From a virus, in IMG/VR virus record IMGVR_UViG_3300025102_000090, positions 1-38,944 of that record: 38,944 bases of DNA. One strand, 5' to 3'. Of the stretch, positions 1 to 38,944 are shown in pieces; positions within the stretch are counted from its first letter, which is position 1, and every line of letters starts with the position of its first letter. Position numbers and translations under genes: made by a program. The notes below the pieces were generated by a model that had not been told where the DNA came from, searched no databases, and saw only the letters and a program-made list of their open reading frames with translations.

Positions 1-969
1 AACAGCGTCTGCAACTCTTGTTAGTTGGTCAGGTGGAAGGGTTTTAAATGGATCTTGAGATTTGTAAAAAAAGTTTATTACGGTTTCAGATGTTAAAACT
101 TTACTTTCTACAACATATAGCGCTGAGCCCCCAGTTTCTTTATATATTAATTCAACTTTATTAATTCCTAAACCTGCTGGCGTAGGAACTGACAACTGAA
201 CTGACTTTATAGCATTAACAAAAGTTTCAATTTCACCAAAATCTTGTATATTTGTTGCAATAGCATCAGCATTATTTAATCTTGAAAAACATATAGGAGT
301 AAATGGCGCTAGCACACTATATTCCCCATCTTCAAACTGGTATCTATAAGAAAACCTAATTAATTTATTTTCAAGAAAGTTTGAAGTAATTACATTGCCC
401 TGCTCGTCTGAGTTAGAAACACCAATTATATTTGCTGCAATATAAGGCGCGTATTTAGCAACAGAAATTACGTCGTCAATATTTGTGGCTAAATTATACC
501 TGCCTGGCGTATTTCTAGCTGTTTCAACATTTATTTTTCTTGGAGGATTTCTATCATCTGTAAAAAACAAAAGTTCATCAACTAAATTTATTCCTGTAAT
601 TAAATAATTTTGATGAAAGTTTAGCGCATTACTATTAACTAAAACAGTGCCCTTATTCGCTTTTTGGTTATACTCAATAATTTGATGGTTACCACTATTT
701 ATTTCGTTATACGAAGAATTTGTAGTAATAAAGTAGTATATTCTTTCGTTACCATTATCTCTATATTCTCCAATAACTTTAGCATTAGACAAACTAGTAT
801 CATTAATAAGTTTGTTACCTAATATGTTTTCAACAGCTCCCAGGTCTGAACTTTCAGATTTGCTTACATTTATATTTAATGCTTCTCGGTATTCACCGGG
901 CTTAAGCATTTTATCATCTAAATCGCGATTCATTTTGCTCGCGTTAAAGAGTCTTTTAATTTCTGGCAT
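1..969 (-). CDS. Virion/tail stabilisation-like protein, 3' end outside window
   Basis: Open reading frame of 323 codons starting at the ATG at 969 and still open at base 1, so the C-terminus is missing. The N-terminus (MPEIKRLFNASKMNRDLDDK, followed by KPGEYREALNI) is of a type common in marine phage proteins annotated as structural or as packaged-DNA/tail stabilisation proteins (P22 gp10-like); this family link is from memory. The rest is beta-rich with alternating hydrophobic strands and no membrane segment. It is the last gene of the head-neck block and lies 3 bases after the gene upstream, so it is probably cotranscribed. A neck or tail-tube role fits the position; the exact function is not proven. 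Confidence 0.6.
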   Translation of the reverse strand, partial: MPEIKRLFNASKMNRDLDDKMLKPGEYREALNINVSKSESSDLGAVENILGNKLINDTSLSNAKVIGEYRDNGNERIYYFITTNSSYNEINSGNHQIIEYNQKANKGTVLVNSNALNFHQNYLITGINLVDELLFFTDDRNPPRKINVETARNTPGRYNLATNIDDVISVAKYAPYIAANIIGVSNSDEQGNVITSNFLENKLIRFSYRYQFEDGEYSVLAPFTPICFSRLNNADAIATNIQDFGEIETFVNAIKSVQLSVPTPAGLGINKVELIYKETGGSALYVVESKVLTSETVINFFYKSQDPFKTLPPDQLTRVADAV

Positions 970-972
970 ATA

Positions 973-1893
973 TTAGTGTTTAATCCACTTAGATTTACCT
1001 CTTAATACTTGAGCTAATTCGTTTATTTTTAAATTACTAAGTCTAATTTTTGCATTTTTCATTTTAGCATAAGCTTCTTTTTTATACAAAGGGGCCGCTC
1101 CCGCTGAAGAAGGCCGTAGCTTAGATAAATTATAAAGCATATTTGCATATACTGCATCCTCTGCTAATTTAGGTACTAAGACATTATCAAAATTGCCATT
1201 ATCACCTAATCCATCAGAAATATATTGTAACGATATTAAATCGCCCTCATTAAAAAATGAATTAAAATATACTTTACCCGCTTCTAAATCAAGTAAATAT
1301 TCACCATTAATATTTTGTCTTTCTGGCTCGGAGCCATATCTTCTACCATAAGAAGAAATGTCATCGTCATCATAACCGTCGTTATAGTCTTCAATATTTT
1401 TTAATGTTGTAAAACTTCTTTCGGTTTTAAATCTATCTGCTGTTTCAGATATTTCACTAAATGTTAAATTACCTTCTTGATCATATATATATTTAAAATC
1501 CTGATCTTGCGCAACAGCTTTTGTTGGCTTTGTAGTTTTAGAATTTTGAATTGTTCTATGATTGCCATTTGCATCAACGTATGAAAATTTAACGTAATTA
1601 ACATAGTCGGAGGGCAAAGAAAGCTGCAAAGTTGAGCTTAATTCAATTTCAATATTTTTTTCCGCATGAAAAACATCATAGCTAAATTCCTGAACAGACC
1701 TTTGTGCCCAAAAAGCAATTTCATATCTAGGAATTCTTGATAATACTTTTCCATCACCAACATAAGCAATCATAAAGTTATTGATTATGTCATTTAAATG
1801 TGTTCTGCTGTAATATCCGGGTATTGCTGTTCCTGTTCCTCCTTCTTGCGAAGAATAATTATCTATATCTAAAGGTTTTCTTGATATTGCCAT
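973..1893 (-). CDS. Putative neck/head-tail connector protein (306 aa)
   Basis: The start ATG at 1893 shares one base with the TAA stop of the gene upstream (TAATG), which supports this start. Residues about 30-110 contain the block HLNDIINNFMIAYVGDGK followed by FWAQRSVQEFSYDVF and LPSDYVNYVKFSYVD, a pattern I associate with neck/ring or tail-tubular proteins of marine and crAss-like phages. An acidic, tyrosine-rich stretch (DYNDGYDDDD) lies near residues 168-177, and the C-terminal 70 residues are helical. It lies between another connector-like protein and the stabilisation-like protein, which fits a neck role. The coding call is strong; the function rests on gene order and a remembered sequence pattern. 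Confidence 0.6.
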   Translation of the reverse strand: MAISRKPLDIDNYSSQEGGTGTAIPGYYSRTHLNDIINNFMIAYVGDGKVLSRIPRYEIAFWAQRSVQEFSYDVFHAEKNIEIELSSTLQLSLPSDYVNYVKFSYVDANGNHRTIQNSKTTKPTKAVAQDQDFKYIYDQEGNLTFSEISETADRFKTERSFTTLKNIEDYNDGYDDDDISSYGRRYGSEPERQNINGEYLLDLEAGKVYFNSFFNEGDLISLQYISDGLGDNGNFDNVLVPKLAEDAVYANMLYNLSKLRPSSAGAAPLYKKEAYAKMKNAKIRLSNLKINELAQVLRGKSKWIKH

Positions 1894-2639
1894 TATTGTT
1901 CAGTTGCTTGAATTTGTTGATCTTTTCCTTGTGCAAAACCTGCTACATCCGCTTGTTTGATTACAACACCAGCATAAGACAGTATTTTAGCAACCAAAGC
2001 GTGCTCTTCAGATTGTTGTAGCTCAAAGTCAAAAGATTTTGCTGTTGCAGAATAACTATCTGTTGATGGATCGAAAGCTGTAGAATCATATATAGGTTCA
2101 TTAGGCACTCCGGCTGCTATTTGAGCAGCGCTAGGCATTAAATAACCAAATTTAGGTTTAATAGGCTTTCTTAAATAATCTATAGTAACTCCAGTCGATA
2201 TAGTTGTAGGATATATAACTACACCATTAGAAACTAATGTAAATACAGGTTGTGTTTTTACAGGAGCTGTTAATGGTGATAAATTAACATATTTAACGGA
2301 TTCATGCGAAATAAAATCTGCCACTATATTATCTACAGATATAACTCCTAATTTATAAAAATCAGAAGGAAATGCAAATATATCATTAGCTTTTGTTAAG
2401 CCCCCTGTTTTGTAAAATATATTTATTTTTTCAGAGCTATTTAACAAAGGATCTGAAAAATCACTTTGCAATATAGGGCTGGCCTCGTAAGTAGCACTCC
2501 TAGCAAAGTATCCTTCAAATATTTCGTTTTGTGCCTGTGCAGCTAACTCATTAAATTCTTCAGGTGTTATATAACCTCTGTTGTCTTTGTTAGTTATTAC
2601 AAGAACCGCTTTATATACATTATTTATGTTTACACTCAT
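1893..2639 (-). CDS. Putative head completion/ring protein (248 aa)
   Basis: I prefer the ATG at 2639, giving MSVNINNVYKAVL; the frame also stays open to a GTG at 2660 that would add seven residues. The N-terminal helix region NRGYITPEEFNELAAQAQNE is typical of conserved neck proteins in marine phage genomes. The middle (about 60-160) is beta-rich and ends in IDYLRKPIKP, and the C-terminus is helical and ends QIQATEQ. The stop overlaps the next start by one base (TAATG), suggesting translational coupling. It follows the 257-aa gene after a 52-base gap. A connector or ring role is inferred from position only; no enzymatic motif is visible. Confidence 0.6.
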   Translation of the reverse strand: MSVNINNVYKAVLVITNKDNRGYITPEEFNELAAQAQNEIFEGYFARSATYEASPILQSDFSDPLLNSSEKINIFYKTGGLTKANDIFAFPSDFYKLGVISVDNIVADFISHESVKYVNLSPLTAPVKTQPVFTLVSNGVVIYPTTISTGVTIDYLRKPIKPKFGYLMPSAAQIAAGVPNEPIYDSTAFDPSTDSYSATAKSFDFELQQSEEHALVAKILSYAGVVIKQADVAGFAQGKDQQIQATEQ

Positions 2640-2690
2640 ATTTTTTAAATTAGTGAGCACAAAGTTGATTTCTCACTTTATGCCCTTTGT

Positions 2691-2712
2691 ATTATGAAAT
2701 TTTTTTCATAAT
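2691..2712. repeat. Perfect AT-rich inverted repeat at a gene end
   Basis: ATTATGAAA and its exact reverse complement TTTCATAAT are separated by a four-base loop. The repeat covers the stop codon of the 257-aa gene (stop at 2692-2694). No T-tract follows on the minus strand, so it is not a classical terminator. It may protect an mRNA end or simply be a chance AT palindrome. Confidence 0.4.
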
Positions 2713-3465
2713 AGACTTCATTAAATCAATACCATCATCTGTTTTAAAATAAGCGGCTAGCGCTCCATAAGGGTGTTGATCAAAAGGTACTGTCATAACT
2801 TTTTTGCCATTTGCTAATTTAAACACAGTGCCATCGTCAGTTAAGTTTAATATACCTAATTCAACAGCCCTATTAGCAAGATTTCTTAGCTTTATATCTT
2901 CGTCTTTAGATAACTCTATAAAAAGTTTTGGATCATTTTGTGCAAATCTGTATGCATCTCTTTTTAATTCTTTAGAGCTAAGGTCAGTAACTGTTGACCC
3001 TAATTCAGTTCGCATAATAGCTTCTAAATGTTCAATGTCTAAAGTTTTAACAAGATTTAAAGCTTCTAATTCTAATTCTAAATCTTCAATTTCATCAGTA
3101 GCCTCTGCCACTTCGTCAATTTCTTCCCACAAGTTTCCAGCTTGAGGGTGATATATAGATAATAGTTTTTGTAATGCTTGTTGTTGTCTAGAAACTTCAA
3201 GCACACCATCAAGAAATATAACATGGCCTAAAGTTACATAACCTTGTTGTTCGTCTACAAATAAAGATTTTTGATTTGTAGCATATCTTATTTCTTTGTT
3301 TTCTCCAGTATTTTCATCAAACCAAAACAATGGTTTTCTTAACGTGTGTTTAGACTGAACAGTCCAACTTATTGGAGATCTATTTTGAGTTAAAATATAA
3401 ACTCTATCTTTTATTTCCCAATCTTTTTCAAGATTAGTTTTTCTTTTTTGTGTTTGTGTAGTCAT
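2692..3465 (-). CDS. Virion-associated protein downstream of the capsid gene (257 aa)
   Basis: ATG at 3465, with no Shine-Dalgarno in front (leader TATTATATC). It is the first gene after the terminator that follows the major capsid gene. The N-terminal half is beta-rich and includes RSPISWTVQSKHTLRKPLFW and RYATNQKSLFVDEQQGYVTL. Residues about 110-150 form a very acidic helix (EEIDEVAEATDEIEDLELELEAL as separate short blocks of E/D). The C-terminal half is helical. I know similar proteins only as uncharacterised neighbours of marine phage capsid genes. A head decoration, head-closure or internal virion role is plausible from position, but I cannot assign a family. Confidence 0.6.
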   Translation of the reverse strand: MTTQTQKRKTNLEKDWEIKDRVYILTQNRSPISWTVQSKHTLRKPLFWFDENTGENKEIRYATNQKSLFVDEQQGYVTLGHVIFLDGVLEVSRQQQALQKLLSIYHPQAGNLWEEIDEVAEATDEIEDLELELEALNLVKTLDIEHLEAIMRTELGSTVTDLSSKELKRDAYRFAQNDPKLFIELSKDEDIKLRNLANRAVELGILNLTDDGTVFKLANGKKVMTVPFDQHPYGALAAYFKTDDGIDLMKSIMKKIS

Positions 3466-3475
3466 GATATAATAT

Positions 3476-3522
3476 AATAAAAATAAAAATGAGGATAGGG
3501 GTGGCCGAAACCACCCGTCCTC
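3476..3522 (-). terminator. Rho-independent terminator after the major capsid gene
   Basis: Read on the minus strand, GAGGA pairs with TCCTC and GGGTGG with CCACCC around the loop TTTCGG, followed by ATTTTTATTTTTATTA. It lies just after the capsid stop codon (3532) and before the 257-aa gene. It is the clearest intergenic terminator in the window and probably sets a high-abundance capsid message apart from the neck genes. Confidence 0.8.
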
Positions 3523-3531
3523 TAATAATAA

Positions 3532-5058
3532 TTATGCTTTAAACAATACAAAGTTATTAGCACCTTGTACAATTAAACATCTTTCAGATAGATAGTGCAT
3601 TCTCATTTCATCAATTGGAGATGAAGAAGCGCCACCTACAGATCCAGTAACCCAAGATTTCATTTTTCTGTTTTCAGTTTCAGAAGCTCTATATCTTACG
3701 TGTAAGAAAGGTCTTTTGATATTTTTTCCAAGAACTTGATCGTATACTGTTGAAGTACCAGCGGGAACTAGTACACCTTCAATATCTTTAAAACCACCTC
3801 TTGTTGAAAAATCATTTAAGTATTTCCAGTCAGTTTTGTAAAAATCATAAGAACCTCTTCTGTATCCAGTAAATCCTAGATTAAGAGCCATATCCTCGCT
3901 GTTGTTAAATACACCAAAAGAAGTACCTCCAGAGTATCCACCGTTTTGTTGTGCAAGAATATCATCAATTTCTAAAGAAAGATCTCTACCTAAGAAAAGC
4001 ATATTTTCTTCAATAGCACCTTGCTTGTCTAATTGCTTAAGTACAGCATCAAAATCTGTTAAAGCACCACCAGAAGCTTGCGCTCCAAAGTCAGAATATA
4101 CATTACCTCTTGCCTCAATAGCTTCAAAGAAACCTTCAGTACCTCTAGCAGTAGCAGTGATACCTGAATCGTAAAAATCTAAAGTAGCTCCAGTGTTTAA
4201 TTGCTTAACACCTTCAACCATAGACATTTCTAGATAATCTTCCCAACGTAGTCTGTTTTCGTGCTCAGACTTTAAATACCATAAATAACCAGATGCTCCA
4301 TTTTCAGAAGTAACTTCAATCCATCCTATTTGAGCAGTGTCAGATCCATTGATTGAATAGTGCTCTTTAAGAATAATTGGAGAGTTAGTAAATGTAGCAT
4401 AGCTAGGATCTAGTTTCTCAGTAAAGTTGCCAGTACCTTTTGCAAATTCAGATCCGTAAGCAAGAGCTGTAAATCTTTGAGCATTTGTAATAGCAGGAAT
4501 TCCAGTTAAAGATTTAACTTGGAAATAGTTACCAGAAACATTAGTTACAACACCTTTGATTACGGCACCAGTACCTCCTACTGCAGATGTAGCAGAAGAT
4601 TGAGCTTGAATCATAACTGTTTGTCCTTTTCGGAAATTAACAGCAGTAGTTCCTTGTGTAGTAACACCTAAGCTTGTAGGCTGAGCTGTAGGAACATTAA
4701 AGTTCAATACAAGACCTCCTGTTGTAGCAGCACTTGCAGTTCCAGGAGTAGTTCCTGAAGTTGGCATTGTGCCCGCATTACTTAGATAAATAGCATTAGC
4801 ATATCGTGTGTGCAATCTACCTTGCTCAGTCCAAATAATTTGGTCTGAAGTAGATGGCATCTCCGCTGATACCATACGAAGAAAAGAGCCTATAGATCTG
4901 TTTCCATATCTTTCAACTTCTTGTTCGTATACATCAGGTAAAAATTGTTGAGCCCACATATTAAATGAGCTGTCTGTAAAATCAATATAGTTACCAGCAT
5001 ATAATGCTTTGCTTTGGGTTGGTTGCAAAGCAGCTGGTATTCCACTTGTAAAAGCCAT
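3532..5058 (-). CDS. Major capsid protein (508 aa)
   Basis: Protein of a length typical for HK97-fold capsid proteins, without membrane segments or signal peptide, rich in Gly, Ser, Thr and Ala. It starts MAFTSGIPAALQPTQSKALY and contains a helical early part with SFNMWAQQFLPDVYEQEVER that may correspond to an N-arm/E-loop lead-in. A variable insertion at about 93-170 is Ala/Gly/Thr rich. Position decides the call: it follows portal and an acidic scaffold-like gene, and has its own strong terminator directly downstream, as expected for the most abundant virion protein. No cleavage site can be assigned. The start at 5058 has an A/T leader and no Shine-Dalgarno. Confidence 0.8.
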   Translation of the reverse strand: MAFTSGIPAALQPTQSKALYAGNYIDFTDSSFNMWAQQFLPDVYEQEVERYGNRSIGSFLRMVSAEMPSTSDQIIWTEQGRLHTRYANAIYLSNAGTMPTSGTTPGTASAATTGGLVLNFNVPTAQPTSLGVTTQGTTAVNFRKGQTVMIQAQSSATSAVGGTGAVIKGVVTNVSGNYFQVKSLTGIPAITNAQRFTALAYGSEFAKGTGNFTEKLDPSYATFTNSPIILKEHYSINGSDTAQIGWIEVTSENGASGYLWYLKSEHENRLRWEDYLEMSMVEGVKQLNTGATLDFYDSGITATARGTEGFFEAIEARGNVYSDFGAQASGGALTDFDAVLKQLDKQGAIEENMLFLGRDLSLEIDDILAQQNGGYSGGTSFGVFNNSEDMALNLGFTGYRRGSYDFYKTDWKYLNDFSTRGGFKDIEGVLVPAGTSTVYDQVLGKNIKRPFLHVRYRASETENRKMKSWVTGSVGGASSSPIDEMRMHYLSERCLIVQGANNFVLFKA

Positions 5059-5081
5059 TTGTAAAAATTTTTAAAATTAAG

Positions 5082-6359
5082 TTATTTAGTCCATTTTATA
5101 CGAAGCTTATCAGAAGAGTTACCGGAAACAACTTTTATTTTTTGACCTGCTGGCGTGCTTATACTAGAATTGTCAACACGAGGTTGCATATCTATGTTTT
5201 TTGCTTTCTTAGCAGCATCTTTTATCGCATCGGCACGGCCTTGCTCATAAAAATGATTTGCTATTTTATCAGCATTAGCGCCAACATATAAAGCCTTATG
5301 GTATTCCACTGGCTTTTCAATAACAGTTTTTTCTTTGTCCATGAATAAACTAGCAAAGTTTTTAAAATCACTTTGTGATTCTTTAACTTTTAGAGGATTT
5401 TCAATCTTAAATCTATATTTGTTTTCACCAACCTTAAAATCAAAACCTTTGAATTCATCGTTAAAAACTTTATTTGTTTTTAAAGTAAAATCCTCTCTAA
5501 TTTTTTCTGCTTCTTTTAAAACTTCTTGATTATTATTATAAAGCTCTACGGCATCTTTATACTCTTCAGGAATACCATCTTGCTTTCTTAACTTAAGATC
5601 TGCATAGTATTTTTCTTTTGAATCTGTAAAATGCTTTTGAGCTTCATAAATCTTTTCTTTGAATGCTAATTGTTTTGCTTTAACTTCAGCTTGATCAGCT
5701 GTTTCTTCATCATAAGCAAAATCTTTTTGCATCAAAAAATTTATATCCTCATTATTTAAATGAGGTTTAGTTTGCCTTAAATATTCATATATTAGTGTAG
5801 CATTATCTAGTTTAGAATAGTCTTTATTTAAACTAACATAGTCTTCTAAAGAACCACCCGTTTCTTGCATAAAGCTTACTAACTTTTCAATATCTTCAGG
5901 GTAAATATTTTTTTCTTCTACCGCCTTTTGAACTTCCTCAACAATTTTTTCTTTTTGTTTAGTTTGCTCAACTTGTTTTTCTTCGGTATCTTTAATTAAT
6001 TCTAAAGGAGAATCTACTTCTTGCCCTTGCTCTTTTTCTTTACTTTTATTTTCTTCTTCTTGTTTATTTTCTCCGGCAGGTTCTTTAGACTCTTCTTCGT
6101 TTTTTTCTTGAACCTCTTCGCTAGCTTCGGATCCACCGCGTACAGGTATCTCATCTGTGCTTTGCTCTTGAACGGCATCTTCTTCTTTTTTAGCAGGAGG
6201 GGTGTCTACATTTACACGATATACACCGTCCTCTTGAAATCCATAATTAGAATCGACTTCGCCTTTTTCTATTGCGTCTTGCAATACGTTGGCTTCTTTT
6301 TCTTGTGCTGAAACACTTTCGTTTGTTTCAACAGGTTTTACTTCAACTTGTTCTTCCAT
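5082..6359 (-). CDS. Scaffold-like acidic coiled-coil protein (425 aa)
   Basis: Lies between portal and capsid, the usual place of scaffolding proteins. Residues 1-150 are almost entirely E, K, Q, D, S and P and look disordered (for example EEQVEVKPVETNE and NKQEEENKSKEKEQGQEVD). Residues about 150-330 are predicted long charged helices with heptad-like spacing. A short beta-containing region (FKVGENKYRFKIENP) follows near 310. The C-terminus ends with a basic cluster, KLRIKWTK, which could contact the capsid shell as in other scaffolds. No protease triad is visible. Function is inferred from composition and order; it could instead be a portal-associated head protein. Confidence 0.65.
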   Translation of the reverse strand: MEEQVEVKPVETNESVSAQEKEANVLQDAIEKGEVDSNYGFQEDGVYRVNVDTPPAKKEEDAVQEQSTDEIPVRGGSEASEEVQEKNEEESKEPAGENKQEEENKSKEKEQGQEVDSPLELIKDTEEKQVEQTKQKEKIVEEVQKAVEEKNIYPEDIEKLVSFMQETGGSLEDYVSLNKDYSKLDNATLIYEYLRQTKPHLNNEDINFLMQKDFAYDEETADQAEVKAKQLAFKEKIYEAQKHFTDSKEKYYADLKLRKQDGIPEEYKDAVELYNNNQEVLKEAEKIREDFTLKTNKVFNDEFKGFDFKVGENKYRFKIENPLKVKESQSDFKNFASLFMDKEKTVIEKPVEYHKALYVGANADKIANHFYEQGRADAIKDAAKKAKNIDMQPRVDNSSISTPAGQKIKVVSGNSSDKLRIKWTK

Positions 6360-6385
6360 GATATAATATAATATAATAATTTATT

Positions 6386-8800
6386 TTACTTAGGTTCAAA
6401 CCTTGATAGATCAAACCCACCTAAAACATCATTGCCTTTTGACTCAAATGATTTTTTAGGCTTTTCTGTTTTTGGGGGGCCAGCTATTGACGTAGAGCTA
6501 ATTTTTTTGTCTGCTATTCTTTCCTGGACCTCCGCCTGCCTCCCGGCTAATTCTTTTTGTGCTTTTAATTCTAATTCTTTTAATTTAACATTAAGCTCAT
6601 ATTCGTAATACATAAGCTCTTTTTTTGTTTTAGCCTCTATTTCTAATTTTTTAATACCTAATTCATTTTCAGCAGTAGATATTTGTACTGTAGATGCTGC
6701 TTTCATTTGAGCAGATTGAGCTTTTGCTTCTTCTATTTGTATTTGCGCTTGACCTTGCGCTTCCGCTTGTGCAACAGAAGCTGCTTTTGCCTGCTCTTGG
6801 TCCATTGCTGCTTTTCTTTGCCTTCTAATTTTTAAAAGCTGATTTGCCAGTTTAACATTTTTTATATCTCTAATGTCAATAGCATCTTCTAAGTTTATTC
6901 CTTGTTGTGATAGAGCCACCTGTATGTTAGCTTCTAATAATTGTTTTTCTTGTTCGTCTGGCTCTATTTCTAAAAATATACCAAAGTCATGAATATGCAG
7001 GCTATTAAGCTCTTGTAAAGCACCCACCGTAAATTGGCCTAAAGCACTAATAAACGATTCTTTTGTTGGGTGAAATTCTAATACATCTTTAAATCTTAAA
7101 GATATTGCTTCAGCTATAGTTCCAGTAATAAACATACTACTGTCTAGTATATGCCTAGTTGCTACATTGCTATTTGCAGCAGCTAGTTTTTGTACTCCAA
7201 CTAGTGCTTTAGGATCTGGGTCAGAACCATCCCTTGCCTCATTTAAACCAGTTATATCACGTATCATTTGTAAATACTGGTTATATGCGCCTATAAGAAC
7301 TTGCACTTGATTCCCGCCTCCCCCTGGGAGTTCTTGAATTGGAACTTTACCAGGATTAATATCGCCTTCTGTATTTAAAGATCTACCTATAATAGAACCA
7401 GTCTGAAAATACATATTCAAAGCTTCCTGCGGATTGTAACTTGTGCCATTGCCTAAATCAATTTCTGAAAGCCCGTCTGCGTCTAAATAAACACCAGAAG
7501 GAACCATCTTTTGAATAGCCTGTTGCATTTTTAAATGCGTTAGCTGAATTAGATCAGCATATGGTGTCATCTTTGAAACTAAAGAATCTATTTTGCCTTT
7601 ATATATTCTAGGTGCGGAAACAATATAATTCATTAATACCTTGTTGGTATTAGAAAAAGGACGAATCATATTAGCGGCCTTTTCCCATTTTAGTAAATTA
7701 TTATTACCTAGTGCATATACTCCTTCATAAATGACCTCTCTTGCTTGAGCCACTCTTTGAAATCTTGTTCTTTTATCTTTAGGTGGATTAAAAGTATCTG
7801 ATTTTTGTATAGCTCTCGCCCCGCCAGAGGTGGTTTCTTTTATTTTGTAAACGTCGTTTTCAAATGTTTTCCAATTGAAATATAATAAACTTACCGTGTT
7901 GCTATCTTTTTCTTGCCCTCTATCACCTATAGAGTTTGAATATGAACTATAAGAATTTCCTTTTTGTCTTAAATCTTCTAATTGCTCAACGTCTAAATTT
8001 GGAAATTGCTTTTTAAGCTCATTTATTTTTACTCTTTTAACTTCACCAAAATAATAACAATCTTGGAAATTGGGATCTTCTGTGTACGACCATACTAAAT
8101 TAGCAGGGTCTACATAATCTAATTTTATTCCGTCTGTATTATTAAAAGAATGTTTTACAGCGCCTATACCTATTACAGCAATATCATAATCTACACGTTT
8201 TTTTATTTGATCATATTTATTGCTTAAAAATACATTTTGTATTGCTTGTTCTTGTGCTATTTCAATACTTTGTTTATATTGTAATTGCATATACAATTCA
8301 AGCTCTTCTGTATTTTGAGGAGCGTCATCATCAGGAACATTTCTAACATCTACATTTAATGTATTTTTTATATTGTCTATTAATGACTTTGCATTTATAT
8401 CTCTTTGTATAGAGTTAACAAATTCAGTTCTTCTTCCCGTTGATATTGGATCTTGCGCAAATGCTTTTATAGAAAATAATCTATCTTGCATGCCATTAAC
8501 AACTATGTCAACAAATTTAGGAACTATTGGTACCGGTTTCCAATCTAAATTTAAATAAGATAGGTCTCCATTTATAGCAAACTCATCTTTATACTTATTA
8601 ATAGACTGCTCACCTCTAGCATATAACCTAAGCCTATGATACTCATCTCTAGATTGATTAAATCTTCCGGATGCTCCGTCTTTATTAAACCAATCTTGCT
8701 CAATAGCCTTTGCTACTTTTGTTCCGTAATCTATTGACTGCTTCTCTATGTCTAGCACTGCTTGACTAGGGAATTCAATATTTGTTTCAGTATATGCCAT
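6386..8800 (-). CDS. Portal protein (804 aa)
   Basis: Long protein directly after the terminase large subunit and before the scaffold-like and capsid genes. The N-terminal 250 residues carry the pattern usual for podovirus-type portals, such as EYHRLRLYARGEQSINKYK, a VPIVPKFVDIVVNGMQDRLF helix and DYVDPANLVWSYTEDP. The central region (about 360-560) contains RPFSNTNKVLMNYIVSAPRI and ITGLNEARDGSDPDPKALVG, the latter resembling the clip/stem area of large portals. Residues about 655-765 form a long Ala/Gln/Lys/Glu coiled coil that could be a barrel or internal extension. It ends with a Lys/Pro-rich tail. The start at 8800 is separated by two bases from the terminase stop. Strong call from gene order and architecture. 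Confidence 0.85.
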   Translation of the reverse strand: MAYTETNIEFPSQAVLDIEKQSIDYGTKVAKAIEQDWFNKDGASGRFNQSRDEYHRLRLYARGEQSINKYKDEFAINGDLSYLNLDWKPVPIVPKFVDIVVNGMQDRLFSIKAFAQDPISTGRRTEFVNSIQRDINAKSLIDNIKNTLNVDVRNVPDDDAPQNTEELELYMQLQYKQSIEIAQEQAIQNVFLSNKYDQIKKRVDYDIAVIGIGAVKHSFNNTDGIKLDYVDPANLVWSYTEDPNFQDCYYFGEVKRVKINELKKQFPNLDVEQLEDLRQKGNSYSSYSNSIGDRGQEKDSNTVSLLYFNWKTFENDVYKIKETTSGGARAIQKSDTFNPPKDKRTRFQRVAQAREVIYEGVYALGNNNLLKWEKAANMIRPFSNTNKVLMNYIVSAPRIYKGKIDSLVSKMTPYADLIQLTHLKMQQAIQKMVPSGVYLDADGLSEIDLGNGTSYNPQEALNMYFQTGSIIGRSLNTEGDINPGKVPIQELPGGGGNQVQVLIGAYNQYLQMIRDITGLNEARDGSDPDPKALVGVQKLAAANSNVATRHILDSSMFITGTIAEAISLRFKDVLEFHPTKESFISALGQFTVGALQELNSLHIHDFGIFLEIEPDEQEKQLLEANIQVALSQQGINLEDAIDIRDIKNVKLANQLLKIRRQRKAAMDQEQAKAASVAQAEAQGQAQIQIEEAKAQSAQMKAASTVQISTAENELGIKKLEIEAKTKKELMYYEYELNVKLKELELKAQKELAGRQAEVQERIADKKISSTSIAGPPKTEKPKKSFESKGNDVLGGFDLSRFEPK

Positions 8801-8802
8801 AT

Positions 8803-11031
8803 TTATTTAATTAGCATGCTTTTATTGCCTTCATTTTTATATTTTGAAAACGAAAAATTAAGTTTTTTCGTTGTTCTTTCTTGTCTTGGTCTGTATAAAT
8901 GTTTTCTACAAGCCATTATGGCTAAACCGCTGCTTATAGATGCATCATGAGCTGTACGTTTTGATATATCAAACTTAGCCCAATCTTCTAATGTTCTTTG
9001 AAAATACATATTTCCGTAATTTTCACCTAAAATACCGACGTTTTCTTCTATATAAGATTCTATTGCAGCCGCGTGGGCTTGTCTTATATCCTCAGAAGTA
9101 TTAGGTATACCCCCTAGCTCAAATTCTGTTTTTGATAAATTGCCTATAAGTTTATCCGGGCGGTTCATAGAGTATCCTCTATAACCTCTCCTTTTAAAAT
9201 GATATAATAATCTTGGCTTATTATTTTCAGCTAGTATGGACATACCATAAAAAACGCAAGCCATTAAAACATCTTCAAAAAATATTTCAGCTGTTTGGGG
9301 CCTTGCAATGTATTCTAAAAAAAATTTACTTGAGGGGAAATCGGAGTTCATTGAAAATGTAGTAAGCCCATGCAACGCTCCATTTGAACCACGACCACCA
9401 ACTGTACCTGATATATCGTATGAGTCACATCCAAAATATCCGAAGCCTTCATTTCCCGGATATTTTATTCCCTTTTTTTCAACTACATTATTTCTTATAT
9501 GTTCTTTTGGAACCCAACTTAACAAAAATCTTCCGTTTCTATTTGGTGTCCAAATAACTTCAGTATCTTTAATTCCATTTTTCCAAGAAAAACTACCTTT
9601 AACGACATAGCCTTTCATTGCCATTTCTTCATTATAATCTATTTGTTCGTATATTTTAGTAAGATTAAATAATGAGTTTAAAGTTTCATCTCTAAAAGCG
9701 TGTTTTTCAGATCTTGGAAATTGTCTATAATATTCATTTAATGCGTCAGCGTCGTTTTTAAGACCTTCAACTTCATTTTCCCAATGCTCAATGACTCCCG
9801 TGGTAATGAGGCTTCCTTCAATTCCTTTAACCGGATTTTGTGGTGTATCGAACACAGGGTATCCATACACATCAATGAATCCTTCGTAGCCCCATTCCAT
9901 AGGTATGAACAAAGAGTATAGTCCACTTGCAGTCTGGCCATTTTTATTTCTTTCTGTAACATCTGAGTCATAATATAATTTTTTAAAATTATCACCCCCT
10001 TTATCTAAAGAATTTGAAGTTGACCCCATCAAGCATTTTCCAACTACTCTAGCTCCTAGCCTTAAGCAGGTTTTAGTTACTCGCCAGTTATTTAGTATAT
10101 TATCAGGTCTTTCCCATTTACCAGATTCGTCATGCACTAATAGTATTAGCTTTTCACCATCATAACTGTTATCACCAGTATTTTTCCAATCAATAGTTGT
10201 ATCAAGACCTTGACCTAAAAGTTCATCATCGGACTCTTTAAAAGAATTTCTTGTTAATCTTCTTGACGGAACCTTGTAGGATAACTCGGTTTTCGGCCTT
10301 TCCATTCCGTCCTGTATTGGTTTGAAAAAGAACGGATAGTTGGTCGATATTGGTACAACTTTATCGGTGAACATTTTTTTAGCGTCAGAACCGGTCTTGG
10401 ATAGTATGCCAAATCTCGAGTCTCTTGATGTTGTAGCCATGTTAACAGTTTCTGATGATGCCATGAAGCTAAACCCAGACCGTCTATTTTTGAGGTAGCA
10501 CATACCGTAACATCTGTAATCCGCTTTACACGCCTCCCAAAAATAATAAAATATCCTGTTAGCATGCCTGAACTCTGGGGCCCCCACGTCAATCTTTGTC
10601 CAGTTGAGATACATATAGTGCGATCCTGTAACATAACAGGGCTCACCGTTGCACATGAACCAGTAACCATCATTACGCCTATTAAATTCAGTATCAATAT
10701 AATTATAATACTGTTCTTTAGTTTGTTCTGGATGATTCTTAAACTCATGTACTGTTTTAATTTTGTTTAATGATTCAGGTCTATTCCTTCTAGTAAATAT
10801 TTGGTTTTCTTTTTTTAAATGATCACCATCTATTTTATCAGGAGTTTTAGGTATTGCTATCTTAAGACCTTGAATTTCATATATCTCACCTATTGTACCG
10901 TTTTTACTAATTACAACGCAGTCTAAATCAGCGTTATAACCATATTCGTATTTTTTATACTTGTTGTTTCTTTTTGTTTCTTTAGTATCTATGTGGTCTA
11001 CAATTATGTTATAGAGAGATTGTTTATACAT
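8803..11031 (-). CDS. terL: Terminase large subunit (742 aa)
   Basis: The DNA-packaging motor with ATPase and nuclease halves. A deviant Walker A-like stretch KNRRSGFSF is at 181-189, Walker B LILLVHDE at 295-302, and a coupling motif GSTSN at 336-340. In the nuclease half, FGCDSYD places an acidic residue at 536, an FFED stretch lies near 584-587, and AHDASIS gives D696, consistent with a metal site of RNase H type. An N-terminal extension of about 110 residues precedes the ATPase. The start at 11031 overlaps the preceding stop by one base. Bases of roughly 9770-10680 are richer in G+C than both ends of the gene and use codons such as TTC, ACC and CCG, unlike its neighbours. Identification is strong; motif residues are assigned by eye. 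Confidence 0.9.
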   Translation of the reverse strand: MYKQSLYNIIVDHIDTKETKRNNKYKKYEYGYNADLDCVVISKNGTIGEIYEIQGLKIAIPKTPDKIDGDHLKKENQIFTRRNRPESLNKIKTVHEFKNHPEQTKEQYYNYIDTEFNRRNDGYWFMCNGEPCYVTGSHYMYLNWTKIDVGAPEFRHANRIFYYFWEACKADYRCYGMCYLKNRRSGFSFMASSETVNMATTSRDSRFGILSKTGSDAKKMFTDKVVPISTNYPFFFKPIQDGMERPKTELSYKVPSRRLTRNSFKESDDELLGQGLDTTIDWKNTGDNSYDGEKLILLVHDESGKWERPDNILNNWRVTKTCLRLGARVVGKCLMGSTSNSLDKGGDNFKKLYYDSDVTERNKNGQTASGLYSLFIPMEWGYEGFIDVYGYPVFDTPQNPVKGIEGSLITTGVIEHWENEVEGLKNDADALNEYYRQFPRSEKHAFRDETLNSLFNLTKIYEQIDYNEEMAMKGYVVKGSFSWKNGIKDTEVIWTPNRNGRFLLSWVPKEHIRNNVVEKKGIKYPGNEGFGYFGCDSYDISGTVGGRGSNGALHGLTTFSMNSDFPSSKFFLEYIARPQTAEIFFEDVLMACVFYGMSILAENNKPRLLYHFKRRGYRGYSMNRPDKLIGNLSKTEFELGGIPNTSEDIRQAHAAAIESYIEENVGILGENYGNMYFQRTLEDWAKFDISKRTAHDASISSGLAIMACRKHLYRPRQERTTKKLNFSFSKYKNEGNKSMLIK

Positions 11032-11276
11032 TATTTTATTCTATCTTCTACGCCTAAAAATTTTACAGACTCTTTATTTTGCTTTTTGTTTTCCGAAAGC
11101 TCTTCTATTTTTTCTATAATTTTAAATGAGTCTTCTATTGCAACCCATTTTGCTTGTGCTGCTATTTTTGCTTTCTCAGGTTCTAATTCAACTAAATTTA
11201 TTTTTTGCCTTATAACTTTGTCAAGTTCAATTAAAGCAATTTCTGATGCTTCAATTACTTTTTTCCTTCGATCCAT
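11031..11276 (-). CDS. Small helical protein upstream of TerL (81 aa)
   Basis: Charged, fully helical protein rich in K, E, I and A, starting MDRRKKVIEASEIALIELDK. Its 5' end overlaps the gene upstream by 26 bases, and its stop overlaps the TerL start by one (TAATG), so it is likely translated as part of the same unit. Its place immediately before TerL invites the idea of a small terminase subunit, but it is short for that family and has no recognisable helix-turn-helix. It could also be a coiled-coil partner of the packaging machinery. Unknown function. Confidence 0.55.
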   Translation of the reverse strand: MDRRKKVIEASEIALIELDKVIRQKINLVELEPEKAKIAAQAKWVAIEDSFKIIEKIEELSENKKQNKESVKFLGVEDRIK

Positions 11277-11829
11277 ATTTTACTGTAACTTGATTTGATA
11301 AAACTCTATATAATTTTTGATTGTCTACATTAAATTCGTATTCTGAATCAGGTGTAAATCCCACTACGTCTCCTACGGACAATCCTAACGAGTTCAAATA
11401 CTTGTTGCTATACACAAGCTCACCTAATAGTTTTTGCTCCCCTAAAACACTCCATTTTGAATCATCTTTAATAGGTTTTACAAAACAATATTCGTCTAAG
11501 CATTTCCATTCTACATTTCTTTTATAAGCATATATTTGATCTGGAGCAACCATATAGTCATTTTCCTGTATAAGGCTGGACGAATCTTTTTCTTTCCCAC
11601 GTATATCAATCCATCTTCTAAAAACATTATGATGCAGTATTACGCTATCGCCAGGTTTAATAGGAGTTTTAAACATAGCCGGAATTGCTTTAACTAGACC
11701 CATACGGTTAGTATACATATAGTCTCTTTCAGAAATTTCAGTATTAAGTATTAATTCTTTGCCTTCTATTTCTTTAGAGTTGTTATATCTTTTATTTGAT
11801 TCAATAATAAAATTAAAAACTGACCTCAT
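11251..11829 (-). CDS. Tandem cpn10 (GroES)-like protein (192 aa)
   Basis: Two successive segments each match the layout of a GroES barrel by eye. Segment 1 has GLVKAIP (44-50), IKPGDSVILHH (57-67) and DYMVAPDQIYAY (91-102). Segment 2 has YCFVKPI (114-120), GELVYS (136-141), SVGDVVGFTP (151-160) and LYRVLSNQVTVKY (173-185). In GroES the equivalents are the GEVLAVG strand, VKVGDIVIF and the final VLIMSESDILAIV strand. Single GroES proteins are about 95 residues; this is twice that, like the plastid Cpn20 arrangement. It lies two genes before TerL, 19 kb from the phage groEL-groES pair. TAATG coupling is present at its start. Neither half has a clear mobile-loop GGIVL. The cpn10 fold is my inference; a conserved virion or assembly beta protein is the alternative. 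Confidence 0.6.
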   Translation of the reverse strand: MRSVFNFIIESNKRYNNSKEIEGKELILNTEISERDYMYTNRMGLVKAIPAMFKTPIKPGDSVILHHNVFRRWIDIRGKEKDSSSLIQENDYMVAPDQIYAYKRNVEWKCLDEYCFVKPIKDDSKWSVLGEQKLLGELVYSNKYLNSLGLSVGDVVGFTPDSEYEFNVDNQKLYRVLSNQVTVKYGSKEKSN

Positions 11830-12047
11830 TAATAGTCCAAATTAAATTCAACAGACACTGCCATGTTTTTATTAAAATGTTTCCATGGAAGTATTTCATC
11901 ATTTTTTTTAATAAATATTTTATAAGCGCCCTCTTCTTCTAGTATGTCAGATATTGTATGACCACCGTAAACTTCTTGACCAACAGAATAATGCATTGCT
12001 TCATTCTTATAATCTTGGCCAATTGATATTTTTCTAATTAATTTCAT
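11829..12047 (-). CDS. Small protein of unknown function (72 aa)
   Basis: I place the start at the ATG at 12047 (MKLIRKISIGQDYKNEAMHY), one base after the stop of the M15 peptidase gene. An in-frame ATG at 12092 would add 15 residues inside the peptidase gene and is less likely. The protein is small and mixed beta/alpha, with GQEVYGGHTISDILEEEG and a C-terminal beta-like VSVEFNLDY. It sits between lysis genes and the tandem cpn10-like gene, and its stop overlaps the next start by one base. No family recognised. Confidence 0.6.
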   Translation of the reverse strand: MKLIRKISIGQDYKNEAMHYSVGQEVYGGHTISDILEEEGAYKIFIKKNDEILPWKHFNKNMAVSVEFNLDY

Positions 12048-12048
12048 T

Positions 12049-12393
12049 TTAATATGTCCAAATTGTTGTATCAGGCGCACCGGAATAGCCAATACCTAGA
12101 TGCATAAATCCTCTTTTTCTGCTAATACCTATTCTAGTAAACCCAACTTCAATTGCTGCTTTTACTAATCTAAATGTTTTTTCGCCTCCCACACTTTCAA
12201 TATCTACAGCCGCACCATACGCGTGCTCGCCTGGTTGTTTTTTTGCAGCCTCTATAGGGTGCTCAGGGCTTCTGTAGTCAGATGTGATTTTTATAGGATA
12301 CCCATATACTTCTCTTAATTCATCTAACATTGAAAGAAGTTTTTCATCCATCATTTCAAAACCGTTAAACTCAGACTCTTCAAAGTATTTCAT
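12049..12393 (-). CDS. M15-family peptidoglycan peptidase, likely endolysin (114 aa)
   Basis: Resembles the short D-Ala-D-Ala carboxypeptidase-like peptidases of family M15 (Peptidase_M15_3 type) used by phages as lysins. The expected motifs are visible: SDYRSPEH near 38-45, EHAYGAAVDI giving zinc ligands H57 and D64, and FMHLGIG giving H98. The length of 114 residues fits the minimal catalytic domain with no separate wall-binding domain. There is no signal peptide, so it would need the holin encoded just upstream. Its ATG overlaps the stop of the small membrane-protein gene (ATGA). Its substrate would be peptide cross-links in the cell wall. Confidence 0.85.
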   Translation of the reverse strand: MKYFEESEFNGFEMMDEKLLSMLDELREVYGYPIKITSDYRSPEHPIEAAKKQPGEHAYGAAVDIESVGGEKTFRLVKAAIEVGFTRIGISRKRGFMHLGIGYSGAPDTTIWTY

Positions 12394-12548
12394 TTTTTAT
12401 TTCTATCTTTTAATTTCATATAAATATTCATCCCAGTGTATATTATTGTCATAACCAATACTATGGTTTGCAAAGTGGGGTTGATGTTCGGCAGTGCTGA
12501 AAATGCAACTGCTCCGACGTTTATGCCGTAAATTTTTAAGTCGTTCAT
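12390..12548 (-). CDS. Small membrane protein in the lysis cassette (52 aa)
   Basis: ORF starting MNDLKIYGINVGAVAFSALP, with a strong membrane segment at about 25-44 (TLQTIVLVMTIIYTGMNIY) and a weaker hydrophobic patch at 7-20. It ends in a basic tail, KLKDRNKK. The start overlaps the holin stop by one base (TAATG), and the stop overlaps the M15 peptidase start (ATGA), so it is tightly packed between two lysis genes. Such small membrane proteins could be a second holin, antiholin or pinholin-like factor. It is not a spanin, because it lacks a periplasmic coiled coil. Confidence 0.75.
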   Translation of the reverse strand: MNDLKIYGINVGAVAFSALPNINPTLQTIVLVMTIIYTGMNIYMKLKDRNKK

Positions 12549-12961
12549 TATTTGTGTTTACTGTTTCCAAAAACTTTTTCTACCCCTCGTGAACCAAAAT
12601 AGCCGCCAATAACAATAGTAAGTAAGCCTGTAATTGAATCTAATGGATAACCCATATACCACCCAGCTACATAACTTACTGTTAAAAATACCAATGTTAA
12701 CGGCCTAACGTTAGCTGCAAGCCATGACCCTGAAGTTGCATCTGCAACCCAGCGCCTTGTTGTGCCGTCTATTTCAGCTCTCTCAATATCTAATTTTTTA
12801 AGTGCAATTTTTTTATCGGCTTCTGACATATCAGATCCGCCGATTATAGCCTGTATAACAGACCCAACAGGTGTATCACCCGCTATTGCGCCAACGACGT
12901 TAGGAATTTTTTCTAATAAGAACTTCCCAACGCCGGTATCTTTAAAACGTTTTTTAGCCAT
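12548..12961 (-). CDS. Holin of the 3TM type (137 aa)
   Basis: Matches the layout of the holin family found in gene-transfer agents and marine phages (GTA-type 3TM holin). It has a hydrophobic N-terminal region about 18-41, a charged linker (SEADKKIALKKLDIERAEID), the characteristic RRWVADATSGSWLAANVRPL block at 69-88, then membrane helices near 86-103 and 108-125 and a short basic C-terminus. It lies directly before a small membrane protein and an M15 lysin, completing a lysis cassette. Its expected role is to permeabilise the inner membrane at the timed end of infection. Confidence 0.85.
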   Translation of the reverse strand: MAKKRFKDTGVGKFLLEKIPNVVGAIAGDTPVGSVIQAIIGGSDMSEADKKIALKKLDIERAEIDGTTRRWVADATSGSWLAANVRPLTLVFLTVSYVAGWYMGYPLDSITGLLTIVIGGYFGSRGVEKVFGNSKHK

Positions 12962-12969
12962 ATTTAATT

Positions 12970-15900
12970 TTATTTAAATGCCATATATAAATAAGTGCCA
13001 CCTGAAGCATTATACCAAGAACCAGTGCTATTTAAAGTAAATTTATTTGTTCCTAATACAATGTTAGTGGTAGAAGTGTCTTCTGCATTTGCAACGTGGG
13101 CATATAATTCCTTAGAGCCTCTCTGATTATCAACAATTACCCACCCTGTCGCGGCATTGATTCTTTTAATCATAACAAAACTAGGGCTAAAATCTAAAGC
13201 AACCTCCTTACCAGATGCCCCTGAACCGCTATAACTCCCAATTTTACTAAATCCAGAAACTGAGCGCCAACAGTAGGCGATATAGTTACTTGCACTACTA
13301 TTAACACCCTCTACACCTGCTGTTGTTCCGTTTACAAACCCAAAAGTATTAGAGTCAACATTTCTTAAACCTCCATCAGTTGCTGCGCTTGCCTGTGCAT
13401 TTGTTAAATTTAAATACAGCCAATTACCTGAAGTTAAATCCTTATGCCAAACCCTCCAGTTATTAGTGCCATCTGTAAGGTCTTTTAAAACAATCATCTC
13501 TGCATTAGTCAACCCATGGCCCACAGTAGCCGAAGAACTATTATTTCCTGTATATTTTACAATACTAAATCCAGCATCTTGGTTAGCACTTACCGCACTT
13601 TTGATTGTTCCATTGGTATTCCTGGTTAAATGACCAGGGTTGTTAAATGTTACATTTGTAGGAGTTCCTGAATATGTATTTCCAACGTCTCCAGCGCCAA
13701 CACCTAAAGGATATGTAGCAATACAAGATGTATCTCCCAACACTTGTAAGGTGTTTATAGTGCTAGACGTTTCGTTATAAAGACTCGTAACTTCTGAGGA
13801 GCTAATTCCCCTATTAAATACGCGTACTTGGTCATATAGCCCTCCTCCATAGTTTGTAAGATAATGACCTACTGTTAAATTGCTTTTCCCACTAATTGCT
13901 GTTGTAGAAGATATGGTGTTAAAAAGGCTTCCATCAACATAAACAAGTTTTTGTGTAGAAGTAGATACAAATACAAAATGATGCCAAGTATTATCTCTCC
14001 ATTCAGATGGTGTTGATGCAGACATTCTTGCTGTGGAATTATTGCCAAAATCAAAATAGTAATTCCCATTTTGGTGTAAAGCAAATCGTATAATATTTGT
14101 AGCCGCAGTTGAAGTGGGGTCAGATCCAAAAAACGGAAAATTATTTACATTATCTATTTTAACCCAAATTGAAAATGAATAAGTATTTGTAAACCCACTT
14201 AGAACATTAGGCAAGTCTATTTTACTATTACTCCCATTAAAACTAGCTGATCTATTTAATAAACCACCACCTTTCCAATTCCAAGCTACATAATCTACAT
14301 TTGATTTATTGTTAACTGCCCAAGGGTGATTAGAATTACCACCTTGCCCAAGAAAAACGCCATTTACGTCATATAAACTTACATAGCCATAATTGGAAAT
14401 TGAAGATGGTATTCGTTCTTCTGAACTAAGGTTTGAACTAATATAGTTTTCGCCATCTCCTCTTAAAACGTCAAATAACCCATTATCATAATTCGCAACT
14501 GTTCTAGCTTTAAACCAAGTTAAACTAGGCTCAAATCCTACACTAGAAATATATCTTGTAGCACCATTTCCTTTATACAACACCGCTTTAAAGTTAGATG
14601 TATCTACTTCAGGTTTTTCGTTGTAAAGTTGGGTTACTTGGCTAGAATCTAGGGCAGTTGAAAATATGCGTACTTGGTCAATTTTGCCATCAAAAGGTGC
14701 TGGAGTAGAAGCTTTGGCTGAATTTCCAAGCATAAAGTTTTGACCGCTACTAAACGTTGTAACACTTGTTGTAGATGTACCTAAACTAGTGCCATCTAAA
14801 TAAACTTCATAAACACCGCTACCTAATGCTACTGCTATATGGTGCCAAGTTTTTGCAGTTACGTCTCCTGCTGTTCCAAAAAACTGTTGACTAAAACCAT
14901 CAATAGATATTCTTAATCTACCATCGCTTGTTGTTTGCCAATACATATCAGCAGATGTAGAGTTCCAATTAGCAAAAAACATTCCTGAATCTAAAGAGTC
15001 TTCATTTATCCACATTGAAACAGAAAATGGGCTTGATATAGAGGATATTCCTGTATCTATTTTACTATTACTCCCATTAAACACCGCAGCTTGACCGAAG
15101 CGTCCAAACCTGTACTCTATATTTGTATCTGTTCCGCTGTAATCATACTTTACGTTACTATCTCCAACGCCACTATAGTTGCCGGATATATCTACGCCAT
15201 CTCCATCTAATTTATATGTTGCTATTGCTGTTTTACCAGTTGGAAATGATAATGAATTAGCTGTACTTACTGTTTCGTTGTTATATAAATTAGCAACATC
15301 TGTAGCTGTTAATACTACATTATATACTCTGACTTGGTCTATTGTTCCGCTAAAATATTCCACTGGGTAATTAGGCATTGATCCTATTACACATTTTTGA
15401 TAACCGCTATAGGAATAAGAACCCATAGAATTTGAGTCAGTAGCAACAGAACTCCCATTCACATATACCGTAGAGCCGCTGTTATTTCTTGTCACAACAA
15501 TATGATACCAAATATTTGCTGTTGATAAAGTAAAATATACTTCATTACTTGACTCATTTCTATAATGAAAAGATGTTGTTTGGTCAGGTCTTTTACCTAA
15601 AGTAAAAGTCGGTCCACCGCTAAAATAACTTCCAAATACAATATGCCACTTAGATGCAGTTAAATCTTGAGGTTTCATCCAAAGAGATACAGAATGTGCT
15701 GTTGAACTTAATTGTAAAGTTGAATTCTCAATACCGGTTGAATTTCCAACAATCGTAGCCCCTTGATTAAATTTGCCTGTTGCGTTTGGACCTAAAGCTT
15801 TACTATTATTATCTAATTTATAATATGCTAAATTTGCTACAGGATAATCTATATTAGTTGTTGTAGCTTCAAGAGAATAAAATTTTTCATTATACAAGGT

Positions 15901-16599
15901 GGCTAATTCACTAGATTGTATTTCTCTGTTAAATACTCTTAAATGATCCAAATCACCTTTAAAGTGATGATTGCCATTATAAGCATAATGCCCTACGGTA
16001 ATTCTATTAACCGCTGAATTTTGTAAAGATAATGAAGTTCTAGTCTGTGTAGCAATAGGGGTTGAGTTACCATCATAATAATACTTCACGGTAGTCCCCG
16101 AATAAGTCATAAGTACATGGTGCCATACATTATCAGTAACTATTTGTCCTGTAGAAAGTGATCCTTCTGGAAAATAGCCATAAAGAACTCTATTATAAGA
16201 ACCGCCATCATCTCCTACAGCTATGCCAAACGCATCGCCGTTACTAACACCGCTCATGTCTCCAATATTAACCATATGCCCATAATCAGAAACAGAGGCA
16301 GAATCATCCCATTTAAACCAAAAAGAAATACTTACAGATGTTAATCCCTGTAAGTCGCTAACTGGGTAAGCCCTAGCAGATGTATTATAACCATCAAATC
16401 TAGCACCTAAATTGAGCCCTCCAGATACGCCATGATCAGGGCTTCCAAAAACACCCATATCATTATCATTACCACTGCTATCGGAAAAATCATAATCCAT
16501 AGTGTATAATCCTATACAACTATTGTCTCCAAATATATCTTCTTTATAAATATAGTTAGGTCCCGCAAAAAACCCTGAGTTGAACCCTTGTCCAAACAT
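12970..16599 (-). CDS. Large lectin-like tail adhesin with four LamG units (1209 aa)
   Basis: Four repeats of a concanavalin A/LamG-like fold lie at about 30-238, 255-441, 458-661 and 780-942. Each contains a VSISFWFKWD-like strand, a W(H/Y)H(I/V/F) motif and an ending of the type DQVRVFNRxxSSSEVTxLYNE. A module at about 669-779 and the C-terminal 200 residues (1010-1209) share the patterns (N/D)Y(I/V)A(Y/W)xW and NASGGTYLYMAF, seen from memory in many marine phage tail proteins. LamG folds commonly bind sugars, so host-surface glycan binding is the likely role. Units 3 and 4 share a 26-base identical DNA stretch, suggesting recent duplication or recombination. It is the last gene of the adhesin locus, next to lysis genes. 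Confidence 0.85.
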   Translation of the reverse strand: MFGQGFNSGFFAGPNYIYKEDIFGDNSCIGLYTMDYDFSDSSGNDNDMGVFGSPDHGVSGGLNLGARFDGYNTSARAYPVSDLQGLTSVSISFWFKWDDSASVSDYGHMVNIGDMSGVSNGDAFGIAVGDDGGSYNRVLYGYFPEGSLSTGQIVTDNVWHHVLMTYSGTTVKYYYDGNSTPIATQTRTSLSLQNSAVNRITVGHYAYNGNHHFKGDLDHLRVFNREIQSSELATLYNEKFYSLEATTTNIDYPVANLAYYKLDNNSKALGPNATGKFNQGATIVGNSTGIENSTLQLSSTAHSVSLWMKPQDLTASKWHIVFGSYFSGGPTFTLGKRPDQTTSFHYRNESSNEVYFTLSTANIWYHIVVTRNNSGSTVYVNGSSVATDSNSMGSYSYSGYQKCVIGSMPNYPVEYFSGTIDQVRVYNVVLTATDVANLYNNETVSTANSLSFPTGKTAIATYKLDGDGVDISGNYSGVGDSNVKYDYSGTDTNIEYRFGRFGQAAVFNGSNSKIDTGISSISSPFSVSMWINEDSLDSGMFFANWNSTSADMYWQTTSDGRLRISIDGFSQQFFGTAGDVTAKTWHHIAVALGSGVYEVYLDGTSLGTSTTSVTTFSSGQNFMLGNSAKASTPAPFDGKIDQVRIFSTALDSSQVTQLYNEKPEVDTSNFKAVLYKGNGATRYISSVGFEPSLTWFKARTVANYDNGLFDVLRGDGENYISSNLSSEERIPSSISNYGYVSLYDVNGVFLGQGGNSNHPWAVNNKSNVDYVAWNWKGGGLLNRSASFNGSNSKIDLPNVLSGFTNTYSFSIWVKIDNVNNFPFFGSDPTSTAATNIIRFALHQNGNYYFDFGNNSTARMSASTPSEWRDNTWHHFVFVSTSTQKLVYVDGSLFNTISSTTAISGKSNLTVGHYLTNYGGGLYDQVRVFNRGISSSEVTSLYNETSSTINTLQVLGDTSCIATYPLGVGAGDVGNTYSGTPTNVTFNNPGHLTRNTNGTIKSAVSANQDAGFSIVKYTGNNSSSATVGHGLTNAEMIVLKDLTDGTNNWRVWHKDLTSGNWLYLNLTNAQASAATDGGLRNVDSNTFGFVNGTTAGVEGVNSSASNYIAYCWRSVSGFSKIGSYSGSGASGKEVALDFSPSFVMIKRINAATGWVIVDNQRGSKELYAHVANAEDTSTTNIVLGTNKFTLNSTGSWYNASGGTYLYMAFK
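14216..14241. repeat. 26-base direct repeat inside the LamG adhesin, copy 1
   Basis: Identical to 15056-15081, exactly 840 bases (280 codons) away and in the same frame. It encodes the FNGSNSKID turn at the start of LamG units 3 and 4. Exact identity at third codon positions points to recent duplication or gene conversion between lectin units. Confidence 0.85.
15056..15081. repeat. 26-base direct repeat inside the LamG adhesin, copy 2
   Basis: Second copy of the repeat at 14216-14241, in LamG unit 3. Homologous recombination between the copies would remove or duplicate 280 codons, corresponding to one lectin unit plus the intervening module, without breaking the frame. Confidence 0.85.
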
Positions 16600-16600
16600 A

Positions 16601-16957
16601 TTATTCTGGTTGTACTATAGTGTACCAAAACTCAGTAGCTGATACACATAGTATTTGAATTAAATTTTTAGTCCCTGAGGTGTCGTCATAACTACCTGAA
16701 GTTTTATTAAAAGTTCCCGAACCTCCGCCTACAGTCCAAGTGTCTGCTGTATATGAACCGCCGGCTCCTGTAACTAATATTACTTTTGTTATTCCTACAA
16801 CAGGATTTTGTATGTTAAATGTTGTATTTGCATTAGGTGTTAAAGTAAACACTTCTGCGTTTTTAAAGTTAACATTAACTGTTGTGCCTGCTGTAAGCGT
16901 ATCTGTTGTGTTAAATTCATCGGCTAATATATCCGACGTTATTTTTGTTAATGCCAT
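16601..16957 (-). CDS. Small beta-module tail protein, paralogue A (118 aa)
   Basis: Starts MALTKITSDILADEFNTTDT and is all-beta, with TTVNVNFKNAEVFTLTPNAN, GSYDDTSGTKNLIQILCV and EFWYTIV. It is a clear paralogue of the proteins at 17799-18155 and 35098-35475. The same fold pattern (a TLTL/NI strand, a GD/GI turn, a hydrophobic LIQI strand and a final aromatic W-Y-I strand) recurs at the C-termini of the long fibres at 19942 and 27442. It sits in the adhesin locus one base before the LamG gene. Probable role: tail-tip, fibre-cap or trimerisation module. No enzyme motif. Confidence 0.7.
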   Translation of the reverse strand: MALTKITSDILADEFNTTDTLTAGTTVNVNFKNAEVFTLTPNANTTFNIQNPVVGITKVILVTGAGGSYTADTWTVGGGSGTFNKTSGSYDDTSGTKNLIQILCVSATEFWYTIVQPE

Positions 16958-16958
16958 A

Positions 16959-17798
16959 TTAGAATGTTATTGTTCCTGTACCTGCTGTAAATGATATTAC
17001 AGTGTCTCCAGATACAGTTGAAGTTGAATGTGTTAATCCTCCTGATATTGTTGGTGTAGCTCCTGTAAATCTTAAAATTACAATTCCTGATCCCCCGGGG
17101 GCTCCTTGATAATTATATAAACCACCAGAAGAATAATTGCCATCACCACCGGCGCCTTCGCCACCAATTCCTCTATTAGCTGCACCAGCAACTGCAATAT
17201 CATAGGTTCCGCCTCCTTCACCGTGCCCACCGCCACCATAAGTTACATTGCTTCCTGTTATATTGTTTGTAACACCAGCGCCTCCGTTTCCTTGTGTGTT
17301 GCTTCCAGAAGAAGCACCTCCAGCACCCCCAGCACCACCGCCACCGGATGATGCACAACAACCAGCACCCATATTCCCACCAGCATTGCCTGCAGTTGCA
17401 GAACCACCTAAAGCACCAACTATACCGCCAGCACCACCACCGGATGCCCCTGATCTTCCATGATTACCACTGCTTAAAGCACCTGACTGTTGAGAACTAC
17501 CTCCGCCACCACCACCAGTGGCGGTTATATCATGAAAAATAGAATCCCCACCGTTTGGGCCACGCACTGATGCACCTGTCCACGAGCCACCATTAGAAGT
17601 AGGGGCGACTTGCACGATAAGATTTGTTCCTAAAGAAAAATCCGCTGTAGAGGTTACAACAGCACCACCGCCGCCTCCGCCACCTGCTCTATCATTGCTA
17701 GGAGATCCACCACCGCCTGTGCCACCTGCACCAACAATTAAATATTGTATGCTTATATTTCCTTTAAAAGCAGAAAGCATTATAGTATCGCCTAACAT
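16959..17798 (-). CDS. Polyglycine-rich tail adhesin (279 aa)
   Basis: Roughly 40% glycine by eye. The N-terminal strand ISIQYLIVGAGGTGGGGS leads into many GGGG/GGAGG blocks up to about residue 230, and the C-terminus returns to beta strands (GGSGIVILRFTG, then GDTVISFTAGTGTITF). This is the layout of the glycine-rich domain found in phage tail proteins. It recalls the stacked polyglycine helices of T-even-type gp38 adhesins, which carry receptor-binding loops between the glycine helices. A Cys pair (GAGCCASSGG) lies in a putative exposed loop near 145. It is flanked by two copies of the small beta module, suggesting a mosaic cassette. Host-receptor binding is likely; the specific receptor is unknown. 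Confidence 0.75.
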   Translation of the reverse strand: MLGDTIMLSAFKGNISIQYLIVGAGGTGGGGSPSNDRAGGGGGGGAVVTSTADFSLGTNLIVQVAPTSNGGSWTGASVRGPNGGDSIFHDITATGGGGGGSSQQSGALSSGNHGRSGASGGGAGGIVGALGGSATAGNAGGNMGAGCCASSGGGGAGGAGGASSGSNTQGNGGAGVTNNITGSNVTYGGGGHGEGGGTYDIAVAGAANRGIGGEGAGGDGNYSSGGLYNYQGAPGGSGIVILRFTGATPTISGGLTHSTSTVSGDTVISFTAGTGTITF

Positions 17799-18155
17799 TT
17801 ATGAAGCTATTTGTGATATTGTATACCAAAATTCAGTTGCACCAACGCACATAATTTGTATTAAATTTTTCTTTGCATTAGTATCATCATAGTCTCCTGC
17901 TATTTTATTAAATGTATTAGCAGAACCACCAACGTTTAAAGTTATAGTATATGAATTACCCGTTCCTGTTATTATAAAAGCTTTTGATATACCAATTACC
18001 GGATCTGTAATATTTAATGTTGTATTTGATGTAGGCGTTAGCGTAAATATCTGAGCACTATCGTAATCCACATTAACTGTTGTCGCTGGCGTTAAAGCCG
18101 TAATTGTATTAAATCCACCAGTTAATAATTCTGGTTTTACTTTGGTTTGTGCCAT
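17799..18155 (-). CDS. Small beta-module tail protein, paralogue B (118 aa)
   Basis: Same length and layout as the protein at 16601-16957: TTVNVDYDSAQIFTLTPTSN, NITDPVIGISKAFIITG, GDYDDTNAKKNLIQIMCV and EFWYTISQ. The two flank the polyglycine gene, so an ancestral unit was probably duplicated around, or together with, that gene. The stop lies directly next to the start of the polyglycine gene. No membrane or signal sequence. Inferred to be a tail-tip or fibre-associated module. Confidence 0.7.
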   Translation of the reverse strand: MAQTKVKPELLTGGFNTITALTPATTVNVDYDSAQIFTLTPTSNTTLNITDPVIGISKAFIITGTGNSYTITLNVGGSANTFNKIAGDYDDTNAKKNLIQIMCVGATEFWYTISQIAS

Positions 18156-18158
18156 AAT

Positions 18159-18743
18159 TTATGAATATGCGGATACTGTTAATAAAGGGTAGGTCCATAC
18201 GCTATCGCCAGACGCGCTATTACCATCCATCCAAGTATTTGTGTTCATACTAGATGTATATGAAGAATCATATCTTCTTGCCTTCATTTTTATTGTTTTG
18301 CCTGTTGTCCAATTTGAAAATTTGCCATTTGGTATATCATCGCTCGCAGCGGTTAAATCAAAAACAAAATCCATTCTACCCTGCATTGTGCCATAAGCAT
18401 AAGAAGCTGTATAACCATCACTAGATGACAGCTGCCTATATGCGGCAGTAACTTCCAAGTCGTCAACATATAATCTAAAGTGCGATATACCAGATCTGGA
18501 CGTGGGGTCAAATTTAAAAATGTATTCATAGTGAACATATTTTGTATCTGTAGGCGGTACATACGTTATTGAACTCCCAATAATATCCGCGTAGCTATTA
18601 TTTGTTGTTTGACCACCCGTTACATTTTCAAGCGTATATGATGAAGAAATTCCTTCAACTGTTCTGCCATCACAAATACCTGATATTGACTCAATTAAAT
18701 TATTAGAAGAGGCTACTATAAAAAAATCCGTAAAATTTCCCAT
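18159..18743 (-). CDS. Tandem tail-fibre paralogue 3 (194 aa)
   Basis: Third of three consecutive homologous genes. All begin MGN(F/L)(S/T)xxFxxxxxxN and share SGICDGRTV, SSYTLENVT, SITYVPPTDTKYVHYEY, GISHFRLYVDD, EWIL/FVFDLTA, GKFSNWTTGKTIKMKARRY and WTYPLLTVSAYS patterns in order. All-beta, probably a jelly-roll-like binding domain. The start at 18743 overlaps the stop of paralogue 2 by one base (TAATG). Likely to be alternative or co-assembled receptor-binding tips on one tail; the ligand is unknown. Confidence 0.7.
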   Translation of the reverse strand: MGNFTDFFIVASSNNLIESISGICDGRTVEGISSSYTLENVTGGQTTNNSYADIIGSSITYVPPTDTKYVHYEYIFKFDPTSRSGISHFRLYVDDLEVTAAYRQLSSSDGYTASYAYGTMQGRMDFVFDLTAASDDIPNGKFSNWTTGKTIKMKARRYDSSYTSSMNTNTWMDGNSASGDSVWTYPLLTVSAYS

Positions 18744-19327
18744 TATGAATATGCTATTACTGTTAATACAGGCTTAGTAAAAACTTCATTACCACTAGCT
18801 GATGTTCCATCCTCATATGTATTTGCATTAGCTGCCGCTTGATATGTGCTGCTGTATTCTCTACCTGTAACTTTTATAGTTTTGCTAGACGTCCAATTAG
18901 AAAATTTTCCATTAGCCGCGTCATCACTTGTGGCGGTTAAATCAAATACGTATTCCATTGTATTTGTAAAACTCCCATGCTGACTAGAGTGAGACCCTTT
19001 ATATTGACTAGCAAAGTGCGAATATGCTGGTATTATTTCTGTACTATCTACATAAAGTCTAAAATGTGAAATTCCACTAGATCCTTTTGAGTCCCATTTA
19101 AAATTAAATCTATATAAAACGTATTTGGTATCAGAAGGAGGTGTATAAGCTATGCTACTACCAGATATATCTACATAGCTTGTGCTTAAATTTGTAGCGG
19201 CTGTTACTGATTGTAGTGTATAATTACCAGATGGAACTGTAATGACTCTGCCGTCACAAGTTCCCGATATAACCTCTAAAACATTATTGCCTGTAGTCGC
19301 TGGAAATATATCGCTTAAATTACCCAT
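18743..19327 (-). CDS. Tandem tail-fibre paralogue 2 (194 aa)
   Basis: Second of three tandem copies. MGNLSDIFPATTGNNVLEVI, SGTCDGR, SIAYTPPSDTKYVLYRFNFK, GISHFRLYVDSTEI, EYVFDLTATSDDAANGKFSN and KPVLTVIAYS match its neighbours along the full length. The greatest differences from its neighbours are in the central loops (about 100-125 and 150-175), which would be the surface-exposed tips. The start overlaps the stop of paralogue 1 by eight bases. Confidence 0.7.
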   Translation of the reverse strand: MGNLSDIFPATTGNNVLEVISGTCDGRVITVPSGNYTLQSVTAATNLSTSYVDISGSSIAYTPPSDTKYVLYRFNFKWDSKGSSGISHFRLYVDSTEIIPAYSHFASQYKGSHSSQHGSFTNTMEYVFDLTATSDDAANGKFSNWTSSKTIKVTGREYSSTYQAAANANTYEDGTSASGNEVFTKPVLTVIAYS

Positions 19328-19940
19328 ATGCTATTATTGTTAATGTAGGCTTTCTCCAAGAATACGTATCTGAGTTTCCTCCGGAATAAAGATTCCCTCC
19401 ATCTCTCCAATAATTAGAATGAGGAGCTGACCTATAAGTGCTGCTGTAGTCTCTAAATTTAATGCTTATAGTTTTATCACTAGTCCAGTTGGCAAATTTG
19501 CCTTGTGATGCATTATCAGAACTTACCGTTAAATCAAACACCCAATAAAACGTATGTGTCCAGCCAGGATGAAAACTGTTATGATTCCCAGAATAATTAC
19601 TTGAAATAGTTGTTTTTGATTTTGTTATAACTGTCCCGTCAATATCTATATAATAATGACTTATTCCTGTTGATCCTCTTGTATTATTTGTATTATATCT
19701 CGATCCCCATTTCATATCAAATCTATATAACACAGATTTTGCATCCGCGGGTGGAGTATATGTTATAGGGCTTCCTGTTACGGTTGCATAACTAGTCGTG
19801 CCAAACTGCTTTGAAGTAACGTTTTGTAAGACATATGAATTATCATTAACAGTTACTGTTCTTCCATCAGCTGTGCCCTGCACTATTTCTAATACATTTG
19901 TACTGGAAGCTGCTGGAAAAAATGTTGATAAATTACCCAT
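19320..19940 (-). CDS. Tandem tail-fibre paralogue 1 (206 aa)
   Basis: First of the tandem trio, 12 residues longer because of an insertion near 80 (WGSRYNTNNTRGSTGISHYY) and a longer C-terminal loop (GGNLYSGGNSDTYSW). It shares the start MGNLSTFFPAASSTNVLEIV, TADGRTV, SPITYTPPADAKSVLYRFDM, WVFDLTVSSD, GKFANWTSDKTISIKFRDYS and KPTLTIIAYG with the others. The conserved Cys of the CDGR motif is Ala here. It directly follows the 1504-aa fibre, so it may bind or cap it. Confidence 0.7.
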   Translation of the reverse strand: MGNLSTFFPAASSTNVLEIVQGTADGRTVTVNDNSYVLQNVTSKQFGTTSYATVTGSPITYTPPADAKSVLYRFDMKWGSRYNTNNTRGSTGISHYYIDIDGTVITKSKTTISSNYSGNHNSFHPGWTHTFYWVFDLTVSSDNASQGKFANWTSDKTISIKFRDYSSTYRSAPHSNYWRDGGNLYSGGNSDTYSWRKPTLTIIAYG

Positions 19941-19941
19941 A

Positions 19942-22900
19942 TTATTGTCCTATTATTACCCAACCTTGATCAACCCCGGAGTATATTAATTCAAAACTAG
20001 CAGATGCTGTATCTAATGTTAAATTAGCTGCAGCACCCATAATTTTTTTATTGTTTGCTCCCAGCACACAAGTTGCAACACCAGACCTATTGGATACTTT
20101 TACACTGTCACCAACCTGAGGATTAGCAGGTAATGTCAAAGTTAAATTAGCTGTTAATACATATACACTGTTTGCAACAGCAGTCGTGTTACTAGATATA
20201 ACACCTACAGTCGGTTTATGCGATGGGACAGTTAATAGGCCGCCGCTGTTAACAGACATTATTTCAATAGTATAGTTATTGTCCGGTGCAGTAGTAAATG
20301 TTATAACCCTATTCGATAAAGAATAAGTTGACTTCTCTTGGTATACTCCTTGAAGGAATACCATTGTAAACTTTTCATCTGTAGGATTACCATTCACAAG
20401 TGTAAATGCGGTTTGACTACCTGTACCTGTAAAAGCATCATATTCCATATATGATGACTGCTGTACATTAACGGCACCCATGTGCATTACCTCTATAGTA
20501 TAACCATTTTGAGGTGCTGTGCTAAAAGTTATTATATTATTAGCAACTACATATGTTGACTTTTCTTGGTATACACCTTGAATAAAAACAAATGTAAAGT
20601 CTTCACTTGTGGGGTTTGACCCTAATGTAAAGCTAGTAGCTGAACCATTACCTGTAAAGGTGTTTTTGTTCATTGCAGAAGCACCTGATACAGTTACAGC
20701 TTTAACATTTATTATTTCTATATTGTCAGTACCAGCATGTGGTGCTGAAGAAAAAGTAATAACGTTACCAGCACTGCTATAGTTAAGCTTAGATTGATAT
20801 ACACCGTCTACATAAACTTGCGTATTAACTTCGTCTGTTATAGGCGAAGTTAAAGTAAACTGAGTTGTTGACCCGTTACCAGAAAATGTATTTCTTTCAA
20901 TAGCAGATGTATCTCCACCACCACCAGCAATAGCTCCCCAAGCACCGTCTGCATAACCTTCAAACTGATTATCAGTAGTGCTGTATCTTAGCATACCATT
21001 TGCGGCAGTAGGCCTTTGAGCTGTAGTTCCTACCGGAACTTTTATTGCGTCTGTGCTATTTATATCAAGCTTAACAGACGGGCTGCTAGTACCTATTCCT
21101 ACTTTTCCGTTTTCTGTAACGTGTAAAGTCTGAATTTCAGTATTAGAAGAATTATAGTGCCCTAGTGTTAATACATCATTTACAACAGAGCCAATAAATC
21201 CTGAATATCCATCACCCGCTGCTTCGCTATTTCCGTAGTGCCTAAATTTAAGTATTTTATCTTGATTAGTCTCACCATTTAAAATAACAGTAGTTGCTTC
21301 AGCTGTTTCTGTATTTATATCTAAATGCCCTTGAGGGCTAGAAGTACCTATTCCTACTTTGCCATCGGATTCAATCCGCATTCTCTCGTTTGCACCCCTA
21401 GTTCTAAAGATTATATGACTATTAAAATCATCTCTATAATCTGTTAAGATTAATCCTGAGTTATTACCACCACCTGCGTCATATTTAAAATCTGCATAAG
21501 CATTTTGGTTTCTATAAAGCTTTAGAATTGCTAAATCAGCAGCAGCACCCCCTGTTTGAAGTCTAAGTTCTGTATCTCCTGAAGAAGCTACTTCAAGAGC
21601 AGAACTAGGACTCGAAGTTCCTATTCCAACTTGGCCAGAACTATTTATGCGCATGTGCTCCGAACCATTTCTTGAGAATCTTGTATAAGCACCTGCGGCA
21701 TCTATAGTAATTGGATAGCCACTATCTATTAAGAATCCATCAGTAGTTCTATTATCATACTCAATTCCAACAGAAGCATATACTGTAGTATCGGAATTAA
21801 AGGTCCATTGTATGTCTCCTTTAGTTCCTCCAACGCCAGATTTAAGTTTTAGATTAGCGTTGCTAGCATCTAAAATTGCATTACCAGCAACCTCTATTTT
21901 TTCAGTAGGACTAGAAGTTCCTATTCCTATTTTACCCGAAGACTCTGTAATAATAGAATCTGCTACAGCTGAGGTTGCTGAAAATTTAGCTATCTTATTA
22001 GCTGTTCCAGCACCAGTTATTCCACCCGATGGTAAAGCTTGGTTTTCCCATCTGCCGTTTGAACTGTTGTAGCGTATGACTTGGTCATTGCTAACACTGC
22101 TTATATCTACGTCTTGTAAATCACCCAGTGAGGCTGAAGCTGATACGCCTCCTAAATCAACAGAAGCTAAACCTCTAAATGCACCAGCTGTTAATATTTT
22201 TGCTTGAGCAGTATCATTTACAGCAGTAGCATTGCCTTTTAGTACAATAGCGCCAAGATATATGGCTTGGTCAGAAGTATTTTCTGCTTCTAAAAAGTCT
22301 TCAAGTATATATTCTTTTTCAGCATCAATTATGCTGGCATAAGTATCATGCCCGTAGTAAGAAACTACTATATTTGGTGTTCCTGGAAAATAAAATAATC
22401 TCTGTACGGCAAAATTACCGCCAGAGACTGTTTGTAAAGTTCCAGAACCATTGTCGTATTTTGTTGGGTCTAATACAGTATAACCATTGCCACTAGGACC
22501 ATCATCTAAAACAAATCCTCCTGAATTATTCCTGTAATACCTATGTATAACACACTGGGTTTTAGCAGAGTCTGAAACAGTAGATGGGTTTTCTGGATCA
22601 GCAGTATAGTTTCTGCCTAAAGCAAAAGCAACACCTGCTGCTCTATTTATAGATAGATTAGCCCCATTTGCAGATACCTTATGACCTGATTTTTTAAGAG
22701 GGCCAAATATATTAGCAAACTCATTTATTTGAGCTGTATTATCGTATGCTGTAATTGGAAATGTTTTTACAAACTTAAGTACACCTTCGCTGTGTATAGC
22801 ACTTCCTATTGTTATGTTGTTTCTCTTTTGGGCATCTGTAAACGCTGTAGCTTGCTGTTGAACAGCTCCGTTAACATCTACATATATCCAGGAGTTAAGT

Positions 22901-24456
22901 TGTTCTGTATTACCAGAATCTAAGTTAGATACTGTTATAGTTTGCTGAGCCCAAGAAATCTTTTTAATTTCAGGGTGTGGATCAGACCCGCTTGCTTTGT
23001 TTATATCATTTATTATACCATCGCCCGCGGCAATAGTAAATTGTGTACCATTAGCAACAGATAGTTCACCACCATTTAATATACCGGTTGATAATACTTC
23101 TGTTAAGTAATCAATGCTTAAATCTTTATCATCATATCTAAAATGCAAAACATCATTACCACTTTCGGTACTAAAATATATACCGTTGTCAAAAGTTGGA
23201 GTTGATGATTGTGCATTAGATAATTGAATAGAATCACCTACTGTTAGATCACTTGCAATTGTTACATCATCAGGGAGACCAACCGTAAACGATGTTGGTA
23301 AGTTTTGAGCACCCGTTGGGCTTACTTCAACTTCATTAGAAGTACCTGCAACTGTAATGGTGGGCTTATTTTGTATAAATGCGTCAGAAGTGTTGTCTGT
23401 CTCGTTGTAATTAGCCTGCACATTAACCTCTGCTCCTGCAGAAATACTGGTTAATTTCGTTCTTTCGCTTGAAGTTATTATTTCACCAGAACCCGCATTT
23501 GTAACGTCGTTTAACTCTGTAACACTGTGAGTGCTAAGATCAGTTAAATCAGTAGGTTTATTTTGTATAAATGCATCATTTGCACTATCGGATTGAGCCC
23601 AATTTGATTGCACATTAACTTCAGCATTAGTTGCAATACTATTGAGTTTTGCTAATAAATTAGAAGTAAAATCTTCAGTTGATAAGCCTTTACCGGCAAC
23701 TTTATCTTCTTTAGTAGCCATAGCAGTGTTCAGACTAGCTATAGAAGCATTGTTAGCTTTTATATAATCTACAACTTCTTGCAGTGTATCTAAAGACGGA
23801 TCATTACTTGCAATTGCAGCGTTTATTAAATCTACTAAATCTTTTAATATTTTACCTTGAGCTGCAGATAATACTTTTGTGCTGTCTGTTGATGTTAAGT
23901 TGTCTACAATATCATCAGGTGTTAAAGCATTTAAATCAGCCGCTGAAACAAAACCAAACGGTGCTAAAACAATATTTGCAGCAGTGGGATTGCCGCTACT
24001 AGCCTTCATTGTAACACTTAGTAGTTTGCCACCTTGTATATCTGTAATATTAGTTACATTAAAAACAGCAAAATTATCTACAGTGTCATTTAATATATCA
24101 GTAACTTTAATATTTTGATTTACCATAAAAGGTAAAACGTTTGATATATCTGCTGAGTTAGCGCTTTCTGTTGAAACTGCTATTTTATCAATATTCGCCC
24201 AACTAAATTGCAAAGGTGCCGTAGGGTTTACATCATATTCAATATTACCAGAGTCAATTGTGCTATTATCATATTTTCCTCCGTAGTTAAATTGATAGCC
24301 TATCTTAGCCCCGTCTGCAATACCTTCTTTAGCAAAAAATGCAGCAATATCACTTATTTGAAATAACTTAGTAGAGTTGTCCGCCGCATCATTACCTACT
24401 AGTTTATCACCACCAGTGATAGTGGTATCGGTTGAATATTGTTGTATTCTAGCCAT
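19942..24456 (-). CDS. Long tail fibre (1504 aa)
   Basis: The N-terminus MARIQQYSTDTTITGGDKLV shares a motif with the fibre at 27442-29571 and probably attaches the fibre to the tail. Residues 170-370 hold helical and shaft-like segments, including two copies of the GAEVNVQxxxxxxDxxSDAFIQNKP unit. Four GIGTSSP repeats occur at about 845, 942, 1035 and 1120, each ending a roughly 90-residue beta unit. Three tandem units of about 75 residues (FTGxGSxTxFTL, then FVxLQGVYQEKSTY) follow at about 1185-1410. The last 90 residues (AVANSVYVLTANLTLTLPAN and SFELIYSGVDQGWVIIGQ) form the shared C-terminal beta module. It is the longest gene in the window and very likely a homotrimeric host-recognition fibre. 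Confidence 0.85.
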   Translation of the reverse strand: MARIQQYSTDTTITGGDKLVGNDAADNSTKLFQISDIAAFFAKEGIADGAKIGYQFNYGGKYDNSTIDSGNIEYDVNPTAPLQFSWANIDKIAVSTESANSADISNVLPFMVNQNIKVTDILNDTVDNFAVFNVTNITDIQGGKLLSVTMKASSGNPTAANIVLAPFGFVSAADLNALTPDDIVDNLTSTDSTKVLSAAQGKILKDLVDLINAAIASNDPSLDTLQEVVDYIKANNASIASLNTAMATKEDKVAGKGLSTEDFTSNLLAKLNSIATNAEVNVQSNWAQSDSANDAFIQNKPTDLTDLSTHSVTELNDVTNAGSGEIITSSERTKLTSISAGAEVNVQANYNETDNTSDAFIQNKPTITVAGTSNEVEVSPTGAQNLPTSFTVGLPDDVTIASDLTVGDSIQLSNAQSSTPTFDNGIYFSTESGNDVLHFRYDDKDLSIDYLTEVLSTGILNGGELSVANGTQFTIAAGDGIINDINKASGSDPHPEIKKISWAQQTITVSNLDSGNTEQLNSWIYVDVNGAVQQQATAFTDAQKRNNITIGSAIHSEGVLKFVKTFPITAYDNTAQINEFANIFGPLKKSGHKVSANGANLSINRAAGVAFALGRNYTADPENPSTVSDSAKTQCVIHRYYRNNSGGFVLDDGPSGNGYTVLDPTKYDNGSGTLQTVSGGNFAVQRLFYFPGTPNIVVSYYGHDTYASIIDAEKEYILEDFLEAENTSDQAIYLGAIVLKGNATAVNDTAQAKILTAGAFRGLASVDLGGVSASASLGDLQDVDISSVSNDQVIRYNSSNGRWENQALPSGGITGAGTANKIAKFSATSAVADSIITESSGKIGIGTSSPTEKIEVAGNAILDASNANLKLKSGVGGTKGDIQWTFNSDTTVYASVGIEYDNRTTDGFLIDSGYPITIDAAGAYTRFSRNGSEHMRINSSGQVGIGTSSPSSALEVASSGDTELRLQTGGAAADLAILKLYRNQNAYADFKYDAGGGNNSGLILTDYRDDFNSHIIFRTRGANERMRIESDGKVGIGTSSPQGHLDINTETAEATTVILNGETNQDKILKFRHYGNSEAAGDGYSGFIGSVVNDVLTLGHYNSSNTEIQTLHVTENGKVGIGTSSPSVKLDINSTDAIKVPVGTTAQRPTAANGMLRYSTTDNQFEGYADGAWGAIAGGGGDTSAIERNTFSGNGSTTQFTLTSPITDEVNTQVYVDGVYQSKLNYSSAGNVITFSSAPHAGTDNIEIINVKAVTVSGASAMNKNTFTGNGSATSFTLGSNPTSEDFTFVFIQGVYQEKSTYVVANNIITFSTAPQNGYTIEVMHMGAVNVQQSSYMEYDAFTGTGSQTAFTLVNGNPTDEKFTMVFLQGVYQEKSTYSLSNRVITFTTAPDNNYTIEIMSVNSGGLLTVPSHKPTVGVISSNTTAVANSVYVLTANLTLTLPANPQVGDSVKVSNRSGVATCVLGANNKKIMGAAANLTLDTASASFELIYSGVDQGWVIIGQ

Positions 24457-25364
24457 TATGGATAATGATTAATTGAGCTTACTGTATCGGCCACTCCTGC
24501 CCCTGAGCTGTTAAGATTATAGCCTGCGGTAGGAACCCATACGGTTGAAAATGTCATATAAGTAGGATTAGCATCATTTGTCAATGTCATATCATATTGA
24601 GCATTAAAACTTGAAGGCAAATTTCCAGAAGGCAGCGAGGAATTTATGTTGGATAAATACCAAATTTGTAACGGCCCACCACCAGTACTCCAGTAATAAG
24701 TTCCTGAATACGACGCCACACCGTGATTTGTTTGAGTTGCATACGTTGCAGTAGTGCTCCCCCCATTGAATTGAGCCCTAGCCTGAGCAGAATTTTGAGT
24801 CGTTAAAAAAGACCAGGGTATGCTCCCATTGGTTGTAAAACTGTGCGTAACCCTAAAAGATGCACCATTTGCCCATCTCGTTACGCCATTTACTACAGTT
24901 GTATTATTTACAAGATTACTAACGCTAACTGAACCATTTATAGATATGTTTGATACACTGGGCCCGGCCGCTTGCGTTAAAGTTCTAGATGTAGGTACCC
25001 CTGACGCTAACGTAGTACTGCCTTGAGGAGCTATTGTAACACCTGGACTTCTTTGTCCTGCTCCATAACTATTGTTAGCACTTATTACAATATTAAAAGC
25101 TTGGCTTGCAGAGCTTAATGATTGCGAACCTAATGAGCCTGCCCCATTTGCTCCTGTTAAATTAAATGCAGCACCTACTTCACCACCTATATTTAATACT
25201 CTAGTTTCGCCTGCATTTGATACAGTTGAAGTATCTGCAAAAGCAAAACTTTGTATTTCTTTTGTATTTGGGTATACTTCTTCATGCCCAATATAGCCTT
25301 TTGTCATATCAACAATGCCTAGCTTTATAGCTGATATGTTTGCATTTTCAATGTTAGAAGGCAT
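24456..25364 (-). CDS. Tail/fibre-associated protein (302 aa)
   Basis: Starts MPSNIENANISAIKLGIVDM, then KGYIGHEEVYPNT, a short N-terminal pattern (lxxIxLGxxxxxKxYxGxxxVYP) seen in tail-attached proteins of Bacteroidota phages. A Ser/Thr/Asn/Gly-rich all-beta body follows, without membrane segments. Its stop overlaps the 1504-aa fibre start by one base (TAATG), so translation of the fibre may depend on it. Likely a fibre connector or adhesin; unidentified. Confidence 0.65.
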   Translation of the reverse strand: MPSNIENANISAIKLGIVDMTKGYIGHEEVYPNTKEIQSFAFADTSTVSNAGETRVLNIGGEVGAAFNLTGANGAGSLGSQSLSSASQAFNIVISANNSYGAGQRSPGVTIAPQGSTTLASGVPTSRTLTQAAGPSVSNISINGSVSVSNLVNNTTVVNGVTRWANGASFRVTHSFTTNGSIPWSFLTTQNSAQARAQFNGGSTTATYATQTNHGVASYSGTYYWSTGGGPLQIWYLSNINSSLPSGNLPSSFNAQYDMTLTNDANPTYMTFSTVWVPTAGYNLNSSGAGVADTVSSINHYP

Positions 25365-25365
25365 A

Positions 25366-25749
25366 CTAAGCTGTTATAATATAAAATGTATCTGGATCGT
25401 ATAAATCTATTTGATACCCTGAAGTAACACTTGAAGAGTATGCAGACGTAAAATCTACAATTACGCTTGTGCCATTAGGTACTCCAGAAACAGTACCCTG
25501 AGTTCTATTTGTATTACTTCCTGACCCTGCTGTAACAAATACAATATCGTTAACTGTAAATATACTAGATGATGATACTGTAAAAGTGACAGAAGATGCA
25601 CCTGAAGGAGCTCCGCTGGTAGTACCTGTTGCTGCTAAACCATTATATTGCGTCTGATTACCTCTCCAAAAGTTTAGTAGGCTTTCATTATTTCCAGTGG
25701 CAGCTTTATAATAATGCTGACCACCTATTCTTGTTGTTAAATTTGCCAT
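25366..25749 (-). CDS. Small beta tail protein (127 aa)
   Basis: All-beta. It contains TSGAPSGASSVTFTVSSSSI followed by FTVNDIVFVT and TVSGVPNGTSVIVDFTSAYS, a pattern shared with the protein at 26699-27124 (SAPSSASSLTITSSDI, NGDVVYVT). It ends YDPDTFYIITA, matching the KLYITF ending of its relative. The two genes flank the second polyglycine gene, the same layout as the small beta modules that flank the first one. Virion accessory protein by context. Confidence 0.65.
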   Translation of the reverse strand: MANLTTRIGGQHYYKAATGNNESLLNFWRGNQTQYNGLAATGTTSGAPSGASSVTFTVSSSSIFTVNDIVFVTAGSGSNTNRTQGTVSGVPNGTSVIVDFTSAYSSSVTSGYQIDLYDPDTFYIITA

Positions 25750-26699
25750 TATGTAAATTTTAAAGTATGTGTTCCTGAAGTCCAGGTTAACACTGTATAG
25801 TCTCCGTCTGTAGTGGCTGTAGCTCCTGTAGTAACATATGTATTACCAACAGTTAAAAATCTTATAATAACAATGCCCCCAGCTCCACCACCTCTTGACA
25901 TTCTTCTATTGCCATGAGTGCTGTGATAATAAGAAGCGCCACCTAATCCTCCTCTACCGTAATATGCATACCCTGTAGTACCATATGTTCCAGTTGCAGT
26001 ATAAGTACCACTTAAATTTTGGGAAATATCCCAATAACCATCGTTTATATAATAGCTTGGAAAACCTGTCCATTGAATTATTATAAATCCTGAGTTGCCA
26101 TCTACATCATCCCCCACAAGTCTAGCGCCTGGCCATGAAGCACCATATATAAGACTAGCACCTGTAATAGAACTAGACACCCCGCCTGGAGAACTTCCAC
26201 TTGCATTTATAGCGTGTCCATAATACGCACGCCCTGTGTGACCTCTTGCGGCCCCTATGCCACCTTGATAGCCCCCGTTTGTAGGGTCTGGTACTGCTGG
26301 CGCTGTGCCATTTGATGTACCACCACCATAGCCGCCCGTACCGCCACCACCTGCTCTAATGTCAATATTTTGGCCCACAAGACTGGTTGTTCCTGACTGC
26401 CCTCCTACCACTATATTGTAAACAGACCCTGTGCTAAAGCTTTGGGTTGTATGAGTAGGTGTGCCCGCTCCTGAAGACCAACGTATTTCGCCAGTTCCAC
26501 CACCGCCACCGGCCGACTCATAAGCTGGTCCATAGTTAGATGGGGAGTTGGCACAATTTCCGCCTGGTCCTCCGCCACCAATCATTAAAAAATCAGCTAA
26601 AACGGAACTTCCTCCTAATGTGCTTGTGATATTACCTTGGGATATATTTGCTGTTATATTACCAAAACTTACGTTTGGTGAAGTATTACCAAAACTCAT
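25749..26699 (-). CDS. Second polyglycine-rich tail adhesin (316 aa)
   Basis: The N-terminus has short imperfect repeats of the FGNxSxNVS / GNITANISQGNI type (residues 1-30). It is followed by LADFLMIGGGGPGGNCANSP and glycine clusters (GGGGGTGE, AGGGGTGGYGGG, GGLGGASYYH, RGGGAGGIVIIRFL) up to about 285, and a beta C-terminus GDYTVLTWTSGTHTLKFT. The glycine domain parallels the adhesin at 16959-17798 (LIVGAGGTGGGG and GGSGIVILRF), so the two are distant paralogues. Loops between glycine stretches are rich in Tyr, Trp and His (about 205-275), consistent with a receptor contact surface. Starts and ends with TAATG overlaps. Confidence 0.75.
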   Translation of the reverse strand: MSFGNTSPNVSFGNITANISQGNITSTLGGSSVLADFLMIGGGGPGGNCANSPSNYGPAYESAGGGGGTGEIRWSSGAGTPTHTTQSFSTGSVYNIVVGGQSGTTSLVGQNIDIRAGGGGTGGYGGGTSNGTAPAVPDPTNGGYQGGIGAARGHTGRAYYGHAINASGSSPGGVSSSITGASLIYGASWPGARLVGDDVDGNSGFIIIQWTGFPSYYINDGYWDISQNLSGTYTATGTYGTTGYAYYGRGGLGGASYYHSTHGNRRMSRGGGAGGIVIIRFLTVGNTYVTTGATATTDGDYTVLTWTSGTHTLKFT

Positions 26700-27124
26700 T
26701 AAAAAGTAATGTAAAGTTTATTGGGTGTTCTTTTGCCTACTGTATAATCTGTAGTGTTACTGGAGGTAAATGCCGCACTCATGTTTATAGTTACAGTGCC
26801 TGCTCCTTCAGCAGTAACGCTACCTTGCTTTTCAATATTAGTTTTTGAATCATCTGTAACATACACGACATCCCCATTAGCAAAACTATTTGCTAATATA
26901 TCTGAACTAGTAATAGTCAGTGAAGATGCAGATGAAGGCGCTGATGTAGCCCCGTTAGTTATTCTAAATGGAGCACCAGCTTCGGTTCCTGAATAAAAGG
27001 AAATATCTGATGCACTATTTGAATCATCTACATTTGTTGCTACAGTAGAAGATGTAGAAGCAGTAGCATTGTTTATCGGATTGTTTGCCGTAGCTCCTGG
27101 ATAAAAAGTCTTTATATCTGCCAT
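26699..27124 (-). CDS. Small beta tail protein (141 aa)
   Basis: Starts MADIKTFYPGATANNPINNA, similar in tone to the FYPGATxNNP/FFPAAxxNN starts of other proteins in this locus. The core SAPSSASSLTITSSDI, FANGDVVYVTDDSKTNI and GTVTINMSAAFTSS matches the protein at 25366-25749. It is inferred to be a beta-sandwich accessory or fibre-tip protein. The stop overlaps the start of the polyglycine gene by one base. Confidence 0.65.
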   Translation of the reverse strand: MADIKTFYPGATANNPINNATASTSSTVATNVDDSNSASDISFYSGTEAGAPFRITNGATSAPSSASSLTITSSDILANSFANGDVVYVTDDSKTNIEKQGSVTAEGAGTVTINMSAAFTSSNTTDYTVGKRTPNKLYITF

Positions 27125-27127
27125 AGC

Positions 27128-27442
27128 TTATGTTATTAGCCAACCAACAGTGCTATTCATATATAAGCATCTTATCGGTTGGTTATTTGTTATTGTTATT
27201 GTTTGATTTGAACTCTCTATTGTTGTTGACGCAACAGTAACCGTTCCTGTTCCAATCTTTTTCAAAACAACTTCATCACCAGCATTTAAGCTAGCGGAAG
27301 GTAGTGTTACGGTATAGTTTGAACTTCCGTCTAATACATTAACAGAATTAACATTTAATGTGGCTGTACCGTTTATCACACTTGCTGTAGCGTTGGTTAT
27401 TCCTAGAAGACCAGCGCTTGGTAAATCTATTTGTAGTCCCAT
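27128..27442 (-). CDS. Free-standing fibre C-terminal beta module (104 aa)
   Basis: The second half (NYTVTLPSASLNAGDEVVLK, TITITNNQPIRCLYMNSTVG, WLIT) has the layout of the C-terminal modules of the two long fibres: a TLPA strand, a GD turn, then a final aromatic strand W-(V/L)-I. The start overlaps the stop of the 709-aa fibre by one base. It may be a detached fibre domain, supplied separately as a cap or trimerisation aid. Confidence 0.65.
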   Translation of the reverse strand: MGLQIDLPSAGLLGITNATASVINGTATLNVNSVNVLDGSSNYTVTLPSASLNAGDEVVLKKIGTGTVTVASTTIESSNQTITITNNQPIRCLYMNSTVGWLIT

Positions 27443-29571
27443 TAGCTAATTCCATTTATTACCCAGCCATTTGCAGCATCAGTATAGAACAACTCAAATG
27501 ATGAGGTTTGTTCATCTAACACCAGCGAGCTGGTTCTCATTATTTTTTCTGACCCATTTGGGTTTATTGTCCACGTATATGCTGATTGTGTATAAATACC
27601 ATTTGCATCAAAAGCCGAAAGATTAGTAAACTTAATGCTATCCCCAGCTGTTCCTGCAGGAAGCGTTATTGTTCGATCTGCTGTTATATTTGAAAGTATG
27701 TAATATTTTTGCTTTTCAACAGTTGTATTTGTTGTTAAAGCACCACCGTAAGCATATCCTTGTTTCAAAACCACCTGTCCATTAGCTGGCGCAGTTTCTA
27801 TAAGATTTTCAAAATTTATAGATAATAAAGCAACATTTGTTAATGATGAAGGTGAATAATCATAAGTAGCCCCGTTTGCTGAAGCTAATATGCTTAAAGG
27901 ATTATGTGATACTGCTTTTGTAGATGGATCGTATTGTAAGTAATTAGGCTTAGACGCTTGTGGTATATCATTTAACTTTAATACTTCTGAATTTACATTA
28001 AACTCGCTAGTATTAATTACTATTACCCCATCCCCTTGTTTACCAAACGTTATACTAAGGTTTGTTTCATTTTCAGATATTATTTGATAAATATTTACTG
28101 TTGAGTCATTAATTAAGCCCCCAACAGATGGGAATGCCGTGCTGTATGTACTTTCTACAAAATACAACGCTTGATTTGCTGGTGCAGCATCAATCAAAGT
28201 TTTTATAGCTGTATGATTAGCAGAAGATAAAGTTATACTCGTTGCATTAGCAGTTATATTTATTCCTGAAAAACTTGCAGGGGATGTAGCCGCTTGAAAA
28301 AGTGCGCCATTACTTTGACGTATTCCGTAGAATAATCTTCCCATAGTAATACTACCTGACGGGCCAGCTAATGTTTCTGAAAGCCCTGGAAGAGCCGAGG
28401 CTACCCCCGATGCTAATTCCGGTAAATCGAAATAGTCAGATCCTATTTGTAATTTGGATAGTAAGCCTTGATCTGTTAAACCGGATAAGCTAGAAGGATT
28501 TCCTTCAACAGCTTTTATTTGTGCCCCAGTAACTACACCTGAAGAATTTTGTAAAGCAATACCTGTTGCGGACAATACGGCTCTTGTGCCGTCTGCTGCA
28601 ATTGCAGTAACTGTATTTTGTCCCATAACAGTTCTGCCGTTATTTGCAGTACCATCGGTATCTCTTACAACATCTGTAATAAATCTTGTATTGTTTGAAA
28701 TTATAGTTTCACCTGCACCAGAAATAGTAAGATTAGTGCCGTCTGTTCCCATAGATACATTAGGTGCAGTATCGCCAAATACAACTGTAGACTCTGAGTC
28801 TTTTAAATTTATAGCACCATGTACATTTAAATTTCTAGGGTCATTATTAGGATTATCTGTTCCTATTGTAACATCTCCTGAGTCTATAATTAAATCTCTT
28901 GTAATTTTTAATTTGCCAATTACTTGAGTTTCAATTTGTTGCGCTCCTGTAGAAAACGTAAATTCTGTAAACGCTACTTGACCACCTGTATATGTTTCAT
29001 TTAATGTAACATTAAAACACCAGTCGGTATATTTATTATTCCCGTTTACAGTATATTTGCTATCATTAGGAGCAGGGGAGTCTGAAGTAAATGTTGGCGT
29101 ATTATAAGATGTTACAGTGCCCGTGTAAGTGACACCCCCTAAAACGCCTGTAAATGTTGCTGAGTTTGTTGCAAAGTCAGCTAAATCATAATCTAAAGCA
29201 AATTGCCCGTCGTTATAATCTCTTATAATTAAAAAAACTTGGCCTGTGCCAAGTGTGTTTAAATATATATCAGTTCCGGTATTAACCGTTGAACTTTTTA
29301 GTACGACATTTGTAAGCACGGAACTTTTTAAAGTTCTTACAAGTGACTTTTCATATGCAGTACCTTCTCTGTTTACTGAAAGGAAGAAGCCTAAAGGAAC
29401 AGAGTCGGGTATATTATTTACAGTATTCCCGTCCCCGATTATATAAGTCTTTAGACTATCTATCGTATAATTTTTAGTTGCTAATGCGGATGAAGAATTT
29501 GCATCAGTACCCAAAAGCTTATCGCTTCCTTCGACAGTAGAGTCTATGGTATATGTACTGATTCTTGCCAT
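27442..29571 (-). CDS. Second long tail fibre (709 aa)
   Basis: The N-terminus MARISTYTIDSTVEGSDKLL, then GTD and the NYTIDSLKTYI helix, matches the N-terminus of the 1504-aa fibre (MARIQQYSTDTTITGGDKLV, then GND and the LFQISDIAAFF helix), so both probably dock at the same tail site. The middle contains beta-helix-like segments (KDSESTVVFGDTAPNVSMGT, TVMGQNTVTAIAADGTRA). The last 100 residues (NITADRTITLPAGTAGDSIK and SFELFYTDAANGWVINGIS) are the shared C-terminal module. A terminator-like hairpin lies at codons about 106-114. The start at 29571 overlaps the 45-aa gene stop by one base. Confidence 0.8.
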   Translation of the reverse strand: MARISTYTIDSTVEGSDKLLGTDANSSSALATKNYTIDSLKTYIIGDGNTVNNIPDSVPLGFFLSVNREGTAYEKSLVRTLKSSVLTNVVLKSSTVNTGTDIYLNTLGTGQVFLIIRDYNDGQFALDYDLADFATNSATFTGVLGGVTYTGTVTSYNTPTFTSDSPAPNDSKYTVNGNNKYTDWCFNVTLNETYTGGQVAFTEFTFSTGAQQIETQVIGKLKITRDLIIDSGDVTIGTDNPNNDPRNLNVHGAINLKDSESTVVFGDTAPNVSMGTDGTNLTISGAGETIISNNTRFITDVVRDTDGTANNGRTVMGQNTVTAIAADGTRAVLSATGIALQNSSGVVTGAQIKAVEGNPSSLSGLTDQGLLSKLQIGSDYFDLPELASGVASALPGLSETLAGPSGSITMGRLFYGIRQSNGALFQAATSPASFSGINITANATSITLSSANHTAIKTLIDAAPANQALYFVESTYSTAFPSVGGLINDSTVNIYQIISENETNLSITFGKQGDGVIVINTSEFNVNSEVLKLNDIPQASKPNYLQYDPSTKAVSHNPLSILASANGATYDYSPSSLTNVALLSINFENLIETAPANGQVVLKQGYAYGGALTTNTTVEKQKYYILSNITADRTITLPAGTAGDSIKFTNLSAFDANGIYTQSAYTWTINPNGSEKIMRTSSLVLDEQTSSFELFYTDAANGWVINGIS
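29229..29254 (-). terminator. Terminator-like hairpin inside the second fibre gene
   Basis: On the sense (minus) strand ACTTGGC and GCCAAGT form a perfect 7-bp stem around a 4-base loop, followed at once by seven T. It lies about 320 bases into the 709-aa fibre gene and encodes LGTGQVFL. The structure meets the usual definition of a rho-independent terminator, but in a coding region its effect could be partial (attenuation) or none while ribosomes cover it. Confidence 0.55.
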
Positions 29572-29708
29572 TATTTATTTTTTAATAAAGTTCCTTTAGA
29601 ATTATTTTTAACCCGTCTAGTTATTGGCACCATACAATCACAAATTGTTGTCTTGCAATCGCATAAATCTTTTCCTTTACCTAATAAACTTATTTTTTTA
29701 CTTTTCAT
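29571..29708 (-). CDS. Cys-rich small protein (45 aa)
   Basis: Small ORF starting MKSKKISLLGKGKDL, with stop TAA overlapping the fibre start (TAATG) and only two bases after the preceding gene's stop. It contains CDC-x4-CDC (Cys 16, 18, 23, 25), a four-cysteine cluster suited to binding a metal ion, within a Lys/Arg-rich sequence (TRRVKNNSKGTLLKNK). Cysteines are otherwise scarce in this region's proteins. Tight gene packing and the coupled stop support a real gene. Function unknown. Confidence 0.65.
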   Translation of the reverse strand: MKSKKISLLGKGKDLCDCKTTICDCMVPITRRVKNNSKGTLLKNK

Positions 29709-29710
29709 AA

Positions 29711-30067
29711 TTATGCGTCTGTTATTAGTGCTTCTATTACTCCGTTGACTTTAAGAGTATCGTTAGTAGCAAATTTGTATGATTGTTGTATTCCTTCAGG
29801 TGTTTTAAACATTATTACAGTATGAACAGCTGATCCTTTAGTTACAGTCATAGTTGCTGTAACACTATTAGGCCTTACCTTAACATCATATACTAACTTA
29901 GCAACATCTGTTTGATATGTTCCATTAGCAAGTTTGTCAGGCCCATTTGTCATAAATTCTCTTAATACAACACCAGTTATGGTTACACCATTTGATGGAG
30001 CAGCAGCGGAGTATGTCACTTCGCCTGTAGTTGCATTAACAGAAGGAGTTATAGCTAAAAATCCCAT
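29711..30067 (-). CDS. Small structural-type protein (118 aa)
   Basis: All-beta protein with no Cys, starting MGFLAITPSVNATTGEVTYS. It contains a conserved-looking VVLREFMTNGPDKLANGTYQ segment and ends GVIEALITDA. It sits between the winged-helix-like gene and the small Cys protein, at the top of the fibre locus. Composition suggests a virion surface or decoration protein. No family recognised. Confidence 0.6.
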   Translation of the reverse strand: MGFLAITPSVNATTGEVTYSAAAPSNGVTITGVVLREFMTNGPDKLANGTYQTDVAKLVYDVKVRPNSVTATMTVTKGSAVHTVIMFKTPEGIQQSYKFATNDTLKVNGVIEALITDA

Positions 30068-30070
30068 TTT

Positions 30071-30520
30071 TTATTTTTTTTGTTTGTTAAATTTTTTAAT
30101 TGCTTGGCTATATACTTTATCTATATACCTTTCGCGCTTCATTATTTTATTGCGCTTAGTAGACTCAGGTAAATTTTCTTCACCTATAAGTATTCTATAT
30201 ATTCTATTTATTAAATATTTTCCTTTGTAGCTTACTTTATATTTATTATGGTCTCCTATTCTTCCTTTGCCCATATGTACTTTTTCAATCCAACCTTGTT
30301 TCTGTAATCTATAAAACCTTGTTTTATCCCAAGAATAATATAAAGTCCCGTCTTTAAAGTCATTAATTGTAAAGTAAAAAATAGGATCTAAATAAAACAA
30401 AAGCTCTAAGTCTGCTACACCTAAATTATTATTAATACAGGCCCAACGTGATACTAATCTATAATTTTTTAAAAAATCTACTTTTAACTCTCCTCTTTCA
30501 ACAAAATCAGATCGATCCAT
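30071..30520 (-). CDS. Winged-helix-like DNA-binding protein (149 aa)
   Basis: The central part (about 25-110) reads like a winged helix of MarR/PadR style: a helix with NNLGVADLELLFYLDPIF, a following helix-turn-helix with YYSWDKTRFYRLQKQGWIEK, and a wing with GKGRIGDHNKYKVSYKGKYL. The C-terminus is strongly basic (RNKIMKRERYIDKV and AIKKFNKQKK). It follows groES with a one-base overlap (TAATG), so it is probably made together with the chaperonins. It could regulate late transcription or be a virion DNA-binding protein. The helix-turn-helix is judged by eye only. Confidence 0.6.
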   Translation of the reverse strand: MDRSDFVERGELKVDFLKNYRLVSRWACINNNLGVADLELLFYLDPIFYFTINDFKDGTLYYSWDKTRFYRLQKQGWIEKVHMGKGRIGDHNKYKVSYKGKYLINRIYRILIGEENLPESTKRNKIMKRERYIDKVYSQAIKKFNKQKK

Positions 30521-30771
30521 TATAAAATAGCAACTACGTCTTTAAGAGCTATAACTTTGTATAGTTCATCGCTATACTCTATATCGTGGCCTGAAACTTT
30601 ATCGTATAATATTTTTTGCTTTTCTTTTATTACATCTGGTCCAGATGACATTACAATTCCTTTGCGGTAGCGCATTTCTTCATGCTTGTCCGCAAGCTCT
30701 AACCCTCCAGCTGTTTTTTTAATATTTTCAGCTATGTCTTTTATAATTATGTAATTGCCTATTGCTATCAT
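30520..30771 (-). CDS. groES: GroES-type co-chaperonin (83 aa)
   Basis: Short cpn10: an N-terminal strand IGNYIIIKDI, a mobile-loop candidate KKTAGGLELADKHEE (18-32) with GG-LEL in place of the bacterial GG-IVL contact, then YRKGIVMSSG and a C-terminal YKVIALKDVVAIL strand that matches the cpn10 ending. At 83 residues it is about 14 shorter than bacterial GroES, mostly in the roof/loop middle. It would cap the GroEL ring encoded immediately upstream; its ATG overlaps the groEL stop (ATGA). The order groEL-groES is opposite to the usual bacterial operon. Confidence 0.85.
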   Translation of the reverse strand: MIAIGNYIIIKDIAENIKKTAGGLELADKHEEMRYRKGIVMSSGPDVIKEKQKILYDKVSGHDIEYSDELYKVIALKDVVAIL

Positions 30772-32351
30772 TCTTCTCTAACATTTGAAATTACACAATC
30801 AGTGGAAAGGATAGTAGCGGCTACAGATACAGCATTATTTAAAGCTGTCTTTGTAACAAGGAGCGGATCTACAATACCACGATTAATCATGTCTTTAATG
30901 CACCCGCAGGTAACATCCACACCTTCGCCCCATTTGTTTAAACTATATGAAGCAGGTTCTAAACCAGCATTTTTAAGTATTTTGGTAAAAGGCGCGGCTA
31001 AAGCTGATTTTAAAATTTCTAAACCAGTTAACATTCCACCGTTTAATTTCATAACACCTGTATCCATAACAGCTGCATGCGCCAATGCTGATCCACCCCC
31101 GGGTAATATGCCTTCTTTTTTGGCAGCACGAACGGCGTGTATAGCATCATCTACTCTGTCTTGTTTTTCTTTTAGCTCTACTTCAGTATCTGCGCCTACA
31201 AATATTACTGCAACGCCGCCCGATAATAAAGCTAATCGATCATTTAAATGTTTAGTCATTACATGATGATCTTCTTTTTCAAGAACAGTTTTTAAATACT
31301 TAATTCTGTCTTGTACTTCTTTTGGCTTATCATTAACCATAAGTACAGTACCATCTTTATCTGAAAAGGCTTTATCAGCCGACCCTAACATGTCAGGGGT
31401 GATTGCATCAATTGAATCACCCAGCGTTTCATCAAAAACTTTTGCACCGACAAGCAACGCTAGATCCTCTAGTATATCTTTTCTTTTAAGTCCAAAACTT
31501 GGAGGGTCTATAACGTTGACCTTAATGTTGCCCTTTACCTTATTCATGGCTAAAGCCGCTAGCGGTTGCGACTCTAAAGGAGCAACAAGGAGCATTGATC
31601 GATTGGACTGTATCGCATACTCCAAGATGTCTTGAATTTTTCTCATGTTTGGAATATCCGAAACACTTAAGAAAATTAAAGGATTGTCTAGTTCAGTAAT
31701 CTCTTTTTCATTATTAGTATAAAAATGAGGACTTTTGCTTACTGAACCTATTTTTGTGCCTTGTACCGCTTGCACATAAGTTTCACTAGTAGGAGAGCTT
31801 TCCATAGTAACAACCCCATTATCACCTGCTTGATTGAAAGCTTTAGCTATTATATCGCCAAGCTCTACATCATTATTAGCAGATATAGTTGAAACCTGCA
31901 TTAACTTTTCTTTTTCTATAGGTATAGCCTTTTCATCTAGTATTTTTATAATATGATCTTTAAAAAGATCCATACCTTTTCTTATATCTCTAAAAGAATG
32001 CTCATACCCTTTTGCTGAATAGTAATAGTCAATGATGGCTTTTGTGAGTACTATAGAGGTAGTTGTACCATCGCCTGCTACAGCTGCTGTTTTTTGTGCA
32101 GCTTGCTTCATCATAGATACTGCAAGATTTTCTATAGGATCTTGAAGTAATATGCTGTTTGCAACAGTTACACCGTCTTTTGTAACCTGCGGACCTCCGA
32201 AGTCATCTTCTATAATAACAGTTTTACCGCTGGCCCCAAGTGTTGAGCCAACGGCATTTGCTATCTTATTTATTCCATTAATTAACTTTTCTTTTGCCTC
32301 GCCGTCAAAATACATTTTTTTAACAAGCTTAGGCCCACCGAATTGTGCCAT
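30768..32351 (-). CDS. groEL: GroEL-type chaperonin (527 aa)
   Basis: ATP-driven folding chamber subunit. Visible signatures: FGGPQVTKDGVTVA (51-64), GDGTTT (93-98), SANND (157-161), an apical domain with FGLKRKDILEDLALL (286-300), EVELKEKQDRVDDAIHA (390-406) carrying the catalytic Asp equivalent (D402), and PGGG (417-420). D59 and D94 match the nucleotide-site aspartates D52 and D87 of E. coli GroEL. The protein ends at STDCVISNVREE, without the Gly-Gly-Met tail that lines the bacterial cavity, and has 527 rather than about 548 residues. The apical substrate-binding face differs much from bacterial forms. It leads a groEL-groES-winged helix unit among virion genes, so the likely clients are phage structural proteins. 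Confidence 0.95.
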   Translation of the reverse strand: MAQFGGPKLVKKMYFDGEAKEKLINGINKIANAVGSTLGASGKTVIIEDDFGGPQVTKDGVTVANSILLQDPIENLAVSMMKQAAQKTAAVAGDGTTTSIVLTKAIIDYYYSAKGYEHSFRDIRKGMDLFKDHIIKILDEKAIPIEKEKLMQVSTISANNDVELGDIIAKAFNQAGDNGVVTMESSPTSETYVQAVQGTKIGSVSKSPHFYTNNEKEITELDNPLIFLSVSDIPNMRKIQDILEYAIQSNRSMLLVAPLESQPLAALAMNKVKGNIKVNVIDPPSFGLKRKDILEDLALLVGAKVFDETLGDSIDAITPDMLGSADKAFSDKDGTVLMVNDKPKEVQDRIKYLKTVLEKEDHHVMTKHLNDRLALLSGGVAVIFVGADTEVELKEKQDRVDDAIHAVRAAKKEGILPGGGSALAHAAVMDTGVMKLNGGMLTGLEILKSALAAPFTKILKNAGLEPASYSLNKWGEGVDVTCGCIKDMINRGIVDPLLVTKTALNNAVSVAATILSTDCVISNVREE

Positions 32352-32365
32352 TTGATTTGATTTGA
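32351..32365 (-). repeat. Pentanucleotide repeat at the groEL start
   Basis: Three copies of TCAAA (minus strand) run directly into the groEL ATG. The leader has no Shine-Dalgarno. It may give an unstructured ribosome landing site, as expected for leader-poor Bacteroidota translation. The groEL leader from 32352 to 32379 is only 28 bases. Confidence 0.5.
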
Positions 32366-32379
32366 TTTATATAATTGTA

Positions 32380-32682
32380 TTAACAATTCCATTTGCGTCT
32401 TGCAGCTCTACCTCTTTCTGAGGTCCAGCTTTTAGATCTCGCACAGAATGACTTTCTGCGTTTTGCAGCTTTACTTCCTTTTTTAAGTTTGGAAGGTGGT
32501 GTTGTTACCGCAGTCTTTAGTTTACTGCCAGGATTATCTTTACGATATTTAGCAACACCTTTACGGGTCATTCCGCCACCGGCTTTTTTCCCTCTACCAC
32601 CGCCTTTTTTAACTTTAGAATAATATCCTAAAGACTTCTTTTTAGAAGGGGCTGGTGGTTTACGTCTTTTTTTAGCAGGCAT
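32380..32682 (-). CDS. Very basic small protein with Cys-containing C-terminus (100 aa)
   Basis: More than a third of residues are Lys or Arg. The N-terminus is MPAKKRRKPPAPSKKKSLGY, followed by GGGRGKKAGGG, a MTRKGVAKYRKDNPGSKLKT segment and the C-terminus KRRKSFCARSKSW...RAARRKWNC. From memory, the last motif recurs in small basic proteins of marine phages and giant viruses, but I know no function. Likely binds nucleic acid, perhaps as packaged internal protein or as nucleoid-like protein. It lies 28 bases upstream of groEL. Confidence 0.65.
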   Translation of the reverse strand: MPAKKRRKPPAPSKKKSLGYYSKVKKGGGRGKKAGGGMTRKGVAKYRKDNPGSKLKTAVTTPPSKLKKGSKAAKRRKSFCARSKSWTSERGRAARRKWNC

Positions 32683-32687
32683 TAGCC

Positions 32688-33053
32688 TTAGATAAATGAT
32701 AAAAAGTCTGCTGCACCAATTTTTTTCTTTTCTTCCGTATCACCTCCGCCTCCACCGGCGCTTGGAGGAGCTTGGTCTCCGGACATTGCAGATGCTAATG
32801 CATCTCCATCTTTTTGCCCTTTTTCAAAAGCCGCACCCATTTGTTCGTAGTCGCTAGGTGCATTTTTAGCCAGTTCTGCTTTAGCGCTTTCTGTTTCGTA
32901 CATAGCGCCAGGAGCAGTAAGCGGTGCTCCAGCCATTTTATATAAGTGAGATGATTTTATAAGATTTGAATCTTTTTCACTAATATTGCCTTCGGTGTCC
33001 CTTTGCTTGGCACCCATTGTCATTTTAAATTGATTGTTAATAGCGTTGTTCAT
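32688..33053 (-). CDS. Hypothetical small protein (121 aa)
   Basis: Soluble, low-complexity C-terminal half (AMSGDQAPPSAGGGGGDTEE, then KKKIGAADFLSFI). The N-terminal half contains NQFKMTMGAKQRDTEGN and SHLYKMAGAPLTAPGAMYET. The gene start overlaps the stop of the preceding basic-protein gene by four bases (ATGA). The disordered Gly-rich linker plus short C-terminal hydrophobic anchor suggest a virion linker or scaffold-type peptide. No family recognised. Confidence 0.6.
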   Translation of the reverse strand: MNNAINNQFKMTMGAKQRDTEGNISEKDSNLIKSSHLYKMAGAPLTAPGAMYETESAKAELAKNAPSDYEQMGAAFEKGQKDGDALASAMSGDQAPPSAGGGGGDTEEKKKIGAADFLSFI

Positions 33054-33286
33054 TTTTTTTCTCTTTTAGTTCCTTTCCCGTCGTTTCCGCGGTTTCGTTT
33101 AATAGTTTTAAATTTACGGTCTTTATGATCATAGTCTTTACCGGTCAGAGAACGCCCCGCCTTCTTTGCAGCTCTACGTTTTTTTTGGCTATCCGCTTTC
33201 TTCCATTTGCGGGCTTTTGATTTTGCATAACGCAAATCTCTTTTAGCCTTAGCCGCTCGGGCTCTTTGGGTTAGTTTCTGACTCAT
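33050..33286 (-). CDS. Very basic small protein (78 aa)
   Basis: About half of residues are Lys or Arg: MSQKLTQRARAAKAKRDLRY, then KKADSQKKRRAAKKAGRS and LTGKDYDHKDRKFKTIKRNR. The GKDYDHKDxxFKxxKxNRG segment is of a kind I recall from other marine phages. The DYDHKD piece recalls HNH nuclease starts, but the rest of an HNH motif is missing. Coupled at both ends (TAATG upstream, ATGA downstream). Likely nucleic-acid binding or internal virion protein. Confidence 0.6.
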   Translation of the reverse strand: MSQKLTQRARAAKAKRDLRYAKSKARKWKKADSQKKRRAAKKAGRSLTGKDYDHKDRKFKTIKRNRGNDGKGTKREKK

Positions 33287-33708
33287 TAGCCTATGTCTTT
33301 ATTTAAGTAGCTTTTAGCAGCCACTCTGTCATCGTAGTCAAGTGCTGCTTTTAGGATAATTTTATCCATAACATCATCTTGATTTTTCAACATTTCTTGC
33401 TGTAAATTAATTACCATTCTTTCTAAGTCATCTTTAGACTTAACTAGTAATTCAATTTGATGATCTCTTTTTTCTACTTCGTTCTTTAGTGCATTTACGT
33501 CGTCTGGTTTTGTACCAGTTATTGCGCTAATTACTACGGGGATTGATGCTGCTATAGTTCCAATGAGCATCATTACAACTTCTTTGTTTGAATCTAGCAC
33601 TGGAAATTGTAACAATGTTATTATTATAGCTATTACAAACAAAAATATAAATAGCGATCCTCCGTAAGATCTTAATTCTTTAGCTACGCCGTTTTTTGGT
33701 AGTGCCAT
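33286..33708 (-). CDS. Two-TM protein with coiled coil (140 aa)
   Basis: Membrane segments at about 17-36 (SLFIFLFVIAIIITLLQFPV) and 44-64 (VVMMLIGTIAASIPVVISAI), then a coiled coil about 70-115 (NALKNEVEKRDHQIELLVKS) and a helical tail. Fits a membrane-anchored assembly or lysis accessory (holin- or spanin-like), but no family is certain. Its start lies within the 3' end of the DUF5872-like gene (29-base overlap). Confidence 0.6.
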   Translation of the reverse strand: MALPKNGVAKELRSYGGSLFIFLFVIAIIITLLQFPVLDSNKEVVMMLIGTIAASIPVVISAITGTKPDDVNALKNEVEKRDHQIELLVKSKDDLERMVINLQQEMLKNQDDVMDKIILKAALDYDDRVAAKSYLNKDIG

Positions 33709-33976
33709 TCTTTTTTCTTTTAGTAGTTTTACGTCTTATTTGAGATGTCTTCCTACCCATACCTACGCGTTTCTTTTCCGCAACAGCTTTGCGTTTTTCT
33801 GAAGAACTCATTTCTCCCCAGGTCTTAACTGTTTTTCCGGACACCCGCCTCGATGGGCGACACTTTTTTGTATTTTTATTTTTAGTGGAACCGCAAACAT
33901 TACCTTTTTCGTCGGTCCACTTTTCTTTAAACCAACGTTTAAGTGCTAATCCTTTTTTAGTTTTCCTTACAGCCAT
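33680..33976 (-). CDS. Basic protein resembling DUF5872 (98 aa)
   Basis: LALKRWFKEKWTDEKGN, CGSTKNKNTKKCRPSRRVSG and KTVKTWGEMSSSEKRKAVAE match the pattern I remember for DUF5872, a family of short basic phage and giant-virus proteins of unknown role. It has a Lys/Arg-rich C-terminus (RRKTTKRKKNGTTKKRRS) and two Cys in a C-x12-C layout. Starts with TAATG after the 50-aa gene. It is probably nucleic-acid associated; the family name is from memory. Confidence 0.6.
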   Translation of the reverse strand: MAVRKTKKGLALKRWFKEKWTDEKGNVCGSTKNKNTKKCRPSRRVSGKTVKTWGEMSSSEKRKAVAEKKRVGMGRKTSQIRRKTTKRKKNGTTKKRRS

Positions 33977-34128
33977 TATTTTTTATGGACCTTCTGTACA
34001 TTAAAGTTAGCGTATAATGATGCGCCTTTATGAGCTTTGAATTTTCCTGTATGCTTCATAAGGTTATAAACTGATCCCTTTTTCATCCAATGAAAACCAG
34101 CGGGAGCCTTAACCTTTTTTGCTGCCAT
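33976..34128 (-). CDS. Small basic protein (50 aa)
   Basis: MAAKKVKAPAGFHWMKKGSV, then YNLMKHTGKFKAHKGASLYA and NFNVQKVHKK. The pattern (GFHWMKxG, GKFxxHKGAS, FNVQKVHK) is, from memory, shared by small proteins in other marine phages. Its ATG lies inside the 3' end of the upstream gene (20-base overlap), and its stop overlaps the next ATG (TAATG). Histidine- and lysine-rich; the role is unknown, possibly virion or DNA binding. Confidence 0.7.
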   Translation of the reverse strand: MAAKKVKAPAGFHWMKKGSVYNLMKHTGKFKAHKGASLYANFNVQKVHKK

Positions 34129-34366
34129 CTTTTCCTATTACGCCTTTTCCTATAAGAACGTCTTTTTGAGTTACTTTACCGTCACCTGATAAATCTTCTA
34201 ATTTCATTAATGCGCTACCAACTTTTTCGCCAACTTTTTTAGCTATGATTTTTTTACCAACAGCTGCAACTATAGCAGGTATAACTTTAAGCGGGGATCC
34301 GCATGGTTTACTTTTAGCACTCATCCCAGCAGCACCTAAATTCTGTGGCCCTATTCCGTTTTTCAT
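34109..34366 (-). CDS. Small protein with EF-hand-like calcium loop (85 aa)
   Basis: N-terminal Gly/Asn-rich part, a hydrophobic helix about 28-52 (VIPAIVAAVGKKIIAKKVGE), then DLSGDGKVTQKD at 58-69. The last fits an EF-hand/dockerin-type loop: acidic or oxygen ligands at positions 1, 3, 5, 9 and 12 and Gly at 6. A short IGKGVIGKDGSKKG tail follows. A single loop without a partner usually binds calcium only weakly, but could work in a dimer or on the virion. Coding is supported by tight packing. Confidence 0.65.
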   Translation of the reverse strand: MKNGIGPQNLGAAGMSAKSKPCGSPLKVIPAIVAAVGKKIIAKKVGEKVGSALMKLEDLSGDGKVTQKDVLIGKGVIGKDGSKKG

Positions 34367-34396
34367 ATTTTCTTTTTTATTTTTATGTTTTTATAT

Positions 34397-35095
34397 TTAA
34401 TATGTTGGGTCTTCATTATACAGCGTAGTAACTTCAGGTTGCGTTAATGCTCTATTAAAAAACCTATAGCCTGTTACAAACATTTCGTTTCTAGCGTCGC
34501 CGTCAGATAACGAATAGCAATAGCTTGAATTAGGGTATAATAATTGTTTGCTCCCTATAGAAACTGTCCCAAGAGAAGTAGCGTCTTTATATGTGCGCAT
34601 AGTAGTGCCTTCGTCAACAATACACATATGAACCCATGTAGAGGTTGATATTTTATTAAAAGAGTCGTATGTATATCCACCAGAATATGGATTATCATAC
34701 GCGTATACTATCATTTTCCCGTTTGGCTCCGCTGCACCACTCTGTCTTTTTAAATTTACCATTAACACACTGTTGTCGTCATCGTCATGCTCCGTAATAT
34801 ATACCCAAAATGAGTAAGCTTTTACATCAGCGCTAGACGCACCCGTTTGTAGCGCATATCCTAACTTTTGACTACTTACATTTTGAGTCATAGTCACACT
34901 TTTTACAAACCCTGATCTGGGCACATTAGAATTATATCCAACTGTTCCGGTTGCAACTGAAAATCCTGAACCATTACCTTCTACAGAAGCTAAAGATGAA
35001 CCACTGAAATTAGATGTAAGTAAATTAGAGCCGTCGCCAAATATATCACCTGGACCGGCTACGCTAGTCATAAAGAGTCTTCTTCTTAATGTCAT
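34397..35095 (-). CDS. LamG-like lectin protein (232 aa)
   Basis: Single LamG/concanavalin A-like unit: VKAYSFWVYITEHDDDDNSV, WVHMCIVDEGTTMRTYKDAT and the family ending GYRFFNRALTQPEVTTLYNE, which matches the unit ends in the 1209-aa adhesin. It is encoded about 18 kb away from that adhesin, near the start of the late array, and starts MTLRRRLFMTSVAGPGDIFG. Its own small beta partner (35098-35475) is directly upstream, repeating the pairing of the LamG adhesin with a beta module at 16601. Likely a carbohydrate-binding virion protein. Confidence 0.75.
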   Translation of the reverse strand: MTLRRRLFMTSVAGPGDIFGDGSNLLTSNFSGSSLASVEGNGSGFSVATGTVGYNSNVPRSGFVKSVTMTQNVSSQKLGYALQTGASSADVKAYSFWVYITEHDDDDNSVLMVNLKRQSGAAEPNGKMIVYAYDNPYSGGYTYDSFNKISTSTWVHMCIVDEGTTMRTYKDATSLGTVSIGSKQLLYPNSSYCYSLSDGDARNEMFVTGYRFFNRALTQPEVTTLYNEDPTY

Positions 35096-35097
35096 AA

Positions 35098-35475
35098 TTA
35101 AGGTGTTGGATCGCTAGTATACGTTGAGACAGAATAAATAAAAATTGCATCATTGCCTCCTGCTACACATTCTATCTGTAATATATTTGTTGTAGACCCA
35201 TCATAATCGCTCCCCGCTTTTAGAAAAGACTCGCTAGAGCTTGCATCTGAATCTAAAGTTATAGTATGTGATCCAGATATATTATATATAGTAAGCACTT
35301 GCCCTGCCACGTAATTTGTAAAATCAAATTCTATATTACCAGTAAGCGCTGCATTCATTTTATATACGGCAGCGGCAGCCCAATCTACAGATGTAGCACC
35401 AGTGGTATTTGTTATAGTACCCGTTGCTGTGTATCTTGCTTCTAATAAAGAAGACCTTACTCTAGTCCGACTCAT
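35098..35475 (-). CDS. Small beta-module tail protein, paralogue C (125 aa)
   Basis: Matches paralogues A and B in order: an AAVYKMNAALTGNIEFDF strand pair, VLTIYNISGSHTITLD, GSDYDGSTTNILQIECV and FIYSVS. It differs at the N-terminus (MSRTRVRSSLLEARYTATGT). Its start overlaps the stop of the 51-aa gene upstream (ATGA). Pairing with a LamG gene on its 3' side is the same as for paralogue A, so the pair probably moves and works as a unit. Confidence 0.7.
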   Translation of the reverse strand: MSRTRVRSSLLEARYTATGTITNTTGATSVDWAAAAVYKMNAALTGNIEFDFTNYVAGQVLTIYNISGSHTITLDSDASSSESFLKAGSDYDGSTTNILQIECVAGGNDAIFIYSVSTYTSDPTP

Positions 35476-35627
35476 TTCTTCTTGCCTTTGTTTTTTCTAC
35501 ACTTAGCAATAGCACCAGATGCGTAGGCCGATGGAAATACATCATATCGAGCCTTTACACTATAATAACACGCGTCCTTATTTGAACCCGAGCGCTTTCT
35601 ACTGGATCTTCTTCTTGTTTTAGCCAT
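35472..35627 (-). CDS. Small basic KDACYxxVKxRY-type protein (51 aa)
   Basis: MAKTRRRSSRKRSGSNKDAC, then YYSVKARYDVFPSAYASGAI and AKCRKNKGKKK. The KDACYxxVKxRYxVxPSAYASGAxxKCR motif is one I remember from many phage and giant-virus small proteins of unknown function. Two Cys flank the conserved core at a distance suitable for a disulfide or metal site. Starts two bases after the end of the 79-aa gene. Coupled downstream by ATGA. Confidence 0.75.
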   Translation of the reverse strand: MAKTRRRSSRKRSGSNKDACYYSVKARYDVFPSAYASGAIAKCRKNKGKKK

Positions 35628-35628
35628 G

Positions 35629-35868
35629 CTATCTCTTTTTTGCCGCAGCCTCTAAAAAGCCACGCTCATATTCTAATTGTTTCTCTATCTGTAATATCCT
35701 GTCTTCAAGACCCTCTATCACAACTATCTTCTTATCTAACCTTTCATGTACAGTCGTAAGCTCATTCTTAATAGCCGTAAACTCCGCAAATATACCACCT
35801 GCAGTAAATACAGCTAAAGATAAAGATAATACAACAGAAAGGTTGTTCTTAATAAATGTATCTGCCAT
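35629..35868 (-). CDS. First late gene: one-TM coiled-coil protein (79 aa)
   Basis: Membrane segment about 10-30 (SVVLSLSLAVFTAGGIFAEF) followed by a coiled coil to the end (ELTTVHERLDKKIVVIEGLE, then LQIEKQLEYERGFLEAAAKK). The layout resembles an inner-membrane spanin (Rz-type) or a membrane scaffold. It would be the first gene transcribed from the divergent region, so it may be made early in the late phase. No partner lipoprotein (Rz1) was found next to it. Confidence 0.65.
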   Translation of the reverse strand: MADTFIKNNLSVVLSLSLAVFTAGGIFAEFTAIKNELTTVHERLDKKIVVIEGLEDRILQIEKQLEYERGFLEAAAKKR

Positions 35869-35885
35869 AATAATTATAAGTATTT

Positions 35886-35893
35886 CAAATATA
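35886..35893 (-). promoter_or_regulatory. Candidate Bacteroidota -7 box of the late array
   Basis: On the minus strand TATATTTG fits TAnnTTTG, the -7 element known for Bacteroidota promoters. It ends 18 bases before the ATG of the first late gene, leaving a leader of about 10 bases. No clear TTG -33 element at the usual distance, so confidence is low. Confidence 0.35.
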
Positions 35894-35968
35894 GAGGTTT
35901 TGTATTACACATATGTATATGATAACCAAGTACATAGGAAAATCGTATTATAAAGTACCCCCATATTA

Positions 35969-36011
35969 GCAATAAATGTAAGTATTTGTCAATAATATTG
36001 CAATAAATGTA
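35969..36011. repeat. Pair of 12-base direct repeats 31 bases apart
   Basis: GCAATAAATGTA occurs at 35969-35980 and again at 36000-36011. The 31-base start-to-start distance is about three helical turns, so a protein bound at both would sit on the same DNA face. Candidates are operators or iterons. Confidence 0.5.
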
Positions 36012-36308
36012 TACGATCGATGCATATATGTCAGTCATACGTCATTCATTGTCAGATCATTACATTATATATACAATAATGTTGCTATCGTCACATTATT
36101 ATTAATAATTTAACACTTTTATTGTCACATATATATACAAAAGATATAATATGTGTATATATAGTAATAACTACTTAATATTTTATAGTATTTACTTTTA
36201 TATTATTATATATTCAATGTTTATTAATATGTATTAATAATATGATGACAATGTTTAATATGTTTTAAGTTATTGTTTATATATATTATAATATAGTGCA
36301 ATATTATT

Positions 36309-36323
36309 AAAATGTGACATTTT
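36309..36323. promoter_or_regulatory. Perfect palindrome, candidate operator
   Basis: AAAATGT-G-ACATTTT is a 15-base perfect palindrome. The same TGTGAC core occurs inverted at 36090 and 36124 and as TGTGAT at 36373. It is a plausible dimer-binding site for a regulator of the divergent promoters. Confidence 0.45.
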
Positions 36324-36347
36324 ATATATATTTATATAATTATTAAT

Positions 36348-36390
36348 AAAAGTACACAACAAATATTATTATAATGTGATAATATAAGTG
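36348..36390 (+). repeat. 43-base element, copy A
   Basis: Left half AAAAGTACACAACAAA and right half GTGATAATATAAGTG with a 12-base middle. Copies B and C have the same length and spacing; A and C match at 34 of 43 positions by hand count. It lies in noncoding DNA upstream of the first early gene. Confidence 0.75.
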
Positions 36391-36428
36391 TAATTAAAAT
36401 AATAATAATCTTAATAAAAAAATATAAA

Positions 36429-36656
36429 ATGTCTAATTTAAAAAATTTAAAAACTAATCACTATAATTCTAAAATTATAAAAACTAAAAAATTAAAATTA
36501 AATAATAATACTTACTTAGGATTTTTAATAAATGACTTACAAAATATAAAATTAATAAATAACTTAAAAATAGAAAATGTTATAGAATTTAATTTAAAAG
36601 GTTTAACATTTATAAATAAAAATAATATTAAAAAAAGTACACTACAAAGTATTTAA
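36429..36656 (+). CDS. First early small gene (75 aa), unknown
   Basis: MSNLKNLKTNHYNSKIIKTK, then LNNNTYLGFLINDLQNIKLI and FNLKGLTFINKNNI. It is Asn, Lys, Leu and Ile rich, as expected for translated DNA of about 85% AT, but 75 codons without a stop in such DNA are unlikely by chance. The 3' end runs into copy B of the 43-base element (KKSTLQSI). The gene is flanked by copies A and B as direct repeats 285 bases apart, suggesting duplication or mobility. No family recognised. Confidence 0.5.
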   Translation: MSNLKNLKTNHYNSKIIKTKKLKLNNNTYLGFLINDLQNIKLINNLKIENVIEFNLKGLTFINKNNIKKSTLQSI

Positions 36657-36675
36657 TAAAGTGATAATATAAATG
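36633..36675 (+). repeat. 43-base element, copy B
   Basis: AAAAGTACACTACAAA, a 12-base middle and GTGATAATATAAATG; 35 of 43 positions match copy A. It overlaps the last codons and stop of the 75-aa gene and continues into the following gap. The stretch 36657-36791 otherwise holds only low-complexity AT sequence. Confidence 0.75.
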
Positions 36676-36750
36676 TAAATAAAATGTGTGTGTTATAAAA
36701 CTTATTCTCTACACTATAAATAAAGTTGAATAAATGAAATCACTTTAAAT

Positions 36751-36792
36751 AATAATAAAATATAATAATAATAATAATAAAATATAATAATA
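36751..36792. repeat. 20-base direct repeat in low-complexity AT DNA
   Basis: A 20-base AAT-rich sequence at 36751-36770 is repeated exactly at 36773-36792, just before the next start codon. Likely slipped-strand expansion; it may also keep the leader unstructured. Confidence 0.5.
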
Positions 36793-36902
36793 TGAAAAAT
36801 AATAAAATCCACTTCGTAACTTTTGATAACAAATTAAATAAATTAACTTCTAAAGAATTATTAAACTTTTACAATAATTTAAATAAAAATTTAATAAAAT
36901 GA
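36792..36902 (+). CDS. Small early protein (36 aa)
   Basis: MKNNKIHFVTFDNKLNKLTS, then KELLNFYNNLNKNLIK. The stop overlaps the next ATG (ATGA), as for most genes in this arm. Helical C-terminus. No similarity recognised; coding status is supported by the coupled overlap rather than by family. Confidence 0.45.
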   Translation: MKNNKIHFVTFDNKLNKLTSKELLNFYNNLNKNLIK

Positions 36903-37027
36903 AATTAAATAAAATTATACAAAGTTATAAAAATTCAAATATGAATAAAGAATTATTAAGTTATAAACTAAAAAAATATTATAACTTAAATGAAAATGAA
37001 AGATTAATAATTAAAAATAGTTTATAA
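36899..37027 (+). CDS. Small early protein (42 aa)
   Basis: MKLNKIIQSYKNSNMNKELL, then SYKLKKYYNLNENERLIIKN. Basic and helical. It joins the previous gene by ATGA and the next by TAATG. The segment SNMNKELLSYKLKKYYNL might be a DNA- or protein-binding helix pair. Function unknown. Confidence 0.45.
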   Translation: MKLNKIIQSYKNSNMNKELLSYKLKKYYNLNENERLIIKNSL

Positions 37028-37164
37028 TGAATAATGAAATGTTAAAAAGAATTTATGATGAATTAATAAATTTACATGATTTTTATAATGATTTAAAAGA
37101 TGAAGATGGATTAAGAAATGTAAATTATTTATTAAATGAATTAAATAAAAATATAAAAGAATAA
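37027..37164 (+). CDS. Small acidic helical early protein (45 aa)
   Basis: MNNEMLKRIYDELINLHDFY, then NDLKDEDGLRNVNYLLNELN. Amphipathic helices, mildly acidic. Overlaps the preceding stop by one base; four bases then separate it from the next gene. No family recognised. Confidence 0.5.
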   Translation: MNNEMLKRIYDELINLHDFYNDLKDEDGLRNVNYLLNELNKNIKE

Positions 37165-37168
37165 AAAT

Positions 37169-37381
37169 ATGAAAAGATTTTGTTGGAATGTAGAAACTAT
37201 AGATTTTTTTCAACTATTAAAAAATAGTGAAGGAAATGAAATAATGAAAGAAAGTGTAGAAATGTTTGTTTATAATGAATGTGACTTAGAAGATGATGAA
37301 AAATATGAAGATTTAATTGAAGATTTATTATATCAAATTGAAAATACAACTTTAGAAGAAATAGAAAATTTAAAAAAATAA
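37169..37381 (+). CDS. Strongly acidic early protein (70 aa)
   Basis: MKRFCWNVETIDFFQLLKNS followed by a segment with more than 20 Asp/Glu residues (ECDLEDDEKYEDLIEDLL). The charge pattern resembles DNA-mimic proteins that block host restriction or nucleoid proteins. Size and early position fit this, but no specific family motif is seen. Confidence 0.6.
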   Translation: MKRFCWNVETIDFFQLLKNSEGNEIMKESVEMFVYNECDLEDDEKYEDLIEDLLYQIENTTLEEIENLKK

Positions 37382-37384
37382 AAT

Positions 37385-37549
37385 ATGAAAGTAGAATTAA
37401 CTAAAAAAGAAATAGATAGAATTTATTTTGATCTTAAAAATTATGTAAAAACAACATATTATGTTGATAGATTAAATGAATTATCTGAAAATGATAAAGA
37501 AGAATGTAAAATTGAATTAGAATTAATAGAAAAGTTTAGTAAATTATGA
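37385..37549 (+). CDS. Small early protein (54 aa)
   Basis: MKVELTKKEIDRIYFDLKNY, then VKTTYYVDRLNELSENDKEE. Helical, with mixed charge. The stop overlaps the next start by four bases (ATGA). No family recognised. Codon use is less extreme than in the genes at 36.4-37.1 kb. Confidence 0.55.
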   Translation: MKVELTKKEIDRIYFDLKNYVKTTYYVDRLNELSENDKEECKIELELIEKFSKL

Positions 37550-37737
37550 TACAATTAACAAAAAAAATGATTGACAATAAATTAAAACAAATTGCTTTAT
37601 TTGAAGCAAAGTTTGGTGAATGCACAGAGTCAAAAGCAATGAAAAAATATTGCACAAATGAAAAGTACAGACAAAATGTTAAAGCTTTTAACAAAGCAAG
37701 TTGTGAAACAATTAAAAATTATGTAAGATATGTATAG
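37546..37737 (+). CDS. Small basic early protein (63 aa)
   Basis: MIQLTKKMIDNKLKQIALFE, then AKFGECTESKAMKKYCTNEK and ASCETIKNYVRYV. Three Cys (about positions 26, 36 and 53) and many Lys. It overlaps the next gene by eight bases. Unknown function. Confidence 0.6.
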   Translation: MIQLTKKMIDNKLKQIALFEAKFGECTESKAMKKYCTNEKYRQNVKAFNKASCETIKNYVRYV

Positions 37738-38044
37738 AGATGATTTAGTATATGATTTTAACGACGAAATGTGGAACTTATACCATAATGGTACAATTAA
37801 TAATGAAGATGATTTTTGGAATGAAAAAAATACATGGATCGATAACCAAGTAATATACACATATGAATGTAAACAAATATGCGACAAATTAGATTATGAT
37901 ATATTTGAAGAACATGATATTTACGGTAAAGCAAATAACTGGTCTCAAGCTGCATACGCTGCAATATATGATTTGCTTAACGACCACAATGATGCATTAA
38001 CTTATGATGAAATGAAATTACAAGAACAAGAAGCAAATGCATAA
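37730..38044 (+). CDS. Acidic early protein (104 aa)
   Basis: MYRDDLVYDFNDEMWNLYHN, then EDDFWNEKNTWIDNQV and NNWSQAAYAAIYDLLNDHND. Rich in Asp, Glu, Asn, Trp and Tyr, with no Lys-rich patch; aromatic plus acidic composition suggests a protein-protein or DNA-mimic surface. Overlaps both neighbours by eight bases. No family recognised. Confidence 0.65.
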   Translation: MYRDDLVYDFNDEMWNLYHNGTINNEDDFWNEKNTWIDNQVIYTYECKQICDKLDYDIFEEHDIYGKANNWSQAAYAAIYDLLNDHNDALTYDEMKLQEQEANA

Positions 38045-38147
38045 AGTTTGGAGATTATATCTTATAGATAATAAAAGTATAACTGAAATAAGTAAACAAT
38101 TAAATATTACAAAAAATAAATTAAAAACACAATACGGATTAAAATGA
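38037..38147 (+). CDS. Minimal helix-turn-helix protein (36 aa)
   Basis: MHKVWRLYLIDNKSITEISK, then QLNITKNKLKTQYGLK. The stretch SITEISKQLNITKNKLK reads as a helix-turn-helix (ITEIAxxLxIxxxxLK). Very short, so it would act as a dimer or as an auxiliary. Coupled to both neighbours (eight-base and ATGA overlaps). Possibly a regulator of the small-gene array. Confidence 0.5.
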   Translation: MHKVWRLYLIDNKSITEISKQLNITKNKLKTQYGLK

Positions 38148-38341
38148 ATTTAAAAAGAATTAAAGAACTAAGAAATGTAGTGCATGATGCACAAACTAAA
38201 ATGGATCTTATAAGTAAAAGAGTTATGCAAGGTGGTTTATCACTAGACCAACAAATATTGCATCTTGATAATTTTGCTGCAAATCAATCCAGACATATGC
38301 TTAGCAATGAAGAACTATATAAATTATTAAAAAATGAATAA
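38144..38341 (+). CDS. Small helical early protein (65 aa)
   Basis: MNLKRIKELRNVVHDAQTKM, then DLISKRVMQGGLSLDQQILH and NQSRHMLSNEELYKLLKNE. Starts within the previous stop (ATGA) and ends directly against the next ATG. More balanced composition than the genes to its left. No family recognised. Confidence 0.6.
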   Translation: MNLKRIKELRNVVHDAQTKMDLISKRVMQGGLSLDQQILHLDNFAANQSRHMLSNEELYKLLKNE

Positions 38342-38527
38342 ATGAGTGTGACAAAAGAATTAGATGAAATAGCAACAAACGTTGCTGATGTAGTAAATGA
38401 ACATATCAATAATAGTATTTCATGGGCTATTGATGGTACAATATTTGAAGAATTAGAACACGATTATTTTTGTGAAGCAATAGAAAATATTAGAGCATCA
38501 GTAATAAAAAAATTAAAAAATTATTAA
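38342..38527 (+). CDS. Small acidic helical early protein (61 aa)
   Basis: MSVTKELDEIATNVADVVNE, then SWAIDGTIFEELEHDYFCEA and ASVIKKLKNY. Directly follows the previous stop with no gap. Alternating acidic residues and a basic tail. Unknown. Confidence 0.6.
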   Translation: MSVTKELDEIATNVADVVNEHINNSISWAIDGTIFEELEHDYFCEAIENIRASVIKKLKNY

Positions 38528-38534
38528 AATAAAT

Positions 38535-38639
38535 ATGAAAAGTACACAACAAAATAATTCAGCAAGTGATAATATAAGTGAAGAAATTAATAAAATGTTT
38601 CTTGAATTACAAATAAATAAAATAGATTATAATGAATAA
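38535..38639 (+). CDS. Microprotein carrying the 43-base element (34 aa)
   Basis: MKSTQQNNSASDNISEEINK, then MFLELQINKIDYNE. Its first 15 codons are copy C of the 43-base element (38538-38580). In copies A and B the same reading frame contains TAA at codon 9 of the element. It overlaps the next gene by eight bases. Either A and B are decayed gene fragments of this ORF, or the ORF arose from a repeat. Confidence 0.5.
   Translation: MKSTQQNNSASDNISEEINKMFLELQINKIDYNE
38538..38580 (+). repeat. 43-base element, copy C
   Basis: Same left and right halves as copy A, with AGTACAC and GTGATAA starts 25 bases apart as in A and B. Unlike A and B, it lies inside an open reading frame. Confidence 0.75.
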
Positions 38640-38862
38640 AAACGACAAATTACAAAACTACATTGATTTTCAAAACAAGTTTAAAAGAATGAATGATCTT
38701 TTGCCTGAGTGGCAAGTTGAATATTCAATTGAAAAATTTAAGCCGTTAATTGATGATGGCTTTGATGGTAATGATATTATTGAATACTTTACTGTAAAGC
38801 TAATTGACTATATACAAAATAAATATGAACCAACAAAACCAGATGAAGATGGCGGGAAATAA
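38632..38862 (+). CDS. Small early protein (76 aa)
   Basis: MNKNDKLQNYIDFQNKFKRM, then NDLLPEWQVEYSIEKFKPLI and DDGFDGNDIIEYFTVKLIDY. Acidic overall with a C-terminal EPTKPDEDGGK. Eight-base overlap with the microprotein upstream. No family recognised. Confidence 0.65.
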   Translation: MNKNDKLQNYIDFQNKFKRMNDLLPEWQVEYSIEKFKPLIDDGFDGNDIIEYFTVKLIDYIQNKYEPTKPDEDGGK

Positions 38863-38944
38863 ATACGATACACCATTTGCTATACACCGACCAGATCGTT
38901 ATAGAATTGAATTTCAAGATCAAGATGGTGTTGTACAAAGCATG
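38825..38944 (+). CDS. Early gene cut by the window edge (40 codons seen)
   Basis: Reads MNQQNQMKMAGNKYDTPFAI, then HRPDRYRIEFQDQDGVVQSM, still open at the edge. Starts at 38825, 38843 or 38849 are all possible; the latest gives the smallest overlap (14 bases) with the upstream gene. The sequence is less AT-biased than before. Too little is visible to assign a function. Confidence 0.5.
   Translation, partial: MNQQNQMKMAGNKYDTPFAIHRPDRYRIEFQDQDGVVQSM

Follow-up and report, generated by a model that had tools for sequence, protein, structure and literature searches.

The window, that is, the whole stretch of 38,944 bases analysed here, is the IMG/VR record of an uncultivated marine bacteriophage, and it comprises a structural operon on the minus strand (terminase, portal, capsid-type protein), an AT-rich divergent region, and a series of small genes on the plus strand. 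G+C content falls from about 36% in the structural half to 14% at 36000–37000, and at 30768–32351 the minus strand encodes a phage GroEL of 527 aa, common to Elemovirus, phi38:1 and MW202828. To judge from its sequence, the phage is related to the Flavobacteriaceae podoviruses, its terminase relatives among the named phages being Elemovirus (44%) and MW202828 (63%), together with Cellulophaga, Tenacibaculum and Maribacter phages. In a 68-kb relative, G001, the plus operon starts at the divergent region and continues through the replication genes, which include ligase, a sigma-like protein, an ERF annealing protein, primase/helicase, thymidylate synthase and ribonucleotide reductase.

Three copies of one element

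Within the small-gene region, the pattern AAAGTACACnACAAA-n12-GTGATAATATAA has exactly three matches, at 36349, 36634 and 38539, all on the plus strand, and neither strand of the window holds a further copy; the expected number is 0, and 100 shuffles contained none (mean 0.00, maximum 0). A sequence-only reading had placed the copies at 36348, 36633 and 38538 with the starts of AGTACAC and GTGATAA exactly 25 bases apart, which we find again, and had counted 34–35 matches out of 43 between pairs, which is correct for A/B (35) and A/C (34) and one short for B/C (36). It had also pointed to shuffled sequence and to related phages as the places where the element might fail: the former contains none, and the latter do carry it.

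The blocks AAAGTACACnACAAA and GTGATAATATAA are identical in copies A, B and C, and as the 12-nt spacer is merely 3–7/12 identical from one copy to another, what is conserved is the pair of blocks plus a short AT-rich tail. Beyond about 45 nt, flanking identity is at background, and since the spacers are likewise unrelated, the copies are not recent duplications of gene fragments, an origin which had been suggested at the outset along with that of a small mobile unit, and which three copies, one of them coding, could bring to mind. The conserved body, termini and target duplications of a mobile element were not found, the spacers are constant in length, the strand bias is strict and the position before genes rigid; moreover, independent lineages share the geometry with different upstream blocks, so that the relatives contradict both origins, which we regard as highly improbable.

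Element A (36349–36390, plus strand) is composed of an upstream block, AGTACAC-A-ACAAA (36351–36363), the 12-nt spacer, and a -10-like GTGATAATATAA in which GATAAT occupies 36378–36383, with a predicted transcription start at about 36390. As had been noted, this copy is noncoding. The ATG of the first gene 3′ of it lies 39 nt downstream of the predicted start; this ORF (36429–36656, plus strand) encodes 75 aa (MSNLKNLKTNHY...) of unknown function, without a Pfam match, and its orthologue follows an element in G001, G002, G003, L114 and L120. The position of element A is kept in G001 and G002, and the first copy of G003 is in the equivalent place, serving a different first gene. A partial inverted repeat, considered as a possible hairpin or dyad operator, is present in copy A alone and not in B or C, and was discarded.

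Element B (36634–36675, plus strand; GATAAT 36663–36668; predicted start about 36675) has the same anatomy, and overlaps the end of a gene, as originally described, because its spacer contains the stop codon (36654–36656) of the 75-aa ORF. This is so in the window and in G003, and in G001 and G002 the gene ends earlier. The nearest ORF after B (36792–36902, plus strand, 36 aa) is reached through a 117-nt leader, and copies equivalent to B in other lineages have a gene 15–41 nt downstream. At 36696–36735, AACTTATTCTCTACACTATAAATAAAGTT could form a hairpin, and similar stretches follow element B in G001 and are found at other places in G003; a terminator or a small RNA is possible.

Element C (38539–38580, plus strand; GATAAT 38568–38573; predicted start about 38580), also with the anatomy of A, lies inside a 34-aa ORF (38535–38639, plus strand; MKSTQQNNSASDNISEEINKMFLELQINKIDYNE), beginning at its second codon, and the putative promoter makes up the first 15 codons, in agreement with the first description of the copy as the start of that ORF. 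At the codon where A and B have TAA in this frame, C has GCA, and B has an additional TAA one codon earlier. Element C is also 52 nt 5′ of the ATG of a 76-aa ORF (38632–38862, plus strand), which is probably its transcribed target.

The element family in related phages

A search of phage records with the element at the DNA level gave no match. The exact pattern is found in three further IMG/VR contigs, with several copies in each, and if 1–2 changes are allowed, there are 5 copies in G001, 6 in G003 and 3 in the G002 fragment, all in the sense of the small-gene operon. In the window and these close relatives, most copies have a gene start 8–52 nt after the predicted transcription start, the exceptions being those before the annealing-protein gene, at about 85 nt, and element B of the window, at 117 nt. 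A de novo repeat search revealed other upstream blocks before the same -10-like box: TAATACGA-n9-GATAAT in G021 and G044, AAATACGTTACAAA-n12-GTGATAATATAA in L114, and AAGTACGTYACAAA-n12-GTGATAATATAA in L120.

On a wider scale, 89 loci were gathered by searching with the phage sigma proteins described below, and elements were called in them by anchoring on GATAAT and demanding a repeated upstream sequence. This produced 264 elements in the sense orientation and 0 in antisense, with a family profile of TTACAAACTAAATACGA-n9-GATAATATAA; nine other hexamers used as anchors yield 0–14 members, as against 300 for GATAAT. The pooled profile reads T(-37)ACA, AAATACGA(-22), nine variable bases, GATAATATAA and then RTG, and the type present in the window has TACA and GATAAT at the same positions and lacks TACGA. 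In 1.44 Mb, a fixed pattern built on this TACGA type matches 292 times in sense and never in antisense; ACGA and GATAAT are 9 nt apart in those 292, and every other length occurs at most 2 times. Of the 58 loci in which 5 kb or more precedes the sigma gene, 55 have at least 2 elements, and the predicted start is a median of 19 nt from an ATG, 93% being within 60 nt, compared with 46% of random positions.

The copies are thus on the same strand, with a -10-like box and an upstream box at fixed spacing, shortly upstream of genes. Orientation, geometry and closeness to genes together point to a promoter much more than to anything else, and this identity of the element is strongly supported. Rigid sites of several blocks are also typical of DNA-binding proteins, and 16-bp palindromes recur in the early region of a relative, MW202828, so that a protein-binding site of another kind (a repressor operator, or a replication or partition site) distributed through the operon was considered; however, an orientation of 264 to 0 without dyad symmetry, a -10-like box, and a fixed short distance before start codons make it very unlikely.

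If the elements are promoters, the same promoter would be used repeatedly along the rightward operon of small and replication genes, with GATAATATAA as its -10 box and AGTACACnACAAA as an upstream recognition block (about -39 to -27) at rigid spacing; transcription would probably begin about 7 nt past GATAAT, and the gene roughly 10–40 nt further on.

A phage sigma factor and the proposed reading of the promoter

In the relatives where the operon is covered, the small-gene operon encodes a protein of the sigma-70 family. The gene is present in G001, in G003 and in all loci of the sigma search. The window ends before the corresponding place, and its phage presumably carries one past that end. 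Membership of the sigma-70 family holds for the 258-aa G001 protein, P0001, and for the corresponding proteins of G003, G021 and G044, regions 2 and 4 being found both by sequence and by fold. The match to PHROG_351 has an E of 7e-10 for P0001 and of 3e-21 for P0003, although single Pfam domains fall just under the curated cut-off. By sequence, P0003 matches sigma factors in the PDB, FliA being the best. With structure models of moderate confidence (pLDDT 67 and 71), the Foldseek matches listed for P0003, from E 3e-6, are all sigma chains or sigma models, and the best 14 for P0001 are mostly sigma. No close relative of P0003 was found in cellular genomes, nor a close homologue of the sigma in a search of 50,697 named phage records. 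On flavophage sigma factors or promoters nothing was found in the literature, the coverage of which was incomplete, and this is therefore weak evidence of novelty.

We propose, with a probability of about 0.75, that the elements are promoters of the early and replication operon, most likely read by the host RNA polymerase with the phage sigma. Recognition by this sigma would be the most likely, because it is encoded in the same operon and because element and sigma are present or absent together. Elemovirus, Callevirus phi38:1, Baltivirus phi19:3 and MW202828 have a related terminase (31–63% identity across the isolates) and, in the case of Elemovirus and MW202828, the same divergent plan as the window, but differ from it in that they give no sigma match by tblastn and have no element in the 42–50 kb read of each. 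Among the sigma loci, L175 has a single element, and L172 and L200 have the sigma and over 5 kb upstream of it, yet zero elements were detected. In MW202828 (L093), at about 44.5–49.9 kb of the record, many perfect 16-bp palindromes, GTGTCGTTAACGACAC, are found between small genes; they are probably a phage repressor operator, and sit where the relatives of the window carry promoter elements.

Distances between promoter blocks follow those between the sigma proteins (r 0.62), and about equally well those between neighbouring primase or ERF genes, used as a control. The correlation would therefore mostly reflect shared ancestry, and co-variation was rejected as proof of recognition.

The alternative, that the host polymerase with a host sigma reads the promoter, possibly with a phage activator, and that the phage sigma serves otherwise, takes support from several features: (i) GATAAT is one position off the general bacterial -10, TATAAT; (ii) an activator could bind at the rigid upstream block; (iii) the operon would have to be expressed before phage sigma is made; and (iv) promoter blocks follow other early genes as well as they follow sigma. 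Nevertheless, flavobacterial sigma-A, from the same presumed host phylum, uses promoters of the form TTG ... TAnnTTTG (PMC9723704), and the element, unlike these, has GATAATATAA, with TTTG absent. Furthermore, the packaging-gene relatives without a sigma match are also without the element in the DNA read, and the element is absent from the strand of the structural operon, all of which leads us to judge a host sigma unlikely. Before the sigma gene itself, a host sigma-A promoter was sought as TAnnTTTG in the 120 nt upstream, and appears in 0 of 86 loci.

The virion RNA polymerase of crAss-like phages was considered because the phage is of Bacteroidota type and has GroEL. It was set aside, as the giant virion-side protein of G001 (2665 aa) is without a DxDxD motif and the terminase relatives are Elemovirus and Cellulophaga phages; among the replication-operon proteins scanned, covering part of the ORFs, none matched a polymerase.

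Promoters of sigma-28 (FliA) have the consensus TAAAGTTT-n11-GCCGATAA, and share with the element a -10 containing GATAA, FliA being in turn the best PDB match mentioned above; the upstream block, spacing and tail are different, and this is a resemblance only. The spacing of the element is more rigid than is usual for sigma-70 promoters. In phiEco32 and 7-11, promoters of about 9 nt (tAATGTAtA) for a phage-encoded sigma factor drive the middle and late (structural) genes (PMC4331800). Those lytic phages encode a divergent sigma-70-like protein and have many copies of its own promoter, detected by pairwise intergenic comparison (PMC4331800); the present phages resemble them in the manner of detection, and would do so in the sigma with its many promoters. 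In contrast, the elements described here are solely on the strand of the sigma and replication operon, consist of two or three blocks at exact spacing, and belong to an uncultivated marine group, so that they are a variant beside the phiEco32 system, not a member of it.

The wider proposal, to which we give somewhat less than even odds, is that of a large uncultivated marine phage group with its own sigma, a promoter of three parts (TTACA at -38, TACGA at -26 and GATAAT at -12) that is unusually rigid in its exact spacing, an upstream half rewritten by lineage (AGTACACnACAAA, TACGTTACAAA, TTACAAACTAAATACGA), a constant -10, and small proteins dictated by the promoter. For uncultivated marine phages, on hundreds of contigs in IMG/VR, this would predict a transcription code along with the sigma that reads it, and the many sigma–promoter pairs, which differ mainly in the upstream block, would constitute a natural data set on joint change of specificity.

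Operon control and probable promoters that are also coding

Host core polymerase bearing a sigma encoded in the operon it drives would imply positive feedback on that operon, and therefore a separate starter promoter would be needed. None was recognised on the plus strand of the divergent region in the window, G001 or G002, and the conserved blocks around 36180–36330 are candidates for a starter promoter or a replication site. In this interval, upstream of A, the window shares the conserved TTTTATAGTATTTAC and TTATAGTGCAATATT...GACATTTT with the three relatives closest to it.

On the opposite strand, the structural operon apparently uses a host-type promoter: TATATTTG (35886–35893, minus strand), a -7 box of host sigma-A type (TAnnTTTG) 18 nt upstream of the ATG at 35868, precedes the first structural gene in the window, G002 and G003, and is the probable promoter of that operon, of a different class from the element. 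In the window, the minus strand at 35886–35920 has a strongly conserved ATATACATATGTGTAATACAAAACCTCTATATTTG before the structural operon, a host-type -7 box with a likely activator site, and G001 has TATATACG instead.

In the small-gene operon, copy C and the annealing-protein copies of the relatives would be promoters that overlap the start of a small gene and are also coding. For the overlap of a promoter with protein-coding sequence, copy C would be a clear-cut example. Its 34-aa gene is conserved in G001 and G003, with a related form in L114–L117; the frame reads KSTQQNN...DNISEEI in the window, G001 and G003, KNTLQ...SDNISEEI in L114–L116, where the promoter block is AAATACGTTAC, and KNTLQ...DNISKEI in L117. 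The codons shift along with the promoter block, which suggests that at copy C the promoter constrains the sequence more strongly than the protein does. The sequence-only reading had listed among its options a regulatory element also read as protein, and was right in this, because the element belongs to a promoter family and copy C is inside a small gene conserved in related phages. A second class of overlap is formed by the copies about 85 nt before the ERF gene, which cover the start of a conserved small ORF of 44–49 aa (M..RDYID...GDGIITYYKNG), at G001 23717, G003 5267–5298 (minus strand), L117 6001, L119 2810 and L120 11161.
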